From Macrococcoides bohemicum (GTDB lineage Bacteria > Bacillota > Bacilli > Staphylococcales > Staphylococcaceae): a DNA stretch of 64,000 bases. Location: positions 124,001 to 188,000 of the forward strand of contig NZ_PZJG01000001.1 in the NCBI RefSeq assembly GCF_003259675.1. The letters are read 5' to 3'. A program made the translations under genes and the position numbers. The notes beneath the pieces were generated by a model, which had not been told where the DNA came from, searched no databases, and saw only the letters and a program-made list of their open reading frames with translations. Below, piece by piece: positions 1-64,000 of the stretch (position 1 is the first letter of the stretch; each line of letters starts with the position of its first letter).

Positions 1-1
1 T

Positions 2-358
2 ACGAAAGGTTTAACAGCCATACAATGGGCGATTACTTTATTGCTTGGCGGAGCTTTTTATTTCGCATTTGCAAAATATCTTGAAAGTATTAAATCAGGG
101 CAACCATTTCTTGATGCATTAAATGTCAGTTTAAATTTAACAGGTCAAGTATTGATGTCACTTCGATTTAAAGAGCAATGGTTCTTCTGGATTGTTGTTA
201 ATATCGTATCTATCACGCTATGGGTTAGAAAAATGATGCATACTGGTGCTATTGATGCGACAGGTGTTACAATGGTAGTGATGTGGATTGGATTCTTAAT
301 CAACAGTGTCTATGGATACTACTACTGGAAGAAACTTCAGATTGAAACACAACAATAA
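2..358 (+). CDS. pnuC: PnuC-type nicotinamide mononucleotide/riboside transporter, C-terminal part (5' end outside window)
   Basis: The reading frame is open from base 2 to a TAA at 356-358, so only the last ~118 residues are present. Hydrophobic segments alternate with the PnuC-type stretch RFKEQWFFWIVVNIVSI, and the protein ends in a short charged tail. PnuC proteins move nicotinamide riboside or NMN across the membrane for NAD salvage. An in-frame TTG at 41 is internal to the family match and is not a plausible start. A hairpin terminator follows 7 bases after the stop. Assignment to the family is firm; the exact substrate is inferred from the family. Confidence 0.85.
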   Translation, partial: TKGLTAIQWAITLLLGGAFYFAFAKYLESIKSGQPFLDALNVSLNLTGQVLMSLRFKEQWFFWIVVNIVSITLWVRKMMHTGAIDATGVTMVVMWIGFLINSVYGYYYWKKLQIETQQ

Positions 359-364
359 TTTTTT

Positions 365-397
365 AATCTCTCTTATATTTATAAGAGAGATTTCTTT
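365..397 (+). terminator. Rho-independent terminator of pnuC
   Basis: Inverted repeat AATCTCTCTTATA (365-377) with TATAAGAGAGATT (380-392), followed by TCTTT. It lies directly after the pnuC stop. Confidence 0.8.
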
Positions 398-436
398 ATG
401 TATGATTTATAATTGAGAAAAAAGAGGGAGAAACAG

Positions 437-571
437 ATGAAATTACAAAGTGTGATGCTTTATGCTAAAGATCAGGCGCAGGCGGTTAAGTTCTGGACCG
501 AAGTGATGCAGTTTGAAATCAACTTCTCAGATTTTGAAGGTAACTATTTTGCATTAACACAAAAGCATTAA
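437..571 (+). pseudogene. Truncated VOC (glyoxalase/bleomycin-resistance-like) protein, 44 codons
   Basis: ATG at 437 follows a good ribosome binding site (GAGGGAG, 424-430), and a TAA lies at 569-571. The 44 residues begin MKLQSVMLYAKDQAQAVKFW and continue into a first beta-alpha-beta unit typical of the VOC superfamily (glyoxalase I/dioxygenase fold). VOC proteins normally have about 120 residues with two such modules, so roughly two thirds are missing. A terminator hairpin begins four bases after the stop, so the 3' part was apparently removed by deletion rather than by a point mutation. Metal ligands of a complete VOC enzyme cannot be present. It may still be transcribed and translated; function is doubtful. 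Confidence 0.7.
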
Positions 572-574
572 ATG

Positions 575-600
575 AAAAGACTCAGTTGAGTCTTTTTATT
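575..600 (+). terminator. Terminator after the VOC remnant
   Basis: AAAGACTC (576-583), loop AGTT, GAGTCTTT (588-595), then T-rich sequence. It sits just upstream of the nitroreductase gene. Confidence 0.8.
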
Positions 601-648
601 TTGATTTTATATATAGGTGTTGTATATATAATGTTAGAGGTGACAATG

Positions 649-1311
649 ATGGAAAAATCAATAATCAAGGAAGAAATATTAAAAGCACATCATTTTAGAC
701 ATGCTACAAGACAATATAATGAAGTGAAAATTCCTAAAGAGGATATGGATTTTATTCTGGATGTGGCAAGACTTAGCCCATCTTCAGTGGGATTAGAGCC
801 GTGGAGATTTGTTGTATTGGAGAATGAAGAAATAAAGAATAAGATTAGCGATGTAGCCTGGGGTGCAAAGAAACAACTGGCGACCGCAAGTCATTTCGTA
901 TTAATCTTAGCACGAAAGGATGTACGTTATGATTCGGATTATTTTATTGAGCATTTTAAACAACGTCAACCGGATGAAGATAAATTAAAGCGTATGCTAT
1001 CGATTTATAAAGAATTTCAGACGGAACATATTGAAGTGGTAGATTCAGAGCGTGCACTATTTGACTGGTCAAGTAAACAGACATATATTGCGCTTGGGAA
1101 CATGATGACTGCTGCAGCACAAATCGGTATCGATTCATGTCCGATAGAAGGATTTGATTATCATAAGGTAAATGCTATTTTAGTAGAAGCGGGTATCATT
1201 GATGATCAGCATGAAAGTATTTCTGTTATGGTTTCGTTTGGTTATCGAAAGTTTGACCCCCGACAGGAAAAATCTAGAAAGTCTGTTGACGAAGTAATTA
1301 CGTGGTTCTAA
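649..1311 (+). CDS. Nitroreductase-family NAD(P)H-dependent oxidoreductase
   Basis: About 220 residues. The N-terminal HHFRHATRQYNE and the LSPSSVGLEPWRFVV block are the usual FMN-binding signature of the nitroreductase family, and the C-terminal half has the family SFGYR motif. Such enzymes reduce nitro-compounds, quinones or flavins as FMN homodimers in the cytosol. The frame is open from 586, but the ribosome binding site AGAGGTG (635-641) places the start at ATG 649, or at the adjacent ATG 646. It stands alone between two terminator-bounded units. The physiological substrate cannot be read from sequence. Confidence 0.88.
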   Translation: MEKSIIKEEILKAHHFRHATRQYNEVKIPKEDMDFILDVARLSPSSVGLEPWRFVVLENEEIKNKISDVAWGAKKQLATASHFVLILARKDVRYDSDYFIEHFKQRQPDEDKLKRMLSIYKEFQTEHIEVVDSERALFDWSSKQTYIALGNMMTAAAQIGIDSCPIEGFDYHKVNAILVEAGIIDDQHESISVMVSFGYRKFDPRQEKSRKSVDEVITWF

Positions 1312-1379
1312 AACAACGTAACAAGCCGTTTGTAAATTCTTTGTAAATGTATTCAAGCAATCTTTAAATAATCTTAATA

Positions 1380-1406
1380 TTGAAAGCACCTTTTCAGTGA
1401 TAGAAT
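1380..1406 (+). promoter_or_regulatory. Promoter of the 110-residue membrane protein
   Basis: TTGAAA (1380-1385), 15-base spacer, TAGAAT (1401-1406) preceded by TGA, giving an extended -10. The ATG of the next gene is 42 bases downstream. The short spacer lowers confidence. Confidence 0.5.
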
Positions 1407-1447
1407 AAAAAGTGAATTATAAAGTATATCAATGAAGAGGTGTCTAT

Positions 1448-1780
1448 ATGTTTAAAGATATGGCGTATTATATTTTCGGTGGATTAGATCCATTTTTCCA
1501 ATTATTCGTTTTTGAACCGATTGTTATTACAATTATCGCTGTAATTGTTGCAATGGTAACGAAAAAAGCGTGGTTAATGGGAATTGTAATTATTTTATTA
1601 AACTTAGTCGATAGTGCAATTGATGCAAACTTTGCTTTTGCTGCTGAAGGTATGGGTGCTGTAATTAGTCATACATTCACATATTTCTTTGCTAATTTCT
1701 TCTCAATGTTCTATGAGTTCGTATTTAGTTATATCATCGCTGGATTACCATTCATGCATAAAAAATTTGGAATTGCATAA
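1448..1780 (+). CDS. Small integral membrane protein of unknown function
   Basis: The 110 residues hold three to four hydrophobic segments (about 13-40, 43-60, 68-88 and 90-104), with few charges apart from the MVTKKAW and MHKKF loops, so it should be an inner-membrane protein. The ribosome binding site GAAGAGGTG precedes ATG 1448. I do not recognise a named family with confidence; small Bacillus membrane proteins of the DUF2651 type look loosely similar. It is monocistronic, with its own promoter and a bidirectional terminator shared with the convergent hexapeptide gene. Function is unknown. Confidence 0.75.
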   Translation: MFKDMAYYIFGGLDPFFQLFVFEPIVITIIAVIVAMVTKKAWLMGIVIILLNLVDSAIDANFAFAAEGMGAVISHTFTYFFANFFSMFYEFVFSYIIAGLPFMHKKFGIA

Positions 1781-1784
1781 ACAA

Positions 1785-1818
1785 TAAAAAGGTGAAGCCA
1801 TCAAGCTTCACCTTTTTA
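1785..1818. terminator. Bidirectional terminator
   Basis: AAAAAGGTGAAGC pairs with GCTTCACCTTTTT around a CATCAA loop (GGTGAAGC 1791-1798, GCTTCACC 1805-1812), with A and T tracts on either side. It overlaps the last codons of the convergent gene at 1816-2340. Confidence 0.85.
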
Positions 1819-2340
1819 TTGTTTATGAGTTTCATGCATCGCTTTATATACTTTTGCTTTATCAGCATACTCCTGCTGGATGCGTGCCATATCTTGTTTA
1901 TCTTCTTCTGTTAAAGCTCTTACTACTTTTGCTGGTCTGCCCATAGCTAGCATACCTGGTGGAATCTTTTTACCTTGAGTGAGCAATGAACCTGCTCCTA
2001 AAAATGCACCCTCACCAATTTCTGCTCCATCGAGTACTGTAGAATCCATTCCTACTAATGCACCTGTGCGAATAATACTTGAATGTAGCGTGACGCGATG
2101 TCCGACTGTTACATTATCTTCGATGATAAGCGGTGCATCCGGTGATTGATGGAGACAGCATAAATCCTGTACATTTGAATGTTCTCCAATAATGACTGGA
2201 CTGACATCTCCTCGAATAACTGTACCGTACCAGATTGAGGCATCTTTTGCGATTTTTACATCGCCAGTTATCACTGCATTCGGTGCGATAAACGCACTGT
2301 CATCAATTTCAGGATACTTACCATCATATTCATATAACAT
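1816..2340 (-). CDS. Left-handed beta-helix hexapeptide protein, gamma-carbonic-anhydrase family (YtoA/YrdA/PaaY-like)
   Basis: About 174 residues made of hexapeptide repeats ([LIV]-G-x4), for example NAVITGDVKI, EDNVTVGHRVTLH and VGMDSTVLDGAEIGEG, ending in the family motif GRPAKVVR. Conserved histidines in HSNVQDLCCLHQ and VGHRVTLH are in the positions used as metal ligands in gamma-class carbonic anhydrases. Whether this protein is catalytic is not known for most bacterial members. The frame is open to 2358, but AAAGGTGG lies within that extension, so ATG 2340 is the start. It is transcribed divergently from the hydrolase-rot unit. Confidence 0.85.
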   Translation of the reverse strand: MLYEYDGKYPEIDDSAFIAPNAVITGDVKIAKDASIWYGTVIRGDVSPVIIGEHSNVQDLCCLHQSPDAPLIIEDNVTVGHRVTLHSSIIRTGALVGMDSTVLDGAEIGEGAFLGAGSLLTQGKKIPPGMLAMGRPAKVVRALTEEDKQDMARIQQEYADKAKVYKAMHETHKQ

Positions 2341-2426
2341 ATTGTAACCACCTTTCATAAGTTTTGATATAATAATAATAATATCATTAAAAAGGCGGAT
2401 AAAGAAATTATTAAAGGAGTATCATT

Positions 2427-3248
2427 ATGTGGAAATGGGAAACTGAAAAGGCACCAAAAGGAATAGTTGTAATTGTACATAATATATTAGAGCATCATGG
2501 TAGATATGCATGGTTTATCACACATTTAAGACGTGATGGCTATCATGTAATTATGGGAGATTTACCTGGACAAGGACAAACTTCCCGTGTAAATAGAGGA
2601 CATATCGAAAATTTCGATGAATATCGTGAGAAAGTATTGGAATGGATTGAGGTTGCTGAAGAATATCATCTTCCGGTATTTTTATTAGGTGTTGGATTAG
2701 GTGGCTTAATCGCTGTCAATTTACTTGAAAAGGTAAATATAAAACTAGAAGCTGTGATGCTTATTTCACCTTTATTTGGATTTCAGAACACAGTTACTAC
2801 ACGTAAAAATTTCCTCGCATCAAGTTTAAGTTCTATCTCAAAGGATGCGAAGTTTGATATGAATATTCCTTTAGAAGATTTCTCGCGTGATAAAGAAATT
2901 ATCGCTGAAATGAAAAGTGATCCTTTGATGCTCCAAAAAGTAAGTTTTAATTGGTACAAGTCAATTATTGAAAGCATGAAGGAAACGATGGAGAATATTC
3001 ATAAAATCAATGATATCCCGGTACTAATAATGTATTCAGAACAAGACCGTATTGCAGATGTCGATCAGATCAAATTATTTTCACAGGAAATTAAGTCTTC
3101 TGAAATATATATTAAAAACTGGCGTACGTTGTTTCATGAACTTCACAATGAGCCTGAAAAGGACAATGTTTTATACTATATCGAATCATTTATGAACAAT
3201 AGAATGAATTATATTGGATTGATTACAGAGGAAGTGGGTATAGAATAA
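2427..3248 (+). CDS. Alpha/beta-hydrolase-fold protein (lysophospholipase/S33-like) lacking the catalytic serine
   Basis: 273 residues with a Hydrolase_4/lysophospholipase layout: VIVHNILEHHGRY near the N-terminus and MGDLPGQGQTSR around 43-54. The nucleophile elbow reads GVGLGG (88-93) where active members have GHSMGG, so the nucleophile (residue 90) is Gly, not Ser. The acid D207 (SEQDRIAD) and base H237 (LFHELHNE) are retained. Hydrolysis by the usual Ser-Asp-His mechanism is therefore not expected. From memory, staphylococcal orthologues share this GVGLGG elbow; I could not check. rot follows 29 bases downstream, probably in one transcript. A binding or scaffold role is possible. Confidence 0.85.
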   Translation: MWKWETEKAPKGIVVIVHNILEHHGRYAWFITHLRRDGYHVIMGDLPGQGQTSRVNRGHIENFDEYREKVLEWIEVAEEYHLPVFLLGVGLGGLIAVNLLEKVNIKLEAVMLISPLFGFQNTVTTRKNFLASSLSSISKDAKFDMNIPLEDFSRDKEIIAEMKSDPLMLQKVSFNWYKSIIESMKETMENIHKINDIPVLIMYSEQDRIADVDQIKLFSQEIKSSEIYIKNWRTLFHELHNEPEKDNVLYYIESFMNNRMNYIGLITEEVGIE

Positions 3249-3277
3249 GATATTGCAAATTTAGAGGGTGAGAATGA

Positions 3278-3685
3278 ATGTCAAAAGATAAACATGAAGT
3301 CAGTGATATGGTTCTATTGAATGACTTACAGAAAGAAATAGATGAAATTTTTGAAATGATATCTTCAGAATTTAACTTAACGAAAGAAGAATATATTGTA
3401 ATGGTAGCGCTTTGGGATAAAGGACCGATGCCGATGAAAGAATTAGATAAATTTTTAGATATTAAGCCATATAAAAGAACGCGTTTCTACAATAATTTAG
3501 TAGCAAATGGCTGGATTAAGAAAGTTCGTCCGGCAGATGATGAACGTACTGTTATGATTTATTACAATGAGGATCGTTTACCTGAAAAAGAAAAGATAGT
3601 AGATGCAGCTTGTTCTTGTTTAAAAGGTAAAAAAGATAAGTTGAAGCGTCAATTTGATGATATACTTGAAATTTGTGGTTTATAA
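3278..3685 (+). CDS. rot: Rot-like SarA-family winged-helix transcriptional regulator
   Basis: 135 residues, one SarA/MarR-type winged helix. The recognition-helix region IKPYKRTRFYNNLVANGWI (62-80) and the wing with DERT (88-91) are close to S. aureus Rot (repressor of toxins) and carry the SarA-family DER signature. Rot controls exoprotein and surface-protein genes in S. aureus and is translationally targeted by RNAIII there. The position after the hydrolase gene also agrees with the S. aureus gene order as I recall it. GAGGGTGAGA precedes ATG 3278. Targets in this organism are unknown. Confidence 0.82.
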   Translation: MSKDKHEVSDMVLLNDLQKEIDEIFEMISSEFNLTKEEYIVMVALWDKGPMPMKELDKFLDIKPYKRTRFYNNLVANGWIKKVRPADDERTVMIYYNEDRLPEKEKIVDAACSCLKGKKDKLKRQFDDILEICGL

Positions 3686-3686
3686 C

Positions 3687-3731
3687 AAAAAAAGCAAGTG
3701 GTTGTTCAAAAACAACCACTTGCTTTTTTTA
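3687..3731. terminator. Strong bidirectional terminator between rot and mnmM
   Basis: GCAAGTGGTTGTT, loop CAAA, AACAACCACTTGC, flanked by seven A and seven T. It serves both convergent units. Confidence 0.9.
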
Positions 3732-4280
3732 TCTTTTTTCAATCCCTACGACAAATGGTGGATTATTCTTCTGGTTAATAAATTCATATTTAAAGATATG
3801 TGCCTTATTTTGATCTATTTGTTTAAGATATTCTAAGACAGCATCTTTTTCAACCTGCCCTTCAGGATGTCCTGGATAGATGACGAGTATGATGATGCCT
3901 CCAACTTCAAGTAATGAAAATATATTGTCGATGGCCAGAATCGTTGTCTTTGGTATCGTTACAATGCTTTTATCGCCTTTTGGTAAATAACCAAGATTAA
4001 AAATAGCAAGTTTTACAGTTTGGTTTAACACATCCAGCACATTTTCATGACCTGTCTGATGATAACTGATATTATGGTAACCTATAGTTTTTTCTTTAGC
4101 ATTGTTAATTGCCTGTGACTGAATATCGAATGCGTGTATATGACCTGTATTATTCAAAAGTTGTGCTAAAAATAAAGTATCATTTCCATTGCCACACGTT
4201 GCATCGATAACGATATCGCCTGATTCAATATAATTTGTTATAAGTGCACGTGCAAAGGGGAGTATACCTAAAGCTTTCAT
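3729..4280 (-). CDS. mnmM: tRNA 5-aminomethyl-2-thiouridine methyltransferase MnmM (YtqB)
   Basis: 183 residues with a class I SAM-methyltransferase fold: motif I DATCGNGND (26-34), motif II-like HAFDIQSQAI, and the family NLGYLPKGDKS segment around 115-126. YtqB/MnmM completes mnm5s2U at wobble position 34 of certain tRNAs in Gram-positive bacteria by methylating nm5s2U. The ATG follows the stop of the upstream radical-SAM gene without a gap (TAAATG), implying one transcript and translational coupling. The C-terminal NNPPFVVGIEKR is typical of the family. Confidence 0.88.
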   Translation of the reverse strand: MKALGILPFARALITNYIESGDIVIDATCGNGNDTLFLAQLLNNTGHIHAFDIQSQAINNAKEKTIGYHNISYHQTGHENVLDVLNQTVKLAIFNLGYLPKGDKSIVTIPKTTILAIDNIFSLLEVGGIIILVIYPGHPEGQVEKDAVLEYLKQIDQNKAHIFKYEFINQKNNPPFVVGIEKR

Positions 4281-5228
4281 TTATACTGTTTCCTTCTTAT
4301 AAAGTTTACCTTGATAGCTATTACGATTTTTGAGTTCAGCATCAATACCGTTTAATACTTCCCATTTATTGACACTCCACATCGGTCCAATCATTAAGTC
4401 AATTGGTCCGTCACCTGTGATACGATGTATGATCATCTCTTCCGGTAAAACTTCTAACTGATCGGCAACGAGCTTCACATAATCTTCCTGACTCATAAAT
4501 TCGACCATACCCTTTTCGTATTGTTTTACCATTGGTGTGCCTTTTAATAGATGAAGTAAATGAATCTTAATGCCTTGTACATCCATTTGTGCAACAGTAT
4601 GCGCGGTTTCCATCATCATGTCGTAATCTTCTAACGGTAATCCGTTAATAATATGCGTACAAATATTAATATTATGTTTACGCAGTTTCGCAACACCATC
4701 ATAATAGCACTGCATATCATGTGCACGATTGATGATGTTAGAAGTTTTTTCATGAACGGTTTGTAGTCCAAGTTCAACCCAGAGGTATGTTCTTTTATTT
4801 AATTCTGCTAAATATTCAACGACGTCATCTGGCAGACAGTCAGGACGTGTTGCAATAGATAATCCGACAACGCCAGGTTGAGCTAATGCGGCTTCATATT
4901 TTTCTTTTAGTACTTCGAGTGGTGCATGTGTATTCGTATAAGCCTGAAAATAGGCGATATATTTACCGTCATGCCATTTTTCGTGCATTTTATTTTTTAT
5001 TTTTTCGAACTGGACAGGGATAGGGTCTACACGTTCACCTGCAAAGTCACCGCTTCCCGCAGCAGAACAGAACGTACAACCGCCAAACGCTACAGTGCCG
5101 TCTCGGTTGGGGCAATCGAATCCACCTTCTAAAGCGACTTTAAATATTTTTGTACCGAATTTTTGTCTTAAATGATAATTCCATGTATGATAAAGTTTTG
5201 AATCTAATGTATATTTAAATTGTGTCAT
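4281..5228 (-). CDS. ytqA: YtqA radical-SAM protein (TIGR01212 family; proposed MnmL)
   Basis: 315 residues. The radical-SAM iron-sulfur ligands appear with the wide spacing of this family: C39, C51 and C54 in FDCPNRDG and GGCTFC. GLSIATRPDCLPDD and WVELGLQTVHE are further barrel motifs. YtqA has been proposed (MnmL) to act in the Gram-positive route from cmnm5 to nm5 uridine, directly before MnmM; that role is from literature memory, not from sequence. It is the first gene of a two-gene operon with mnmM. Confidence 0.85.
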   Translation of the reverse strand: MTQFKYTLDSKLYHTWNYHLRQKFGTKIFKVALEGGFDCPNRDGTVAFGGCTFCSAAGSGDFAGERVDPIPVQFEKIKNKMHEKWHDGKYIAYFQAYTNTHAPLEVLKEKYEAALAQPGVVGLSIATRPDCLPDDVVEYLAELNKRTYLWVELGLQTVHEKTSNIINRAHDMQCYYDGVAKLRKHNINICTHIINGLPLEDYDMMMETAHTVAQMDVQGIKIHLLHLLKGTPMVKQYEKGMVEFMSQEDYVKLVADQLEVLPEEMIIHRITGDGPIDLMIGPMWSVNKWEVLNGIDAELKNRNSYQGKLYKKETV

Positions 5229-5314
5229 TATGTCTCCTTCTTTCTTAACATATGGATTTTAACATATAATAGAGAAAATCGGAAAAAATAATTTTAAGAA
5301 AGGTAGATGATTCT

Positions 5315-6484
5315 ATGAAAATGCCAAAACTCGTATGGCTACTTGTCATCGGAATGGCAGTAAACGTAACAGGTGCCAGTTTAGTGTGGCCGCTTAATAC
5401 CATCTATTTACATAATGAACTTGGGAAAAGTTTAAGTTTAGCAGGATTAGTATTAATGCTTAATTCAGGTGCTTCTGTGCTTGGCAACTTGTTAGGTGGG
5501 TCAATGTTCGATAAATACGGTGGATACCGTTCGATACTTATTGGTATCGTTATTTCCATGCTTAGTTTAATCGGTATTTTATTCTTACATGGGTGGCCAT
5601 GGTATGCCGTGTGGCTCGTCATTTTAGGTTTTGGGTCAGGTATCGTATTTCCTTCTATTTATGCGATGGCTGGTACAGCATGGCCACAAGGAGGACGTAA
5701 AACATTTAATGCCATCTATTTATCCCAAAATATAGGGGTGGCATTAGGGGCAGCACTTGGTGGCTTTATTGCTGAACTAAGCTTCGATTATATTTTTATG
5801 CTAAATCTATTGTTGTATGTCGTATTTTTCTTTATCGCATTCTTTGGGTACCGAACAGCTGGTGTTGTCCAAACGGGTGGTAATGTAATGAAAGATGTCA
5901 GCAATATTAAAGATAAGGATCGCTTTACAGCACTCATACTCATTTGTGTTACATATTGTGTATGCTGGATTGGCTATGTACAATGGCAGTCTACGATTTC
6001 AAGTTATACGCAAGACCTTGGCATATCACTTAAACAATATAGTTTGTTATGGGCCATCAATGGCGTATTAATCATAGCAGGTCAGCCACTGATTAAACCG
6101 GTGATTAATTTTATGAGTGAAAAGATAAAGATGCAGATAGCAACAGGTTTGATTATTTTTATTATTTCATATATCGTAACGAGTTTTGCACAGGATTTCT
6201 CTATGTTTATTATTGGAATGGTTATATTGACAATCGGAGAAATGTTTGTCTGGCCAGCAGTTCCTACCATTGCCAATGATCTGGCACCACAAGGGAGAAC
6301 TGGTGTATATCAAGGGATTGTTAATTCCACAGCAACATTAGGTAGAGCGATAGGACCAGTTTTAGGTGGCGTTATCGTTGATCTTTACAATATGCATATG
6401 ATGTTCTATACGATGATCGGATTTGTCTTAATCGGATTTATATTCCTGTCAATATTCGATAAAAATATAAAACAGACTACATGA
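5315..6484 (+). CDS. Major facilitator superfamily drug/metabolite transporter
   Basis: 389 residues, about twelve hydrophobic helices in two six-helix halves separated by a loop near 190-205 (TGGNVMKDVSNIKDKDR). The MFS motif A equivalent GGSMFDKYGGYRS lies between helices 2 and 3 (about 61-73). The family resembles MdtG/YttB-type exporters. AAGAAAGGTAG precedes ATG 5315. Substrate unknown. It is divergent from ytqA-mnmM and separated from leuS by the T-box leader; no clear terminator follows it. Confidence 0.85.
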   Translation: MKMPKLVWLLVIGMAVNVTGASLVWPLNTIYLHNELGKSLSLAGLVLMLNSGASVLGNLLGGSMFDKYGGYRSILIGIVISMLSLIGILFLHGWPWYAVWLVILGFGSGIVFPSIYAMAGTAWPQGGRKTFNAIYLSQNIGVALGAALGGFIAELSFDYIFMLNLLLYVVFFFIAFFGYRTAGVVQTGGNVMKDVSNIKDKDRFTALILICVTYCVCWIGYVQWQSTISSYTQDLGISLKQYSLLWAINGVLIIAGQPLIKPVINFMSEKIKMQIATGLIIFIISYIVTSFAQDFSMFIIGMVILTIGEMFVWPAVPTIANDLAPQGRTGVYQGIVNSTATLGRAIGPVLGGVIVDLYNMHMMFYTMIGFVLIGFIFLSIFDKNIKQTT

Positions 6485-6576
6485 ACGATGAAGTTTTAAT
6501 TTTACACTAAAAATTTAAAATATTTGCATAATTCAAATTAATTGATTGAGATGTATTTTATTTTTAGTAAAAAGAC

Positions 6577-6605
6577 TTGAAAAAGATTTAAAGCTACTTT
6601 ATAGT
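6577..6605 (+). promoter_or_regulatory. leuS promoter (sigma-A type)
   Basis: TTGAAA (6577-6582), 17-base spacer, TATAGT (6600-6605). The T-box leader begins just downstream, so transcription should start near 6612. Confidence 0.75.
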
Positions 6606-6611
6606 ATATGT

Positions 6612-6800
6612 ATCTAGAGTAGTAATAAGCGAACATTTTTTTAGAAAACCAGTGGTTGATGTGAACTGGTATTTGTTACTTATGAACTTGCTAGTGTTGA
6701 ATTGTATATATAAAGCTGCACTTTAAAGTGAATTGCGGGTGGTACCGCGGTTGTCATAGATGACAGTCGTCCCTTTTATTGAGGGATGACTGTCTTTTTT
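6612..6800 (+). promoter_or_regulatory. T-box riboswitch controlling leuS (Leu specifier)
   Basis: About 190-nt leader. The specifier region reads GAA-CTT, with the Leu codon CTT at 6687-6689. The antiterminator T-box core GGGTGGTACCGCGG is at 6737-6750. The terminator pairs GACAGTCGTCCCT with AGGGATGACTGTC and ends in six T (6762-6800). Uncharged leucyl-tRNA should stabilise the antiterminator and permit leuS expression. This leader and the upstream promoter fill the 336-base gap before leuS; bases 6485-6576 hold AT-rich sequence with nothing recognised. Confidence 0.95.
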
Positions 6801-6820
6801 AATTAAAAGGAGGAATAAGT

Positions 6821-9235
6821 ATGAGTTATCAGCATGAAACGATAGAAAAGAAATGGCAAAAATACTGGCAGGAAAATAAAACTTTTAAAACTTTAGAAAC
6901 ATCGGACAAACCGAAATTTTACGCATTAGATATGTTCCCTTATCCATCAGGAGCTGGACTTCACGTAGGTCATCCAGAAGGTTATACAGCAACAGATATC
7001 GTGTCGAGATTCAAACGTATGCAAGGCTACAATGTATTGCATCCAATGGGATGGGACGCATTTGGATTACCTGCTGAGCAATATGCGATTGATACAGGTA
7101 ATGATCCTGCTGAATTTACAAAGAAAAATATCGAAACATTTAAACGTCAAATTCAGGAATTAGGTTTCAGTTATGACTGGGATCGTGAAGTAAATACGAC
7201 AGATCCTGAGTATTATAAATGGACGCAGTGGATCTTTATCCAGCTGTATAAAAAAGGATTAGCTTATGTCGATGAAGTTGCTGTGAACTGGTGTCCTGCA
7301 TTAGGAACAGTACTTTCTAATGAAGAAGTGATTGATGGTGTGTCGGAACGCGGTGGACATCCTGTTATCCGTAAACCGATGCGTCAATGGGTACTTAAGA
7401 TTACTGAATATGCAGATCGTTTACTAGAAGATTTAGACATTCTTGATTGGCCGGAATCTTTAAAAGATATGCAACGAAACTGGATTGGTAAATCTGAAGG
7501 TGCAGAAGTTGAATTTAAAGTAGACGGGAAAGATGCTTCATTTAAAGTGTTTACGACACGTCCAGATACTATTTTTGGTGCAACTTATGCTGTATTATCA
7601 CCAGAACACACACTTGTAGAATCAATCACTACTGATGAACAACGCGTGGCGATTCAGGCATATCAGGAGCAGGCAAGCCGTAAATCGGATTTAGAACGAA
7701 CAGACTTAGCGAAAGATAAGACTGGTGTATTTACAGGAGGCTATGCGATTAATCCATTTACGAATGAACCGATGCCGATCTGGATATCTGATTACGTATT
7801 AGCATCATACGGAACAGGTGCGATTATGGCAGTACCCGCACACGATGAACGAGACTATGAATTTGCGAAACAATTCGGATTAACAATTAAACCGGTACTT
7901 GAAGGTGGAGATATCGACAAAGAAGCATTCACTGGTGACGGTGTACATATCAATTCTGGTGAATTAGATGGCTTAAATAAAGAAGAAGCTATCACTCGTG
8001 TGATAGAAATGCTCGAAGAAAAACAAATCGGTGAGAAGAAAGTTTCTTATAAATTACGTGACTGGTTATTCTCACGTCAACGTTACTGGGGTGAGCCGAT
8101 TCCAGTAATCATCTGGGAAGATGGTTCTATGACGACTGTGCCAGAAGATGAGTTACCGTTAATGTTACCGAAGACAGATAAGATTATGCCATCAGGTACA
8201 GGTGAATCTCCGCTTGCAAATATTGATGAATTTATTAATGTGGTAGATCCTGTAACAGGCATGAAAGGTCGACGCGAAACAAATACGATGCCGCAATGGG
8301 CAGGCTCTTGCTGGTACTACTTACGTTACATCGATCCACATAACAGTGAAGCGTTAGCTGACCCTGAAAAATTAAAATACTGGTTACCAGTTGATTTATA
8401 TATTGGTGGGGCAGAGCATGCTGTACTTCACTTATTATATGCGCGCTTCTGGCATAAAGTGTTATATGACTTAGGCGTAGTCCCAACGAAAGAACCATTC
8501 CAGAAGTTATTTAACCAAGGGATGATTCTAGGTGAGGGTAACGAAAAAATGAGTAAATCTAAAGGAAACGTCGTAAACCCTGATGATGTTGTTGAAAGTC
8601 ACGGTGCAGATACATTAAGACTTTACGAAATGTTTATGGGACCACTTGATGCATCAATAGCATGGAGTACGAATGGATTAGACGGTGCTCGCCGATTCTT
8701 AGACCGTGTATATCGTGCGTTTATTACCGAAGAGGGTACTTTAGCTGCTAAAGTTGTAGATACTGCAACACCAGCATTAGAAAAAGTTTATCACCAAACA
8801 GTGAAGAAAGTAACGGATGATTATAATACTTTAGGATTTAATACAGCAATTTCTCAAATGATGGTATTTATCAATGAAGTTAATAAACAAGATGCTGTAA
8901 GTCGTGAATACGTTGAAGGATTTGTAAAGCTATTATCACCAATTGCTCCGCATATTGCAGAAGAAATCTGGTCAATTTTAGGTCACGATGGAACAATTAC
9001 GTATGAAGCTTGGCCAACGTATGATGACAGTAAACTTGTCGACGACGAAGTAGAAATTGTTATCCAGGTAAACGGTAAAGTGAAACTTAAAGCGAAAGTT
9101 GCAAAAGATACTGACAAAGAAGCATTAGAAGCATTTGCACTTGAGCAGGATGCTATAAAAACACAAATTGAAGGTAAGACGATTCGCAAAGTTATCGCAG
9201 TACCAAATAAATTAGTCAATATTGTGGCAAACTAG
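6821..9235 (+). CDS. leuS: Leucyl-tRNA synthetase
   Basis: 804 residues, the usual bacterial length. Class Ia signatures are intact: HVGH (48-51) and KMSKS (576-580). The CP1 editing domain lies between, with the [12 protein letters not shown] motif near 245-258. It charges tRNA-Leu in the cytosol. AAAGGAGG precedes ATG 6821. Regulation is by the T-box immediately upstream. The small rhodanese gene follows nine bases after the stop. Confidence 0.98.
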
Positions 9236-9243
9236 GAGTTATA

Positions 9244-9540
9244 ATGAATATTTCAACTGAAGCATTTGTAGCAAAGATTAAAGCAACTGAAGCGATGAAC
9301 ATTATTGATGTGCGCGAACAATTCGAAGTAGAGCAAGGTATGATCAAAGGTGCGATGCATATCCCGATGAATGATATTCCTGAAGCGATGGAGAATTTAG
9401 ATCGTGACAAAGAATATTACATCGTTTGTGCACATGCAGTAAGAAGTGCGAATGTTACTCAATATTTATTAGCAAATGACTATAAAGCTGTGAATGTAGA
9501 AGGTGGCATGGCAGTTATTGAACCAATGTTAAGTGAATAA
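9244..9540 (+). CDS. Single-domain rhodanese-like sulfurtransferase
   Basis: 98 residues forming one rhodanese domain: NIIDVREQFE (19-28), GMIKGAMHIPMND (32-44) and the active-site loop C62-AHAVR with the persulfide cysteine. Single-domain rhodaneses relay sulfane sulfur; the acceptor here is unknown. It lies eight bases after leuS and is probably cotranscribed with it, an arrangement I also recall from staphylococci. No intrinsic terminator is evident after the stop; the palindromic repeats at 9553-9702 occupy that position. Confidence 0.88.
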   Translation: MNISTEAFVAKIKATEAMNIIDVREQFEVEQGMIKGAMHIPMNDIPEAMENLDRDKEYYIVCAHAVRSANVTQYLLANDYKAVNVEGGMAVIEPMLSE

Positions 9541-9552
9541 ATGTGTGGCAGG

Positions 9553-9702
9553 CATTTCCGGATACCTGGATTATCCGGCAAAGATGAAGTTAAATTTGAT
9601 GGTTATGTAGCCAACATTTCCGGATACTTGGAGTATCCGGCAAAGATGAAGTTAAATTTGATGGTTATGTGGCTAACATTTCCGGATACTCTAAGTATCC
9701 GG
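9553..9702. repeat. 62-bp tandem repeat with a palindrome in each unit (2.4 copies)
   Basis: Units start at 9553, 9615 and 9677, exactly 62 bp apart, each opening CATTTCCGGATA. Each carries an inverted repeat CCGGATA(C)...(G)TATCCGG: stem 7 bp in copy 1, 8 bp in copy 2 (CCGGATAC/GTATCCGG) and 9 bp in copy 3 (CCGGATACT/AGTATCCGG), while the loop sequences differ. Between palindromes lies a conserved spacer beginning AAAGATGAAGTTAAATTTGA. The period is not a multiple of three, so it is not a protein repeat. It sits between the convergent rhodanese and FAD-oxidoreductase genes. It is not the GGCCC-type STAR repeat of S. aureus. Confidence 0.9.
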
Positions 9703-9724
9703 CATTGTTTCATTATATTTAGTT

Positions 9725-10972
9725 TTATCTGCAGCTCATTCCGGCAACATAACCAGTGACAAGTGCACTCGTTATATTATAGCCTCCCGTATAGCCATGT
9801 ATGTCTAACACTTCACCACAAAAATACAGATTATCATGTATTTTCGACTGCATCGTTGCTGGTACGATTTCTTTTATGGTTACACCACCACCGGTAACAA
9901 ATGCTTTATCAATCGATAATGTACCGTTAACAGTAAAGGTAAATCCTTTTAACAGCGCTATAAATGTCTTAAGACTGTCTTTTTTTATATGATGACCATT
10001 TTCATCAAGATTAATTTCTGCACGTTCCAGTAGAAAATGCAAATAACGCTCCTGCACCAATCCCTTTAAACTATTCTTAAGCGCTTTATCTTTATTATCA
10101 TTGATAATTTTTTCGATATGCTGTGTAAGTTGACCGATAGTCATGTCTGGAAAAACATCAATCATCATCGGTATCTCTTGTTTCTTCTGACTTTTTTGCT
10201 CGTGATAGATAAATTGTGAACAGCGCAGTGCTGCTGGTCCTGAAATTCCGAAATGCGTAAATAACATATCCATTTGATGGGTAATGCGTGGTTTACCATT
10301 TTTACGCAGTACACTTAACCCGACATTTTGCAGACTAAGTCCTTGTAGTATCTTTGATTTTATAAATGATTCACTTGAAGTAATCGGTACTTCGGTAGGA
10401 AATAGCTCGGTAATCGTATGTCCTGCTTGCTGTGCAAATACGTATCCATCACCTGTTGAACCGGTATGCGGTACAGATTTGCCACCTGTTGCTATAATTA
10501 CATTTTCTGAATAAACAGGTATGTTATCTGATAGCATCACACCTTTAATCTTACCTTCTTCTGTTATTAATGATTCAACTTTAGTCGTTGTTCTCACTTC
10601 AACCTTATTGTTAATAAGTTGTTGTTTAAGTACATTAACGACATCTTTTGCGTTATTGGATACAGGGAACATACGACCATGATCTTCTTCTTTTAACGCG
10701 ACACCAAGATTTTCGAAATATTCGATGATGGCATAATTATCGAACGTATTAAATGCACTATATAAAAACTTACCGTTACCAGGCAGATGTTTAATCAGTT
10801 CTTCATGAGTGACGTTATTTGTAACATTACAACGTCCACCACCGGATATTTGTAATTTACGACCTAGCTGATCTTTTTTATCGATAAGTAAGACTTTGTT
10901 ATTGTTTTCGCTCGCACTGATTGCAGCCATCAATCCACTAGGGCCACCACCTATGACAATTGTCTGATACAT
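9725..10972 (-). CDS. NAD(P)/FAD-dependent oxidoreductase, HI0933/YhiN (BaiN-like) family
   Basis: About 415 residues. The dinucleotide-binding motif [12 protein letters not shown] is at the N-terminus, GGGRCNVTN follows near 46-54, and the C-terminal FAD segment [16 protein letters not shown] carries the family signature. Members are flavoproteins of mostly unknown physiological role. The frame is open to 10993, but GGAGGT, seven bases before ATG 10972, fixes the start there ([10 protein letters not shown]). It is divergent from murJ and convergent with the leuS unit across the 62-bp repeats. Confidence 0.88.
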
Positions 10973-11130
10973 ATTTGATACCTCCATTTTCAATTATTAT
11001 ACATTTTATTTATAGTAAAATATATGAATTCAGTAGTTAAAAATTTATAATGGTGGTATGATAATCTACATTGAAAATGGGTTTAATCATTTATGAAGTT
11101 TTTATTTTAAAAAAAGATAGGGATGAAGTT

Positions 11131-12753
11131 ATGTCACAGAAAGATTCACTTGTCAGAAGTACTTTCTTATTAACGGCAAGTATTTTTATTACAAAAATTT
11201 TAGGGATACTTTATATTATTCCGTTCTATGCCATTATCGGTGGTGAAGAAAATTTAGCACCTTATAATATGGCATATCCACCATATGTAGTTATGCTTAC
11301 TGTTGCTGCAGGTGGTATACCTTTAGCGGTAGCTAAATATGTTTCGAAGTATAATGCGATTGGTGCCTATAAAGTCAGCTATAAACTGTATAAGTCATCA
11401 TTGTTAGTAATGGGTATCACCGGTTTCCTGGGCTTTGTTATTCTTTACTTTTTAAGTCCGATGATTGCTGAGGCATCATTAGCTGGTTCTGAAGGTAAAT
11501 GGACTGTTGAAGATATTACTGAGATTATTCGCATCATCTCATTTGCAGTGTTATTTATTCCATTCTTAGCGACATGGCGCGGGATATTTCAAGGTTATGA
11601 TTCAATGGGGCCAACGGCAGTGTCACAAGTTATTGAACAGATTGCACGTATACTATTTCTACTTGGCGGGACGTATCTGGTCCTTAACATTATGAATAAA
11701 TCAATGTTACTGGCCAATGAGATTGCTGTATTTGCAGCAGCAATCGGAGCAGTTGCTGCAATTCTAACACTCTGGTATTACTGGAGAAGACGTAAGCCAT
11801 TTATCGATAAGATGGTTGCGTCTGATGATTCCAATACTGATGTAAGTTACGGAAGTATGTATAAAGAAATATTAAAGTATAGTATTCCTTTTGTTATCGT
11901 TAGTTTATGTGTGCCGCTTTATACAACGATTGATCAGTTTACACATAACTATGCATTAGGTTTAGCAGGTGTGCCCGGAAAAATGAATGATATGCTCCTT
12001 ACAATATTAAATACGACATCTAATAAACTTGTTATGATTCCAACATCACTTGCAGGAGGATTTGCAATCAGTCTTGTACCATCAATTACAAGAACACATG
12101 CTTCAGGTAAGATTAAAGAAATGCATCATCAGATTAAAACAACATTTGGTTTACTGATGTTCCTTACAGTGCCAGCTTCACTTGGTATTATGGTATTAGC
12201 TGCGCCACTTTATACGGTTTTCTATAGCTATAATCCAATTGCGAATAATATTTTATTTTATTATGCACCTGTAGGAATTTTACTTGCACTTGTTTCTGTA
12301 ACTGCAGCAATAATGCAGGGTATTGATAAACAAAATTTAACGGTTTATATCGTACTTGCTGCTTTACTTGTTAAATTAGTGATTAATATCCCATTAATTA
12401 TGGCATTCCATACAGTAGGAGCAGTCCTTGCGACCGCGATTGCTATGACATTTAATATTGTTTGTAACCTATATGTGATTAAGAAATATGCCAGATTTCA
12501 GTATCGAACGACTGCCCGTCAAATGTTGATGATTACGTTATACAGCTTAATTATGGTACTAGTTGTACAAATCGTTTATGTTATTTTAATGCAGTTCCTT
12601 GCAGTATCAAATAAACTTGATGCACTTATCATTTTAGTCATTGGAGCAGTAGTCGGTGCATTAGTTTATGCTTCATTATCGATGAAATCTCGTTTAGCTG
12701 ATGAATTCTTCGGCTCACGTATCCAATCTTTAAGAAATAGGTTGACGCGATGA
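11131..12753 (+). CDS. murJ: MurJ/YtgP lipid II flippase (MOP superfamily)
   Basis: About 540 residues with some fourteen hydrophobic helices and the polysaccharide-exporter opening STFLLTASIFITKILGILY. This locus matches YtgP, shown in S. aureus to be the MurJ-type lipid II flippase for peptidoglycan synthesis. The frame is open from 11071, but the protein family begins at MSQKDSLVRS, so ATG 11131 (weak site AGGGATG upstream) is preferred. The stop overlaps the rsuA start by four bases (ATGA), so the two are translationally coupled, as in staphylococci. Confidence 0.88.
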   Translation: MSQKDSLVRSTFLLTASIFITKILGILYIIPFYAIIGGEENLAPYNMAYPPYVVMLTVAAGGIPLAVAKYVSKYNAIGAYKVSYKLYKSSLLVMGITGFLGFVILYFLSPMIAEASLAGSEGKWTVEDITEIIRIISFAVLFIPFLATWRGIFQGYDSMGPTAVSQVIEQIARILFLLGGTYLVLNIMNKSMLLANEIAVFAAAIGAVAAILTLWYYWRRRKPFIDKMVASDDSNTDVSYGSMYKEILKYSIPFVIVSLCVPLYTTIDQFTHNYALGLAGVPGKMNDMLLTILNTTSNKLVMIPTSLAGGFAISLVPSITRTHASGKIKEMHHQIKTTFGLLMFLTVPASLGIMVLAAPLYTVFYSYNPIANNILFYYAPVGILLALVSVTAAIMQGIDKQNLTVYIVLAALLVKLVINIPLIMAFHTVGAVLATAIAMTFNIVCNLYVIKKYARFQYRTTARQMLMITLYSLIMVLVVQIVYVILMQFLAVSNKLDALIILVIGAVVGALVYASLSMKSRLADEFFGSRIQSLRNRLTR

Positions 12754-13460
12754 GACTTGATAAATTTTTAAGCAACCATGGTATAGGTTCACGGAAAGTT
12801 GTTAAAGCGTTACTCAAGAAAAAAGTGATTACGGTTAACGAGGAAGTTATCACGAAATCAGATGTTAAGATTAATCCAAAAAAAGATATAGTAAAGGTTC
12901 AAGGTGAGACGATTCACTTTGAACCCTTTATCTATCTTATGCTTAATAAACCAGCTGGCGTAGTTTCAAGTACACATGATAAAGATAAGACTGTCATTGA
13001 CCTTATTACAGGGCTGGATCATTATGACTTGCATCCGGTTGGTAGACTGGATAAAGATACAGAAGGATTGCTCATCATAACCAATGATGGTCAATTCTCA
13101 CATGATGTTCTGAGTCCGAAGAAACATGTGAATAAAACCTATTATGCTAAAATTGACGGCATTGTCACTGAACAGACGGTGGAACAATTTGCTCAAGGCA
13201 TAACTTTAGATGATGGCTATCATACAATGCCTGGTGATTTAACTTGTCTATCAGTTGATCCGGAAAAAGGTACAAGTGAAATAGAGCTTGTAATTCAGGA
13301 AGGTAAGTTCCATCAAGTGAAAAGAATGTTTGAAGCAGTAAGCATGAAAGTAACTTATCTTAAACGTATTAAGATGGGTGATTTATCTTTAGACAATCGT
13401 TTAAACCCTGGTGAATATAAGAAATTAATGCAGAATGAACTTAATTTAGTAAGAAAATAA
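12750..13460 (+). CDS. rsuA: 16S rRNA pseudouridine synthase RsuA
   Basis: 236 residues. An S4 RNA-binding domain (MRLDKFLSNHGIGSRK) precedes the catalytic domain with GRLDKDTEGLL and catalytic D101. RsuA makes pseudouridine at position 516 of 16S rRNA (E. coli numbering). It overlaps the murJ stop by four bases. The final HQVKRMFEAV motif is typical of the family. Confidence 0.93.
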   Translation: MRLDKFLSNHGIGSRKVVKALLKKKVITVNEEVITKSDVKINPKKDIVKVQGETIHFEPFIYLMLNKPAGVVSSTHDKDKTVIDLITGLDHYDLHPVGRLDKDTEGLLIITNDGQFSHDVLSPKKHVNKTYYAKIDGIVTEQTVEQFAQGITLDDGYHTMPGDLTCLSVDPEKGTSEIELVIQEGKFHQVKRMFEAVSMKVTYLKRIKMGDLSLDNRLNPGEYKKLMQNELNLVRK

Positions 13461-13468
13461 TTTTAAAT

Positions 13469-13493
13469 GTTTAGACCTTTACACCATGGGTAT
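13469..13493 (+). promoter_or_regulatory. Sigma-B-type promoter of ytxH-1
   Basis: GTTTAG (13469-13474), 13-base spacer, GGGTAT (13488-13493), against the sigma-B consensus GTTTAA-N12-15-GGGTAT. The start codon of the YtxH protein follows at 13529. Confidence 0.75.
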
Positions 13494-13528
13494 AATTACA
13501 GTACAAATCAAAAGAAGAGGTGTTTAAC

Positions 13529-13975
13529 ATGGCTAACAACAATCAAACAGGTTTATTAAAAGCAGCATTAGTTATTGGTGGTACTGCAGTAGCAGCATTC
13601 CTTTCAAAAAAAGAAAACAGAGATAAAGTATTAGATGAATACAACAAAGCAAAACAAGATCCTAAAGGTTATGCAGATGGCGCTAAAGGTAAAGCTGCTA
13701 ACTTACAGCAAGTTGCTAAAGAAGAAATCAACAAAGCGAAAGAAAATCCAAATGCTTATAAAGCAAACTTAACTTCAAAAGTTGAAGAAAAAGTGGCTCC
13801 ATTAAAAGAAAAAGCAGCACCATTAGCTGATAAATTAAATAAAAAAGACGTTTCTGTTGAAGAAGAAAAACAAAACTTCGACGATGAAGGTGGAGCAAAC
13901 AATATCCACGTTGTAACAGATAAAGAAGTTGCAGAAAAAAATCCTAATGCAGTTTCTAAAGAAGAATTAAAATAA
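13529..13975 (+). CDS. YtxH-domain general stress protein (paralogue 1)
   Basis: 148 residues. A short N-terminal hydrophobic segment (LLKAALVIGGTAVAAFL, 9-25) is followed by a Lys/Glu/Ala-rich helical region with repeated KENPNAYKA/KQDPKGYA-like elements, then an acidic tail. This is the YtxH layout; YtxH proteins are sigma-B-controlled stress proteins in Bacillus. The ribosome binding site AAGAGGTG fits ATG 13529 better than the upstream ATG 13520. A sigma-B promoter precedes it. A second YtxH protein is encoded at 31864-32403. The molecular role is unknown. Confidence 0.85.
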   Translation: MANNNQTGLLKAALVIGGTAVAAFLSKKENRDKVLDEYNKAKQDPKGYADGAKGKAANLQQVAKEEINKAKENPNAYKANLTSKVEEKVAPLKEKAAPLADKLNKKDVSVEEEKQNFDDEGGANNIHVVTDKEVAEKNPNAVSKEELK

Positions 13976-13981
13976 TTATGC

Positions 13982-14023
13982 TTTATCAAAGTCAGCGTAT
14001 GCTGGCTTTTTTATTTTGATAAA
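13982..14023 (+). terminator. Terminator of ytxH-1
   Basis: GTCAGC-GTAT-GCTGGC followed by six T (13991-14012), nested inside an outer TTTATCAAA/TTTTGATAAA pairing. Confidence 0.85.
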
Positions 14024-14039
14024 TTTTACGATTATTATT

Positions 14040-14067
14040 TTGAATTCCTTTATGTATCATGTAATAT
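14040..14067 (+). promoter_or_regulatory. pepV promoter
   Basis: TTGAAT (14040-14045), 16-base spacer, TAATAT (14062-14067); ATG 14098 lies 31 bases downstream. Confidence 0.55.
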
Positions 14068-14097
14068 AGGAGTATACAAGCAATAGGAGGAATCATT

Positions 14098-15510
14098 ATG
14101 TGGAGAGAAAAAGTTGCACAATATGAAGATAGAATTATCGAAGACCTTACAGGTTTATTAAATATAGAAAGTGTACGTGATGACAGTTTAGCTGATAGTG
14201 AAAACCCAGTTGGACCAGGTCCACGTAAGGCTTTAGATTTTATGTATGATATAGCACAACGTGATGGATACGAGACGGTTGATATTGATCATATCGCTGG
14301 ACGTATCGAAGCAGGGAAAGGTGATGATATTTTCGGGATATTATGTCACGTTGACGTAGTACCTGCAGGAAGTGGCTGGGATACAAATCCCTTCGAAGCT
14401 GTTGTAACTGAAGATAAAATCATTGCACGTGGTACTTTAGATGACAAAGGACCAACAATTGCTGCATACTACGCAATAAAAATTTTAGACGACATGAAAG
14501 TAGACTGGAAGAAACGCATCCACATTATTATTGGTACAGATGAAGAATCAGGATGGAAATGTACAGACCGTTATTTTGAAACTGAACCGATGCCGGATTC
14601 AGGGATTGCACCGGATGCTGATTTCCCATTAATTCACGGTGAAAAAGGTATCACAACATTTGATATTATTCAAAACAGTGATGAGGAAAGCGAAACAGCA
14701 CCAGAAGTGGAATTAAAAGCATTTAAAGCTGGCGAAAGATACAATATGGTCCCGGATTTTGCAGAAGCAAAAATCGAAGTTAAAGAAAAGATGGATGCTG
14801 TTATTCAAGCTTTCGAAGGATATTTATTAAACAACAAATTAACTGGGAAACAATTTGTAGAGAATGGTCAGATTTCACTTCAAATTGAAGGTAAGTCAGT
14901 GCATGGTATGGAACCGTTTAAAGGTGTGAACGCTGGTCTATATCTTGTTAATTTCTTAAATACGTTAGATTTGGATAAGAAAGCAAAGTCATTCGTTAAT
15001 TTTGGTGATACATATTTATTTGACTCTCACTTTGGTGAGAAGCTAGGTATGACTTATGAAACTGAAGAAATGGGTCAGTTAACTACAAACTACGGTGTGA
15101 TTAGTTATACTGACGTTGATGGCGGACATTACGGTGTAAACTTACGTTATCCAAACGGTTTTGATTTTGACACTGAAATTAAGAAATTTGAAGAACAGAT
15201 TGCTAAAGATGGCTTTGAAATTGAAGTTGAAACGCACCAGGTTCCTCACTATGTCGATAAAAATGATCCATTCGTTCAAAAGTTATTAACAGCTTACCGT
15301 AACCAAACAGGGGATATGACTGAACCGTATACTATCGGTGGTGGTACGTATGCCCGTAACTTAGAAAAGGGTGTAGCATTTGGTGCGATGTTTAAGGATT
15401 CAGAAGATTTAATGCACCAAAAAAATGAATATATCAGCAAGAAACAATTATTTGATGCGACATCAATTTATTTAGAAGCAATTCACTCTTTGTGTGTAGA
15501 AGGTGAGTAA
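14098..15510 (+). CDS. pepV: Dipeptidase PepV (M20 zinc peptidase)
   Basis: 470 residues, M20/PepV type. Metal-site motifs are present: CHVDVVPAG (81-89 region), [10 protein letters not shown] and [15 protein letters not shown] lid/dimerisation domain splits the catalytic domain. PepV cleaves dipeptides, with broad specificity, in the cytosol. TAGGAGG precedes ATG 14098. dat follows directly and its start lies two bases after this stop, so the two genes form an operon, the pepV-dat pair also seen in S. aureus. Confidence 0.93.
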
Positions 15511-15511
15511 A

Positions 15512-16351
15512 ATGGTAGTTTTTATTAACGGGAGTTATGTGTCTGATGACACGAAAATAAGTTATAACGATCGTGGCATCCAGTTTGGTGATGGTGTATA
15601 TGAAGTCGTGCGAGTATACCACGGTACTTTATTTACAGCCACTGAACATTTCGAAAGACTCATGCGTAGTGCAAATGAAATAGAAATTACAAGTCCCTAT
15701 ACAGTTGATGAATATATCGAAATTTGTAATCAGCTTATTACTGAAAAAGAAATTGATAACGGTACAATTTATATTCAGTTAACACGAGGAGATGCAGTTA
15801 GAAATCATTGGTATCCAACAGATACTCAACCGAATATATTGTTATATACAAATACTGCAGAACGACCGATGCAGGATCTTCAGCAAGGTGTGAAAGCAAT
15901 TACAACTGAAGATATACGCTGGTTACGCTGTGATATTAAAAGTTTGAATCTGCTTGGTAACATTATGAATAAACAAAAAGCGGTAACCAATGGTGCAAAA
16001 GAGGCGATTCAAATACGTAACGGTATTGTTACAGAAGGCGCATCAAGTAATATATTCATCGTTAAGGATGATAAAATCATTACGCACCCTGCAAATAATT
16101 TCATCCTAAACGGTATTACACGTCGTGTCATTAAACAAATTGCAGATGCTGAAGGTATTGCTTTTGAAGAGTTTACATTTGATGAGAAAGCATTAAAAGA
16201 TGCGGATGAAGTCTTCTTAACGAGTACGACACAGGAAGTGATGCCGATTACTGAGATAGATGGTGAAAATGTTAATCAAGGTCAGGTTGGTTCGATTACG
16301 AAGCAGCTGCAAAGCAAGTTTGATGAGCATATTATCACGAATCACGCCTAA
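15512..16351 (+). CDS. dat: D-amino acid aminotransferase
   Basis: 279 residues, fold-type IV PLP enzyme. The Schiff-base lysine is K143 in CDIKSLNLLGN, close to K145 of the Bacillus enzyme, and the EGASSNIF motif binds the PLP phosphate. It interconverts D-alanine and D-glutamate, supplying D-amino acids for cell wall. A GTG at 15503 overlaps the pepV end, but AGGTGAG at 15501-15507 and the family alignment favour ATG 15512. It is cotranscribed with pepV. Confidence 0.93.
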   Translation: MVVFINGSYVSDDTKISYNDRGIQFGDGVYEVVRVYHGTLFTATEHFERLMRSANEIEITSPYTVDEYIEICNQLITEKEIDNGTIYIQLTRGDAVRNHWYPTDTQPNILLYTNTAERPMQDLQQGVKAITTEDIRWLRCDIKSLNLLGNIMNKQKAVTNGAKEAIQIRNGIVTEGASSNIFIVKDDKIITHPANNFILNGITRRVIKQIADAEGIAFEEFTFDEKALKDADEVFLTSTTQEVMPITEIDGENVNQGQVGSITKQLQSKFDEHIITNHA

Positions 16352-16479
16352 ATGGCATCATATTACACATTGAATTACATTTGAACATATATTCAGTGCG
16401 CTTAAAAAAGTTTGACTTGAATATTTTTATAAAAGGTTATAAAATTTAAATAAGTCGTTAAAACGTTCGAACTAAAAAT

Positions 16480-16516
16480 AAGGCAAGAGATTATTTCTCA
16501 TTGCCTTTTCTTTTTT
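16480..16516 (+). terminator. Terminator in the dat-ytmP intergenic region
   Basis: AAGGCAA-GAGA, loop TTATT, TCTC-A-TTGCCTT followed by TTCTTTTTT. It lies about 130 bases after the dat stop and 19 before the ytmP start. Confidence 0.8.
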
Positions 16517-16534
16517 CTACTGTGGGAGGTGAAC

Positions 16535-17329
16535 ATGTTGGAACATTTCTATCAGCTTGGTTGGACATTAGATTCCGCTGGTGGCGCTTCTGGAGAGGCA
16601 TATATGGCAGAGCAGGATGGTCGCAAATTATTTCTTAAACGAAATTCTTCGCCATTCTTAGCAGCGTTATCTGCTGAGGGTATCGTACCTAAGCTCGTAT
16701 GGACCAAACGTATTGAAACGGGTGAGGTAGTTACCGCTCAACATTGGAAGAACGGAAGATCATTGACACACGAAGAAATGGGTTCCAAGCGTGTTGCGAA
16801 ACTCCTCAGAAAAATTCATCGTTCTAAACCTTTACTTAACATGTTAAAACGTTTAGAAATGAAACCGATGCATCCTCACATATTACTTAAGAAAATTAAT
16901 AGTTCTCTTTCACGCAATGTATTAGCGCATCATACGGTTAGAAAAGCTTTAATTTACTTAGAAGAACATATGCCTAATTTAGATAGTCAGTTTTATACTG
17001 TCTGTCATGGCGATGTGAATCATAATAACTGGTTACTTTCAGATCAGGATGAACTGTTTATTGTTGACTGGGAAGGTGCGATGATTGCAGATCCTGCGAT
17101 TGATATCGGTATGATTTTATATACGTATAGTAAAGAAGTTGACTGGGAAGCGTGGCTTGCTGATTACGGTATTAACTATACAATCGATTTAGAGAAACGT
17201 ATGAAATGGTATACGATTATACAGGCGATTGCGATGGTACAGTGGTATGAGGAGAAGAGTCGTTACCACGATATGAACGAATGGTTGAAGTTTTTAGATG
17301 AAGTTTTAACACAGAATAGATTTATTTAA
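16535..17329 (+). CDS. ytmP: YtmP-like aminoglycoside/choline-kinase-fold phosphotransferase
   Basis: About 264 residues. The kinase catalytic loop CHGDVNHNNWLL and the metal-binding VDWEGAMIADPAIDIG (DxD/DFG-like) are intact, so it should be an active small-molecule kinase of the APH/choline-kinase fold. The substrate is unknown. GGGAGGTG precedes ATG 16535, which is preferred over GTG 16529. trmB follows 13 bases downstream; the ytmP-trmB pair is conserved in Bacillales. Confidence 0.85.
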   Translation: MLEHFYQLGWTLDSAGGASGEAYMAEQDGRKLFLKRNSSPFLAALSAEGIVPKLVWTKRIETGEVVTAQHWKNGRSLTHEEMGSKRVAKLLRKIHRSKPLLNMLKRLEMKPMHPHILLKKINSSLSRNVLAHHTVRKALIYLEEHMPNLDSQFYTVCHGDVNHNNWLLSDQDELFIVDWEGAMIADPAIDIGMILYTYSKEVDWEAWLADYGINYTIDLEKRMKWYTIIQAIAMVQWYEEKSRYHDMNEWLKFLDEVLTQNRFI

Positions 17330-17342
17330 AGGAGCAACATAC

Positions 17343-17978
17343 ATGAGAATGCGTAATAAACCGTGGGCAGAGGATTATCTGCTTGAACATCGTGATATTG
17401 TAAGTATCGACTTGTCACAAAAAGACAATATCACATCATGGTTTGAAAAAGTTCAGCCGATTCATATAGAAGTCGGAAGCGGTATGGGTAGATTTATTAC
17501 TGAGATGGCTAAAGCAAATCCAGCAATCAATTATATCGGTATTGAACGTGATAAGAATGTAATGATTCGTATTGTAGAAAAAGCGATAGAGCAGGATATT
17601 AAAAACTTAAGATTATTGACGGTTGATGCTGAGAAGCTGACTGAAATATTTAATCCTGGAGAAATTGACCGCATCTATTTAAACTTTTCGGATCCATGGC
17701 CGAAGACACGACATGCCAAACGTCGTTTAACGCATGCTAATTTCTTATCTGTCTATAAGACTATCCTGAAAGATGAGGGAGAAATTCACTTCAAGACAGA
17801 TAATCAAGGACTGTTTGAATTTTCGATTGAAAGTATGAGTCAGTTTGGGATGAAACTTAAAAATATCAATTTAAATCTGCATGACAATGAACCTGCTGAT
17901 AATATTAAGACAGAGTATGAAGAGAAATTTTCTGCTAAAGGCTTTAGAATCAACCGACTTGAAGCAAGTTTTAAATAA
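17343..17978 (+). CDS. trmB: tRNA (guanine-N7)-methyltransferase TrmB
   Basis: 211 residues. The SAM-binding motif IEVGSGMGRFI, the IGIERDKN motif and the substrate motif FSDPWPKTRHAKRRL are hallmarks of TrmB. It makes m7G46 in tRNA. AAAGGAGC precedes ATG 17343. It is the second gene after ytmP, and a terminator follows. Confidence 0.96.
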   Translation: MRMRNKPWAEDYLLEHRDIVSIDLSQKDNITSWFEKVQPIHIEVGSGMGRFITEMAKANPAINYIGIERDKNVMIRIVEKAIEQDIKNLRLLTVDAEKLTEIFNPGEIDRIYLNFSDPWPKTRHAKRRLTHANFLSVYKTILKDEGEIHFKTDNQGLFEFSIESMSQFGMKLKNINLNLHDNEPADNIKTEYEEKFSAKGFRINRLEASFK

Positions 17979-17998
17979 CATTTGAAGAATTATTAAAT

Positions 17999-18031
17999 GG
18001 TGAGACATTATAAGTGTCTCATCTTTTTTTT
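17999..18031 (+). terminator. Terminator of ytmP-trmB
   Basis: TGAGACA (18001-18007), loop TTATAAG, TGTCTCA (18015-18021), then a run of T. Confidence 0.9.
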
Positions 18032-18089
18032 ATGCTTTATTTAGTGTAGACTAGATATATTGAGAGAATTTTCTGAACTGGAGGAAACT

Positions 18090-19292
18090 ATGTATAACTT
18101 TAATGAAAATGTTAACCGTTTAAATACAAATGCAGTTCAAACTGAAATGATTCCATTAATCTATCAGCGTAGAGATTTAATGCCATTCTGGATAGCAGAT
18201 ATGGATATTAAAACGCCGGAAAAGATAACAAAGTCTATCGCTAATCGTCTGGAACACGGAATTTTCGGATACACGAGCTGGAAGAATGATGCTTTCTATA
18301 CGCCGGTTAAACAATGGTATAGTAACCGATTTAATACAAACATTCTTAAACAAGACCTCTTCTATTCACCATCAGTGCTTTTTACTGTGACAGAAGCAAT
18401 ACGTATCCTGACTAATGAAGGTGAAGGTGTTATCCTTAATACGCCTTCCTATAACAACTTTATCAATCTGATTAACGGTAATAAACGTATGATCGTAGAA
18501 AGTGAACTTTACTTTGATGGCTACGAATACACGATGGACTTTGTACATTTTGAATATCTTTGTCAGATGCCTCAAAATAAAGTGTTCTTATTATGCAATC
18601 CACATAACCCAACAGGTAAAGTGTTTTCTGAGCAGGAACTTTTAAAGATTATTGAAATCTGTAAGAAATATAATGTGTATATCATTGCTGATGAAATTCA
18701 TATGGATTTTGTGCGTCGTGGTCAACATGAAACACTTGCAAAATACATGCAGGATTATGAGCAGATGTTAGTGACGACATGTTTAGGTAAGACATTTAAT
18801 GTTTCTGGTATTCCGCATGCATACTTTATAACAAAAGATAAATATATGCGTGAGACAATTAATACGAAAGTGATGTCTGTCTATGGTTTAGCCGCAGTAA
18901 ATTTAGTAGCACTTACTGTAATCCAGACCGCTTACTTAGATTGTGGCGATTGGGTAGATGCGCTTAATCAGCATATCGATAATAATATGACACTCGTAGA
19001 AGACTACATTGCAGATCATCTGTCTGATTGTCTATTTTTCCAGAAGCCGGATGCTACATTTTTAGCCTGGATTGATTTCGAGAAGAGTGGATTTAGTGAA
19101 ATGGAAGTACAGGATGCCTTACAGCATGTCGGTAAGATTGCGACGGGTATCGGTAATACTTACGAACTATCTACAAGTACACATTTTAGATTTAATGTAG
19201 CGTGTAGTGAAGATAAATTATTAGAAGGCCTTGACCGCATAAAAAAATCATTCGATTACTTAAAAACAACAAAAGAAAAAGAAGCACAATAA
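18090..19292 (+). CDS. patB: PatB/MalY-type PLP aminotransferase (probable cystathionine beta-lyase)
   Basis: 400 residues, fold-type I. MPFWIADMD (31-39), NPHNPTGKVF (170-179), ADEIHMDF (200-207) and the PLP lysine K234 in LGKTFNVSG are all present; this set is characteristic of the MalY/PatB C-S lyase group. The likely reaction is cleavage of cystathionine or cysteine conjugates. GGAGGAAACT sets the start at ATG 18090 rather than the upstream TTG 18060. It is monocistronic. Confidence 0.87.
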   Translation: MYNFNENVNRLNTNAVQTEMIPLIYQRRDLMPFWIADMDIKTPEKITKSIANRLEHGIFGYTSWKNDAFYTPVKQWYSNRFNTNILKQDLFYSPSVLFTVTEAIRILTNEGEGVILNTPSYNNFINLINGNKRMIVESELYFDGYEYTMDFVHFEYLCQMPQNKVFLLCNPHNPTGKVFSEQELLKIIEICKKYNVYIIADEIHMDFVRRGQHETLAKYMQDYEQMLVTTCLGKTFNVSGIPHAYFITKDKYMRETINTKVMSVYGLAAVNLVALTVIQTAYLDCGDWVDALNQHIDNNMTLVEDYIADHLSDCLFFQKPDATFLAWIDFEKSGFSEMEVQDALQHVGKIATGIGNTYELSTSTHFRFNVACSEDKLLEGLDRIKKSFDYLKTTKEKEAQ

Positions 19293-19302
19293 ATTTTGTG
19301 CC
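19272..19302 (-). terminator. Probable terminator of the PepSY gene, overlapping the patB 3' end
   Basis: GCACAA (19284-19289) pairs with TTGTGC (19296-19301). On the minus strand it is followed by TTCTTTTTCTTT. The stem is short. Confidence 0.5.
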
Positions 19303-19331
19303 TCAAATACATAACAGATTTTAAAATTAGA

Positions 19332-19616
19332 TTATATTTCTATAGTGTCGATGAGTTCACCGGTATAAGCATCGACAGTAAATTCGTAATCTTTATCCTG
19401 CGTATTAATGATACCGCGATAAATGTGAGAGATCTGACCAAACTTTTCTTGTTTTTCTGGTTCATATACGATAGCTGAACCTGTGACGTGATCGAAATTT
19501 GTCAGCACTTGTTGTAGCAGAGTTTCAGGGTGCTGCATCGTCATATGATGACGTAGTTGATAAGCGATAATACCAGTGACTACAATAACGGGAATGATGA
19601 TTTGATATTTTTTCAT
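19332..19616 (-). CDS. Small membrane-anchored PepSY-domain protein
   Basis: 94 residues: an N-terminal hydrophobic anchor (IIIPVIVVTGIIAYQL) and an extracytoplasmic PepSY domain ending EFTVDAYTGELIDTIEI. PepSY domains are thought to restrain peptidases or occur in cell-envelope proteins; no partner peptidase is adjacent. AGAGGA before ATG 19616 supports this start over the in-frame ATGs at 19652 and 19634. It is monocistronic and divergent from the M42 peptidase gene. Confidence 0.8.
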   Translation of the reverse strand: MKKYQIIIPVIVVTGIIAYQLRHHMTMQHPETLLQQVLTNFDHVTGSAIVYEPEKQEKFGQISHIYRGIINTQDKDYEFTVDAYTGELIDTIEI

Positions 19617-19710
19617 AGTTAAAAGTCCTCTCATCAATAAATTTGAATGCATTGCGTATAACTTTTAGGTTAACGATTTGATTATATTCTACCATAAGGA
19701 GCAAAAAAAC

Positions 19711-20775
19711 ATGACAGAACAACTATTAGATACGATAAAAACATTAACTGAACTACATGGTGCCCCAGGACACGAACGTCTCGTACGTGATTATCTGATA
19801 AAAAGACTATCGCCACTAGCGGACGAAGTATTACAAGATGGTTTAGGTGGCGTCTTCTTCGTAAAGAAATCAAAACAGGACAATGCTAAACGCATCATGA
19901 TTGCGGCACATATGGATGAAGTTGGATTCATGGTAACAGATATTACAGAAAAAGGATTACTTAAATTCACAGAAATCGGTGGGTGGCCAGCTGATGTCCT
20001 GCAAGCCCAAAAAATGAAAGTATTAACGCGTGACAGCAAAGAATATAGTGGTGTAATTGGCAGTGTGCCAGCACATTTTAGAACAGGTAAGGAAGCAACA
20101 CCGCAAATTAAAGATATGCTGCTTGATGTGGGAGCTGAAAGTAAAGAACAGGTATTAGCAATGGGCATCCAAATCGGTGATTCAATCGTTCCGGCAGTTG
20201 ATTTTGAACAATTGACTGAGAACAGATTCCTATGTAAGGCATGGGACAATCGTTATGGATGCACAATCATCGTTGACTTATTTGAACAACTGAAAGATAC
20301 AGATTTACCATTTGATCTATATGTTGGTGCTAACGTGCAGGAAGAGGTTGGACTGCGTGGTGCAGGGCCATCTGCAAATATGATCAAACCCGACTTAGCA
20401 TTTGTCGTTGATTGTTCACCAGCAAATGATACTGCAGGAAGTAATGCGAATGGTAAACTAGGTGAAGGAACACTTGTTAGAATAATTGATAGAACGATGA
20501 TTTTGAAGCCGTCATTTAAACAATGGCTGGAAGAAATCTATGAAACAAATGATATTAAACATCAGTTTTATACTTCGCCAGGTGGTACGGATGGTGGCGT
20601 TATCCACACAGCATTACATGGTATACCGACAGCAGTAATCGGTGTGCCAGCACGTTATATTCATTCAAATCACACGATTTTTGATATTCGCGACTATTAT
20701 GCAGCTCGTAATGGACTGCTTGCATTACTTAAAGATGTCAATGATAAAAAAATTGAATATTTAAAGATGAATTAA
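19711..20775 (+). CDS. ytoP: M42-family metallo-aminopeptidase (YtoP/glutamyl aminopeptidase-like)
   Basis: 354 residues. Dinuclear metal ligands are visible: AAHMDEVGFM (His), AWDNRYGC (Asp), VQEEVGLRGA (Glu pair), VVDCSPAND (Asp) and the final HSNHTIF. M42 enzymes form large tetrahedral complexes that trim peptides. AAGGAG before ATG 19711 decides the start; the upstream ATG 19678 lacks a site. It is often annotated as endoglucanase, but the motifs are those of a peptidase. Confidence 0.88.
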   Translation: MTEQLLDTIKTLTELHGAPGHERLVRDYLIKRLSPLADEVLQDGLGGVFFVKKSKQDNAKRIMIAAHMDEVGFMVTDITEKGLLKFTEIGGWPADVLQAQKMKVLTRDSKEYSGVIGSVPAHFRTGKEATPQIKDMLLDVGAESKEQVLAMGIQIGDSIVPAVDFEQLTENRFLCKAWDNRYGCTIIVDLFEQLKDTDLPFDLYVGANVQEEVGLRGAGPSANMIKPDLAFVVDCSPANDTAGSNANGKLGEGTLVRIIDRTMILKPSFKQWLEEIYETNDIKHQFYTSPGGTDGGVIHTALHGIPTAVIGVPARYIHSNHTIFDIRDYYAARNGLLALLKDVNDKKIEYLKMN

Positions 20776-20793
20776 TAGTTTGCTTTTTATAGA

Positions 20794-20827
20794 GATGAAG
20801 CGATAATATTTGCTTCATCCTATTTTT
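20794..20827 (+). terminator. Terminator of ytoP
   Basis: GATGAAGC (20794-20801), ten-base loop, GCTTCATC (20812-20819), then CTATTTTT. Confidence 0.8.
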
Positions 20828-20853
20828 ATTATCTAATCTTGAGTATCTTTTTA

Positions 20854-20881
20854 TTGACTTAAAATTAAAATGCTTTAAAAT
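20854..20881 (+). promoter_or_regulatory. Promoter of the tcyABC-like operon
   Basis: TTGACT (20854-20859), 16-base spacer, TAAAAT (20876-20881). The first start codon (TTG) is at 20926. Confidence 0.6.
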
Positions 20882-20925
20882 AAAATCTATTCCGAGTAAA
20901 TTGATAAGAATAGGAGAATGGAAAA

Positions 20926-21690
20926 TTGAAAAAATTATTAGCATTATTGTTTACAGCATTATTTATTTTAGCGGCATGTGGTAGCAATAACTCAGATAAA
21001 AAAGACAGCAAGCAAGAAATTACGATTGGAACAGAAGGTACTTATGCACCATTTACTTTCCATGATAAGAACAATAAATTAACAGGTTTTGATGTGGAAG
21101 TAGCAGAAGCAGTAGCGAAAAAAGCAGGATACAAAGTGAAATTCGTAGAAACACAATGGGATTCAATGTTCTCAGGACTTAACTCAGGTCGTTTCGATAC
21201 GATTGCAAACCAGGTAGGTATGGATGCAGACCGTAAGAAGAAATATAACTTCTCTAAACCTTACACATATACACAAGGTGTATTGGTGACACGTAAAAAT
21301 TCAGATATTAAATCATTTGATGACGTTAAAGGCCGTGCATTAGCACAAACTTTAACTTCAAACTACGGTAAATTAGCGAAAGAAAAAGGCGCTAAAGTAA
21401 CTTCAGTTGAAGGATTTAACCAGGCGATGGAAATGGTATTATCTAATCGTGTGGAAGCAACTTTTAACGATAAAATTTCAGTATTAGATTACTTAAAACA
21501 AAAGAAAAATGCTGATATCAAAATTGTTGAAGGTAACGCTGAGAAAACACAATCAGGATTTGTATTTAATAAGAAAACAGATGAGAAAATCATTAAAGAC
21601 TTCGATAAAGCATTAGATGCATTACAAAAAGACGGTACAATGAAAAAAATCAGTGAAAAATGGTTCGGTGAAGATGTCACTCGTCCTTAA
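20926..21690 (+). CDS. tcyA: Amino-acid ABC transporter substrate-binding lipoprotein (cystine type)
   Basis: 254 residues, TTG start preceded by TAGGAGAA; the nearby ATG 20919 is out of frame and stops at once. A lipoprotein signal peptide ends in the lipobox LAAC with C18. The SBP family-3 body contains GTEGTYAPFTFHD and ETQWDSMFSGLNSGRFD, the latter very like staphylococcal TcyA, so L-cystine is the likely ligand. It is the first gene of a three-gene importer operon. Confidence 0.82.
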   Translation: MKKLLALLFTALFILAACGSNNSDKKDSKQEITIGTEGTYAPFTFHDKNNKLTGFDVEVAEAVAKKAGYKVKFVETQWDSMFSGLNSGRFDTIANQVGMDADRKKKYNFSKPYTYTQGVLVTRKNSDIKSFDDVKGRALAQTLTSNYGKLAKEKGAKVTSVEGFNQAMEMVLSNRVEATFNDKISVLDYLKQKKNADIKIVEGNAEKTQSGFVFNKKTDEKIIKDFDKALDALQKDGTMKKISEKWFGEDVTRP

Positions 21691-22393
21691 TGAAGAAATG
21701 TCCCATGCCCTGAATGCAGCGGCTCAAGCTTTTGAGCCAATGCTTTGGGGTTTAGTCAAATATTCGATTCCGATTGCGATTGTTACGTTTATATTAGGAT
21801 TTATTATTGCGATATTTACAGCACTTGCGCGTATTTCTAACAGTAAATTATTGCGCATTCCAGCACGTGTATACGTATCAATCTTTCGAGGTACACCGAT
21901 GCTTGTTCAGATGTTTATCATCTTCTTCGGGATTCCTGAAATCGGCCGTCTGATTACAGGAGACCCCGACCAGGCATTTAAACTCGGTTCACTTACAGCA
22001 GCAATTATTTCGTTAAGTTTAAATGTTGGTGCTTATGGATCTGAAATAATTCGTGGTGGTATATTATCTGTACCACACGGACAAACTGAAGCGGCTTATT
22101 CAATTGGGATGAGCCCCAAAAAAACGATGCAACGTATTATATTACCACAAGCAATTCGTACAGCAACACCAGCATTAGGGAATACATTTTTAAGCTTAAT
22201 TAAAGATACTTCATTATTAGGTTATATATTAGTAGCTGAAATGTTCCGTAACGCACAACAAGTTGCATCGACGACATATGAATTCTTATCGATCTATACA
22301 TTAGTGGCGATCATGTACTGGGTTGTTTGTTTCATCGTTTCAATCATTCAAAGTATTTATGAAGCACGTGTTGAAAGGAAGTATCAGCGATGA
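21674..22393 (+). CDS. tcyB: Amino-acid ABC transporter permease (cystine type)
   Basis: About 239 residues with five hydrophobic segments and the permease EAA loop EAAYSIGMSPKKTMQRIILPQAIR. It is the HisM/TcyB-type membrane subunit. The preferred start ATG 21674 overlaps the end of the binding-protein gene by 17 bases; ATG 21698 is an alternative. Its stop overlaps the ATPase start by four bases (ATGA). Confidence 0.85.
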   Translation: MSLVLNEEMSHALNAAAQAFEPMLWGLVKYSIPIAIVTFILGFIIAIFTALARISNSKLLRIPARVYVSIFRGTPMLVQMFIIFFGIPEIGRLITGDPDQAFKLGSLTAAIISLSLNVGAYGSEIIRGGILSVPHGQTEAAYSIGMSPKKTMQRIILPQAIRTATPALGNTFLSLIKDTSLLGYILVAEMFRNAQQVASTTYEFLSIYTLVAIMYWVVCFIVSIIQSIYEARVERKYQR

Positions 22394-23118
22394 TTTCAAT
22401 ACAAAATTTAGTTAAAAAATTTGGTGAAAAAACTGTACTGAAAGATATTGATCTTGAAGTAGCGAACGGTGAAGTTGTAGTACTGATTGGTCGTAGTGGG
22501 TCAGGAAAGACGACGTTACTGCGAACAATGAATGCATTAGAAATTCCAACATCAGGAACTGTGACTGTTGATGGTGTATCTTACACAGCAAACGACAAAA
22601 AATCACAAATTGCAGTGCGTAAGAAAACAGGTATGGTATTCCAGAACTTTCAGCTGTTTCCGCATATGACTGCACTTGAAAACGTAATGGAAGGATTAAT
22701 TCAAGTGAAAGGCATGAGTAAAGTCGAAGCGGAAAAAATCGCCGTAAACTTACTTGAAAAAGTTGATCTATTACATGTAAAAGATCAGTATCCAATTTCT
22801 CTTTCTGGTGGACAGCAACAGCGTGTAGGGATTGCAAGAGCGCTTGCGATGAATCCGAAAGTAATGCTGTTCGATGAGCCGACATCAGCACTTGATCCGG
22901 AACTTGTTCAAGACGTATTAAAAGTGATTAAAGGATTAAGAGATGAAGGCATGACGATGGTGATTGTTACGCATGAAATGGCATTCGCAAGAAGTGTTGC
23001 CGATAAAGTGGCGTTTATCCATGATGGACGTATTGAAGAAATGGATCATCCAGAACAAATCTTCACAAATCCAAAGTCTGAACATTTACAGCGTTTCTTA
23101 AACATTATATCGATTTAA
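22390..23118 (+). CDS. tcyC: Amino-acid ABC transporter ATP-binding protein (cystine type)
   Basis: 242 residues. Walker A GRSGSGKT (34-41), signature LSGGQQQR, Walker B VMLFDEP and the switch TVIVTHEM-type histidine are intact. It energises the importer encoded upstream. Polar amino-acid ATPases are hard to tell apart by sequence, so the cystine assignment rests on the binding protein. Confidence 0.88.
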   Translation: MISIQNLVKKFGEKTVLKDIDLEVANGEVVVLIGRSGSGKTTLLRTMNALEIPTSGTVTVDGVSYTANDKKSQIAVRKKTGMVFQNFQLFPHMTALENVMEGLIQVKGMSKVEAEKIAVNLLEKVDLLHVKDQYPISLSGGQQQRVGIARALAMNPKVMLFDEPTSALDPELVQDVLKVIKGLRDEGMTMVIVTHEMAFARSVADKVAFIHDGRIEEMDHPEQIFTNPKSEHLQRFLNIISI

Positions 23119-23122
23119 TTGA

Positions 23123-23159
23123 ATCATTCATTTGCATATGCAGATGAATGATTTTTTTA
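23123..23159 (+). terminator. Terminator of the tcyABC-like operon
   Basis: ATCATTCAT (23123-23131) and ATGAATGAT (23144-23152), followed by seven T. Confidence 0.85.
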
Positions 23160-23271
23160 TGTGATTAAAGAAAAAGCGCATATCTTTATCTCAATAGAAT
23201 CAATTAACATATGTTATTATTAAATACATTTGTGCTATGATAATGAAAATGATATTAAAGGAGCTGGCAGT

Positions 23272-24270
23272 TTGAAAGCATTACTTAAACGTTGGTTTGT
23301 TGATGGAATGAGCTTTATGGCATTAGGTTTATTCTGTTCGTTGATTATCGGTCTTATATTAGAAACTGTAGGAACAGAATTAAAGCCATTTCTCGACACT
23401 TCATTATTGATAGAAATCGGTAAACTGGCAAAACTTTATACCGGTGCAGCAGTAGGTGTTGCCGTTGCATTTGGTTTAGGTGCAAAGCCAATGGTCATAT
23501 TTGCGAGTGCTGTAACGGGTATGTATGGCTATGAGCAAGGTGGGGCTGCTGGAACGTATGTGGTCAGTCTTGCAACAGCTGAGCTAGGTAGATTTTATAG
23601 CGGTAAAACAAAGATTGATATTATATTGACACCGCTCTTAACATTAGTAATCGGAGCAATCATTGCCAAGCTTGTAGGACCATTTATTCAGGCATTTATG
23701 TTGTCACTAGGTGAATTTATTTCATTTGCCACAGACCAACAGCCGTTACTTATGGGAATTCTTGTTTCTCTTATTTTTGGACTTACTTTATCTAGTCCAA
23801 TCTCGAGTGCAGCTTTAGCCCTGATGTTAGGTATTAACGGAACAGCAGCAGCGGCTGCTACAATCGGCTGCTGTTGTCATATGATCGGTTTTGCGATGAC
23901 AAGTTTTAAAGATAACGGTATACAAGGTTTGATTGCTCATGGTATTGGAACGAGTAAGATTCAAATTCCAAACTACATGTTACATCCATTTATTTTAGTG
24001 CCGCCTGTAATCGCCAGTATTATTGTAGCGCCTATCATGACGATGCTTTGGCCGATGAAAAATGTGGCTGCAGGTGCTGGGATGGGGACGAGTGGTTTCG
24101 TAGGACAGATTATGACAATCAAAACGATGGGTAGTAGTTTAACAACATGGATGCAGATCGGACTGTTTCATTTCCTTTTACCCGGTGTTATCAGTTATAT
24201 TGTATATATAACGATGAGCCGAGCTAATATTATTAAAGCCGGCGAACAAAAGATTAACACAGGAGGTTAA
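23272..24270 (+). CDS. PTS_EIIC_2-type multi-pass membrane protein
   Basis: About 332 residues with eight to ten hydrophobic segments and many Gly/Ala-rich helices (ALMLGINGTAAAAATIGCCCHMIG). This is the PTS_EIIC_2 family, usually annotated as a sugar PTS IIC, although no IIA or IIB is nearby and the substrate is unknown. The family N-terminus and AAAGGAGC upstream indicate a TTG start at 23272. The ribosome binding site of ytpP lies inside its last codons, so the genes are coupled. Confidence 0.75.
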   Translation: MKALLKRWFVDGMSFMALGLFCSLIIGLILETVGTELKPFLDTSLLIEIGKLAKLYTGAAVGVAVAFGLGAKPMVIFASAVTGMYGYEQGGAAGTYVVSLATAELGRFYSGKTKIDIILTPLLTLVIGAIIAKLVGPFIQAFMLSLGEFISFATDQQPLLMGILVSLIFGLTLSSPISSAALALMLGINGTAAAAATIGCCCHMIGFAMTSFKDNGIQGLIAHGIGTSKIQIPNYMLHPFILVPPVIASIIVAPIMTMLWPMKNVAAGAGMGTSGFVGQIMTIKTMGSSLTTWMQIGLFHFLLPGVISYIVYITMSRANIIKAGEQKINTGG

Positions 24271-24274
24271 CTTA

Positions 24275-24583
24275 ATGAAAAAGATAGCGCATGTTGAAGC
24301 ATTTAGAGAGGCGATTACACAACCAACGATAGCAATGTTTACTGCAACGTGGTGTCCGGATTGTCATTTTATTGATCCGTTAATGCCTGAAATTGAAGCA
24401 GAAAATCCAGAGTACCAGTTTATTTCTATCGACAGAGATGAATTTATTGATTTAGCGGTAGAATATGAAGTGATGGGTATTCCGAGCTTTATCGCATTTA
24501 AAGATTCTGAAGTGATCGGACGCTTTGTATCGAAAGATAGAAAAACAAAAGATCAAGTAAACGAATTTATTCAGAGTTTATAA
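24275..24583 (+). CDS. ytpP: Thioredoxin-like protein YtpP
   Basis: 102 residues, thioredoxin fold. The redox motif is CPDC (C27-C30) in FTATWCPDCHF, with the cis-proline loop MGIPSFI. It probably acts as a thiol reductase in the cytosol. AGGAGG nine bases upstream of ATG 24275 overlaps the previous stop. It is second in a unit with the PTS_EIIC_2 gene. Confidence 0.88.
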   Translation: MKKIAHVEAFREAITQPTIAMFTATWCPDCHFIDPLMPEIEAENPEYQFISIDRDEFIDLAVEYEVMGIPSFIAFKDSEVIGRFVSKDRKTKDQVNEFIQSL

Positions 24584-24591
24584 AATATACT

Positions 24592-24628
24592 AACCACTAC
24601 GCGTTGCTTTAAACGGTAGTGGTTTTAT
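24592..24628 (+). terminator. Terminator of ytpP
   Basis: AACCACTAC (24592-24600) pairs with GTAGTGGTT (24616-24624), then TTATTG. The loop is long and the T tract weak. Confidence 0.65.
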
Positions 24629-24660
24629 TGTACAATGAAAGTTATGTGAGGAGTGAGAAT

Positions 24661-25536
24661 ATGAATGTTTTTGAAATAAGAGATCGATTGACTGAATCAT
24701 TAGATAAATCAATCGTTTCAACAAAGTTTGACCGTAAAGAAGAAACATTACGCGTAGAGCGTCTTGATAACAATAAAGGTTTAACAATAAAGCTTGCACC
24801 TGTTGCAGCTAAATATAAAGAGAAGAAAGAAAGCATTATTGAAGAAGTATTATATTATATCAACGAGACAATTCAGGCGATGGGAAATACGACTTTACCG
24901 GAAGGTGCGAAGATCATGCCTGTTATTCGTTCGACGAGTTTTCCTAAAGCACAAAATGATGTGCCATTTTTAATTACAGAACATACGGCAGAAACAAATA
25001 TTTATTACGCAATAGATTTAGGCAAGACTTATCGCTTAATAGATGCTGAGATTCAAAAAGAATTAAGCATAGATGAAACACACATTAAAGAACAAGCTTT
25101 ATTTAATGTGAAAGGGTTAAAAACGACTTATAAAACAGATGTTGTCTCTGGCAATACATATTACTTCTTTAATGCCAATGATGGTTATGACGCAAGTCGC
25201 ATATTAAACAAGCAGCTGTTAAAAGATTTTGAAGCACGCATCACCGGAGAAATGTTAGTTGCTACACCTCATGCAGATGTTTTGATAATCGCTGATATTC
25301 AAAATGAAACGGGATATGACGTACTTGCACAAATGATGATGACTTTCTTTGCGAATGGACTCGTACCGATTACATCTTTATCTTTCCAGTATAAAGACGA
25401 TGTGTTAACACCTGTATTTATATTAGGCAAGAATAATGCAAAGCGCGATCAGGAAGCAATTAAGCGTATAGAAAGTAACCGTCAGAAGTTTATGGCAGAG
25501 CAAGCGCAACAAACACAACATAAAGACAAAAAATGA
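24661..25536 (+). CDS. ytpQ: DUF1444 protein YtpQ
   Basis: 291 residues, soluble, no signal peptide. It matches the DUF1444/YtpQ family through its conserved layout (FEIRDRLTESL at the N-terminus, a central IMPVIRSTSFP, then VATPHADVLIIAD and LSFQYKDDVL-type strands). Function unknown. GAGGAGTGAG precedes ATG 24661; the frame is open from 24619 without a binding site. It lies in the conserved ytpP-ytpQ-ytpR-sftA order of Bacillales. Confidence 0.82.
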   Translation: MNVFEIRDRLTESLDKSIVSTKFDRKEETLRVERLDNNKGLTIKLAPVAAKYKEKKESIIEEVLYYINETIQAMGNTTLPEGAKIMPVIRSTSFPKAQNDVPFLITEHTAETNIYYAIDLGKTYRLIDAEIQKELSIDETHIKEQALFNVKGLKTTYKTDVVSGNTYYFFNANDGYDASRILNKQLLKDFEARITGEMLVATPHADVLIIADIQNETGYDVLAQMMMTFFANGLVPITSLSFQYKDDVLTPVFILGKNNAKRDQEAIKRIESNRQKFMAEQAQQTQHKDKK

Positions 25537-25661
25537 TGCTATCATTATATTATATTGAGTGTAATATTTCTGTTATTTTTAATTAATTTTTTTAAGAAAA
25601 ACGATTGAATAAAGCATATAATAGATAAAGAATAATAATACAAACCTTAAGGAGCAATCAT

Positions 25662-26258
25662 ATGAATATTTTTTATAACAAAGTTGTTGGAGATTATTTA
25701 TTTATTACATTAGAACCAGTAGATGGACCATTTGAATATGTAACGAACGGTGACATCATCACGATAAAAAAAGATGGCAAAGTCGTAGGGTATAATGTTA
25801 GTGGTGTTGAATCATTAGGATTAGATACGAATGGACAAGTGAAGTTAGATGAAAATTTAATGTCTAAAATTAATGACCTATTATTACAAAAAGGATTAGA
25901 CGCACCATTAGAAGTAGATTTATCACCTAAGTTTGTTGTAGGTTATGTTGAAACATGTGAGAAACATCCTGATGCTGATAAATTAAATGTTACAACAGTT
26001 GATGTTGGCACTGAAAAATTACAGATTGTTTGTGGAGCAAAAAATATCGCACAAGGTCAGAAAGTTGTTGTCGCTAAAGTTGGTGCTGTAATGCCTAGCG
26101 GTATGCAGATTAAAGATGCTGAGCTACGTGGCGTACCTTCAAAAGGTATGATTTGTTCGGAACGTGAATTAGGATTAACAGATTCTGAAGAGAAAAAAGG
26201 TATTTTAGTTCTAGATGATTCGCGTGAGATTGGCGAAGACTTCTTTAAAGCAGAATAG
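25662..26258 (+). CDS. ytpR: YtpR family tRNA-binding (EMAP/PheT-type OB-fold) protein
   Basis: 198 residues. A unique N-terminal domain precedes an OB-fold tRNA-binding domain starting near 90 (VGYVETCEKHPDADKLNV) and including IVCGAKNIAQGQKVVVAK and GMICSERELGL, as in the N-terminal part of PheT. It is a free-standing domain with no synthetase part; its role is unknown. AAGGAG precedes ATG 25662. sftA starts nine bases after its stop. Confidence 0.88.
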   Translation: MNIFYNKVVGDYLFITLEPVDGPFEYVTNGDIITIKKDGKVVGYNVSGVESLGLDTNGQVKLDENLMSKINDLLLQKGLDAPLEVDLSPKFVVGYVETCEKHPDADKLNVTTVDVGTEKLQIVCGAKNIAQGQKVVVAKVGAVMPSGMQIKDAELRGVPSKGMICSERELGLTDSEEKKGILVLDDSREIGEDFFKAE

Positions 26259-26267
26259 GGTGATAAC

Positions 26268-29200
26268 ATGAGTTGGTTTGATAAACTATTTGGAGAATCA
26301 TCAGAGAAAACAGAAGATACGCACGATCAAACACATGAAGACGATGTCTATCACAGACCACGAGGGAAATTCAGATTTCCACTTAATATAGAAAATATTA
26401 AAACAGCAGAACATCATCGTACACTAGATAATGTTAATGAGACAAAGATTACAGATCATAAGCATGAATATATCGAACCGGTTCAACCTCGTCGTGAAAC
26501 AAATATTGCTCAAAATGAAAGTGTTAACACAGAAGAAATTAGAGCATCATTTTCCTCTGATTACGTTCCAAGACGTGAAAGAAGAAGAGGTAGAAATAGC
26601 GAACAGCAATCATTTCATACAAGACGCACTGAATCATTAAGTAATAATGAAGTTATTGATCGTTATCAGCCTAAGACAAGATTAAACGATGCACCAAAGT
26701 ATACTTCTTATCAACCTAAGAATAACCGAAGTAGTATTCATAAAACTAACAGTGCCCAGACATTCAGTGAGAAACAATATAGTGTGCATCAGCCTAAATT
26801 TAAAGCATCTTTAGTACCTTCAGCTGTCTATGGTACGAAGCCAAGAAAAGATCCGTCATCTTTAAAGCAACCGATTCAACCGATACAGGGTAAGAAAACT
26901 GTAGCATCAAGACCTGCAAATCCGACACATCGCAAAGAAGATAATACAGTCAATATTGAGAATGTCTATGCCTCTCAAATTGTTGCTGAAATTAGGCGAG
27001 AACGTGAGAAAAAGTTACAGCGTAAAAAAGCGTTTGAACAAGAACGTGAACTCAAGAAACTTCAGGAATTAGAAATATCATCGATGATGCGTGAAGATAA
27101 AAGTGATGTTGAATATGTTCATGCTGAACCGGAAACAACTGAATTTGACGAACGTGTAACGATTATAGAGGAAGATGTTGTAGCACACGAACCCGTTATC
27201 AATCCTATTGATTTAACTGAAGACAGTGAAGAAGATATCATGGCAATAGATGTCAGTGAAATAGAAGAACATGAAATAGAAGAAAGTATTGATGAAACAG
27301 AAGCCATCACTATTTCTGAAGGAGAAAGATATACCTATTCTACAAAGACACCATTCAATCCTGCTAATGCTGAGCGTTTAACAATTATTGAAGCAACAGA
27401 AGAAGAAAGTTATGAAGATGAAACTGCTGAAGATGGTAAAGAAGAAATTGCTGAAGTGAAAGAAGTAACACTTTTAGAGAGTGACGTTGAAACATTGGAA
27501 CAAACATCAACAGAAGAAGAATTTTTAGATGAGAATGTGACGTTCGAACCCGTAGAAGAGCAACGGATTGAAATCGATGATGTTTCTTCTGAGATGATTG
27601 ATGAAGATTTAGAATATAAAGAAGATGAATCTGAAGAAGTAACTTTCGAAACAACAGATGTACATACAGCACACTCAAAATCTTTAGAACCGATACTTGA
27701 ACCGGATTTCAAACAAACGTCAGAAGTCGATGAAGTAGTTTCTGAAGCTGAAGCAGTTGATGAAGGTTCTTTAGAACCCGTTATTCCGTTTATTGAAACA
27801 GAAGAAGATACCGAAGCATTCGTTGAATTAGATGCTACTGAAGAAACAGACGTAATTGTTGAATTGGATACTACAAAAGCGCATGCATCATTTGAACCTG
27901 TTCTTATTCCTGAAAATACAGAAGAAGTGACTCAACCTGAGTTAACAATTGATGATAGTGATCAATTAGATGAAACAAATGAAGCAGAACAAAGCGTTGT
28001 AACAGGTAATATCAATCAGCATTTATCTTCAGGACATTACGTTCAAATTGAAAATAATGAGATTAAAGTAAACATTCGTGATCATCAGCCGCACGCCGTT
28101 ATCTCATCAGCTCAACAACCTAAAAAGAAAGTGTCACCATTCAATGTCGTCATGACACCAAGTGATAAACGTCGTTTACTGGATAAAAAACGACAAGCTG
28201 ATTATTCTCCTGCAGTTGATATTCAGCAGTCATTTGAACAGCAGGGTACGACAGAGGGAAATATCGTTCAGGAAGATCATAACGTAGTCGAAGAAGTAAA
28301 AGAAATAGTAGAAGTAGATAAAGATATTGAAACAGTAAAAGAAGAAAATATATCAACTACTGTAATTGCATCACAACCTCAATCTAACCAGATTGTGAGC
28401 AACAACGGTTACCCGATGAAAAAAGAACCGACGAAACGTATCGGTCCAAAATATTTGTTACCACCGGTTTCTCTATTAAATCCTGAAGATAAGGTAGAAC
28501 GCGATGAAATGTGGGTTGAAGAACATAAAGCACAGCTGGATGATGCTTTCTATCACTTTAATGTTCCGGCAAAGGTTGAAAATGTTGTCGTCGGTCCATC
28601 CGTTACACGATTTGAACTGTCAGTAGAAAAAGGTGTTAAAGTTTCTCGCATTACAAATTTACAGGATGATATTAAGATGGCACTTGCTGCTAAAGATATT
28701 CGTATTGAAGCACCGATTCCAGGCACTTCACTTGTAGGTGTAGAAGTACCTAACGTTGAAACGCGTAATGTAAATTTAAGCGAAGTTTTATTCAGTAAGA
28801 AGATGAAATTTGCGGAGAGCAAACTTACAGTAGCACTTGGTGCTCGTATTAATAACGAGCCTATGATTATGGATCTTGCTAAGATGCCGCACGGTTTAAT
28901 CGCTGGTGCTACCGGTTCTGGTAAATCTGTCTGTATCAATTCGATATTAGTTTCGTTATTATATAGAAATAATCCGAATGAGCTTAAATTGTTATTAATC
29001 GATCCGAAGATGGTAGAACTTGCGCCGTATAATGACTTACCACACTTAATTGCTCCTGTTATAACAGATGTGAAGGCTGCGACAGAAAGTTTAAAATGGG
29101 TCGTTGAAGAGATGGAACGTCGCTACAAAATATTTGCAGATATTCATGTTCGTAATATTACAGCTTATAATCAGAAGGTAAGTTATGTAGAGCGTTTACC

Positions 29201-29834
29201 GAAGATTGTCATCGTAATCGATGAGTTAGCGGATTTAATGATGATGTCTCCGCAAGATGTAGAACATGCTATCGCACGTATTGCACAGAAAGCACGTGCT
29301 GCGGGTATTCATATGATTCTAGCAACACAACGCCCTTCAGTAAATGTAATAACAGGACTGATTAAAGCAAATGTTCCTACGCGAATTGCCTTTATGGTTT
29401 CTTCAGCAGTCGACTCAAGAACGATAATTGATAGTGGCGGAGCCGAAAAGCTTTTAGGAAACGGTGATATGTTGTATCTTGGTAATGGAATGAATAAACC
29501 AATTCGAATTCAAGGTAACTTTGTTTCAGATGAAGAGATTGATGCGGTTGTTCAATATGTCAAGACGCAAGGTGAACCGAATTATTTATTTCAGGAAAAA
29601 GAATTGCTGAAGAAAGTTTCGGAAGCACCTAAAGATGAATTATTTAATGAAATTTGTGATTTTATGATTGATGAAGGTCATATTTCAACATCTCAAATTC
29701 AACGTAGATTCCAGATTGGTTATAATCGTGCTGCACGTATTATTGATCAGCTAGAAGAAATGGGCTACGTCAGCGGTCAGAACGGCTCTAAACCAAGAGC
29801 AGTATTAATAACGGAAAAACAAGCAGAATATTAG
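26268..29834 (+). CDS. sftA: FtsK/SpoIIIE-family DNA translocase, SftA type, with long acidic N-terminus
   Basis: 1188 residues. No transmembrane helices are seen, which fits SftA (YtpS/YtpT), the soluble FtsK paralogue. Residues ~1-720 are low-complexity: basic and Gln/Arg-rich at first, then strongly acidic, with five [HFL]-E-P-[VI] motifs (307, 426, 473, 502, 542). The motor begins near 725 ([12 protein letters not shown]), with Walker A GATGSGKS (880-887), Walker B VIVIDE (D985) and a C-terminal winged-helix gamma domain (~1120-1185). It should pump DNA at the closing septum. murC starts 11 bases downstream. Confidence 0.9.
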
Positions 29835-29845
29835 GAGATGAGCAC

Positions 29846-31141
29846 ATGACTTTATATCATTTCGTTGGTATTAAGGGTTCAGGAATGAGTGCATTAGCAC
29901 ACATCTTATTCGATATGGGTGAACAGGTTCAAGGTTCAGATATTGAAAAGGAATTTTTTACTGAGATTGGTTTGCGTGATAAAGGGATTACAATCCTTCC
30001 ATTCAATGCAGATAATATTAAAGAAGGTATGACAGTAATTGCCGGGAATGCATTTCCTGACAATCACGAAGAAATTGTTCGTGCGAATGACTTAGGTTTA
30101 GAGGTCATCCGTTACCATAAATTTTTAGGTGACTTTATGAGCCGTTACATTTCTGTGGCAGTTACAGGTGCCCATGGAAAGACGAGTACAACAGGTCTTT
30201 TATCGCATGTGATGAATGGAGATAAAAAAACATCATTCTTAATTGGTGATGGTACTGGTATGGGTATGCCAGGCAGTGAATACTTTGCTTTTGAAGCTTG
30301 TGAGTATCGTCGTCACTTCTTAAGTTATTCACCTGACTATGCGATAATTACGAATGTAGATTTCGATCATCCGGATTACTTTAAATCTTTAGAAGACGTG
30401 TTCAGTGCATTCCAGGAAATGTCTTATAAAGTGAAGAAAGCGATTGTGGCATGTGGAGATGATGAAAATCTTAAAGGATTAAAAGCAGATGTTCCAATTT
30501 ATTATTATGGATTAGCTGAGGGTAACAAAGTCACTGCTAAAAATGTAGAATCTGTTGATAATGGAACAACATTTGATGTGTATATCGATGGTGAGTTTAT
30601 TGATCATTTCAAAACGCCGATGTTTGGTAATCATCAAGTGCTAAATGCCTTGGCAGTAATTACAATTTGTTATCTTGAAGATTTAGATATGGCTGCAATT
30701 AAAGATGCATTAGCTACTTTTGGCGGTGTGAAACGTCGTTTTAGTGAAAAGAAATTTGGGGCACAAATCTTAATTGATGACTATGCGCATCATCCAACTG
30801 AAATTAAAGCAACATTAGAATCTGCATCAAAAAAATATCCGAATAAAGAGATTGTAGCAGTTTTCCAACCGCATACTTTTTCAAGAACGAGTGCATTCTT
30901 ACAGGAATTTGCCGATAGTTTAAAAGTAGCTGATAAGACTTATTTGTGTGATATATTCGGTTCTGCCAGAGAATCATCTGGAGAACTTTCAATTAAGGAT
31001 TTGCAAACTTTAATTCCTGATGCTGAACTCATCAGTGAAGCGTCAGTTTCTCAATTGAAAGCGCATGAAAATAGCGTTATTATATTTATGGGTGCTGGCG
31101 ATATTCAAAAAGTTCAGAAATCTTATGAAAATCTTATATAA
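29846..31141 (+). CDS. murC: UDP-N-acetylmuramate--L-alanine ligase
   Basis: 431 residues, Mur ligase family. The N-terminal domain opens [14 protein letters not shown]; the ATP loop is GAHGKTST (108-115); the central [10 protein letters not shown] and the C-terminal [10 protein letters not shown] motifs are all present. It adds L-Ala to UDP-MurNAc in peptidoglycan precursor synthesis. TAGGAGATGAG precedes ATG 29846. It is probably cotranscribed with sftA. No terminator is seen; a sigma-B promoter starts 15 bases after the stop. Confidence 0.97.
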
Positions 31142-31156
31142 CGTTACACAAAGTAT

Positions 31157-31181
31157 GTTTAAGCTTTATTCAGCAGGGTAT
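31157..31181 (+). promoter_or_regulatory. Sigma-B-type promoter of ytxG
   Basis: GTTTAA (31157-31162), 13-base spacer, GGGTAT (31176-31181): a perfect match to the sigma-B consensus. ytxG starts at 31224. Confidence 0.85.
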
Positions 31182-31223
31182 TTGACTAAATAACAAGAGT
31201 TATAAATAATAGGAGGCGTTTTT

Positions 31224-31766
31224 ATGGAATGGATTTTACCAATCGCAGGATTAATCGCTGCAATTGCATTTTTAGTATTATGTATCTTCTTAGGATTGAC
31301 TTTAATGTCAGTTAAGAAGAATTTAGACCATGTTGCTAAAACACTTGATGGTGTTGAGGGACAAATTCAAGGTATTACACGTGAATCAACAGATTTATTA
31401 CACAAAACAAATCGTTTAGCTGAAGATGTTCAGTTTAAAGCTCAAAAATTAAATACAGTTGTTGATGCAGTAACTGGTATTGGTTCAACTGTTCAAAACT
31501 TAAACAGTTCAGTGGATAATGTGACTTCTTCAATTACTCACAATATCTCACAAAACGAAGACAAAATTTCTCAAGTTGTCCAATGGTCAAACGTAGCTAT
31601 GGAAGTAGCTGACAAATGGCAAATGAGAAAACAACGTCGTAATTCAGTAAACTTTGCTGATACAACACCGAATTACGAGAACCATGTAAACCAGAACAAT
31701 TTTAATGAAACACACACAAAAGGTGATCATTTAGACCAAGATAAAATCAATGCTGGTTTAAAATAA
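31224..31766 (+). CDS. ytxG: DUF948 general stress protein YtxG
   Basis: 180 residues. A single N-terminal transmembrane segment (ILPIAGLIAAIAFLVLCIFL) is followed by a long amphipathic/coiled-coil region with the DUF948 pattern (LDHVAKTLDGVEGQIQGI), then a polar tail. In B. subtilis ytxG, ytxH and ytxJ form a sigma-B/sigma-H stress operon upstream of aroA-ccpA; here the same order is kept without ytxJ. ATAGGAGGCG precedes ATG 31224. The molecular role is unknown. Confidence 0.85.
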   Translation: MEWILPIAGLIAAIAFLVLCIFLGLTLMSVKKNLDHVAKTLDGVEGQIQGITRESTDLLHKTNRLAEDVQFKAQKLNTVVDAVTGIGSTVQNLNSSVDNVTSSITHNISQNEDKISQVVQWSNVAMEVADKWQMRKQRRNSVNFADTTPNYENHVNQNNFNETHTKGDHLDQDKINAGLK

Positions 31767-31776
31767 TCAATAATTG

Positions 31777-31809
31777 GGAATGTACATATTGTACATTCCT
31801 TTATTTTTT
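31777..31809 (+). terminator. Terminator of ytxG
   Basis: GGAATGTAC (31777-31785), loop ATATT, GTACATTCC (31791-31799), then TTTATTTTTT. Confidence 0.85.
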
Positions 31810-31863
31810 GAATAAAATAAGGATTAAAGCATCAAAATCAATATACTAACGGGGGCGTTAAAA

Positions 31864-32403
31864 TTGGCAAATACTTATAATAGAGACTTACATACACATA
31901 CAGTAAAAGAATATAAAGTTCAAAATGATACAACAGCACGTGACTTTTCAATCGGATTAACTGCGGGATTAGTTGTCGGCTCGTTTCTTGGTTTACTTGT
32001 AGCACCGAAAGCAGGTAAAGATTTACAACAGGATTTAAGTCAAAAGTCAGAAAGTTTAAAAGCGAAATCAGTAGATCATTACAATAAACAAATTGAAAAT
32101 GCACAAGGTTTCAAAGAAAAATCAAATGCATTTGCTGCAAAGTTAACAGAAAAAACGGCAGAATTAAAAGAGAAAGCGGCGCAAAAATTAAATAATGGTG
32201 ATAAAGATAATCATGTGACGTTTAATGAATTAGAGCGACAAAAACAAGCGATTAAATCGGAAGTAAATGATGATTCATTAGCACAACCGATTGCAATTGT
32301 AGATAAAGAATTAGATACACCGATTAAAGATGAAGCTTTAGCAGAACGTGAACAAACAATAAAAACAGCTAAAGATGCTGACAATAAAGTAAGAAACAAA
32401 TAA
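31864..32403 (+). CDS. ytxH: YtxH-domain general stress protein (paralogue 2)
   Basis: 179 residues. After a polar N-terminus comes the YtxH core IGLTAGLVVGSFLGLLVAPKAGKDLQQDL (about 30-58, Gly-rich hydrophobic then APKxGKD), followed by a long Lys/Glu-rich helix. The start is TTG 31864 behind ACGGGGGCG; no in-frame ATG is near. Its arrangement after ytxG copies Bacillus, although a terminator lies between the two genes, so it may need read-through or a promoter of its own. Function unknown. Confidence 0.83.
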   Translation: MANTYNRDLHTHTVKEYKVQNDTTARDFSIGLTAGLVVGSFLGLLVAPKAGKDLQQDLSQKSESLKAKSVDHYNKQIENAQGFKEKSNAFAAKLTEKTAELKEKAAQKLNNGDKDNHVTFNELERQKQAIKSEVNDDSLAQPIAIVDKELDTPIKDEALAEREQTIKTAKDADNKVRNK

Positions 32404-32428
32404 TATACAATTTTTTTTGGATTATGAT

Positions 32429-32459
32429 AAAATAGTAGGCTGACGGTCTACTATTTTTT
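32429..32459 (+). terminator. Terminator of ytxH
   Basis: AATAGTAG (32431-32438), loop GCTGACGGT, CTACTATT (32448-32455), then TTTT. Confidence 0.85.
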
Positions 32460-32485
32460 GAATTTATATAAAAGAGGTTATAGCG

Positions 32486-33556
32486 ATGGATGAATTGAAT
32501 CATTTACGAGAAAGAATAGAAGCAATTAATATTGAAATCTTAAAGTTACTGAGCGAACGCGGTGAAATCGCTAAACAAATAGGTGAAGAAAAGCGTAAAC
32601 AAGGAACTGCAATTTATGATCCTGAACGTGAAAAAGAAATGATTAACATGTTACTGGATAAAAACGATGGACCATTTGATGATAATGTGATCAAGCAGTT
32701 GTTTAAAGAAATTTTTAAAGCATCGACAGAATTACAAAAATCAAATAGTGAAAAGCATCTTTTGGTATCACGTAAATTAAAACCAGAAGATACGATTGTT
32801 TCTTTTGATAATGGGGCGATTATTGGTGACGGTAATAAGTCATTTGTATTTGGTCCATGTTCAGTAGAATCTATTGAACAGGTGGATGCAGTTGCGAAAA
32901 ATTTACATCAAAAAGGTGAGAAATTTATTAGAGGCGGTGCATTTAAACCAAGAACTTCTCCTTATGACTTCCAGGGACTAGGTGTTGAAGGTCTAAAGGT
33001 ATTAGGTGAAATGAAAAAACGCTATGACTTAAATGTTGTAAGTGAAATTGTTAATCCAAACCATTTTGATCTTGCTGATCCATATGTGGATGTATTTCAG
33101 ATTGGTGCACGTAATATGCAGAATTTCGAATTGTTAAAAGAAGCGGGAAAAACAAATAAACCGATTCTTTTAAAACGAGGATTAAGTGCTACAATTGAGG
33201 AGTTTATCTATGCTGCTGAATATATTTATGCCAATGGGAATAGTAAGATAGTACTTTGTGAACGAGGTATTAGAACGTACGAGAAAGCTACTCGTAATAC
33301 ACTAGATATATCTGCTGTACCAATTCTTAAACAAGGTACGCATCTGCCTGTATTGGTAGATGTGACGCATTCAACGGGCCGTAAAGATATTATGTTACCT
33401 GTCGCACGTGCAGCTTTAGCAGTTGGAGCAGATGGTGTGATGGCAGAAGTACATCCTGATCCATCTGTTGCCTTAAGTGATGCAGGTCAACAAATGGACC
33501 TTAACGAATTTGAAACTTTCTATCAGGAAATTACAAAGGCAGCACGAAATTATTAA
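32486..33556 (+). CDS. aroA: Bifunctional chorismate mutase / DAHP synthase
   Basis: 356 residues. Residues 1-~90 form an AroQ-type chorismate mutase domain ([20 protein letters not shown]); the rest is a type I DAHP synthase of the AroG/KdsA kind ([39 protein letters not shown]). It catalyses the first shikimate-pathway step, and the mutase domain probably acts as the feedback-sensing part, as in Bacillus AroA(G). AAGAGG precedes ATG 32486. ccpA follows after 85 bases. Confidence 0.94.
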
Positions 33557-33641
33557 CAATTTGTGAATTTGCTAACTTTAAAAATGAAAAAGTTATGAAA
33601 ACGTGTTAGAATAATAAATAAAACGGTTACAGGAGGATATA

Positions 33642-34631
33642 ATGACAGTTACAATATATGATGTTGCTCGCGAAGCAAAAGTTTCGATGGCAACTGTCTC
33701 TCGTGTGGTGAATGGCAATCCAAACGTGAAACCAGCGACAAGAGATAGAGTCAATGAAGTAATTAAAAGATTAAACTATAGACCGAATGCAGTTGCACGT
33801 GGTCTGGCAAGTAAAAAAACTACGACAGTTGGTGTTATCATTCCTGATATTTCAAATGTTTATTATTCTGAATTAGCACGTGGATTAGAAGATATTGCAA
33901 CGATGTATAAATATCAGACAATCATTTCAAACTCAGATAACGATGCACAAAAAGAACAGGAAATCTTCAACAATTTATTATCTAAACAAGTTGATGGTAT
34001 TATTTTCTTAGGCGGTACTTTATCTAAAGAAACGACAAATATTATTAAAACATCTTCTGTACCAGTCGTTGTATCAGGTACACATGACCTGGATGCAAGT
34101 TTACCGGCAGTAAATATAGATTATGTTAATGCAAGTAAGGAAATTACTGAGAAGTTCGTTCAAGATGGTGTGAAGAAGTTTGCTTTCGTAGGTGGAGGTT
34201 ACTCAGAGAAAGCGCAAATCGATATATTAGAAGGTATGAAGTCTGTACTTTCAGCAAATAATATTAAGCTTGACGATGCATCTGTTTACATCGGACAAGA
34301 ACAATATTTAGATGGCGAGAAGGCGTATGAAGCAATTAAATCTCAAAACCCTGAAGTAATCATGTGTATCAGTGATGAACAGGCAATCGGCATTGTTCAT
34401 GCAGTACAAGATGATGGTAAAGATATACCAAATGAATTACAGGTGATTAGTTTCAACAATACACGTTTAGTTAAGATGGTACGTCCAAAATTATCAAGTG
34501 TGATGCAACCACTTTATGATATCGGTGCTGTTGGCATGCGACTACTTACTAAATATATGAACGATGAACAAATTGAAGAATCAAAAGTAACATTACCTTA
34601 CAGTATCGTCTATAGAGGTACTACAAAATAG
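33642..34631 (+). CDS. ccpA: Catabolite control protein A
   Basis: 329 residues, LacI family. The N-terminal helix-turn-helix [20 protein letters not shown] and hinge [14 protein letters not shown] are followed by a periplasmic-binding-like core. CcpA with HPr(Ser-P) binds cre sites to repress or activate carbon genes. Candidate cre sites in this window precede acsA, fhs, hutH and the GltT-type carrier. Directly after aroA and next to acuCBA, as in Bacillus. AGGAGG precedes ATG 33642. Confidence 0.96.
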
Positions 34632-34633
34632 AA

Positions 34634-34674
34634 ATAAGCGATTAAACTGATTCAGTTTAATCGCTTATTTTTTT
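34634..34674. terminator. Bidirectional terminator between ccpA and acuC
   Basis: AATAAGCGATTAAACTGA pairs with TTCAGTTTAATCGCTTATT, followed by a T run; the stem is about 17 bp. Confidence 0.9.
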
Positions 34675-34699
34675 ATGAATAATATGATATTTATTTTGT

Positions 34700-35836
34700 T
34701 TAATAATGCATTAAAGTTCTCTGAAGTGTCTGTTCATTTTTTTCTTCAATATCCAACCTTCTAGGGATTGATTCGTAATTTTCCAGATCCTCATTCCATG
34801 TCTTCGGTAATTTAATTTTTGATTTTGGCTGCCACATATCGATCCAGGATTTTGGTATCTCTCCTTCTAGCGATGGGTTTCCTAACATTGCATTATAAAC
34901 TTGTGCCCAGGCGAGTGGTGCCACTTGAAAGATATTATACCCGCCACCACCGATTGCGATCCACTTGCCGTCTGTATACTGTTCTGCACACTGATGTACG
35001 ATTTGAGGAATTGTCTGGTATGTTCTATGTGTGACAGATAAATGTGTCAATGGGTCAAGGTAATGCGCATCTGCACCATTTTGACTCAGTATAATATCAG
35101 GTTTAAAGAATTCACATGCTTTAATCAGACTTTCTCGGAAGATGTGAAGAAAAGAGTCATCTTCAGTATAGGCATCTACAGGTAAGTTCATGCTATATAA
35201 ATAACCGTTACCGTCTCCTTTTTCATGGATTGTTCCTGTACCCGGAAATAAATATCTTCCTGTTTCATGGATTGAATATGTGAAGACATCGTTATCATTA
35301 TAAAATGAAAACTGAACACCGTCCCCATGATGGGCATCTGTATCGATATAAAGCACGCGTTTATTATACTTTTGTCTCATATATTCAATCGCAACAGTGG
35401 AATCATTATAGATACAAAATCCGGAAGCACGACCTCGGAATCCATGATGTAATCCACCACCAAAGTTGCAAGCTGTTTTTGTCTGTCCGGTCATGACAGC
35501 ATCTACAGCTGTTAACGTTGCTCCTACGAGTGTCGCACATTTATCATGCATGCCTTCAAAGTTTGGTGTATCATTTGAATTCAGACCAAACTTTTCACAA
35601 TCTGTTGCGCTTAAAATCTGCTGACCTGCATCTTTAACAGCCTGAATATACTCTGGTTGATGACCGAGTAATAACTCTTCGTCTGTTGCAATACGAGGTT
35701 TAATGATTTTATCTTCAGGAAGTAACTGTAAAGCTTCTAGCAATGTTTTCGTTAACAGTAATCGCATTTGATTGAAAGGGTGATCGTTACTGAAACGGTA
35801 TGCGAGTAATGCATCATCATATACAAATAACGTCAT
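34700..35836 (-). CDS. acuC: AcuC, NAD-independent (class I/II type) protein deacetylase
   Basis: 378 residues with the histone-deacetylase fold: HHGFRGRASGFCIYND, YIDTDAHHGDGVQ with the zinc ligands Asp/His, and IAIGGGGYN near the C-terminus. In Bacillus AcuC removes the acetyl group from acetyl-CoA synthetase and so reactivates it. It overlaps acuB by four bases (ATGA) and is last in the acuABC operon. Confidence 0.94.
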   Translation of the reverse strand: MTLFVYDDALLAYRFSNDHPFNQMRLLLTKTLLEALQLLPEDKIIKPRIATDEELLLGHQPEYIQAVKDAGQQILSATDCEKFGLNSNDTPNFEGMHDKCATLVGATLTAVDAVMTGQTKTACNFGGGLHHGFRGRASGFCIYNDSTVAIEYMRQKYNKRVLYIDTDAHHGDGVQFSFYNDNDVFTYSIHETGRYLFPGTGTIHEKGDGNGYLYSMNLPVDAYTEDDSFLHIFRESLIKACEFFKPDIILSQNGADAHYLDPLTHLSVTHRTYQTIPQIVHQCAEQYTDGKWIAIGGGGYNIFQVAPLAWAQVYNAMLGNPSLEGEIPKSWIDMWQPKSKIKLPKTWNEDLENYESIPRRLDIEEKNEQTLQRTLMHY

Positions 35837-36471
35837 AGGCTGTTTTCCATTGGATTGTATACTTGAAATCCTTTTGCTTCGAGTTCAGCAATGATTGTTT
35901 GAGGATGCATTGACATCATACGTACGCTAACGATTTTTTTGCCTGGATTTTTTTTATCACGAAATACGAGGACACTTTCTATTCCGGTCTTAAATCTATG
36001 GAAGACTTCAGTCACTTCGTGAAGATTGCCCGGTATATCCGGTATTTGAATTTGAATTGTTGTTCCTGGTGTTACGACGCCTGTCAGTTCGATAAAAGTA
36101 TTCAGCATGTCTTTAGCAGTGACAATACCAACAACTTTGCCTCGTTTCACGACAGGGATACTACCGATATTTTCATTGTAGAAGTCTAGCGCAATTTCTT
36201 CTACAAAATCGAGTGGATGACATGTAATAACGTTTTTCGCCATAATCTTTGTTATCGGTACATTTAAATCCAGAACAAGGCGATCTTGTAAGTTTGATGG
36301 TAAAGCCTGTTTAATATCTCGGTCGCTAATAATGCCGAGCAGTCTATTTTCATCATCAACAATTGGGACATGATGGATATTTTTTTCATGCATTAAAGTG
36401 ATGATTTCTTCTATTGTGCCCTCTACATTGAATGTAATACAGGGACTTGTCATTATTCGTTCAACTAACAT
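35833..36471 (-). CDS. acuB: AcuB-like protein: two CBS domains plus ACT domain
   Basis: 212 residues. Two CBS domains occupy about 1-125 (VERIMTSPCITF, GIISDRDIKQ; KIMAKNVITC, GIVTAKDML), followed by an ACT-like domain from ~138 (GTTIQIQIPDIPGNLHEVTEVF). CBS pairs bind adenylates, so it may sense energy state; the biochemical role of AcuB is unresolved. It is the middle gene of acuA-acuB-acuC, nine bases after acuA and overlapping acuC. Confidence 0.9.
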   Translation of the reverse strand: MLVERIMTSPCITFNVEGTIEEIITLMHEKNIHHVPIVDDENRLLGIISDRDIKQALPSNLQDRLVLDLNVPITKIMAKNVITCHPLDFVEEIALDFYNENIGSIPVVKRGKVVGIVTAKDMLNTFIELTGVVTPGTTIQIQIPDIPGNLHEVTEVFHRFKTGIESVLVFRDKKNPGKKIVSVRMMSMHPQTIIAELEAKGFQVYNPMENSL

Positions 36472-36480
36472 AGTATCCTC

Positions 36481-37113
36481 CTATAAGAAAAATCTGTTTT
36501 GAAATCTTAAATTATCAAACGCCTGAATCTGTTCATTATTAATACGTTTGCCGATTCGTGCCATTAGTGAATTGGCAGGATGACTCGTAATTTCCGGATC
36601 ATTGGTTGAAAATACTTTCATACCACAGCTGCCCATCATTTTTTGCATAATCTCTTTGTACTGAAACACATCGAGCCCGCTATTCTTTAAATCCCAGTGC
36701 CAGTAATATTCTGTTGTAATAACGATAAAATCTTCCATCGCATCATCCATCATAGCAACTCTCAGCATTTCACTTCCTAGTCCTAATGCACGGTAATCTT
36801 TACTGATTTCAATTGCACCAAGTTCTAAAATAAATTCAAGGTTACCATGGGACCACCGTTCCATCGGATCTGGATATAAGTAGGTGGTATACCCAATGAT
36901 GTTAATACCGTCGCGGCAAATAATGATACGTCCTTCTTCGAGATCAGCAATTTCTATGATTGCTTCAAATTGTTCATCCGGTCGTCGAAAAGCTACGAGT
37001 CCTTTATCAAAGGTATATTTTTGAAGCGTATGACCATCAACAGGGCCTTCTATTATTAATTCACGGTCATTAAATGTACATGTCGATTTGTGATAGGTTT
37101 TGATATGTTTCAT
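36481..37113 (-). CDS. acuA: AcuA protein acetyltransferase (GNAT)
   Basis: 210 residues with a GNAT acetyl-CoA site (KDYRALGLGSEML, about 105-118) and the AcuA family C-terminus. AcuA acetylates the active-site lysine of acetyl-CoA synthetase and switches it off. AAGGAGGATGC precedes ATG 37113. It is the first gene of acuABC and is divergent from its target gene acsA across a 131-base region. Confidence 0.93.
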   Translation of the reverse strand: MKHIKTYHKSTCTFNDRELIIEGPVDGHTLQKYTFDKGLVAFRRPDEQFEAIIEIADLEEGRIIICRDGINIIGYTTYLYPDPMERWSHGNLEFILELGAIEISKDYRALGLGSEMLRVAMMDDAMEDFIVITTEYYWHWDLKNSGLDVFQYKEIMQKMMGSCGMKVFSTNDPEITSHPANSLMARIGKRINNEQIQAFDNLRFQNRFFL

Positions 37114-37173
37114 GCATCCTCCTTGTAGTGTTAATGAAATATATTATCAATTGCATAAAAATTTGCATATTTT

Positions 37174-37203
37174 TTGAATTATCAGTTAAATTTATTATAT
37201 AAT
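37174..37203 (+). promoter_or_regulatory. acsA promoter
   Basis: TTGAAT (37174-37179), 18-base spacer, TATAAT (37198-37203). The cre site begins 13 bases after the -10. Confidence 0.75.
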
Positions 37204-37216
37204 AAAATAAGAAATA

Positions 37217-37232
37217 ATGAAAACGTTTACAA
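37217..37232. promoter_or_regulatory. cre site (CcpA operator) in the acsA leader
   Basis: ATGAAAACGTTTACAA matches WTGNAANCGNWWNCAW at every position. It overlaps the expected transcription start, a position that gives CcpA repression. Confidence 0.88.
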
Positions 37233-37244
37233 GGGGGATTTATT

Positions 37245-38957
37245 GTGAAGACAGAAATATTTAAGGCAACAGCAGGCAATCATAATTTAAAGGATTATGA
37301 TAAAACGTATGAGAACTTTGACTGGAATGAGATTGTGAAGCATTTTTCATGGTCTGAAACAGGAAAAGTAAATATGGCATATGAATGTATCGATAAACAT
37401 GTCAAAGATGGATATGGTGATAAAGTGGCATTACTCTATAAAGATGCGAACAGAAATGAAGGCTATACATTTAAAGAAATGATGGAGAATTCCAATAAAG
37501 CTGCGAATGTATTGGTTAAAGAAGCAGGCGTGAAAAAAGGGGATCGCGTCTTTATCTTTATGCCACGTTCTCCTGAACTTTATTTTGCATTACTCGGTAC
37601 GCTTAAGATTGGTGCTATCGTTGGTCCTTTATTTGAAGCATTTATGGAGAAAGCAGTAAAAGACCGTCTGGAAAATAGTGAAGCAAGTGTCATCATTACG
37701 ACAAATAGCTTACTTGGACGCATTCCACAAAGTGAATTACCACAATTACAACATATCGTCGTAATCGATGATAATGTCGAAGATAAATACATAGATTTTA
37801 ATCATCATTTTAAAACTGCATCAACTGAGTTTGATGTAGAATGGTTAACGCGTGACGACGGATTGATTCTGCATTACACGTCTGGCTCAACTGGACAACC
37901 TAAAGGTGTATTACATGTACAGAATGCAATGATTCAGCATTATATTTCAGGACTTTACGTATTAGACTTAAAAGAAGATGATGTATATTGGTGTACAGCA
38001 GATCCAGGCTGGGTAACTGGAACAAGTTACGGTATATTCGCACCATGGTTAAACCGTGCAACAAGTGTCATCGCTGGGGGAAGATTCTCACCTGAAGGAT
38101 GGTATGGTATTCTGGAACAATTTAAAGTGACTGTCTGGTATTCAGCACCAACAGCTTTCCGTATGTTAATGGGAGCAGGTGATGAACTAGTTGAAAGGTA
38201 TGATTTATCACATTTAAGACATATCCTATCAGTTGGTGAACCATTAAACCCTGAAGTCGTAAAATGGGGATATAAAGTATTTAAACTTCGCATTCACGAT
38301 ACTTGGTGGATGACTGAAACGGGGGCACATATGATTGTGAATATACCAGATATGGATATTAAATCAGGCTCTATGGGTAAACCATTGCCAGGTGTTCAGG
38401 CGGCTATCGTAGATGATCTAGGTAATGAGTTACCACCAAACAGAATGGGGAATTTAGCGATGAAAGCTGGTTGGCCATCTATGATGAAGACAATCTGGAA
38501 TAACGAACCAAAGTATCAATCTTACTTCTTACCAGGTGATTGGTATATTTCAGGTGATAGTGCTTATATGGATGAAGATGGATATTTCTGGTTCCAGGGC
38601 CGTGTCGATGATGTAATCATGACGGCAGGAGAACGTGTTGGACCTTTTGAAGTTGAATCAAAGCTTGTTGAGCATCCTGCCGTTCAGGAAGCAGGGGTCA
38701 TCGGTAAGCCGGATCCAATTCGCGGTGAAATCATTAAAGCATTTATTGCTTTACGTGAAGGTTATAAAGAAAGTGACGAGCTTAAAGAAGAAATCAGAGT
38801 GTTTGTAAAAGAAGGTCTTGCAGCACATGCAGCACCGCGAGAAATTGAATTTAAGGATAAATTGCCGAAGACACGTTCAGGTAAAATTATGCGACGTGTA
38901 CTTAAAGCATGGGAACTAGACTTACCAACTGGTGATTTATCAACGATGGAAGATTAA
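37245..38957 (+). CDS. acsA: Acetyl-CoA synthetase AcsA (AMP-forming)
   Basis: 570 residues, GTG start behind AAGGGGG. ANL-superfamily motifs: HYTSGSTGQPKG (P-loop), GYFWFQGRVDDVI (hinge) and PKTRSGKIMRR with the acetylatable catalytic K547, the site AcuA modifies in Bacillus. It makes acetyl-CoA from acetate, ATP and CoA. Expression is probably repressed by CcpA through the cre site, and activity set by the divergent acuABC products. Confidence 0.95.
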   Translation: MKTEIFKATAGNHNLKDYDKTYENFDWNEIVKHFSWSETGKVNMAYECIDKHVKDGYGDKVALLYKDANRNEGYTFKEMMENSNKAANVLVKEAGVKKGDRVFIFMPRSPELYFALLGTLKIGAIVGPLFEAFMEKAVKDRLENSEASVIITTNSLLGRIPQSELPQLQHIVVIDDNVEDKYIDFNHHFKTASTEFDVEWLTRDDGLILHYTSGSTGQPKGVLHVQNAMIQHYISGLYVLDLKEDDVYWCTADPGWVTGTSYGIFAPWLNRATSVIAGGRFSPEGWYGILEQFKVTVWYSAPTAFRMLMGAGDELVERYDLSHLRHILSVGEPLNPEVVKWGYKVFKLRIHDTWWMTETGAHMIVNIPDMDIKSGSMGKPLPGVQAAIVDDLGNELPPNRMGNLAMKAGWPSMMKTIWNNEPKYQSYFLPGDWYISGDSAYMDEDGYFWFQGRVDDVIMTAGERVGPFEVESKLVEHPAVQEAGVIGKPDPIRGEIIKAFIALREGYKESDELKEEIRVFVKEGLAAHAAPREIEFKDKLPKTRSGKIMRRVLKAWELDLPTGDLSTMED

Positions 38958-38999
38958 ATGTAAATTTTACTTAAAATTTCTATAAAATTAGTCGACATC

Positions 39000-39028
39000 T
39001 TGAAAGCGTTATCTTATTATGGAATAGT
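39000..39028 (+). promoter_or_regulatory. Candidate fhs promoter overlapping a cre-like site
   Basis: TTGAAA (39000-39005), 17-base spacer, AATAGT (39023-39028). TTGAAAGCGTTATCTT (39000-39015) fits the cre consensus with one mismatch and covers the -35. Confidence 0.5.
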
Positions 39029-39060
39029 AAAGACACTTTTAAGATTAGGAGAATGTGAAA

Positions 39061-40728
39061 ATGACTAAATATTTATCAGATTTAGAAATCGCTAACCAAG
39101 CGACAGTTCGACCTATTTTAGAAATTGCACAAGAAGCGGCAATCCCTGCTGATGCAGTTGAGCCTTATGGCCACTTTAAAGCAAAGATTGATACTTCTAA
39201 AGTGACAACAAACAAAGAAGGTAAGATTGTCCTTGTTACTGCGATGAGCCCAACACCAGCTGGTGAAGGTAAATCAACAGTAACTGTTGGTATTTCAGAT
39301 GCATTTAAAGCGTTAGGTAAAAGTGTTATGGTTGCATTGCGTGAACCAAGTTTAGGACCTGTATTCGGTATGAAAGGTGGTGCTACTGGTGGTGGCCGTG
39401 CACAAGTATTACCGATGGAAGAAATCAACTTACATTTCAACGGCGACTTACATGCTATCACGACTGCAAATAATGCGTTAGCTGCATTCATTGATAACCA
39501 TATTTATCAAGGTAACCAATTAAACATTGATCCGCGACGTGTTGAGTGGAAACGTGTTATTGACATGAACGATCGTACATTACGTCAAGTCGTCGTTGGT
39601 CTTGGTGGACCTTTCAAAGGTGTACCACGTGAAGATGGTTTCGATATTACAGTTGCTTCTGAAATCATGGCAGTATTCTGTCTATCAAATAACATCACTG
39701 ACTTAAAAGAAAACTTAGGTAAGATGACAATTGGTTATACATATGATCGTAAACCCGTTACAGTTAAAGATTTAGGTGTAGAAGGAGCGTTAACTTTAAT
39801 CCTTAAAGATGCATTAAAACCAAACTTAGTGCAAACGATAGAAGGCACACCAGCCTTAATCCATGGTGGACCATTTGCAAACATCGCACACGGTTGTAAC
39901 TCAATTATCGCAACGAAGACTGCACGTAAACTAGCTGATATCGTTGTTACTGAATCAGGATTTGGTTCTGACTTAGGTGCTGAGAAATTCATGGATATCA
40001 AATCACGTAAAGCTGAAATCCAACCAGATGCTATCGTTGTTGTAGCAACTATTCGTGCGTTAAAAATGCACGGTGGCGTAGCAAAAACAGATTTAGCTAA
40101 TGAAAATGTAGAAGCTTTAAAATCAGGTATTGCTAACCTTGCAAAACATATTGAAAACTTAAAGTTATTCGGTGTAGAACCGGTAATCGCATTAAACAAC
40201 TTTGTAACAGATACAGATGCTGAACGTGAATTTGTTCAAAACTGGGCAAAAGAACAAGGTGTTAAATTAGCATTAACTGAAGTTTGGGAACATGGTGGAA
40301 AAGGTGGCGTTGAGCTAGCTAAATTAGTACTTGAAGTACTTGAAACACCACAAAACTTCAAACCTTTATATGAATTAACTTTACCAGTTGAAGAAAAAAT
40401 TCGTACAATCGTTCAAAAAATCTACGGTGCTGATGATGTAGTATTTGAAGAAAAAGCGAAAAAACAATTAAAAACAATTGTTGAAAATGGTTGGAATGAA
40501 TATCCTGTTTGTATGGCGAAAACACAATACTCATTCTCAGATGATCCTAAAAAATTAGGTCGTCCAACAGAATTTAATGTAACAATTCGCGAGTTAATTC
40601 CTAAAACAGGTGCAGGATTTATTGTAGCATTAACAGGAGATATCATGACAATGCCTGGTCTTCCAAAAGAACCAGCAGCGTTAAAAATGGATGTTGACGC
40701 AGATGGCAATGCAGTAGGGTTATTCTAA
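39061..40728 (+). CDS. fhs: Formate--tetrahydrofolate ligase
   Basis: 555 residues, the usual length. The ATP loop is [10 protein letters not shown] (64-73), and the family [18 protein letters not shown] and NIAHGCNS motifs are intact. It makes 10-formyl-THF from formate and feeds one-carbon metabolism. AGGAG with eight-base spacing favours ATG 39061 over GTG 39055. Monocistronic between acsA and two terminator hairpins. Confidence 0.96.
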
Positions 40729-40735
40729 TCAATAT

Positions 40736-40773
40736 AAAAAACTCACTAAAATTATTTTTAGTGAGTTTTCTTA
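40736..40773. terminator. Bidirectional terminator between fhs and the class A PBP gene
   Basis: AAAACTCACTAAAA, loop TTAT, TTTTAGTGAGTTTT, with T tracts on both strands. Confidence 0.88.
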
Positions 40774-40776
40774 TTT

Positions 40777-40812
40777 TAGCCTCCATGAATTATATCGTGG
40801 AGGCTTATTTTA
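40777..40812 (+). terminator. Second hairpin after fhs
   Basis: GCCTCCA (40779-40785) pairs with TGGAGGC (40798-40804), followed by TTATTTTATT on the + strand only. It backs up the preceding terminator. Confidence 0.6.
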
Positions 40813-40821
40813 TTGTGCAGA

Positions 40822-43212
40822 TTAATTATCTTTCTTCTTATCATTCGTTGGTTTTGCTTTTTGATTTGCTTTTGATAAAGTATCAGATGGACTTTGTTTA
40901 GATGAGATTTTCTTTCTCGTTTCAGGATCTAGTTTCTCACCTAAACGAGATAATATTCTATAATCATCTAATTTCTTTTGTGAGGTATCTGTCTTACTCC
41001 ATACTAAGCTTTGCTTCAGAGGTTCACCGCCATCACATGATCCTTTTTGAGACATTGAATATTGACACATTTCAATCTTTTTAACATCATCAGGCTGATT
41101 AAATCTTTCACCTACACCCATCTGTAGCTGATCCTGAGTGGTAATCTGATTGATTATATCTCGCCATAATCTTAACTGGTAATGATTTTCTTCATCAAAT
41201 GATGTAGGGACGTCATATCCCATCCAGATGCCCATCGTTACTTTTGGATTATAGCCGATAAATAAGCTATCTTTACCTTCTTGCGCTGTACCTGTTTTTC
41301 CTGCCCAATCCTGGTTATACATAAATGTTCCTTTTAACTGATATCCACTACCTGTATCTAATACACCACGCAGCATGTCTGTTGTAATATATGCAGTTTC
41401 TGGACTGTAAATGCGAACAGGACGCGCATTATGCTGATAGATGACCTTACCGTCACGCGTTTTAATCGACTCAATCATATAGCTTTCCTGATAGTTCCCT
41501 TTATTTGCTAAAGTAGAAAACCCATCGACATTGTTTTCTAACGTAATATCAGTGGCACCAAGCGCTAATGATAAGTTCTCTTGTTCTGACTTCGGTATGT
41601 TAAAATTCATCTTCTGCAATAATTCCCATGGCTTTCTATCTTGAATGCCAGAGTATAAACGTAATGTACTTAAGTTAAGTGAGTTTTCTAATGCATAACG
41701 CGTTGTTACAACGTTATATTCCATTCTTGCATAGTTCTCTGGAGAGTATCCATTATAATTAAATTGTTTATCAAGTAATGCTGCTTCTGGTGCAGTGATA
41801 CCATATTCGATTGCTGGCGCATATGTTAGTAAAGGTTTAATTGTTGATCCTGGAGAACGTTTCGTTTTAGTCGCATGGTTGTTTTGAGAATCATTATGAT
41901 TACGTCCGCCGATGAATGACAGAATTTTACCAGAGTCATTTTCTTTTAAAAGGACACCGACTTCCATATTGATTGCTTTTGTTTTACCATTTACATTTGC
42001 ATTTCTGGCATAAGAATAGTAATTTGGGTTATCTTTAATCTGATCCATCGTATCAAAAATTTTCTTATGAATTGTCGTATCGATGATGTAACCATTATTT
42101 CGAATAGCACGATTTGCTATGCCGACATATTTTTCTTGTAATACTGGTGTTTCATCTAATTCCTGGCGAGAAATATTATCTTTTTCAGCGAATATATATT
42201 TTAGAATATCAATTGCGCGTGATTCAACTTCCTGAGTTAAGAATGGATACTTTTCGTTAGGAACTTCGAAATCTTTTGTAAATGATTTTTTTAGATTAAA
42301 TTTTTTAGCCTGTTCATATTGCGCTTTTGTAATTTTTTTCTCTTGATACATACGCATTAGCACATATTGTTGACGTTCAAAACCGAACTTCAAGTCTTTA
42401 TCTTTCTTAAACTCACCTGTCTGTAAGAATGGTGTGTATGTATAAGGATTTTGAGGCATACCCGCAATATAAGCTGCTTGAGCGACATTTAATTTATTTG
42501 CATCAACGCCAAATATACCTTGTGCAGCAGCCTGAACTCCGGCAATATTTTGTCCATTTGTATTTCGACCAAAGCTGACAACATTTAAATAAGCTTCAAT
42601 AATTTCTTTTTTAGAGAGTGATTTCTCAACTTTAAATGAAAGCATCATTTCTTTTGCTTTACGTTTAAAAGACGTTTCGTTTGTTAGCAGCTGGTTCTTA
42701 ATTAATTGTTGTGTTAGCGTACTACCCCCACTTGTTACGCCCATATTTAAAAACTCTTGTGCAGTTGCACGGATAAATGCTTTAGGTACGATACCATTAT
42801 GTTTATAGAAATTTTCGTCTTCTGTAGCAATTAATGCATCGATGACGTGGGGACTCATTTTATTATACTTAATCACTTCACGTTGTACGTCAGCATTAAG
42901 TGTACCAAGAGTTTCACCGGTACCGAAATAAACTGTAGTACTTTGTGTCATTTCGTATAATGATTTTTTAAGTGCAGTATTATTTTTTACCGGTTCATCT
43001 TTAACTAGTGCTAAAAAATACCCTGTACCTAGTCCCAAAAGTAATGTACCGATGAGTAATCCTGTTACTAAGAGGAACAGAAAGGTACGTGTAAGCGTTT
43101 CGTAAATACCGTGAAACCATACGTAAGGGGTGAATTCTATAGACTTAAAAGTTGATTTAATATTATCTTTCGTTTGTTTAGGTTTGAATATTTGACGTTG
43201 TTTTTTCGGCAT
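40822..43212 (-). CDS. Class A penicillin-binding protein (transglycosylase/transpeptidase, PBP1A type)
   Basis: 796 residues. Cytoplasmic basic N-terminus, one transmembrane helix (~44-68), GT51 glycosyltransferase domain with catalytic E131 (ATEDENFYKH) and GGSTLTQQLIKN, then a transpeptidase domain with S456-TIK, S511-LN and K639-TG. The tail is Lys/Ser-rich and carries two cysteines (MCQYSMSQKGSC). It polymerises and cross-links peptidoglycan outside the membrane. CAGGAGGAAA precedes the ATG. It is monocistronic and divergent from tyrS. Confidence 0.93.
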   Translation of the reverse strand: MPKKQRQIFKPKQTKDNIKSTFKSIEFTPYVWFHGIYETLTRTFLFLLVTGLLIGTLLLGLGTGYFLALVKDEPVKNNTALKKSLYEMTQSTTVYFGTGETLGTLNADVQREVIKYNKMSPHVIDALIATEDENFYKHNGIVPKAFIRATAQEFLNMGVTSGGSTLTQQLIKNQLLTNETSFKRKAKEMMLSFKVEKSLSKKEIIEAYLNVVSFGRNTNGQNIAGVQAAAQGIFGVDANKLNVAQAAYIAGMPQNPYTYTPFLQTGEFKKDKDLKFGFERQQYVLMRMYQEKKITKAQYEQAKKFNLKKSFTKDFEVPNEKYPFLTQEVESRAIDILKYIFAEKDNISRQELDETPVLQEKYVGIANRAIRNNGYIIDTTIHKKIFDTMDQIKDNPNYYSYARNANVNGKTKAINMEVGVLLKENDSGKILSFIGGRNHNDSQNNHATKTKRSPGSTIKPLLTYAPAIEYGITAPEAALLDKQFNYNGYSPENYARMEYNVVTTRYALENSLNLSTLRLYSGIQDRKPWELLQKMNFNIPKSEQENLSLALGATDITLENNVDGFSTLANKGNYQESYMIESIKTRDGKVIYQHNARPVRIYSPETAYITTDMLRGVLDTGSGYQLKGTFMYNQDWAGKTGTAQEGKDSLFIGYNPKVTMGIWMGYDVPTSFDEENHYQLRLWRDIINQITTQDQLQMGVGERFNQPDDVKKIEMCQYSMSQKGSCDGGEPLKQSLVWSKTDTSQKKLDDYRILSRLGEKLDPETRKKISSKQSPSDTLSKANQKAKPTNDKKKDN

Positions 43213-43259
43213 ACAAATTTCCTCCTGAATATTTTTTAGTATATCATAATTTCAGGGAC

Positions 43260-43288
43260 TTGACGTTATAGAATCTATTGTTTACACT
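43260..43288 (+). promoter_or_regulatory. Candidate tyrS promoter
   Basis: TTGACG, 17-base spacer, TACACT. It lies upstream of the T-box elements and would give a leader of about 300 nt. Other -10-like sequences (CATAAT) occur slightly downstream. Confidence 0.45.
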
Positions 43289-43314
43289 AGTATCATAATT
43301 TAAATTGAACTGAA

Positions 43315-43516
43315 TATAAAGGTTTTTAGGACAAGTAGTATGACTTATTGAGTGAAGAGACTTAGTGGTTGGTGCAAACTAAGCAATGAACATATGAATA
43401 CACCTAAACTTTCGGCCTTAAGGATAATGACCTTTTCATTAATAAGTGATGATTTAATCATAAGTATGGTGGTACCGTGCATGAGCACCCTTACATTTTT
43501 TGTAGGGGTGTTTTTT
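43315..43516 (+). promoter_or_regulatory. T-box riboswitch controlling tyrS (Tyr specifier)
   Basis: The specifier loop reads GAA-TAC with the Tyr codon TAC at 43399-43401. The T-box core GGTGGTACCG is at 43468-43477. The terminator pairs CACCCTTAC with GTAGGGGTG and ends in six T (~43484-43516). Uncharged tRNA-Tyr should turn tyrS on. With the promoter, this accounts for the 386-base gap between the PBP gene and tyrS. Confidence 0.95.
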
Positions 43517-43571
43517 ATTTTATTATAAATCATTTATTGATATTAAAGACATATCCATATCAGCAATTTAA

Positions 43572-44855
<1,284 letters not shown>

Positions 44856-44857
44856 AT

Positions 44858-44915
44858 GATTAAATGTTAAAGAGATGGAGCATTATGCTTCATCTCTTTA
44901 ACATTTCTTTATTGA
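44858..44915 (+). terminator. Strong terminator of tyrS
   Basis: AAATGTTAAAGAGATGGAGC pairs with GCTTCATCTCTTTAACATTT around ATTAT, then TCTTTATT. Confidence 0.9.
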
Positions 44916-44919
44916 AGGC

Positions 44920-44944
44920 GTTTAGAAGCCAATTTAGAGGGTAA
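44920..44944 (+). promoter_or_regulatory. Sigma-B-type promoter of lemA-TPM
   Basis: GTTTAG (44920-44925), 13-base spacer, GGGTAA (44939-44944). lemA starts at 44976. Confidence 0.7.
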
Positions 44945-44975
44945 AAATAAATACTTAATTAAAAGGAGAAATGAT

Positions 44976-45569
44976 ATGAAAAAATTATTAATACCTATTA
45001 TCGGATTAGTTGTTTTATTATTAATTATTGGTAGTATGTTAATCGGTCCTTACAATAAACTTGTCGGACTAGATGCTGATGTGCAAAATGCGGAAGCAAA
45101 GGTTGATACACAGTTACAAAGACGTCTGGATTTAATTCCAAACTTAGTTGAAACTGTAAAAGGTTATGCAAAACACGAAGAAAAAGTATTTAAAGATGTT
45201 TCTGATGCACGTGCGAAATTAGCAGGTGCAAAAGAAAACGGTTCAATGGAAGATAAAGCAAATGCCAATGCGGAATTAAACTCAGCATTGAGTCGTTTAA
45301 TTGCAATTCAGGAGAATTACCCGAATCTAAAAGCTGATACGCAGTTTACAGGTTTACGTGATGAATTAGCTGGTACAGAAAATCGTATCGCTGTAGCGCG
45401 TAATGATTACAATGAAGTTGTTACAACTTATAATAAAGCGGTAAGAAGTTTCCCTGCAGCCTTATATGCTGGCATGCTTGGATTTGAAAAGAAAGAATTC
45501 TTTAAAGCCGATGAAGCTGCAAATAAAGCACCAAGTATCGATTTTAATGCTGATGGAGAAAGTAAATAA
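44976..45569 (+). CDS. lemA: LemA family membrane-anchored protein
   Basis: 197 residues. One N-terminal transmembrane helix (LIPIIGLVVLLLIIGSMLI), then a LemA helical bundle with YNKLVGLDADVQNAEAKVD, QLQRRLDLIPNLVETVKGYA and VARNDYNEVVTTYNKAVRSFP. The function of LemA is not established; it is often paired with TPM-domain proteins, as here. AAAAGGAG precedes ATG 44976. Its stop overlaps the next start by one base (TAATG). A sigma-B-type promoter precedes it. Confidence 0.92.
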   Translation: MKKLLIPIIGLVVLLLIIGSMLIGPYNKLVGLDADVQNAEAKVDTQLQRRLDLIPNLVETVKGYAKHEEKVFKDVSDARAKLAGAKENGSMEDKANANAELNSALSRLIAIQENYPNLKADTQFTGLRDELAGTENRIAVARNDYNEVVTTYNKAVRSFPAALYAGMLGFEKKEFFKADEAANKAPSIDFNADGESK

Positions 45570-46417
45570 TGTATAAGAAAAAGTTCGCGATTTTTATCGC
45601 GCTCTTTTTAATCTTCACGATTACTTTACCGGCGAATGCAGCTGAGCCATTGCCAAAGCTTGAACAACCTATATTTGTTCAGGACCATCTCGGCATATTC
45701 AAACAAAATGAAAAAGATTTTCTCAATCAGCGTGGTGAAACGTTACAAAAAGGTACTACCGCTGAAATCTTAATCATGACGATGCCGTCGATAGGGCAAG
45801 AAGTAAGAGGAGATTATGCACTTCGCGTTGGACGTGAATATGGCGTCGGAGATAAAGAGAAAAACAACGGGATAGTGATTTTGTTTAATTTAGATAACGG
45901 TAATGAATTTAGAAATAGAGGTATTGAAGTACAAGTTGGTTATGGCTTGGAAGGTGTCTTAAATGATGCGAAGGTCGGAGCTATGATTGATAAATATGCG
46001 ATGCCTGATGTACGAAAAGCACTTGCAGCTGATCCAAAAGGTGAAACTGCTGAGAGTAAGGCACTTTATGCTCAAGGGCTTGGAAAACTTTATAATGCAA
46101 TATTTGATGAAGTAAGTAAAAGTTATGGATTTGATGGTGAAAAATATACGAGAGATACACCGATGGTCGATGATAGTTCAGACGGTATTAGTGTATTCGA
46201 AATATTAATTGGATTATTCTTATTATACTTAGTCATCTCTATCTTTATGGGAGGTGGCCGAGGTGGCGGCGGTGGTGGACGTAGACGTTCATCAGGACCT
46301 GTCATCTTCTTCCCAACCGGTGGAGGCTTCGGCGGCGGATTCTCTTCAGGCGGATTCGGCGGCGGCGGATTTGGCGGCGGAGACTTTGGTGGCGGTGGCG
46401 CTGGCAGAGGATTCTAA
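45569..46417 (+). CDS. TPM-domain (YgcG-like) secreted/membrane protein with Gly-rich tail
   Basis: 282 residues. Signal peptide (FAIFIALFLIFTITLPANAAE), TPM domain (~35-190: VQDHLGIFKQNEKDFLNQRG, NNGIVILFNLDN, VQVGYGLEGVLNDA), a transmembrane helix near 211-228 and a C-terminal tail of almost only Gly, Phe, Ser and Arg. The TPM domain is extracytoplasmic and the Gly tail probably cytoplasmic. In the tail the codons are GC-rich (GGC/GGT runs), which follows from its glycine content. Its pairing with lemA suggests joint function; the biochemical role is unknown. Confidence 0.87.
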   Translation: MYKKKFAIFIALFLIFTITLPANAAEPLPKLEQPIFVQDHLGIFKQNEKDFLNQRGETLQKGTTAEILIMTMPSIGQEVRGDYALRVGREYGVGDKEKNNGIVILFNLDNGNEFRNRGIEVQVGYGLEGVLNDAKVGAMIDKYAMPDVRKALAADPKGETAESKALYAQGLGKLYNAIFDEVSKSYGFDGEKYTRDTPMVDDSSDGISVFEILIGLFLLYLVISIFMGGGRGGGGGGRRRSSGPVIFFPTGGGFGGGFSSGGFGGGGFGGGDFGGGGAGRGF

Positions 46418-46423
46418 AATTAA

Positions 46424-46466
46424 AGGACTAACAACACTACATACAATGTTGTTAGTCCTTTTTTAT
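46424..46466. terminator. Bidirectional terminator between the TPM gene and htrA
   Basis: AAGGACTAACAAC pairs with GTTGTTAGTCCTT around ACTACATACAAT, with A/T tracts on both sides. Confidence 0.88.
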
Positions 46467-47722
46467 TATTTATCTTCAGTACTTCTTAATGTCAGTTCAA
46501 CGTCTTTTTTATTACCATCACGGATAATTGTAAACTTTACATTATCTCCAGCTTTTTTGTTCTTGTATATATAGTTGCGAACGTCGCCATCTGTTCTAAC
46601 ATCCTGTCCTTCAATTTGAGCAATGACATCGCCTTCTCTAAATACTTTACCGGCTTTTTCATCAGTACCTGCAACAAGTGCTCCTGTGTTAGCCGATACA
46701 TTCATTTTCTCTAAATAATTAGCAGGTACATTTTCAATACTAACCAATGCAAGGCCCATGAATGGGCGAACCACTTTACCATCTTTTACAAGTTGATCTA
46801 TGATGACTTTCGTATCGTTTGAAGGAATTGCAAAGCCTAAACCTTCGACAGTGTCTGCTGATATCTTCAAAGTATTAATACCGATCAACTGCCCTTGATT
46901 ATTAATTAACGCTCCACCTGAGTTACCAGGATTGATTGCAGCATCAGTCTGAATTGCTTTTACTGACGATTCTCCAGCTGAAGTATCGACCTTCATTGTT
47001 CTTTCTTTTGCACTAATAATACCTTCAGTAACACTACCTGATAATTCAATACCTAATGGATTTCCGATTGCATAAACAGTGTCGCCAATACGAATTTTTG
47101 AAGAATCTGCAAACGGAATAGGCTTAATATTATATTGACCAGAGATTTTTAATACTGCAATATCTGTTAAAGCATCGGTTCCTATTAAAGTACCATCCAC
47201 AGTTTCCCCTGTAGATAAACGTACTTTTAAATCTTTAGCGCCTTCTACAACGTGGTTGTTAGTTACGATGTATGCTTCATTATCAGTCGACTGATAGATA
47301 ACTCCAGACCCGGTGCCTGCAGGTGTCTCTTCACTACTACCACTATCTCCACGTAAAATATCAAAGATGCTACTATTTGCCTGTTGCATATTGATGACAC
47401 CAACGACTGCAGGTGAAACCTGCTCTAACATATCAGCAAGTTCTGTATTATTACCGGCAGTTTTCTGGTCAACCTGAATCGGTGTAGCATTAGAATTAGA
47501 ACCTGTACCTGGAGATACTAAATTGGGTAGATGTGATGCACCAATCGTCAGACCTGAACCCAGGACGGCAGCTAACAATAATTTAAAAAAGCCAGGTCCA
47601 TTATTCTTTTTATATGTACGCGGCTCATCATTACGAACATATTGAACGTTTTCATTAGCATCATATGATTCATTATTATGTATTAATCTTTTTTCATTAT
47701 CATGTTGATTATATCTTTCCAT
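46466..47722 (-). CDS. htrA: HtrA-like membrane-anchored serine protease (DegP family)
   Basis: 418 residues. A polar cytoplasmic N-terminus (1-45), one transmembrane helix (~46-64), a trypsin-like domain with H157 (TNNHVVEG), D187 (LTDIAVLK) and S268 (NPGNSGGA), and a PDZ domain (~310-410). All three catalytic residues are intact. It should degrade or refold misfolded exported proteins. In staphylococci a homologue lies at this tyrS-plsC position. No operator could be assigned upstream. Confidence 0.93.
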   Translation of the reverse strand: MERYNQHDNEKRLIHNNESYDANENVQYVRNDEPRTYKKNNGPGFFKLLLAAVLGSGLTIGASHLPNLVSPGTGSNSNATPIQVDQKTAGNNTELADMLEQVSPAVVGVINMQQANSSIFDILRGDSGSSEETPAGTGSGVIYQSTDNEAYIVTNNHVVEGAKDLKVRLSTGETVDGTLIGTDALTDIAVLKISGQYNIKPIPFADSSKIRIGDTVYAIGNPLGIELSGSVTEGIISAKERTMKVDTSAGESSVKAIQTDAAINPGNSGGALINNQGQLIGINTLKISADTVEGLGFAIPSNDTKVIIDQLVKDGKVVRPFMGLALVSIENVPANYLEKMNVSANTGALVAGTDEKAGKVFREGDVIAQIEGQDVRTDGDVRNYIYKNKKAGDNVKFTIIRDGNKKDVELTLRSTEDK

Positions 47723-47965
47723 TAAATTTCCCCCTAAATATAGTTGATATAATAAAATAACATACCATTTATATCTGAAAATTTCATATATTAAACCTTC
47801 AGTTCACGAAATCGACAAATCAACAAAGTATATTCATATGCATTTAAATTGTGCTAAAATAAAATAGAGTTAAAATTATAATGCATATTAAAAAACAAAT
47901 ATATAATTCAAAGAACAAAACATAGAATAAAAAAATGTTATATCAAACAACAAGGAGCACATAAC

Positions 47966-48574
47966 ATGTACAAATTTTTGGCAACGCTTATTTACTTTGT
48001 AACAAATATTCTATTACGTAAAGTTAAAGTAATAGGTAAAGAAAATGTCCCTAAAAATGAAGCGTTTATCGTTACATGTAATCATAGAAGTATGGTTGAA
48101 ATTATTATACTTGCAATGGCACTATACCCAAGAGAAGTGCACTATATGGCGAAACAGGAATTGTTTAAAGGAAAGTTACTTGATAAGTTCTTTAGATCTG
48201 TGAATGCATTCCCTGTAAACAGAGCGAATCCAGGACCATCAACAATAAAGACGCCAGTAAAGTTAATTAAAGAGCATAAGATTGTTGGGATATTTCCAAG
48301 TGGACAACGCGCAGATAATGCACCGATGAAAAAAGGGGCAGCCACTATTTCTGTAATGAGTAAATCTAAACTATTACCGGCAGCTTACGAAGGACCGATT
48401 AAATTTAAAGATGTAATATTTGGAAAAGAAAAATGTTATATTATGTTTGGTGAACCAATTGATAGTCAGACTTTTACTGCACAATATAAGAAAAATGAGG
48501 CAATTGAAGAGATTACACAAACATTAGAAAGTAAAACAAATACATTAATAACTAAATTAAAACACGAAGCGTAA
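47966..48574 (+). CDS. plsC: 1-acyl-sn-glycerol-3-phosphate acyltransferase (PlsC family), HX4E variant
   Basis: 202 residues. An N-terminal hydrophobic segment, then the acyltransferase motif I CNHRSMVE, where H40 is followed by E45 instead of the usual Asp (NHX4D), and motif III FPSGQR in place of FPEGTR. Other PlsC blocks (MAKQELFKGKL, VNAFPVNR, KKGAATISV, LPAAYEGP) are normal. It makes phosphatidic acid for membrane lipids. CAAGGAGCAC precedes ATG 47966. The last codons (KLKHEA) lie in a 41-bp palindrome shared with the convergent gene. Confidence 0.88.
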   Translation: MYKFLATLIYFVTNILLRKVKVIGKENVPKNEAFIVTCNHRSMVEIIILAMALYPREVHYMAKQELFKGKLLDKFFRSVNAFPVNRANPGPSTIKTPVKLIKEHKIVGIFPSGQRADNAPMKKGAATISVMSKSKLLPAAYEGPIKFKDVIFGKEKCYIMFGEPIDSQTFTAQYKKNEAIEEITQTLESKTNTLITKLKHEA

Positions 48575-48596
48575 TTATTACGCTTCGTGTTTTAAT
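48556..48596. terminator. 41-bp perfect palindrome: bidirectional terminator that also encodes two C-termini
   Basis: Arms 48556-48575 and 48577-48596 are exact reverse complements around a single T at 48576. The plsC stop (48572-48574) and the opposing stop (48578-48580) lie symmetrically, three bases apart. Both proteins therefore end in LKHEA. T-rich ends (TTTT) exist on both strands. Confidence 0.9.
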
Positions 48597-48805
48597 GTTT
48601 TGTAGAGATACGTCTCTTTGTCCTCTGGGTAAATAAATTCAAGTTTTATGATTTGAGGTTGGTTTGTTTTACTGGCGATAGCCTGTGTTTTTTCTTTGAT
48701 TTTACTAATATATGATACTTTCTCAACTTCATTTTGAATTAATTTATATTCTGTTTTTTCATCAGATGAGTAAGGATAAGACGTTTTTAGTACGATGATA
48801 CTCAT
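48578..48805 (-). CDS. 75-residue protein of unknown function, probably sigma-B controlled
   Basis: 75 residues, charged, no signal or membrane segment; predicted beta-alpha-beta with Lys/Glu-rich helix (YSSDEKTEYKLIQNEVEKVSYISKIKEKTQ) and strand IIKLEFIYP. No family was recognised. A good ribosome binding site (GGAAGTGGGTGAAG) precedes ATG 48805 and a sigma-B-type promoter lies 48 bases further upstream, which supports it as a real gene. It is convergent with plsC and shares the palindromic terminator with it, so the last residues LKHEA are the same as those of PlsC. Confidence 0.7.
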   Translation of the reverse strand: MSIIVLKTSYPYSSDEKTEYKLIQNEVEKVSYISKIKEKTQAIASKTNQPQIIKLEFIYPEDKETYLYKTLKHEA

Positions 48806-48852
48806 AAGTCTTCACCCACTTCCAAATTTTTATAGTTAAGTTATAATACTAT

Positions 48853-48877
48853 TTCCCCGTATACTGCTACTTTAAAC
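48853..48877 (-). promoter_or_regulatory. Sigma-B-type promoter of the 75-residue gene
   Basis: Read on the minus strand: GTTTAA (48877-48872), 13-base spacer, GGGGAA (48858-48853). The -35 is perfect, the -10 differs from GGGTAT at two positions. Start codon at 48805. Confidence 0.6.
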
Positions 48878-49037
48878 GCATAACGTATGATAAATTTTAT
48901 TTCAAATATAACTAAAACCATCGTTGATGATCCCCCTATATAATATGAACTAATTATTATTATTAATAGAGTAAAAAAATAGCATGTAAAATTATAATAA
49001 ATTCAAAAACAATATATTAAATATTCAGAATATATAG

Positions 49038-49043
49038 TATAAT
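49038..49043 (+). promoter_or_regulatory. -10 element of the DUF1801 gene
   Basis: TATAAT 28 bases before the ATG. No convincing -35 was found in the AT-rich sequence upstream. Confidence 0.4.
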
Positions 49044-49070
49044 TTATTAAAAGTAACATGGGGGTGCAGC

Positions 49071-49490
49071 ATGACGATACATAGGATGAAAAAAGAAGAT
49101 TCAGTAATAGAATTTATTGAAACGATAGAAGATAGAAAACGTAGAAAAGACTGTATTAAATTATTGGAAATCTTTGAAGAAAGCTCTGGATTTATCGGAA
49201 AGATGTGGGGCCCTAATATTATTGGGTTTGGAAAATATCATTATAAGTTAAACAATCAAATAGAAGGAGATGCACCGCTCATCGCATTTGGTCTGAAGAA
49301 AAGTAAAATAAGTTTGTACTTTGCTCAGGATAATATTAATCGTGATCGTTATTTAAAGGAGTTGGGGAAACATACACTAGGGAAGACGTGTGTGTATATA
49401 AGTGATATAGAACAAATTGATGTTAAAGTATTAAAACATCTTATTGTAGATTCAATGAAATATCTTCAAAATCAGTATGATAATACATAA
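49071..49490 (+). CDS. DUF1801 domain protein
   Basis: 139 residues. The central MWGPNIIGFGKYHYK and the ending in AFGLKKSKISLYF are typical of the DUF1801 (YdhG-like) fold. Function unknown. GGGGGTG precedes ATG 49071. It is monocistronic between AT-rich intergenic sequences; its 3' end is closed by a terminator shared with the convergent 68-residue gene. Confidence 0.82.
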   Translation: MTIHRMKKEDSVIEFIETIEDRKRRKDCIKLLEIFEESSGFIGKMWGPNIIGFGKYHYKLNNQIEGDAPLIAFGLKKSKISLYFAQDNINRDRYLKELGKHTLGKTCVYISDIEQIDVKVLKHLIVDSMKYLQNQYDNT

Positions 49491-49532
49491 AAAAATAATG
49501 AATCAAGTTAGGCACTTGTTTCATTATTTTTA
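49490..49532. terminator. Bidirectional terminator between the DUF1801 gene and the 68-residue gene
   Basis: AAAATAATGAAtCAAGT pairs with ACTTGtTTCATTATTTT around TAGGC, with one mismatch. Confidence 0.8.
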
Positions 49533-49714
49533 ATTTCTGTAGGAAAGAGACTGCACTCTAAATTTTTAAGTTTTGTATAAGTATCATCATCTAAAGATTC
49601 AATTTTCTGTTCATCTGTAAACAGTGATTCAATTAATTCAATATCAATATCTGTAGCAGTAGATATTTGATATGCAGTTAATCTACCTTTAAATAGAAAT
49701 GGAAGACCTTTCAT
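49508..49714 (-). CDS. 68-residue protein of unknown function, possible helix-turn-helix
   Basis: 68 residues. The part LTAYQISTATDIDIELIESLF (12-32) reads like a helix-turn-helix (short helix, turn, second helix), followed by an acidic helix. AAGGGTGAT precedes ATG 49714, and TATAAT on the minus strand (49749-49744) lies 30 bases upstream. No family was recognised with certainty. It might be a small DNA-binding protein. Its stop lies inside the terminator shared with the DUF1801 gene. Confidence 0.6.
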   Translation of the reverse strand: MKGLPFLFKGRLTAYQISTATDIDIELIESLFTDEQKIESLDDDTYTKLKNLECSLFPTEIKNNETSA

Positions 49715-49788
49715 TCAATCACCCTTAAATTAGTTATTAGTTTATTATAGCTAACAAACCATATAATTAAAAGTTTTTTTTTCAAATA

Positions 49789-49862
49789 TATAATATTATT
49801 GCATATATATTTGAGGATGTACAATAAATGTATATATGCTTAACAAAATATATATTGTATCC
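49789..49862 (+). promoter_or_regulatory. nagE -10 and leader hairpin
   Basis: TATAAT at 49789-49794. Downstream, GGAT(GT)ACAAT at 49815-49825 can pair with ATTGTATCC (49854-49862), enclosing further AT pairs, in the untranslated leader. It is not a recognisable BglG-type RAT site, and no terminator follows it. Confidence 0.35.
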
Positions 49863-49923
49863 GTTGAGTTTAAATAATAAAATAAGGTGTAGTGTAAAAT
49901 TTTATTTCATAGGAGGTAAGTAT

Positions 49924-51414
49924 ATGTATTCATTCTTACAAAGATTAGGTAGAAGTCTGATGTTACCTGTAGCTGTATTACCAGCAGCAGCACTGTTATT
50001 GGGTATAGGTTACTGGATTGATCCAACAGGATGGGGTGCAAATAACCCTATTGCTGGATTTTTAATTAAGTCTGGAGGAGCAATTCTTGATAATTTAGGT
50101 TTACTTTTTGCGATTGGTGTTGCTCTTGGAATGTCTAAATCTAGAGATGGAGCTGTAGCTTTAGCAGCAGTTGTGGGATTTTTAGTTGTTACAACTGTTT
50201 TATCACAAGCTTCCGTAGCAAACTTACTGCATATCAAACCTGAAAAAGTTGATATGAGTTTTGGAAAGATCAATAACGTATTTATTGGTTTACTTGTTGG
50301 TTTTATCTCTTCATGGACTTTTAACAAATTTCATCAAACTGAATTGCCAACAGCATTTGCATTTTTTAGTGGTAGACGATTAGTGCCAATCTTAACATCT
50401 GTCTTTGCAATGATTTTGTCAGTTATTTTATTATTTGTGTGGCCATTCTTCTTCGGATTACTTGTTTCTTTCGGTGAATGGATGATTGGATTAGGAGCAG
50501 TCGGAGCAGGTCTATTTGGATTCTTCAATCGTTTATTAATTCCCACTGGATTACACCATGCACTTAATGCTGTTTTCTGGTTTGATGTTGCTGGTATTAA
50601 TGATATTGGAAAATTCCAAAGTAAAGATGCTGTTAAGGGAGTAACTGGTATGTATCAAGCCGGATTCTTCCCGGTGATGATGTTCGGTATACCAGGTGCT
50701 GCGTTAGCAATGTATCATTCAGCAAAAACTGAACGTAAAAAAGCGGTAGCAGGTATTTTCTTAGCTGGTGCCGTAGCAGCATTTGTTACAGGTGTTACTG
50801 AACCTGTAGAGTTCTTATTTTTATTTATTGCACCAAGTTTATATTTAATTCATGCATTATTGACGGGTATTTCAATGTTTATTGCGGCAAGTATGCATTG
50901 GACGGCTGGCTTTGGTTTTAGTGCAGGAGCAATTGACTTTTTACTTTCAACTAAAAATCCGAATGCTAATAACCCATTTATGCTCTTAGTATTAGGACTA
51001 GTTTATTTTGTATTATACTATGTAATTTTTAGAGCAATTATTAAACTACAAGATATTAAAACTCCAGGTCGTGAATCTGACGAAGATATCGCTAAGATGA
51101 TTGCGCAAGAAGATGCAGATATGGGTCATACATCATCAGAAAATGTTGTCGTTAGCACATCTCAACCTGGAAAATACGATAAACTTGCACAATCTGTAAT
51201 TTCAGGTGTAGGCGGTAAAGAGAATATTGAAAGTGTAACAAACTGTGCGACGCGTTTACGTTTTGAACTAAAGGATAATTCAATTGTGGATGAGAACTTG
51301 ATTAAACGTGCTGGTGCAGCTGGTGTAATGAAGGTTGGGCGTAAGAATGCTCAAGTTATCATCGGCACACATGTCCAACAAGTAGCAGATGTTGTAGATG
51401 AATATTTAAAGTAA
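49924..51414 (+). CDS. nagE: PTS system EIICB, N-acetylglucosamine type (NagE-like)
   Basis: 496 residues. An EIIC domain with ten or so membrane segments (~1-370, including GLHHALNAVFWFDV) is followed by a linker and an EIIB domain with phosphorylation cysteine C441 (VTNCATRLRFEL). No EIIA domain is fused, so it must use a separate EIIA. The GlcNAc/glucose branch and the position after plsC match staphylococcal NagE. TAGGAGGTAAG decides for ATG 49924; the frame upstream to 49828 is not protein-like. Confidence 0.87.
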   Translation: MYSFLQRLGRSLMLPVAVLPAAALLLGIGYWIDPTGWGANNPIAGFLIKSGGAILDNLGLLFAIGVALGMSKSRDGAVALAAVVGFLVVTTVLSQASVANLLHIKPEKVDMSFGKINNVFIGLLVGFISSWTFNKFHQTELPTAFAFFSGRRLVPILTSVFAMILSVILLFVWPFFFGLLVSFGEWMIGLGAVGAGLFGFFNRLLIPTGLHHALNAVFWFDVAGINDIGKFQSKDAVKGVTGMYQAGFFPVMMFGIPGAALAMYHSAKTERKKAVAGIFLAGAVAAFVTGVTEPVEFLFLFIAPSLYLIHALLTGISMFIAASMHWTAGFGFSAGAIDFLLSTKNPNANNPFMLLVLGLVYFVLYYVIFRAIIKLQDIKTPGRESDEDIAKMIAQEDADMGHTSSENVVVSTSQPGKYDKLAQSVISGVGGKENIESVTNCATRLRFELKDNSIVDENLIKRAGAAGVMKVGRKNAQVIIGTHVQQVADVVDEYLK

Positions 51415-51427
51415 TGCAATGATGATT

Positions 51428-51457
51428 TAAAAACAGCCTTTTGGCTGTTTTTTTATT
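51428..51457 (+). terminator. Terminator of nagE
   Basis: AAACAGCC (51431-51438), TTTT, GGCTGTTT (51443-51450), followed by T tract. Confidence 0.9.
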
Positions 51458-51521
51458 TTATCTAAACTTTACTTCATTAATGTGATAACACAATATCATA
51501 ATACAATTTTTGGATATTCTA

Positions 51522-51550
51522 TTGTTTTGTAAACGTTTTCATTCTATAAT
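51522..51550 (+). promoter_or_regulatory. hutH promoter with an internal cre site
   Basis: TTGTTT (51522-51527), 17-base spacer, TATAAT (51545-51550). The perfect cre TTGTAAACGTTTTCAT (51527-51542) fills the spacer, so CcpA should block RNA polymerase directly. Confidence 0.85.
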
Positions 51551-51593
51551 AATATTGTCTGAAAAATTAGAATAATTAAAAAGGAGAATATAA

Positions 51594-53099
51594 ATGACTT
51601 TATTATTAACAGGTGATAATTTAACAATCGATGCGATTAGAAAATTCTTAAATAACAATGATGTTGTCGCCATATCTGATGAAGCTTTAAGCAGAGTGAA
51701 AAGAAGTAGAAAAACTGTAGAAAAGATCATAGAAAATAAAGAAACGATTTATGGTATTACAACTGGTTTTGGATTGTTTTGTGATGTTTTAATTGACCAG
51801 GATAAATGCAATGATTTACAAGTACATCTTATTCGTTCACATGCTTGTGGGGTGGGGCAACCGTTTCATTCAAACGTATCACTTGTTATGATGATTTTAC
51901 GTCTTAATACGATGTTAAAAGGGCACTCAGGGGTAACAGAAGCATTGGTCGATCAATTAGTATTCTTTATTAACGAACGAATTATTCCGGTTATTCCTGG
52001 ACAAGGTTCATTAGGAGCATCTGGAGATTTAGCGCCATTATCACATTTGGCGTTGGCTTTAATCGGAGAAGGTGATGTTGAATATCAAGGCAAAGTTGAA
52101 AATAGTAAAGATGTACTTGAACGTTTGGGAAGAAGTCATTTAGTGTTACAGGAAAAAGAGGGGCTGGCATTAATTAATGGTACACAGACTATGACTGCTC
52201 AAGGTGTTATCAATTACATTGAAGCTATCGATATTGCATATCAGGCTGAATGGATCGCCTCACTTACGCATCAATCATTGAATGGTATAACAGATGCATA
52301 TAACGAAAATATTCATATTGTGCGTAATAATGATGCTCAAGTTGGTGTGGCTAAACGTATGCTAGGTTGGCTAGAGGGCTCTCAATTAACAACGAGACAA
52401 GGTGAAGTTCGTGTTCAGGATGCTTATTCACTGAGATGTATCCCTCAAATTCACGGAGCAAGTTTCCAGGTATTCGAGTATGTTAAAGAAAAATTAGAAG
52501 CGGAAATGAACGCAGCTAATGATAATCCTCTTATTTTTGATCTGGGTGAAGAAACGTTAGTTATTTCTGGTGGGAATTTCCATGGTCAACCAGTTGCTTT
52601 TGCTTTAGACTTTTTGAAGATAGGATTAAGTGAATTAGCGAATGTATCGGAGCGTAGAATCGAACGTCTCGTCAATCCACAGTTAAATGGTGGACTACCA
52701 GCATTTTTATCACCAGAACCAGGTTTACAAAGTGGTGCTATGATTATGCAATATGCAGCAGCTAGTTTAGTGTCAGAAAATAAGACGCTTGCTCATCCAG
52801 CAAGTGTAGACTCTATTCCTTCAAGTGCTAACCAGGAAGATCATGTGTCAATGGGAACAATTGCTGCTCGTCATGGGTATCAAATATTAGAGAATGTGAG
52901 AAACGTAATTGCAATTGAATGTATTATTGCATTGCAGGCAGCTGAAATCAAAGGTGCAGAAAAATTATCTGAGAAAACAAAAGCTAAATATGATGAATAT
53001 CGTCAGATTGTTCATAGTATTGTAGAAGACAGACCATTTCATAAAGATATTAAAACAGTGTCTGACTTTTTAAGACAACAAGCATATAAGGAGAAATAA
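51594..53099 (+). CDS. hutH: Histidine ammonia-lyase
   Basis: 501 residues. The MIO prosthetic group forms from A142-S143-G144 in [20 protein letters not shown] near 53-60 and the later GNFHGQPVA motif are also present. It deaminates histidine to urocanate. AAAGGAG precedes ATG 51594. No other hut gene (hutU, hutI, hutG) lies in this window. Expression is probably under catabolite repression through the promoter cre. A glutamate-type carrier gene is convergent downstream. Confidence 0.96.
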
Positions 53100-53104
53100 T
53101 GAAG

Positions 53105-53134
53105 AAAAAAAACCACCAATGGTGGTTTTTTATT
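53105..53134. terminator. Bidirectional terminator between hutH and the GltT-type gene
   Basis: AACCACC (53111-53117), AAT, GGTGGTT (53121-53127), flanked by A and T runs. Confidence 0.9.
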
Positions 53135-54440
53135 TCTTCTTAAAAGTTTCGTAATATCTACGACCTTTTTCGTAATCCAGACGGCCTTCCCAACGCGCGA
53201 TAACTAAAGTAGATAATGAGTTACCAACGACGTTAACAACTGTACGCATCATATCTAAAATACGGTCGATACCGATGATTAATGCTAAACCTTCTGGGTG
53301 AATGTTCATTGCAGTAAGTGTTGTTATCAATACTACAATAGAAGTCCCTGGTACAGCTGCCATACCTTTAGATGTTAACATTAATGTTACTAATAATACT
53401 AACTGTTCTGTTACTGATAACTGAACCCCATACATTTGAGCGATAGTCAGTGCTGCAATTGATTGGTACAATGCTGAACCATCTAAGTTAAATGTATATC
53501 CTGTAGGTACAACGAATGATACGATTTCTTTCGGTGCACCGAATTTCTCCATTTTCTCCATAATCTTTGGTAATACTGTTTCAGAACTTGAAGTAGAGAA
53601 TGCTAAGATTAATTCTTCTTTCAAGATAACAAGTAAATGGAAGATATTAATCTTACAAAGTGCTGCTACACCACCAAGTACTACGATGATGAAGAAAATC
53701 ATTGATCCAGCTACTACTAATGCTAATTTACCAAGTGGGATTAAAGCACCTAATCCTAAGTTGATAATTGTAACTGCCATAAACGCAAATACACCAATCG
53801 GTGCGTATTTCATAATTTGATTTGTCATCCAGAAAATTACGTCTAAGAATCCATCGAAGAACGCTTTAACAGGTTCACCTTTTTTACCGATTGCCGCTAA
53901 CCCTAATCCAAAGAATACTGAGAAGAAGATGACCGGTAATAATTGACCTTGAGCCATTGAATCGATAATATTTGTTGGAATAATATTAACGATTGTATCT
54001 ATCATGTGGTTACCATATGTAGATTCTGCGGCTGCTTCAGCATTTGTTGTATATTTCGTAACGTCCCCTTTAGGTAATAGATTCTTATCGATACCTGAAC
54101 CTGGCTTAAACACGTTAGCAAATATGATACCTAATCCGATTGCTATTGTTGTAATAATTTCAAAGTATAATAACGTTTTCCAGCCGTAACGACCAACAGT
54201 TTTCATATCTCCAGTTCCTGCAATCGAAATTACAAGTGAACAAAATACGATTGGTACTACAATCATTTTAATTAAATGTAAGAAAATATCACCTAGTGGT
54301 TGAAAGTAGTTAACATACTCAGTTTTTCCGTTAAGCATAGCTCCTACAACAACACCAAGAACTAATGCTAATAATATCTGCATAGGTAAGCTTATAAATT
54401 TTTTCTTTTTTGGTTTTTTTATCTCTGTTACTGAACTCAT
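53130..54440 (-). CDS. Dicarboxylate/glutamate:cation symporter (DAACS family, GltT/GltP-like)
   Basis: 436 residues. DAACS signatures are clear: the serine-rich re-entrant loop AFSTSSSETVLPK, then FVVPTGYTFNLDGSALY and the second re-entrant loop MLTSKGMAAVPGTS. Eight transmembrane helices are expected. It imports glutamate, aspartate or C4-dicarboxylates with H+ or Na+; the exact substrate is not clear. GAGGGATGAT precedes the ATG. A strong promoter and a distant cre site lie upstream. Confidence 0.92.
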   Translation of the reverse strand: MSSVTEIKKPKKKKFISLPMQILLALVLGVVVGAMLNGKTEYVNYFQPLGDIFLHLIKMIVVPIVFCSLVISIAGTGDMKTVGRYGWKTLLYFEIITTIAIGLGIIFANVFKPGSGIDKNLLPKGDVTKYTTNAEAAAESTYGNHMIDTIVNIIPTNIIDSMAQGQLLPVIFFSVFFGLGLAAIGKKGEPVKAFFDGFLDVIFWMTNQIMKYAPIGVFAFMAVTIINLGLGALIPLGKLALVVAGSMIFFIIVVLGGVAALCKINIFHLLVILKEELILAFSTSSSETVLPKIMEKMEKFGAPKEIVSFVVPTGYTFNLDGSALYQSIAALTIAQMYGVQLSVTEQLVLLVTLMLTSKGMAAVPGTSIVVLITTLTAMNIHPEGLALIIGIDRILDMMRTVVNVVGNSLSTLVIARWEGRLDYEKGRRYYETFKKK

Positions 54441-54469
54441 ATCATCCCTCTTTTCTTTCGTACTAATGT

Positions 54470-54498
54470 ATTTTATTTGTTATTGATAAGTCTGTCAA
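54470..54498 (-). promoter_or_regulatory. Promoter of the GltT-type symporter
   Basis: Minus strand: TTGACA (54498-54493), 17-base spacer, TAAAAT (54475-54470). Start codon at 54440. Confidence 0.8.
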
Positions 54499-54533
54499 TT
54501 TAATTATTTAATAATTGTCAGAAAATTTAAGTA

Positions 54534-54555
54534 GTCATTATGTTTTAATAATGAC
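54534..54555. promoter_or_regulatory. Perfect inverted repeat upstream of the symporter promoter
   Basis: GTCATTAT, six-base spacer GTTTTA, ATAATGAC. It ends 36 bases upstream of the -35, a position suited to a regulator. No regulator is assigned. Confidence 0.4.
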
Positions 54556-54637
54556 GTAATTGTGTACTCTGTGAACTTTAAGAATACTCTCTGAAAGTAT
54601 ATTAAATATACATTTAATAACGTTTCTGAAAAAAAGC

Positions 54638-54651
54638 TGTAAACGCTATCA
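54638..54651. promoter_or_regulatory. cre-like site upstream of the symporter gene
   Basis: TGTAAACGCTATCA fits the 14-base cre core TGNAANCGNWWNCA at all positions. It lies about 140 bases upstream of the mapped promoter. The rest of the 307-base gap 54441-54747 holds the promoter, two short palindromes and the OsmC terminator; no gene is seen. Confidence 0.55.
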
Positions 54652-54698
54652 CAAATTGTATTGTTTGTTTAATATAATTTATCTAGGATTAAATGCTA

Positions 54699-54732
54699 TA
54701 AAAAACTATTCCGGATACCGAAATAGTTTTAT
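54699..54732 (-). terminator. Terminator of the OsmC gene
   Basis: AAAACTATT and AATAGTTTT enclose TCGGTATCCGG; on the minus strand a six-T run follows. Confidence 0.8.
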
Positions 54733-54747
54733 GAGTAAATTACTATA

Positions 54748-55185
54748 TTAATATATTATTATTAATAAATATTTCAATTGAACTTCAACATTACCTTTTA
54801 GAGCACGTGTAATCATACAACTTTCTTCGGATTTATTAACATATCTTATAATTTTTTTCTCGTCTATTTGTGCTGTGCTGATCAAATAGACTTTGTAAGT
54901 AATACTTTCATACGTTAATACTTGTTTTTGATTATTAATCGTCGCGCTAGCATCCACATAATCTATTTCAACCGGAATATTATTACGTTCAAACATAGAA
55001 CTTAATGTTATTGTAAAGCATGTAACTGCAGAAGATAAAAGCATCTCATCTGGATTGGTACCGATATCAGGTCCATCCATTTCTTTCGGTATTGATATTT
55101 TAGACTTAAGGTTTCTGTTTTCTATCGTACCGACACCGTGATAGCCACCTGTAAATTTAGCAGTACAGTTAAATGTATGTTTCAT
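54748..55185 (-). CDS. OsmC/Ohr-family peroxiredoxin
   Basis: 145 residues. The two redox cysteines are C56 (SSAVTCFTITL) and C123 (SEESCMITRAL), with the conserved NPDEMLLSS helix before the first. OsmC/Ohr proteins reduce organic hydroperoxides. AAAGGAGGGTG upstream sets the start at ATG 55185; the frame open to 55314 overlaps rpsD. A related protein occupies this place beside rpsD in S. aureus. It may be read from the rpsD transcript despite the terminator between them. Confidence 0.88.
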   Translation of the reverse strand: MKHTFNCTAKFTGGYHGVGTIENRNLKSKISIPKEMDGPDIGTNPDEMLLSSAVTCFTITLSSMFERNNIPVEIDYVDASATINNQKQVLTYESITYKVYLISTAQIDEKKIIRYVNKSEESCMITRALKGNVEVQLKYLLIIIY

Positions 55186-55213
55186 TTTACACCCTCCTTT
55201 TATATCCACATAA

Positions 55214-55260
55214 AACAAAAAAACGAACACTTCAGAATCATTGTTTCTGAAGTGTTCGGA
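55214..55260 (-). terminator. Terminator of rpsD
   Basis: CGAACACTTCAGAA and TTCTGAAGTGTTCG form a 14-bp stem; a T run follows on the minus strand. Confidence 0.9.
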
Positions 55261-55294
55261 ATAGTAGAAAGACGATAGTCTTTCAAAGTACTTA

Positions 55295-55897
55295 TTAACG
55301 TGAGTAGTACTCAACGATTAATTGTTCGTTAATTTCAGCTGATAATTCGCTACGTTCTGGAACGCGTACGAAAGTACCTTCTAATTTTTCTGCATCGAAA
55401 GTTAAGTATTCAGGAACATGGTTAGATAATTCAACTGACTCAACAATGATGTTTAATTTTTGTGATTTTTCACGAACTGAAATCACTTGACCAGGTTTTA
55501 ATTGGTATGATGGGATGTCTACGCGAGCGCCATCTACCATGATGTGACCGTGGTTAACTAATTGACGTGCTTGACGACGTGTACGTGCTAAACCTAATTG
55601 GTACACTACTGCATCTAAACGAGATGCTAAAAGAGCCATGAAGTTAGCACCGTGAATACCTTTCATTTTACCAGCACGGTCAAAGATTGTGCGGAATTGA
55701 CGTTCGTTGATTCCGTACATGTAACGTAATTTTTGTTTCTCTTGTAATTGTAAACCATACTCAGATAATTTTTTACGTTGGTTAGGACCGTGTTGTCCTG
55801 GTGCGTAAGGGCGTCTTTCTAATTCTTTACCAGTGCCGCTTAAAGAAATTCCTAAACGACGAGATTTTTTCCAAGTTGAACCTGTAAAACGAGCCAT
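55295..55897 (-). CDS. rpsD: 30S ribosomal protein S4
   Basis: 200 residues, full length. [19 protein letters not shown] at the N-terminus, [10 protein letters not shown], and an S4 RNA-binding domain from ~92 ([28 protein letters not shown]). It is a primary 16S rRNA binder. AGGAGGAGTCAC before ATG 55897 fixes the start; the longer open frame to 56044 covers the leader RNA. Probably autoregulated through that leader. Confidence 0.97.
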
Positions 55898-56075
55898 AAT
55901 GTGACTCCTCCTCTTTTTTGTTTTTTTATGTAAAAAACAAAAATATGATAAATGCTTAAGTCGATATGGTGTCATTCCGTGTCTTCGCCTTATAGCTTCA
56001 GTTACACAACACGCCAACATAGGGGACACTATAGAGCGCCTCAATATTTATCTGCTATCTTCGTTTATTCACATA
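55898..56075 (-). promoter_or_regulatory. Probable S4-binding autoregulatory leader of rpsD
   Basis: About 178 untranslated bases separate the promoter from the rpsD start, with a GC-richer, structured centre (GGCGCTCTATAGTGTCCCC, GAAGACACGGAATGACACC). In Firmicutes rpsD carries an S4-binding leader in this place. I could not fold it or compare it with the family model, so assignment rests on length, position and structure potential. Confidence 0.65.
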
Positions 56076-56081
56076 GATGTT

Positions 56082-56109
56082 ATTATAACATGTTGATATG
56101 TATTGTCAA
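56082..56109 (-). promoter_or_regulatory. rpsD promoter
   Basis: Minus strand: TTGACA (56109-56104), 16-base spacer, TATAAT (56087-56082). Both hexamers are perfect. Confidence 0.88.
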
Positions 56110-56116
56110 TAACGAA

Positions 56117-56593
56117 TTACACTAATTTTGATAAGTGGTTCTTCAGCACCGATACGAAATTTTCTAAGCCTTCCTGATCTTCAGCAGTAAAGCGATCTTT
56201 AATTGGCGCATCGATATCCAGCACGCCAAATACACTATCGTTGATGATTATTGGTACAACGATTTCAGATTGACTTGCCGCATCACATGCGATATGACCA
56301 GGAAATGCATGGACATCTTCGATACGCATCGTTTTTTGTTCGCTTACTGCAGTACCACAAACACCTTTTCCGACAGGGATTGTTACACATGCTGGTTTGC
56401 CCTGGAATGGTCCAAGTTGTAATTGATTATTTTTCATCGTGTAGAATCCAACCCAGTTTACGTCAGTAAGAAATTCATTGAGCAGTGCACTCGCATTTGC
56501 GAGATGACTTACAATATCATCCTTTCCTTCAAGCAAAGCATCAAGCATTTGATTGAGTGTCTTATAATCTTTAATATGGCTAGTTTCAAACAT
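56117..56593 (-). CDS. msrC: Free methionine-(R)-sulfoxide reductase (GAF type, YtsP)
   Basis: 158 residues, one GAF domain. Cysteines C69, C79 and C103 show the 10- and 24-residue spacing of the E. coli enzyme (84, 94, 118). NWVGFY and GVCGTAV are family motifs. It reduces free methionine-(R)-sulfoxide in the cytosol. It ends just inside the rpsD promoter region and may not share the rpsD transcript. Confidence 0.93.
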   Translation of the reverse strand: MFETSHIKDYKTLNQMLDALLEGKDDIVSHLANASALLNEFLTDVNWVGFYTMKNNQLQLGPFQGKPACVTIPVGKGVCGTAVSEQKTMRIEDVHAFPGHIACDAASQSEIVVPIIINDSVFGVLDIDAPIKDRFTAEDQEGLENFVSVLKNHLSKLV

Positions 56594-56729
56594 AATATCA
56601 CTCCATTTTGTAAATTCTAATGATTAGTATACATTAGTGTAACGAATTTGAGAACTTTTCACAATTAATTGTTTTTGTAATACATATTTTACGTTATAAT
56701 AGGTAAGAGTACTTTGGAAGGAATGAAAA

Positions 56730-58430
56730 TTGATGATATATGCCATAGTTGGAATAATCGTTTTAATACTAATTATTATTGGTATTATGTTTTATTTAAG
56801 AAATCAAAAAAGAGCAAGTGTTGAGCGTGTTGAAGCAAGAAAAAATGCAATCAAAAATTTACCGTTCCAGGATGAACTCGTAAAAGTTAAAGTTTTAAAT
56901 TTATCAGGTCAAGCAAATAGCCGTTTTGATAAATGGAAAAAAGAATGGCAGACTGTTTTAAATGAAGATATTAAAGTTTGTGAGTTAACTATAAATGATG
57001 CTGATGAAGCGCTGGATAAATATAAGTTTAAAGAAAGTGAAGAGAAGGTTGTAGAAAGTCATCATTTACTTGATCAGATTGAAAAGAAATATCAGCATTT
57101 TACTGAAGAGATTAATAATTATTTATCGTCAACGAAAGAAGATGATAGAAAATATGATGCTTGTAAAATTATTTATAGAGAAGCTAAGCGTGATGTGTTA
57201 GCGAACCGTCATCAATTTGGAGAAGCTGCTGATCCGCTGGAAGCTCAAATTGAAACGTATGCACCAAAAATTGAAGTATATGAAGGTTTAGTTGCAGCTG
57301 GAAATTATGATGATGCCCATGATCATATTACTGCTCTACATAATGAAATGACACGTTTAAAAGAAGATATGGAAGATATTCCATTACTTATTCGTGATGT
57401 TCAAAAAGAATTGCCAGGACAGTTCCAGGATATTCGTTTCGGATGTCGTGATCTGAAGATTGAAGGTTACAATTTAGAACATGTTAAAGTGGATAGTAAT
57501 CTACAAACATTAAAAGGTAAGCTTAATTTAGTAGAACCGTTAATTGCGAGATTACAGTTAAATGAAGCAGAAGCGATTATTAATGAAATCAATGACTCAC
57601 TCGATGAAATGTTAGAGTTAATCGAATATGAAGTGAATGCTAAGAATAAAGTAGAGACAACGAAAGAAAGCATTACTGATCAGTTATTCCATGCAAAAGA
57701 TATGAACTATACATTACGTACTGAAATTGAATACGTAAAAGAAAGCTACTATATCAATGAAGAAGATATTCAAAAAGTTCGTCAGTATGATAATGAGATA
57801 CAGAGTTTAATTACAGTTTATGATGAAATCTTAACCGAAACAGCTAAATCAAGTATTCGCTATACTGAAGTTGAAGATAATCTAAAATATATTGATGACC
57901 ATGTGAAAGTCATCAATGATAACCAGGATAAGATACAGCAGCATTTAACAAATTTACGTGAAGATGAGCAGGAAGCGCAAAAGAATATATTAAAGATTCA
58001 AGCTAAGAAAGAAGAGATTTATCGCCGATTACTTGCATCTAACTTATCAAGCGTACCTGAACGTTTTATTATCATGAAGAATGAAATTGATATTGAAACA
58101 CGTGGAGTACACCAACTATTCAATAAACGTCCGATGAATGTGACGCAAGTTCGTGATAAAGTAAACAAAGTATTAATTACGATGAATTCATTTGAAGCCG
58201 AAGCGGTTGACGTATTAGAAAATGCCGAGTATGCTGAGAAATTGATACAGTATGGTAATCGATATAGAAAAGAAAGGCCAGATGTAAACAAAGATTTAAA
58301 CGAAGCAGAACGATTATTTAGTAACAACAGATATAAGCGTGCGGTCGAGATTGCAGAAGCTGCAATTGAGCGTGTTGAACCTGGTGTTACGGAAAAGATT
58401 GAAGCAAGTGTATTAAATCAAAGACAATAA
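56730..58430 (+). CDS. ezrA: Septation ring formation regulator EzrA
   Basis: 566 residues. One N-terminal transmembrane helix ([19 protein letters not shown]) followed by a long cytoplasmic region of spectrin-like coiled coils, and the QNR-like end [19 protein letters not shown]. It controls FtsZ ring position and links division to wall synthesis. Start is either TTG 56730 (fits GGAAGGAA spacing and the length of staphylococcal EzrA) or ATG 56733 one codon later. Confidence 0.94.
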
Positions 58431-58436
58431 TAAAGC

Positions 58437-58470
58437 AATAAAAGACTTGAACTCGTTCAAGTCTTTTATT
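58437..58470 (+). terminator. Terminator of ezrA
   Basis: AATAAAAGACTTGAAC, TC, GTTCAAGTCTTTTATT: a 16-bp stem. Tight loop and T-rich end. Confidence 0.88.
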
Positions 58471-58485
58471 CATTGAGGTGAATTT

Positions 58486-59622
58486 ATGAATTATTTAGAT
58501 AATTGTGCAACAACAAAACCAGACCCTGAAGTATTAAATACTTTTAATACTGTCAATACGAAATACTTCTTTAACCCGAGCAGTCCTCACGACAAAGGTT
58601 TAGAAGCAAATAAATTACTTGAATCCGCTCGAGATCAGATTAAATCATTGTTGGGGTTAACCCATCAATCAGTTATTTTTACGAGTGGTGCAACAGAATC
58701 AAATAATTTAGTGATTACTGGAATGGCACGCAGTAAGAAACAGTTTGGAAAGACAATCATCACTTCTAAACTTGAACATCCATCGGTGTTAGAAACAGTC
58801 AGAGCACTGGAAGATGAAGGCTTTAATATTAAATATGTTCAGTTTAATGAAGATGCCACGCTTAATCTCGCACATTTTAAATCGATACTTGATCAGGATG
58901 TCATCATGGTTTGCTTAATGCATGTTAATAACGTGATGGGTGCAGTTCTACCGATTAAAGAGATACATGATATTATTCAGGAATATCCAAAGATTCATTT
59001 TCATGTAGACTGTGTACAGTCCTTTGGTAAACTACCGATTGATGCTAAGATGATGGATAGCTTTGTATTAAGTGGCCATAAATTCAATGGTCTAAAAGGA
59101 CAAGGAATACTTGTGTTTGAACAACTAGTTACCATTACGCATACTTTATTTGGTGGAGGACAAGAATATGGCTTTAGAAGCGGCACAGTAAATGTTGCGA
59201 GTGACGTTTCATTGGCAAAAGCGATGCGTATCGCTTTAAATGAACAAGAAGATAGTATCAAGCGTATGAACCAGTATAAAAAGACGATAGAATCTAAGGT
59301 GAGTCAGTATCCTGGTATTCGTGTAAATTCAGTAAAAGACGGTGCGCCGCATGTTGTAAATATTTCATTTGTCGGGGTAAAAGGTGAAGTTATCGTCAAT
59401 AGTTTTTCTAAACATGGTATTATGATATCTACAACGAGTGCCTGTTCATCAAAGCGAGCAAAGTTAAATGAAACATTAACTGCACTCCATGTACCAGAAG
59501 ATGCGATTACTGGAAGTGTACGTATTTCTTTTGATAAATATACAACTGATGCACATATTGAAGCTTTTATTAAAGCATTTGAATTGATCTATGAAGAGAT
59601 GAAGGAGCTATTAAAACGATGA
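58486..59622 (+). CDS. nifS: Cysteine desulfurase (NifS/IscS-like, ThiI partner)
   Basis: 378 residues, fold-type I PLP enzyme. PLP lysine K199 in SGHKFNG and catalytic C320 in [11 protein letters not shown]. It takes sulfur from cysteine as a persulfide. Its position directly before thiI, with a four-base ATGA overlap, matches the Bacillus nifZ-thiI pair, in which it feeds sulfur to ThiI for s4U in tRNA. TTGAGGTG precedes ATG 58486. Confidence 0.92.
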
Positions 59623-60830
59623 AATTTGATCATATATTAGTGAGATACGGCGAACTGACATTAAAATCAGGAAACCGTAACACATTTGTTAACCAGTTAA
59701 AAAGTAATATTAAATACGCTTTAATCCCTTTAGAAGGATATAAAGTATTAGCAAATAGAGATAGAATGTACGTTGAAGTTTCAGAAGATGCGGATGTTGA
59801 AGAGATTATGCGTCGTATCTCTAAAGTATTTGGTGTACATTCAGTAAGTCCTGTTGTTAAAGTAGAAAAAGATATCGAAGCAATTAAAGAAGCAGCTGTT
59901 GTATTAGCTAAAGACATTGATGAACCAGGCAAAACGTTTAAAGTAGATGCGAAACGATCTGATAAAGGCTTTCCTTACGAAACATTTGATTTACAGCAAA
60001 TACTTGGTGGAGAGATATTAAAGCATATTGAGCATTTAACTGTTAAAGTAAAAGATCCTGACTACAAGTTATTAGTTGAAATTCGTCGCGACGCAGCATA
60101 TCTATACTCACGCGTTATTAAAGGCGCAGGTGGATTACCGGTTGGTACAGGTGGAAAGACATTGTTAATGTTATCTGGTGGTATTGATTCTCCGGTTGCA
60201 GGAATTGAGGTGATGCGTCGTGGTGTTACAATTGAAGCGATACATTTTCATTCCCCACCATTTACAAGTGAAGAAGCGAAACAGAAGGTTATTGATTTAA
60301 CTCAGATCATGGCTGAAACTGCCGGAGAAATTAAACTTCATCTCGTGCCTTTTACTGATATTCAGAAGATGATTCATAAGACAGTACCAGAAAATTTAAC
60401 GATGACTTCAACGCGTCGTATGATGATGCGTATCGCTGATCAATTTGCTCGTCAAATCGATGCGAAAGCACTTGTCAACGGAGAAAATTTAGGTCAGGTA
60501 GCTTCTCAAACGTTAGGCAGTATGTATGCCATTAACGCGGTCACAAACTTACCGATTCTACGCCCTTTATTAACGTATGATAAAGAAGAGATCGTAATTA
60601 AAGCGAAAGAAATTGGTACATATGAAACGTCTATCTTACCGTTTGAAGATTGCTGTACAATATTTACACCGAAAAATCCTAAAACTAATCCTAGACTAGA
60701 TAAAGTAGAAAGCTTTGAAAGTAAAGTTGATTTTGATGCCATGATCAAGAAAGCGATTGAAGGTATAGAGACGATTACTCTTTCAAAAAATAATCAAAAA
60801 GCGGAAAATGACTTCTCTGACCTTTTATAA
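59619..60830 (+). CDS. thiI: tRNA 4-thiouridine synthetase ThiI (no rhodanese domain)
   Basis: 403 residues: ferredoxin-like and THUMP domains (~1-165), then a PP-loop ATP-binding domain with SGGIDS (186-191). The C-terminal rhodanese domain of the E. coli protein is absent, as in Bacillus, so sulfur must come from the neighbouring desulfurase. It makes s4U8 in tRNA. The start overlaps nifS. The glycerophosphodiesterase gene follows after 12 bases. Confidence 0.95.
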
Positions 60831-60842
60831 GGAGATGGTATA

Positions 60843-61649
60843 ATGTTAGATAAAAATGTGGTAATTGCTCATCGTGGTGCTAGTGCCTATGCACCCGAAC
60901 ATAGTTATGCATCTTATGATTTAAGTCACTTTGATATGCACGCAGACTATATTGAACTTGACGTACAGATGACCCTGGACGGAGAAATTATCGTGATGCA
61001 TGATGAAACGATTGAACGTACAGGACTCACGCAAGGTACAATCAAAGAAATGACGCTTGAAGAGGTAAAACGTATATATATTGGTCAGTGGTTTAATGAT
61101 AAGTTCCCCGAACTTGCACATGTTTATTATGCTGAGCAGACCGTTCCGACTTTACGAGAAGTGTTTATGCGTTACGGACAAGCGAATTATTATATAGAAA
61201 CGAAAGCACCAGATATTTATCCAGGTATGGAAGAACAATTGACGATGATTCTAGAAGATTTTAATTTGTTAACTGACGAGAGAATGGCGAATTATCAAAC
61301 TGTAATTCAGTCGTTTAGTTTAGAAAGTTTGATTAAGATGAATCAGTTAAAGCAAGGCATTCCATTACTATTGTTATGCAAGAAAGGCATGTTACGTAAT
61401 ATGACCGATGATGATTTAGAGAAGATTCATCAGTTTGTTTATGCGGTAGGTCCTAACTATAAAGATTTAGATCAGGCATTAATTAAACGTATACATCATA
61501 TCGGCTTTCTTGTCTTCCCATATACTTTAAATGATGAGACAGATATGGAGCGACTTATCAATGAAGGTATTGATGGTGCTTTTACGAATTATCCGGATAT
61601 ACTTAGAAAGCAATTTCGAATGGATAATGGAGAAATATTTGAAAGTTAA
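60843..61649 (+). CDS. Glycerophosphodiester phosphodiesterase family protein
   Basis: 268 residues, TIM-barrel GDPD family. IAHRGASAYAPEH (H10, E19), IELDVQMTLDG (E38, D40) and VMHDETIERT (H53) supply the metal and catalytic residues. No signal peptide, so a cytosolic enzyme releasing glycerol-3-phosphate from glycerophosphodiesters. AAGGAGATGG precedes ATG 60843. It is probably cotranscribed with nifS-thiI. Confidence 0.92.
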   Translation: MLDKNVVIAHRGASAYAPEHSYASYDLSHFDMHADYIELDVQMTLDGEIIVMHDETIERTGLTQGTIKEMTLEEVKRIYIGQWFNDKFPELAHVYYAEQTVPTLREVFMRYGQANYYIETKAPDIYPGMEEQLTMILEDFNLLTDERMANYQTVIQSFSLESLIKMNQLKQGIPLLLLCKKGMLRNMTDDDLEKIHQFVYAVGPNYKDLDQALIKRIHHIGFLVFPYTLNDETDMERLINEGIDGAFTNYPDILRKQFRMDNGEIFES

Positions 61650-61653
61650 TTTT

Positions 61654-61690
61654 AAAAAGCTAGCGACAATTATTCGTCGCTAGCTTTTTT
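61654..61690. terminator. Bidirectional terminator between the GDPD and TrmB-type regulator genes
   Basis: AAAAAGCTAGCGAC pairs with GTCGCTAGCTTTTT around AATTATTC, with A and T runs outside. Confidence 0.9.
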
Positions 61691-61697
61691 GACATAT

Positions 61698-62480
61698 TTA
61701 AGTAAAGAATACTTGTCTCTTGAGTTCTATCCATTCATCAGCTTCGGGGTTCTGTTCGACAAGCTGATTTACAAGTATGTCATGCCAGATAAAGTTCTGC
61801 ATTAAATAAATTTGTTGTGGATCAATTGAGTAATAAGCTTGTGACTGAATATTAAGATCACTCCCATAAATCATCTCGCCTTGATCATTGATAATAATAA
61901 ACCATTGTTTATCTTCGATTGTGTCTGTATAACGTGTGGGTCTATGGATCAAAAGTTGGTTGTTTTTGTGATTTAAGGATTGATTATTTTTGAAGATAAT
62001 ACCTTTTAAAACTATGTCTCTTTCTTTTAATATATCTTCAATATTGTTGAGTGTACCTGGCCATAAAGAAACATAAAGTGTTTCTTTTGTATTGTTTATA
62101 ATCTCTTTTACTTTCTGGATAATATCTTCTTTTGTTTGATATGTCTTTATAATAATATCTTCTGGTGTAACTGTATTAATATTGTTTAAATTAGTCTGTA
62201 AGTCATTCATCGTATTTTCATATTCCATTCGTTTACGATCAATAAAAGTTTGATATGGGAGTGCTACATAATAGATTTGTTCTGCTTCATCAATTTTTGT
62301 TATGAGTTCTTTTTCGATTAATTTATCAAGCGTATCGTATATTCTGGCACGTGGTACTGCAGAAAGTTTACTGATTTGATAACCGTTTGCTTTACCTAAT
62401 TTGATACAGGCTAAGTAGCATTTTGCTTCATAGCTACTTAATCCAAGATGCATCATTTGTTTAATAATATCTTGTTCCAA
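61698..62480 (-). CDS. TrmB-family sugar-sensing type transcriptional regulator
   Basis: 260 residues. An N-terminal winged helix (LGLSSYEAKCYLACIKLGKANGYQISKLSAVPRARIYD) of the TrmB HTH type, then a linker helix and a C-terminal PLD-like regulatory domain (VKEIINNTKETLYVSLWPG). TrmB proteins sense sugars or other small molecules. It is divergent from a TSUP transporter with a perfect inverted repeat between them, so it probably controls that gene. Effector unknown. Confidence 0.88.
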   Translation of the reverse strand: MEQDIIKQMMHLGLSSYEAKCYLACIKLGKANGYQISKLSAVPRARIYDTLDKLIEKELITKIDEAEQIYYVALPYQTFIDRKRMEYENTMNDLQTNLNNINTVTPEDIIIKTYQTKEDIIQKVKEIINNTKETLYVSLWPGTLNNIEDILKERDIVLKGIIFKNNQSLNHKNNQLLIHRPTRYTDTIEDKQWFIIINDQGEMIYGSDLNIQSQAYYSIDPQQIYLMQNFIWHDILVNQLVEQNPEADEWIELKRQVFFT

Positions 62481-62516
62481 AAAAACACCTCTTTACGTAA
62501 TTTCAATTTTGTTTTA

Positions 62517-62540
62517 TAGTTACTATTATAGTAGTAACTA
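62517..62540. promoter_or_regulatory. Perfect inverted repeat, likely operator of the TrmB-type regulator
   Basis: TAGTTACTA (62517-62525), six-base spacer TTATAG, TAGTAACTA (62532-62540). It lies in the 74-base divergent intergenic region and ends at the ribosome binding site of the transporter gene. Confidence 0.6.
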
Positions 62541-62554
62541 AAGGAGCGTTCAAT

Positions 62555-63319
62555 GTGGATATTCAAATTTTACTCATTTTAATTATTTTCGGATTTTTAG
62601 CTGCATTTATCGATTCCGTGGTAGGTGGCGGGGGACTGATTAGTATTCCTGCATTACTCGCCACAGGTATGCCGCCTTCTATGGCATTAGGTACTAATAA
62701 ACTAGCATCATCATTTGGATCATTTACGTCTGCGATTTCATTTATCCGTTCCCGTAAAGTGGATTTTAATATCGTTGCAAAACTGTTTCCGTTATCATTT
62801 ATTTTATCTATAATGGGTGCATTTGTTGCAACAAAGCTGCCGCCAGAATATTTAAAGCCACTTGCAATTATTATGTTATCACTCGTATTAATTTACACGT
62901 TATTTAAAAAAGATTGGGGCGATATTTCAACGTATCAGAAACTTACAAAGAAAAAATTGATATTATTTATTATCATCATTGGTTTAATTGGATTTTATGA
63001 TGGTTTTTTAGGCGGGGGAACCGGTAGTTTCCTGCTGTTTGTCTTTTTGATTATCGGATTTGACTTTTTAAGTGCTGCAGGAAACGCGAAGGTCTTAAAC
63101 TTTGCGAGTAACTTAGGTGCGCTATTATTATTTATTGTATTAGGGCAAGTCAATTTTACATATGGACTAAGCATGGGCGCTGCGATGATTGCTGGCAGTT
63201 ATGTTGGTAGCCAGTTTGCCATTAGAAAAGGTGTATCATATGTTAAAGTACTATTTGTATGTGTGACTGTATTATTAATCGGTAAAAATATATTTGATTA
63301 CATTAAGGAATATCTATAG
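62555..63319 (+). CDS. TSUP-family (TauE/SafE) membrane transporter
   Basis: 254 residues, about eight transmembrane helices in two repeats, each with a Gly-rich start: AAFIDSVVGGGGLISIPALL (15-34) and GFYDGFLGGGTGSFLLF. TSUP proteins move sulfite, sulfonates or other organic anions; the substrate is not known here. GTG 62555 follows AAAGGAGCG; an ATG two bases earlier is out of frame. Expression probably depends on the divergent TrmB-type regulator. Confidence 0.87.
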   Translation: MDIQILLILIIFGFLAAFIDSVVGGGGLISIPALLATGMPPSMALGTNKLASSFGSFTSAISFIRSRKVDFNIVAKLFPLSFILSIMGAFVATKLPPEYLKPLAIIMLSLVLIYTLFKKDWGDISTYQKLTKKKLILFIIIIGLIGFYDGFLGGGTGSFLLFVFLIIGFDFLSAAGNAKVLNFASNLGALLLFIVLGQVNFTYGLSMGAAMIAGSYVGSQFAIRKGVSYVKVLFVCVTVLLIGKNIFDYIKEYL

Positions 63320-63445
63320 GAAACGATTAGATATTTCTTTTTTAGTAAAGAATCTTAAAATTACCTTAAAAGCGCATGGATATTCTTCTTGGATATCAAT
63401 AATCTGTTATGATTAAGTAGAATAAAAATATTGGAGGATGAATTG

Positions 63446-64000
63446 ATGAGTAAAAGAGTTATTGCAATGATTATTGCGGCAGTTTTATTTATTTTAGGAA
63501 CGTCTGTAAGTTTCTTTACAAGTGCTGTAACAACGAATTTTTCGAAATCATTTGAAGAAGCTACAAATATGAAAAATGATGAACTAAGTACTACAGTACT
63601 TGAAGGTACAGATGGATCTAACCAAATTGCACGTGTTGAAGTAGACGGTGTAATCCAGGATACTGGGGTTCCAGGATTATTTGATGAAGCAGGATACAAC
63701 CATACGAAGACATTACAGACTTTAGAACAAATTAAAGACGATGACAATATTAAAGGTCTGATGCTTGTAGTGAACTCTCCAGGTGGTGGGGTATATGAAA
63801 GCGCTGAAATTCATGATGCTATCAAAGCAATAAAAAAATCTGGTAAGAAAGTGTATGTAACGATGAAAAATATGGCTGCTTCTGGTGGATATTATATTTC
63901 TGCACCAGCTGATAAAATTTATGCTTCAAGTGAAACCATTACAGGATCTCTTGGTGTAATCATGCAATCTATGAATTATAAAGAATTAGCTGATAAATAT
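63446..64000 (+). CDS. sppA: Signal peptide peptidase SppA, N-terminal part (continues beyond window)
   Basis: 185 codons are present and the frame is open to the window end. N-terminal hydrophobic anchor (ATG 63446, then VIAMIIAAVLFILGTSVSFF), then the S49 protease domain: IARVEVDGVI, VVNSPGGGVYES and MAASGGYYISAPA with the catalytic serine at residue 146, close to S147 of Bacillus SppA. The catalytic lysine lies beyond the window. It degrades leftover signal peptides in the membrane. TTGGAGGATG precedes the start. Confidence 0.92.
   Translation, partial: MSKRVIAMIIAAVLFILGTSVSFFTSAVTTNFSKSFEEATNMKNDELSTTVLEGTDGSNQIARVEVDGVIQDTGVPGLFDEAGYNHTKTLQTLEQIKDDDNIKGLMLVVNSPGGGVYESAEIHDAIKAIKKSGKKVYVTMKNMAASGGYYISAPADKIYASSETITGSLGVIMQSMNYKELADKY

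Follow-up and report, generated by a model that had tools for sequence, protein, structure and literature searches.

In the stretch of Macrococcoides bohemicum DNA analysed here (64,000 nucleotides, called the window as a whole, to which the coordinates refer), the gene of a plsC-like acyltransferase and that of a 75-aa protein converge, and both end inside a palindrome that is predicted to form a terminator hairpin on either strand. The features of this junction are as follows.

47966..48574, + strand: gene of a plsC-like acyltransferase, 202 aa (Pfam Acyltransferase, PF01553)
48578..48805, - strand: open reading frame of a 75-aa protein with no family assigned; predicted fold beta-beta-alpha-beta-beta
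48556..48596, no strand assigned: palindrome and predicted bidirectional intrinsic-terminator hairpin (from sequence, terminator scoring and fold)
48557..48571, + strand: TTA AAA CAC GAA GCG, coding LKHEA of PlsC, in the 5' arm
48581..48595, - strand: the same codons on the other strand, coding LKHEA of the 75-aa protein, in the 3' arm
G+C-containing part of the hairpin: CACGAAGCG/CGCTTCGTG, with an A-tract at 48559-48562 and a T-tract at 48590-48593

The two genes and their common palindrome

The acyltransferase domain is recognised in the plsC product with an E-value of 6.4e-24, and this protein ends in ...LITKLKHEA, with its TAA stop at 48572-48574. The opposing protein ends in ...LYKTLKHEA, with its stop at 48578-48580 on the - strand; both stops lie inside the palindrome, and the spacing from stop to stop is 3 nt. 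The final six codons are the same (TTA AAA CAC GAA GCG TAA), being read from 48557 to 48574 in plsC and from 48595 down to 48578 in the opposing frame. Coordinates and translations therefore bear out the original prediction in that the stops are symmetric and three bases apart and that both proteins end in LKHEA. The identical tails and the mirrored stops arise because the arms are exact and the frames are symmetric about the centre, that is, placed at the same distance from it modulo three, which has a one-in-three chance; since both follow from the same two properties, they count as a single observation.

The 75-aa protein matched no family in Pfam or NCBIfam at an E-value of 0.001, and an alignment of 15 members of its family gave only weak matches, each of a single member (best E 0.0097). 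An AlphaFold2 model built from 15 sequences describes a small fold with confidence (mean pLDDT 84.2), for which a search of the PDB gave no match with an E-value of 0.001 or less. The mean pLDDT of residues 71-75 is 54, compared with 75-91 elsewhere, and the model contains no helix or strand past residue 69. As judged from the model and the sequences, the tail fits an addition made by reading into the stem, rather than a segment under selection of its own. A search of 108 genomes of the bacterial family recovered the gene in 16 (E of 0.001 or less), in all of which it is adjacent to plsC and convergent with it.

The palindrome itself is an exact one of 41 bp, as originally described, with 20-nt arms (48556-48575 and 48577-48596) that are 100% complementary around a 1-nt centre. 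It scores as terminator-like on both strands, and the RNAs of the two strands are predicted to fold with -25.2 and -24.7 kcal/mol, compared with means of -5.8 and -5.5 for shuffled sequences (z-scores of -9.3 and -8.7). The predicted fold is a stem of 19 pairs with a 3-nt loop at 48575-48577, in which the two stop codons stand opposite each other and form the three pairs closest to the loop, at the stem tip. Three properties by which a bidirectional intrinsic terminator can be recognised are present: a G+C-containing stem-loop with a T-tract on both strands, the T-tract being short (TTTT, then AATG, then TTTT); a position at convergent gene ends; and compensatory stem change among relatives, which lends modest support. 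The claim of one shared bidirectional terminator is thus supported to the extent of a predicted, terminator-like hairpin on both strands whose stem codes for both C-termini.

In 20 first-order Markov copies of the window, the longest exact arm measured 8-13 nt, against 20 nt in the real sequence, and the palindrome is not a product of chance. It is, at the same time, unexceptional for its own genome: when loops of up to 8 nt are allowed, 9 perfect inverted repeats in the window have arms of at least 13 nt (23, 20, 20, 19, 16 and so on), among which the palindrome ranks joint second in arm length, and several of the 9 have the A-tract/T-tract outline of two-way terminators. Searched against its own genome, the palindrome matched nowhere but at its own locus (on the two strands), and the 464 kb sampled contain the core CACGAAGCGT solely as the palindrome's two arms. 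A dispersed repeat or an uptake-signal hairpin is ruled out by this lack of a second copy in the genome and by the confinement of the core to its own arms.

The junction in related genomes

The junction was compared in 16 genomes, a count that leaves out the records L014-L016, which repeat genomes already present or their junctions; the genus of the window (Macrococcus/Macrococcoides) is sampled by 9 genomes. A hairpin lies at the plsC/75-aa junction in all 16. Exact arms of at least 13 nt were found by script in 11 of them, and in the other five (G003, G002, G001, G011 and G009) the hairpin is imperfect and was assessed by eye. Both C-termini lie within the stem in five of the 16 (G000, G007, G006, G005 and G003), which amounts to five of the nine genomes of the genus. 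In three of these (G000, G007 and G006) both proteins end in LKHEA, in G005 both end in LKNEA, and in G003 PlsC ends in LKNEV and its partner in LKNEA. The five shared-tail genomes are not resolved as one clade in a tree of PlsC.

The shared tail is absent in the other 11 genomes with the gene pair, where the 75-aa protein ends in ...YYYKA or similar and PlsC in ...TMK or similar. In 10 of these 11 the hairpin is situated between the two stops or does no more than touch them, and in G001 only one of the two frames, that of the 75-aa homologue, extends across the hairpin, giving the C-terminus LNALQLDI. Because 11 of the 16 genomes with the gene pair share no tail, the tails look dispensable from these comparisons. 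It had been proposed that an ordinary intergenic terminator and unrelated protein ends in relatives would mark the arrangement as a recent chance event. Such relatives are indeed the majority (10 of 16, with one more intermediate), but five genomes retain the shared state, with compensatory changes, which does not quite suit a recent accident. The related claim, that the palindrome forces both C-termini to evolve together, holds in part: the tails do differ together among the five genomes, but their identity is not strict, the C-termini being identical in four of the 16 and near-identical in G003.

Covariation was examined in the stem of the five junctions, where 94.5% of the cells are paired. 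Of 22 tested pairs, 15 are invariant, two are doubly changed, one is changed on one side, and four depart only through unpaired cells, three on the outer margin and one adjacent to the loop. The real value was reached by 9 of 500 shuffles for the covariation score, by 15 of 500 for the percentage paired and by 70 of 500 for the number of doubly changed pairs. Both doubly changed pairs fall in the H/N codon, where the change at the first position exchanges H and N in both proteins simultaneously and that at the third position (AAC or AAT) is silent in both genes. The one-sided change, in G003, turns a C-G pair into U-G in the plsC RNA and gives a C-A mismatch in the other RNA; it is because the U-G pair lets them differ that the last residue of PlsC is V and that of its partner A. 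With five sequences, three of them nearly alike, the covariation is consistent with a constraint on the stem, to which it lends modest support.

Hairpins at convergent gene ends in the genus

Convergent pairs were surveyed with a home-made codon-usage gene caller, unchecked against annotation, in 2.06 Mb of the genus: G002 contributed 800 kb, G001 and G007 400 kb each (a single contig in the case of G007), and the window's own genome 464 kb, all on the contig of the window. For comparison, 400 kb was taken from each of G018 and G019, which belong to a different genus of the family. When both C-termini are taken to lie in one hairpin if at least 6 coding nt of each gene are inside it, this holds for 2 of 61 convergent pairs in the own genome, 1 of 47 in G007, 5 of 105 in G002 and 2 of 46 in G001, and for none of the 57 pairs in either G018 or G019. 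The genus total of 10 in 259 corresponds to 8 distinct loci, the plsC pair and an msrA/mprF pair each being seen twice. Compared with 0 of 114, the 10 of 259 rows give a Fisher p of 0.036, and 9 of 259 would give 0.062; at the level of distinct loci, with 8 of 257 and 0 of 114 (p 0.11), enrichment in the genus is not significant. A stop codon lies at least partly in a two-way hairpin at 107 of 306 gene ends of the genus, as compared with 26 of 144 in the other genus (Fisher p 0.0002, with related genomes counted as independent).

The plsC junction is thus one case of a habit of the genomes of this genus. In the sample of the own genome, a hairpin is found at 44 of 61 convergent junctions, 36 of which have the A/T outline on both sides. 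"Extreme compaction", as the original prediction put it, overstates the case, given that stops are separated by 3 nt or less in 3 of these 61 convergent pairs, the plsC pair included; nor is the arrangement extreme or unique when the four-genome sample holds 8 such loci. The frames are symmetric at five of the 8 (LKHEA, NNRTS, KRP, KK and VK), and a shared peptide of at least three residues occurs at three, namely LKHEA, NNRTS (L121) and KRP (L063), the latter two being near-terminal. At the KRP locus, a cytidylyltransferase-like protein faces a HIGH nucleotidyl transferase.

Other junctions of the same general form were observed. At L121:11230-11290 (G001), a glycosyltransferase gene and a glycerophosphotransferase gene converge with a 4-nt overlap in the hairpin, and the two proteins have the near-terminal NNRTS in common, followed by one differing residue. 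Homologues of msrA and mprF (assigned by Pfam) also converge with a 4-nt overlap in a hairpin, at L054:5199-5232 in the own genome and near position 1858 of L105 in G002; their tails differ because the frames are asymmetric. Within the window, the next convergent pair likewise has a common hairpin (49491-49531), where the gene of a DUF1801 protein ends at 49490 and a 68-aa frame on the - strand ends at 49508, with its last seven codons inside the hairpin.

Interpretation and comparison with known systems

On balance, plsC and the convergent 75-aa gene very probably share one bidirectional Rho-independent terminator, whose stem codes for the five-residue tails of both proteins. From the sequences, we infer that termination takes place in vivo, that neither tail has a function in its own right, and how the tails arose. 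Each transcript would form a hairpin of 19 bp that leads into a short U-tract, with a predicted 3' end in the T-tract, about 19 nt beyond the stop. Both frames may have come to run into the stem in an ancestor of the five genomes, or in that of a wider group with later loss, and at the one-in-three odds mentioned above the frames would have been symmetric about the dyad, such that complementarity kept for termination would yield an identical stop and a nearly identical peptide on either side. While coupled ribosomes can block the formation of such terminators (as reviewed in PMC7858274), the polymerase of B. subtilis is described as running ahead of the ribosome, with terminators a few nt from stops (Johnson et al., 2020, as cited in PMC7858274), and the median distance from coding sequence to transcript end in that species is given as 38 nt (PMC12207403), compared with the 19 nt or so predicted at the plsC junction. 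The terminator could then work inside the reading frames of this genus since RNA polymerase would outrun the ribosome, as in B. subtilis, and every ribosome reaching the stop would have to open the hairpin.

A broader proposal, for the compact genomes of this genus, would make shared terminators a peptide-copying device, in which stems invade both frames and, given symmetric frames, impose one C-terminal peptide on two unrelated proteins, the symmetric phase is favoured, and the hairpin opened by ribosomes ties mRNA decay to translation. A symmetric phase would pair third codon positions with third, so that the stem could change silently in both genes, and a translating ribosome would open the hairpin that guards the 3' end of the mRNA. 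One of the two double changes at the plsC junction is of this silent-in-both type. The bias toward symmetric frames is not significant, either for the five of 8 loci (one-sided binomial p 0.09) or for the 3 of 6 with at least three residues on each side (p 0.32), and we consider the proposal unlikely.

It is distinctly unlikely that the complementary 3' ends of the two mRNAs cross-regulate, one transcript setting the stability of the other through tail-to-tail pairing or as a substrate of RNase III. On paper the ends can pair, as had been suggested: the predicted ends are complementary over about 35 nt, and the heteroduplex, at -54.1 kcal/mol compared with -21.0 for each hairpin, would be favoured if the molecules met. 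Regulation through 3' complementarity is documented for mscL/arfA of E. coli (PMC10070815), and according to a review, 3' UTRs overlap more often than 5' UTRs do in the related S. aureus (PMC7154746). The pairing is, however, non-specific; each end, being palindromic, can form a duplex with its own copies that is almost as stable (-50.2 and -50.0 kcal/mol), so that specificity for the partner is slight, and the intramolecular hairpin is a competing fold. Such complementarity is, moreover, a property of any bidirectional terminator, and outside the five genomes a hairpin is kept at the junction while the shared tail is not. Cross-regulation of plsC and the 75-aa gene through mRNA pairing is accordingly unsupported.

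A functional role of the shared tail, as a tag for localisation, turnover or assembly that selection on the peptide keeps alike in both proteins, is very improbable. G005 and G003 do show the H/N difference in both proteins alike, but such a matched change is also what constraint on the stem predicts, and the final residues of G003 differ (V and A). The tails are absent in the other 11 genomes, that of the 75-aa protein is modelled with low confidence, and other shared peptides occur in unrelated convergent pairs of the genus. That the palindrome is a chance formation or a mobile repeat rather than a terminator is almost certainly wrong, for although its particular sequence is missing in part of the genus, chance arms fall far short of it, the genome holds no second copy, and compensatory changes run across genomes.

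The junction is therefore best read, with the bidirectional terminator as its basis, as a known kind of element that overlaps both coding ends in symmetric phase, and the shared tail appears to be an ordinary, if neat, by-product of genome compactness. It offers a small, clear case of RNA structure dictating protein sequence, in which a two-way hairpin sets the ends of two unrelated proteins. More generally, terminator-like hairpins often lie on or inside coding ends in this genus, an arrangement that would fit poorly with a ribosome following close behind RNA polymerase.

A literature search of titles and abstract openings gave, among the matches listed, no paper on two convergent proteins with a common terminator-coded tail, and the cited parts of a paper on runaway transcription and purine bias contain nothing on terminators at stop codons (PMC13323073). 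Several described systems share some properties of the plsC junction. In brfA of B. subtilis, a Rho-independent terminator likewise overlaps the 3' coding region; according to its description, transcription of brfA ends before the stop and yields a non-stop mRNA, whereas the stop at the plsC junction precedes the T-tract and the terminated mRNA would keep it (PMC6881298). Control of this type, by termination that leaves a non-stop mRNA, is ruled out here, as the stop, next to the 3-nt loop at the stem tip, precedes the T-tract by 15 nt. The mscL/arfA genes of Gammaproteobacteria also converge; their 3' ends are complementary, and stem-loops lie where the coding sequence ends or beyond it. In that system it is the 3' UTR of mscL to which the 3' coding sequence of arfA is complementary, regulation has been measured, and the cited part of the account mentions no palindrome-coded shared tail (PMC10070815).

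Closer likenesses are found in the Bacilli. The terminators that accompany runaway transcription in B. subtilis, as reviewed in PMC7858274, resemble the plsC junction in having a hairpin too near the stop for a coupled ribosome, but at the plsC junction the overlap enters the coding region, and on both strands, and runaway transcription in this genus would be an extension from B. subtilis. Bidirectional intrinsic terminators of convergent genes in Bacilli have the same A-tract, G+C stem and T-tract on both strands, as well as compensatory stem changes, and those of B. cereus are reported to be more conserved than one-way terminators (PMC5381666, PMC1852404). Compared with these known bidirectional terminators, the stem at the plsC junction additionally codes for the five last residues of both proteins, in symmetric frames.
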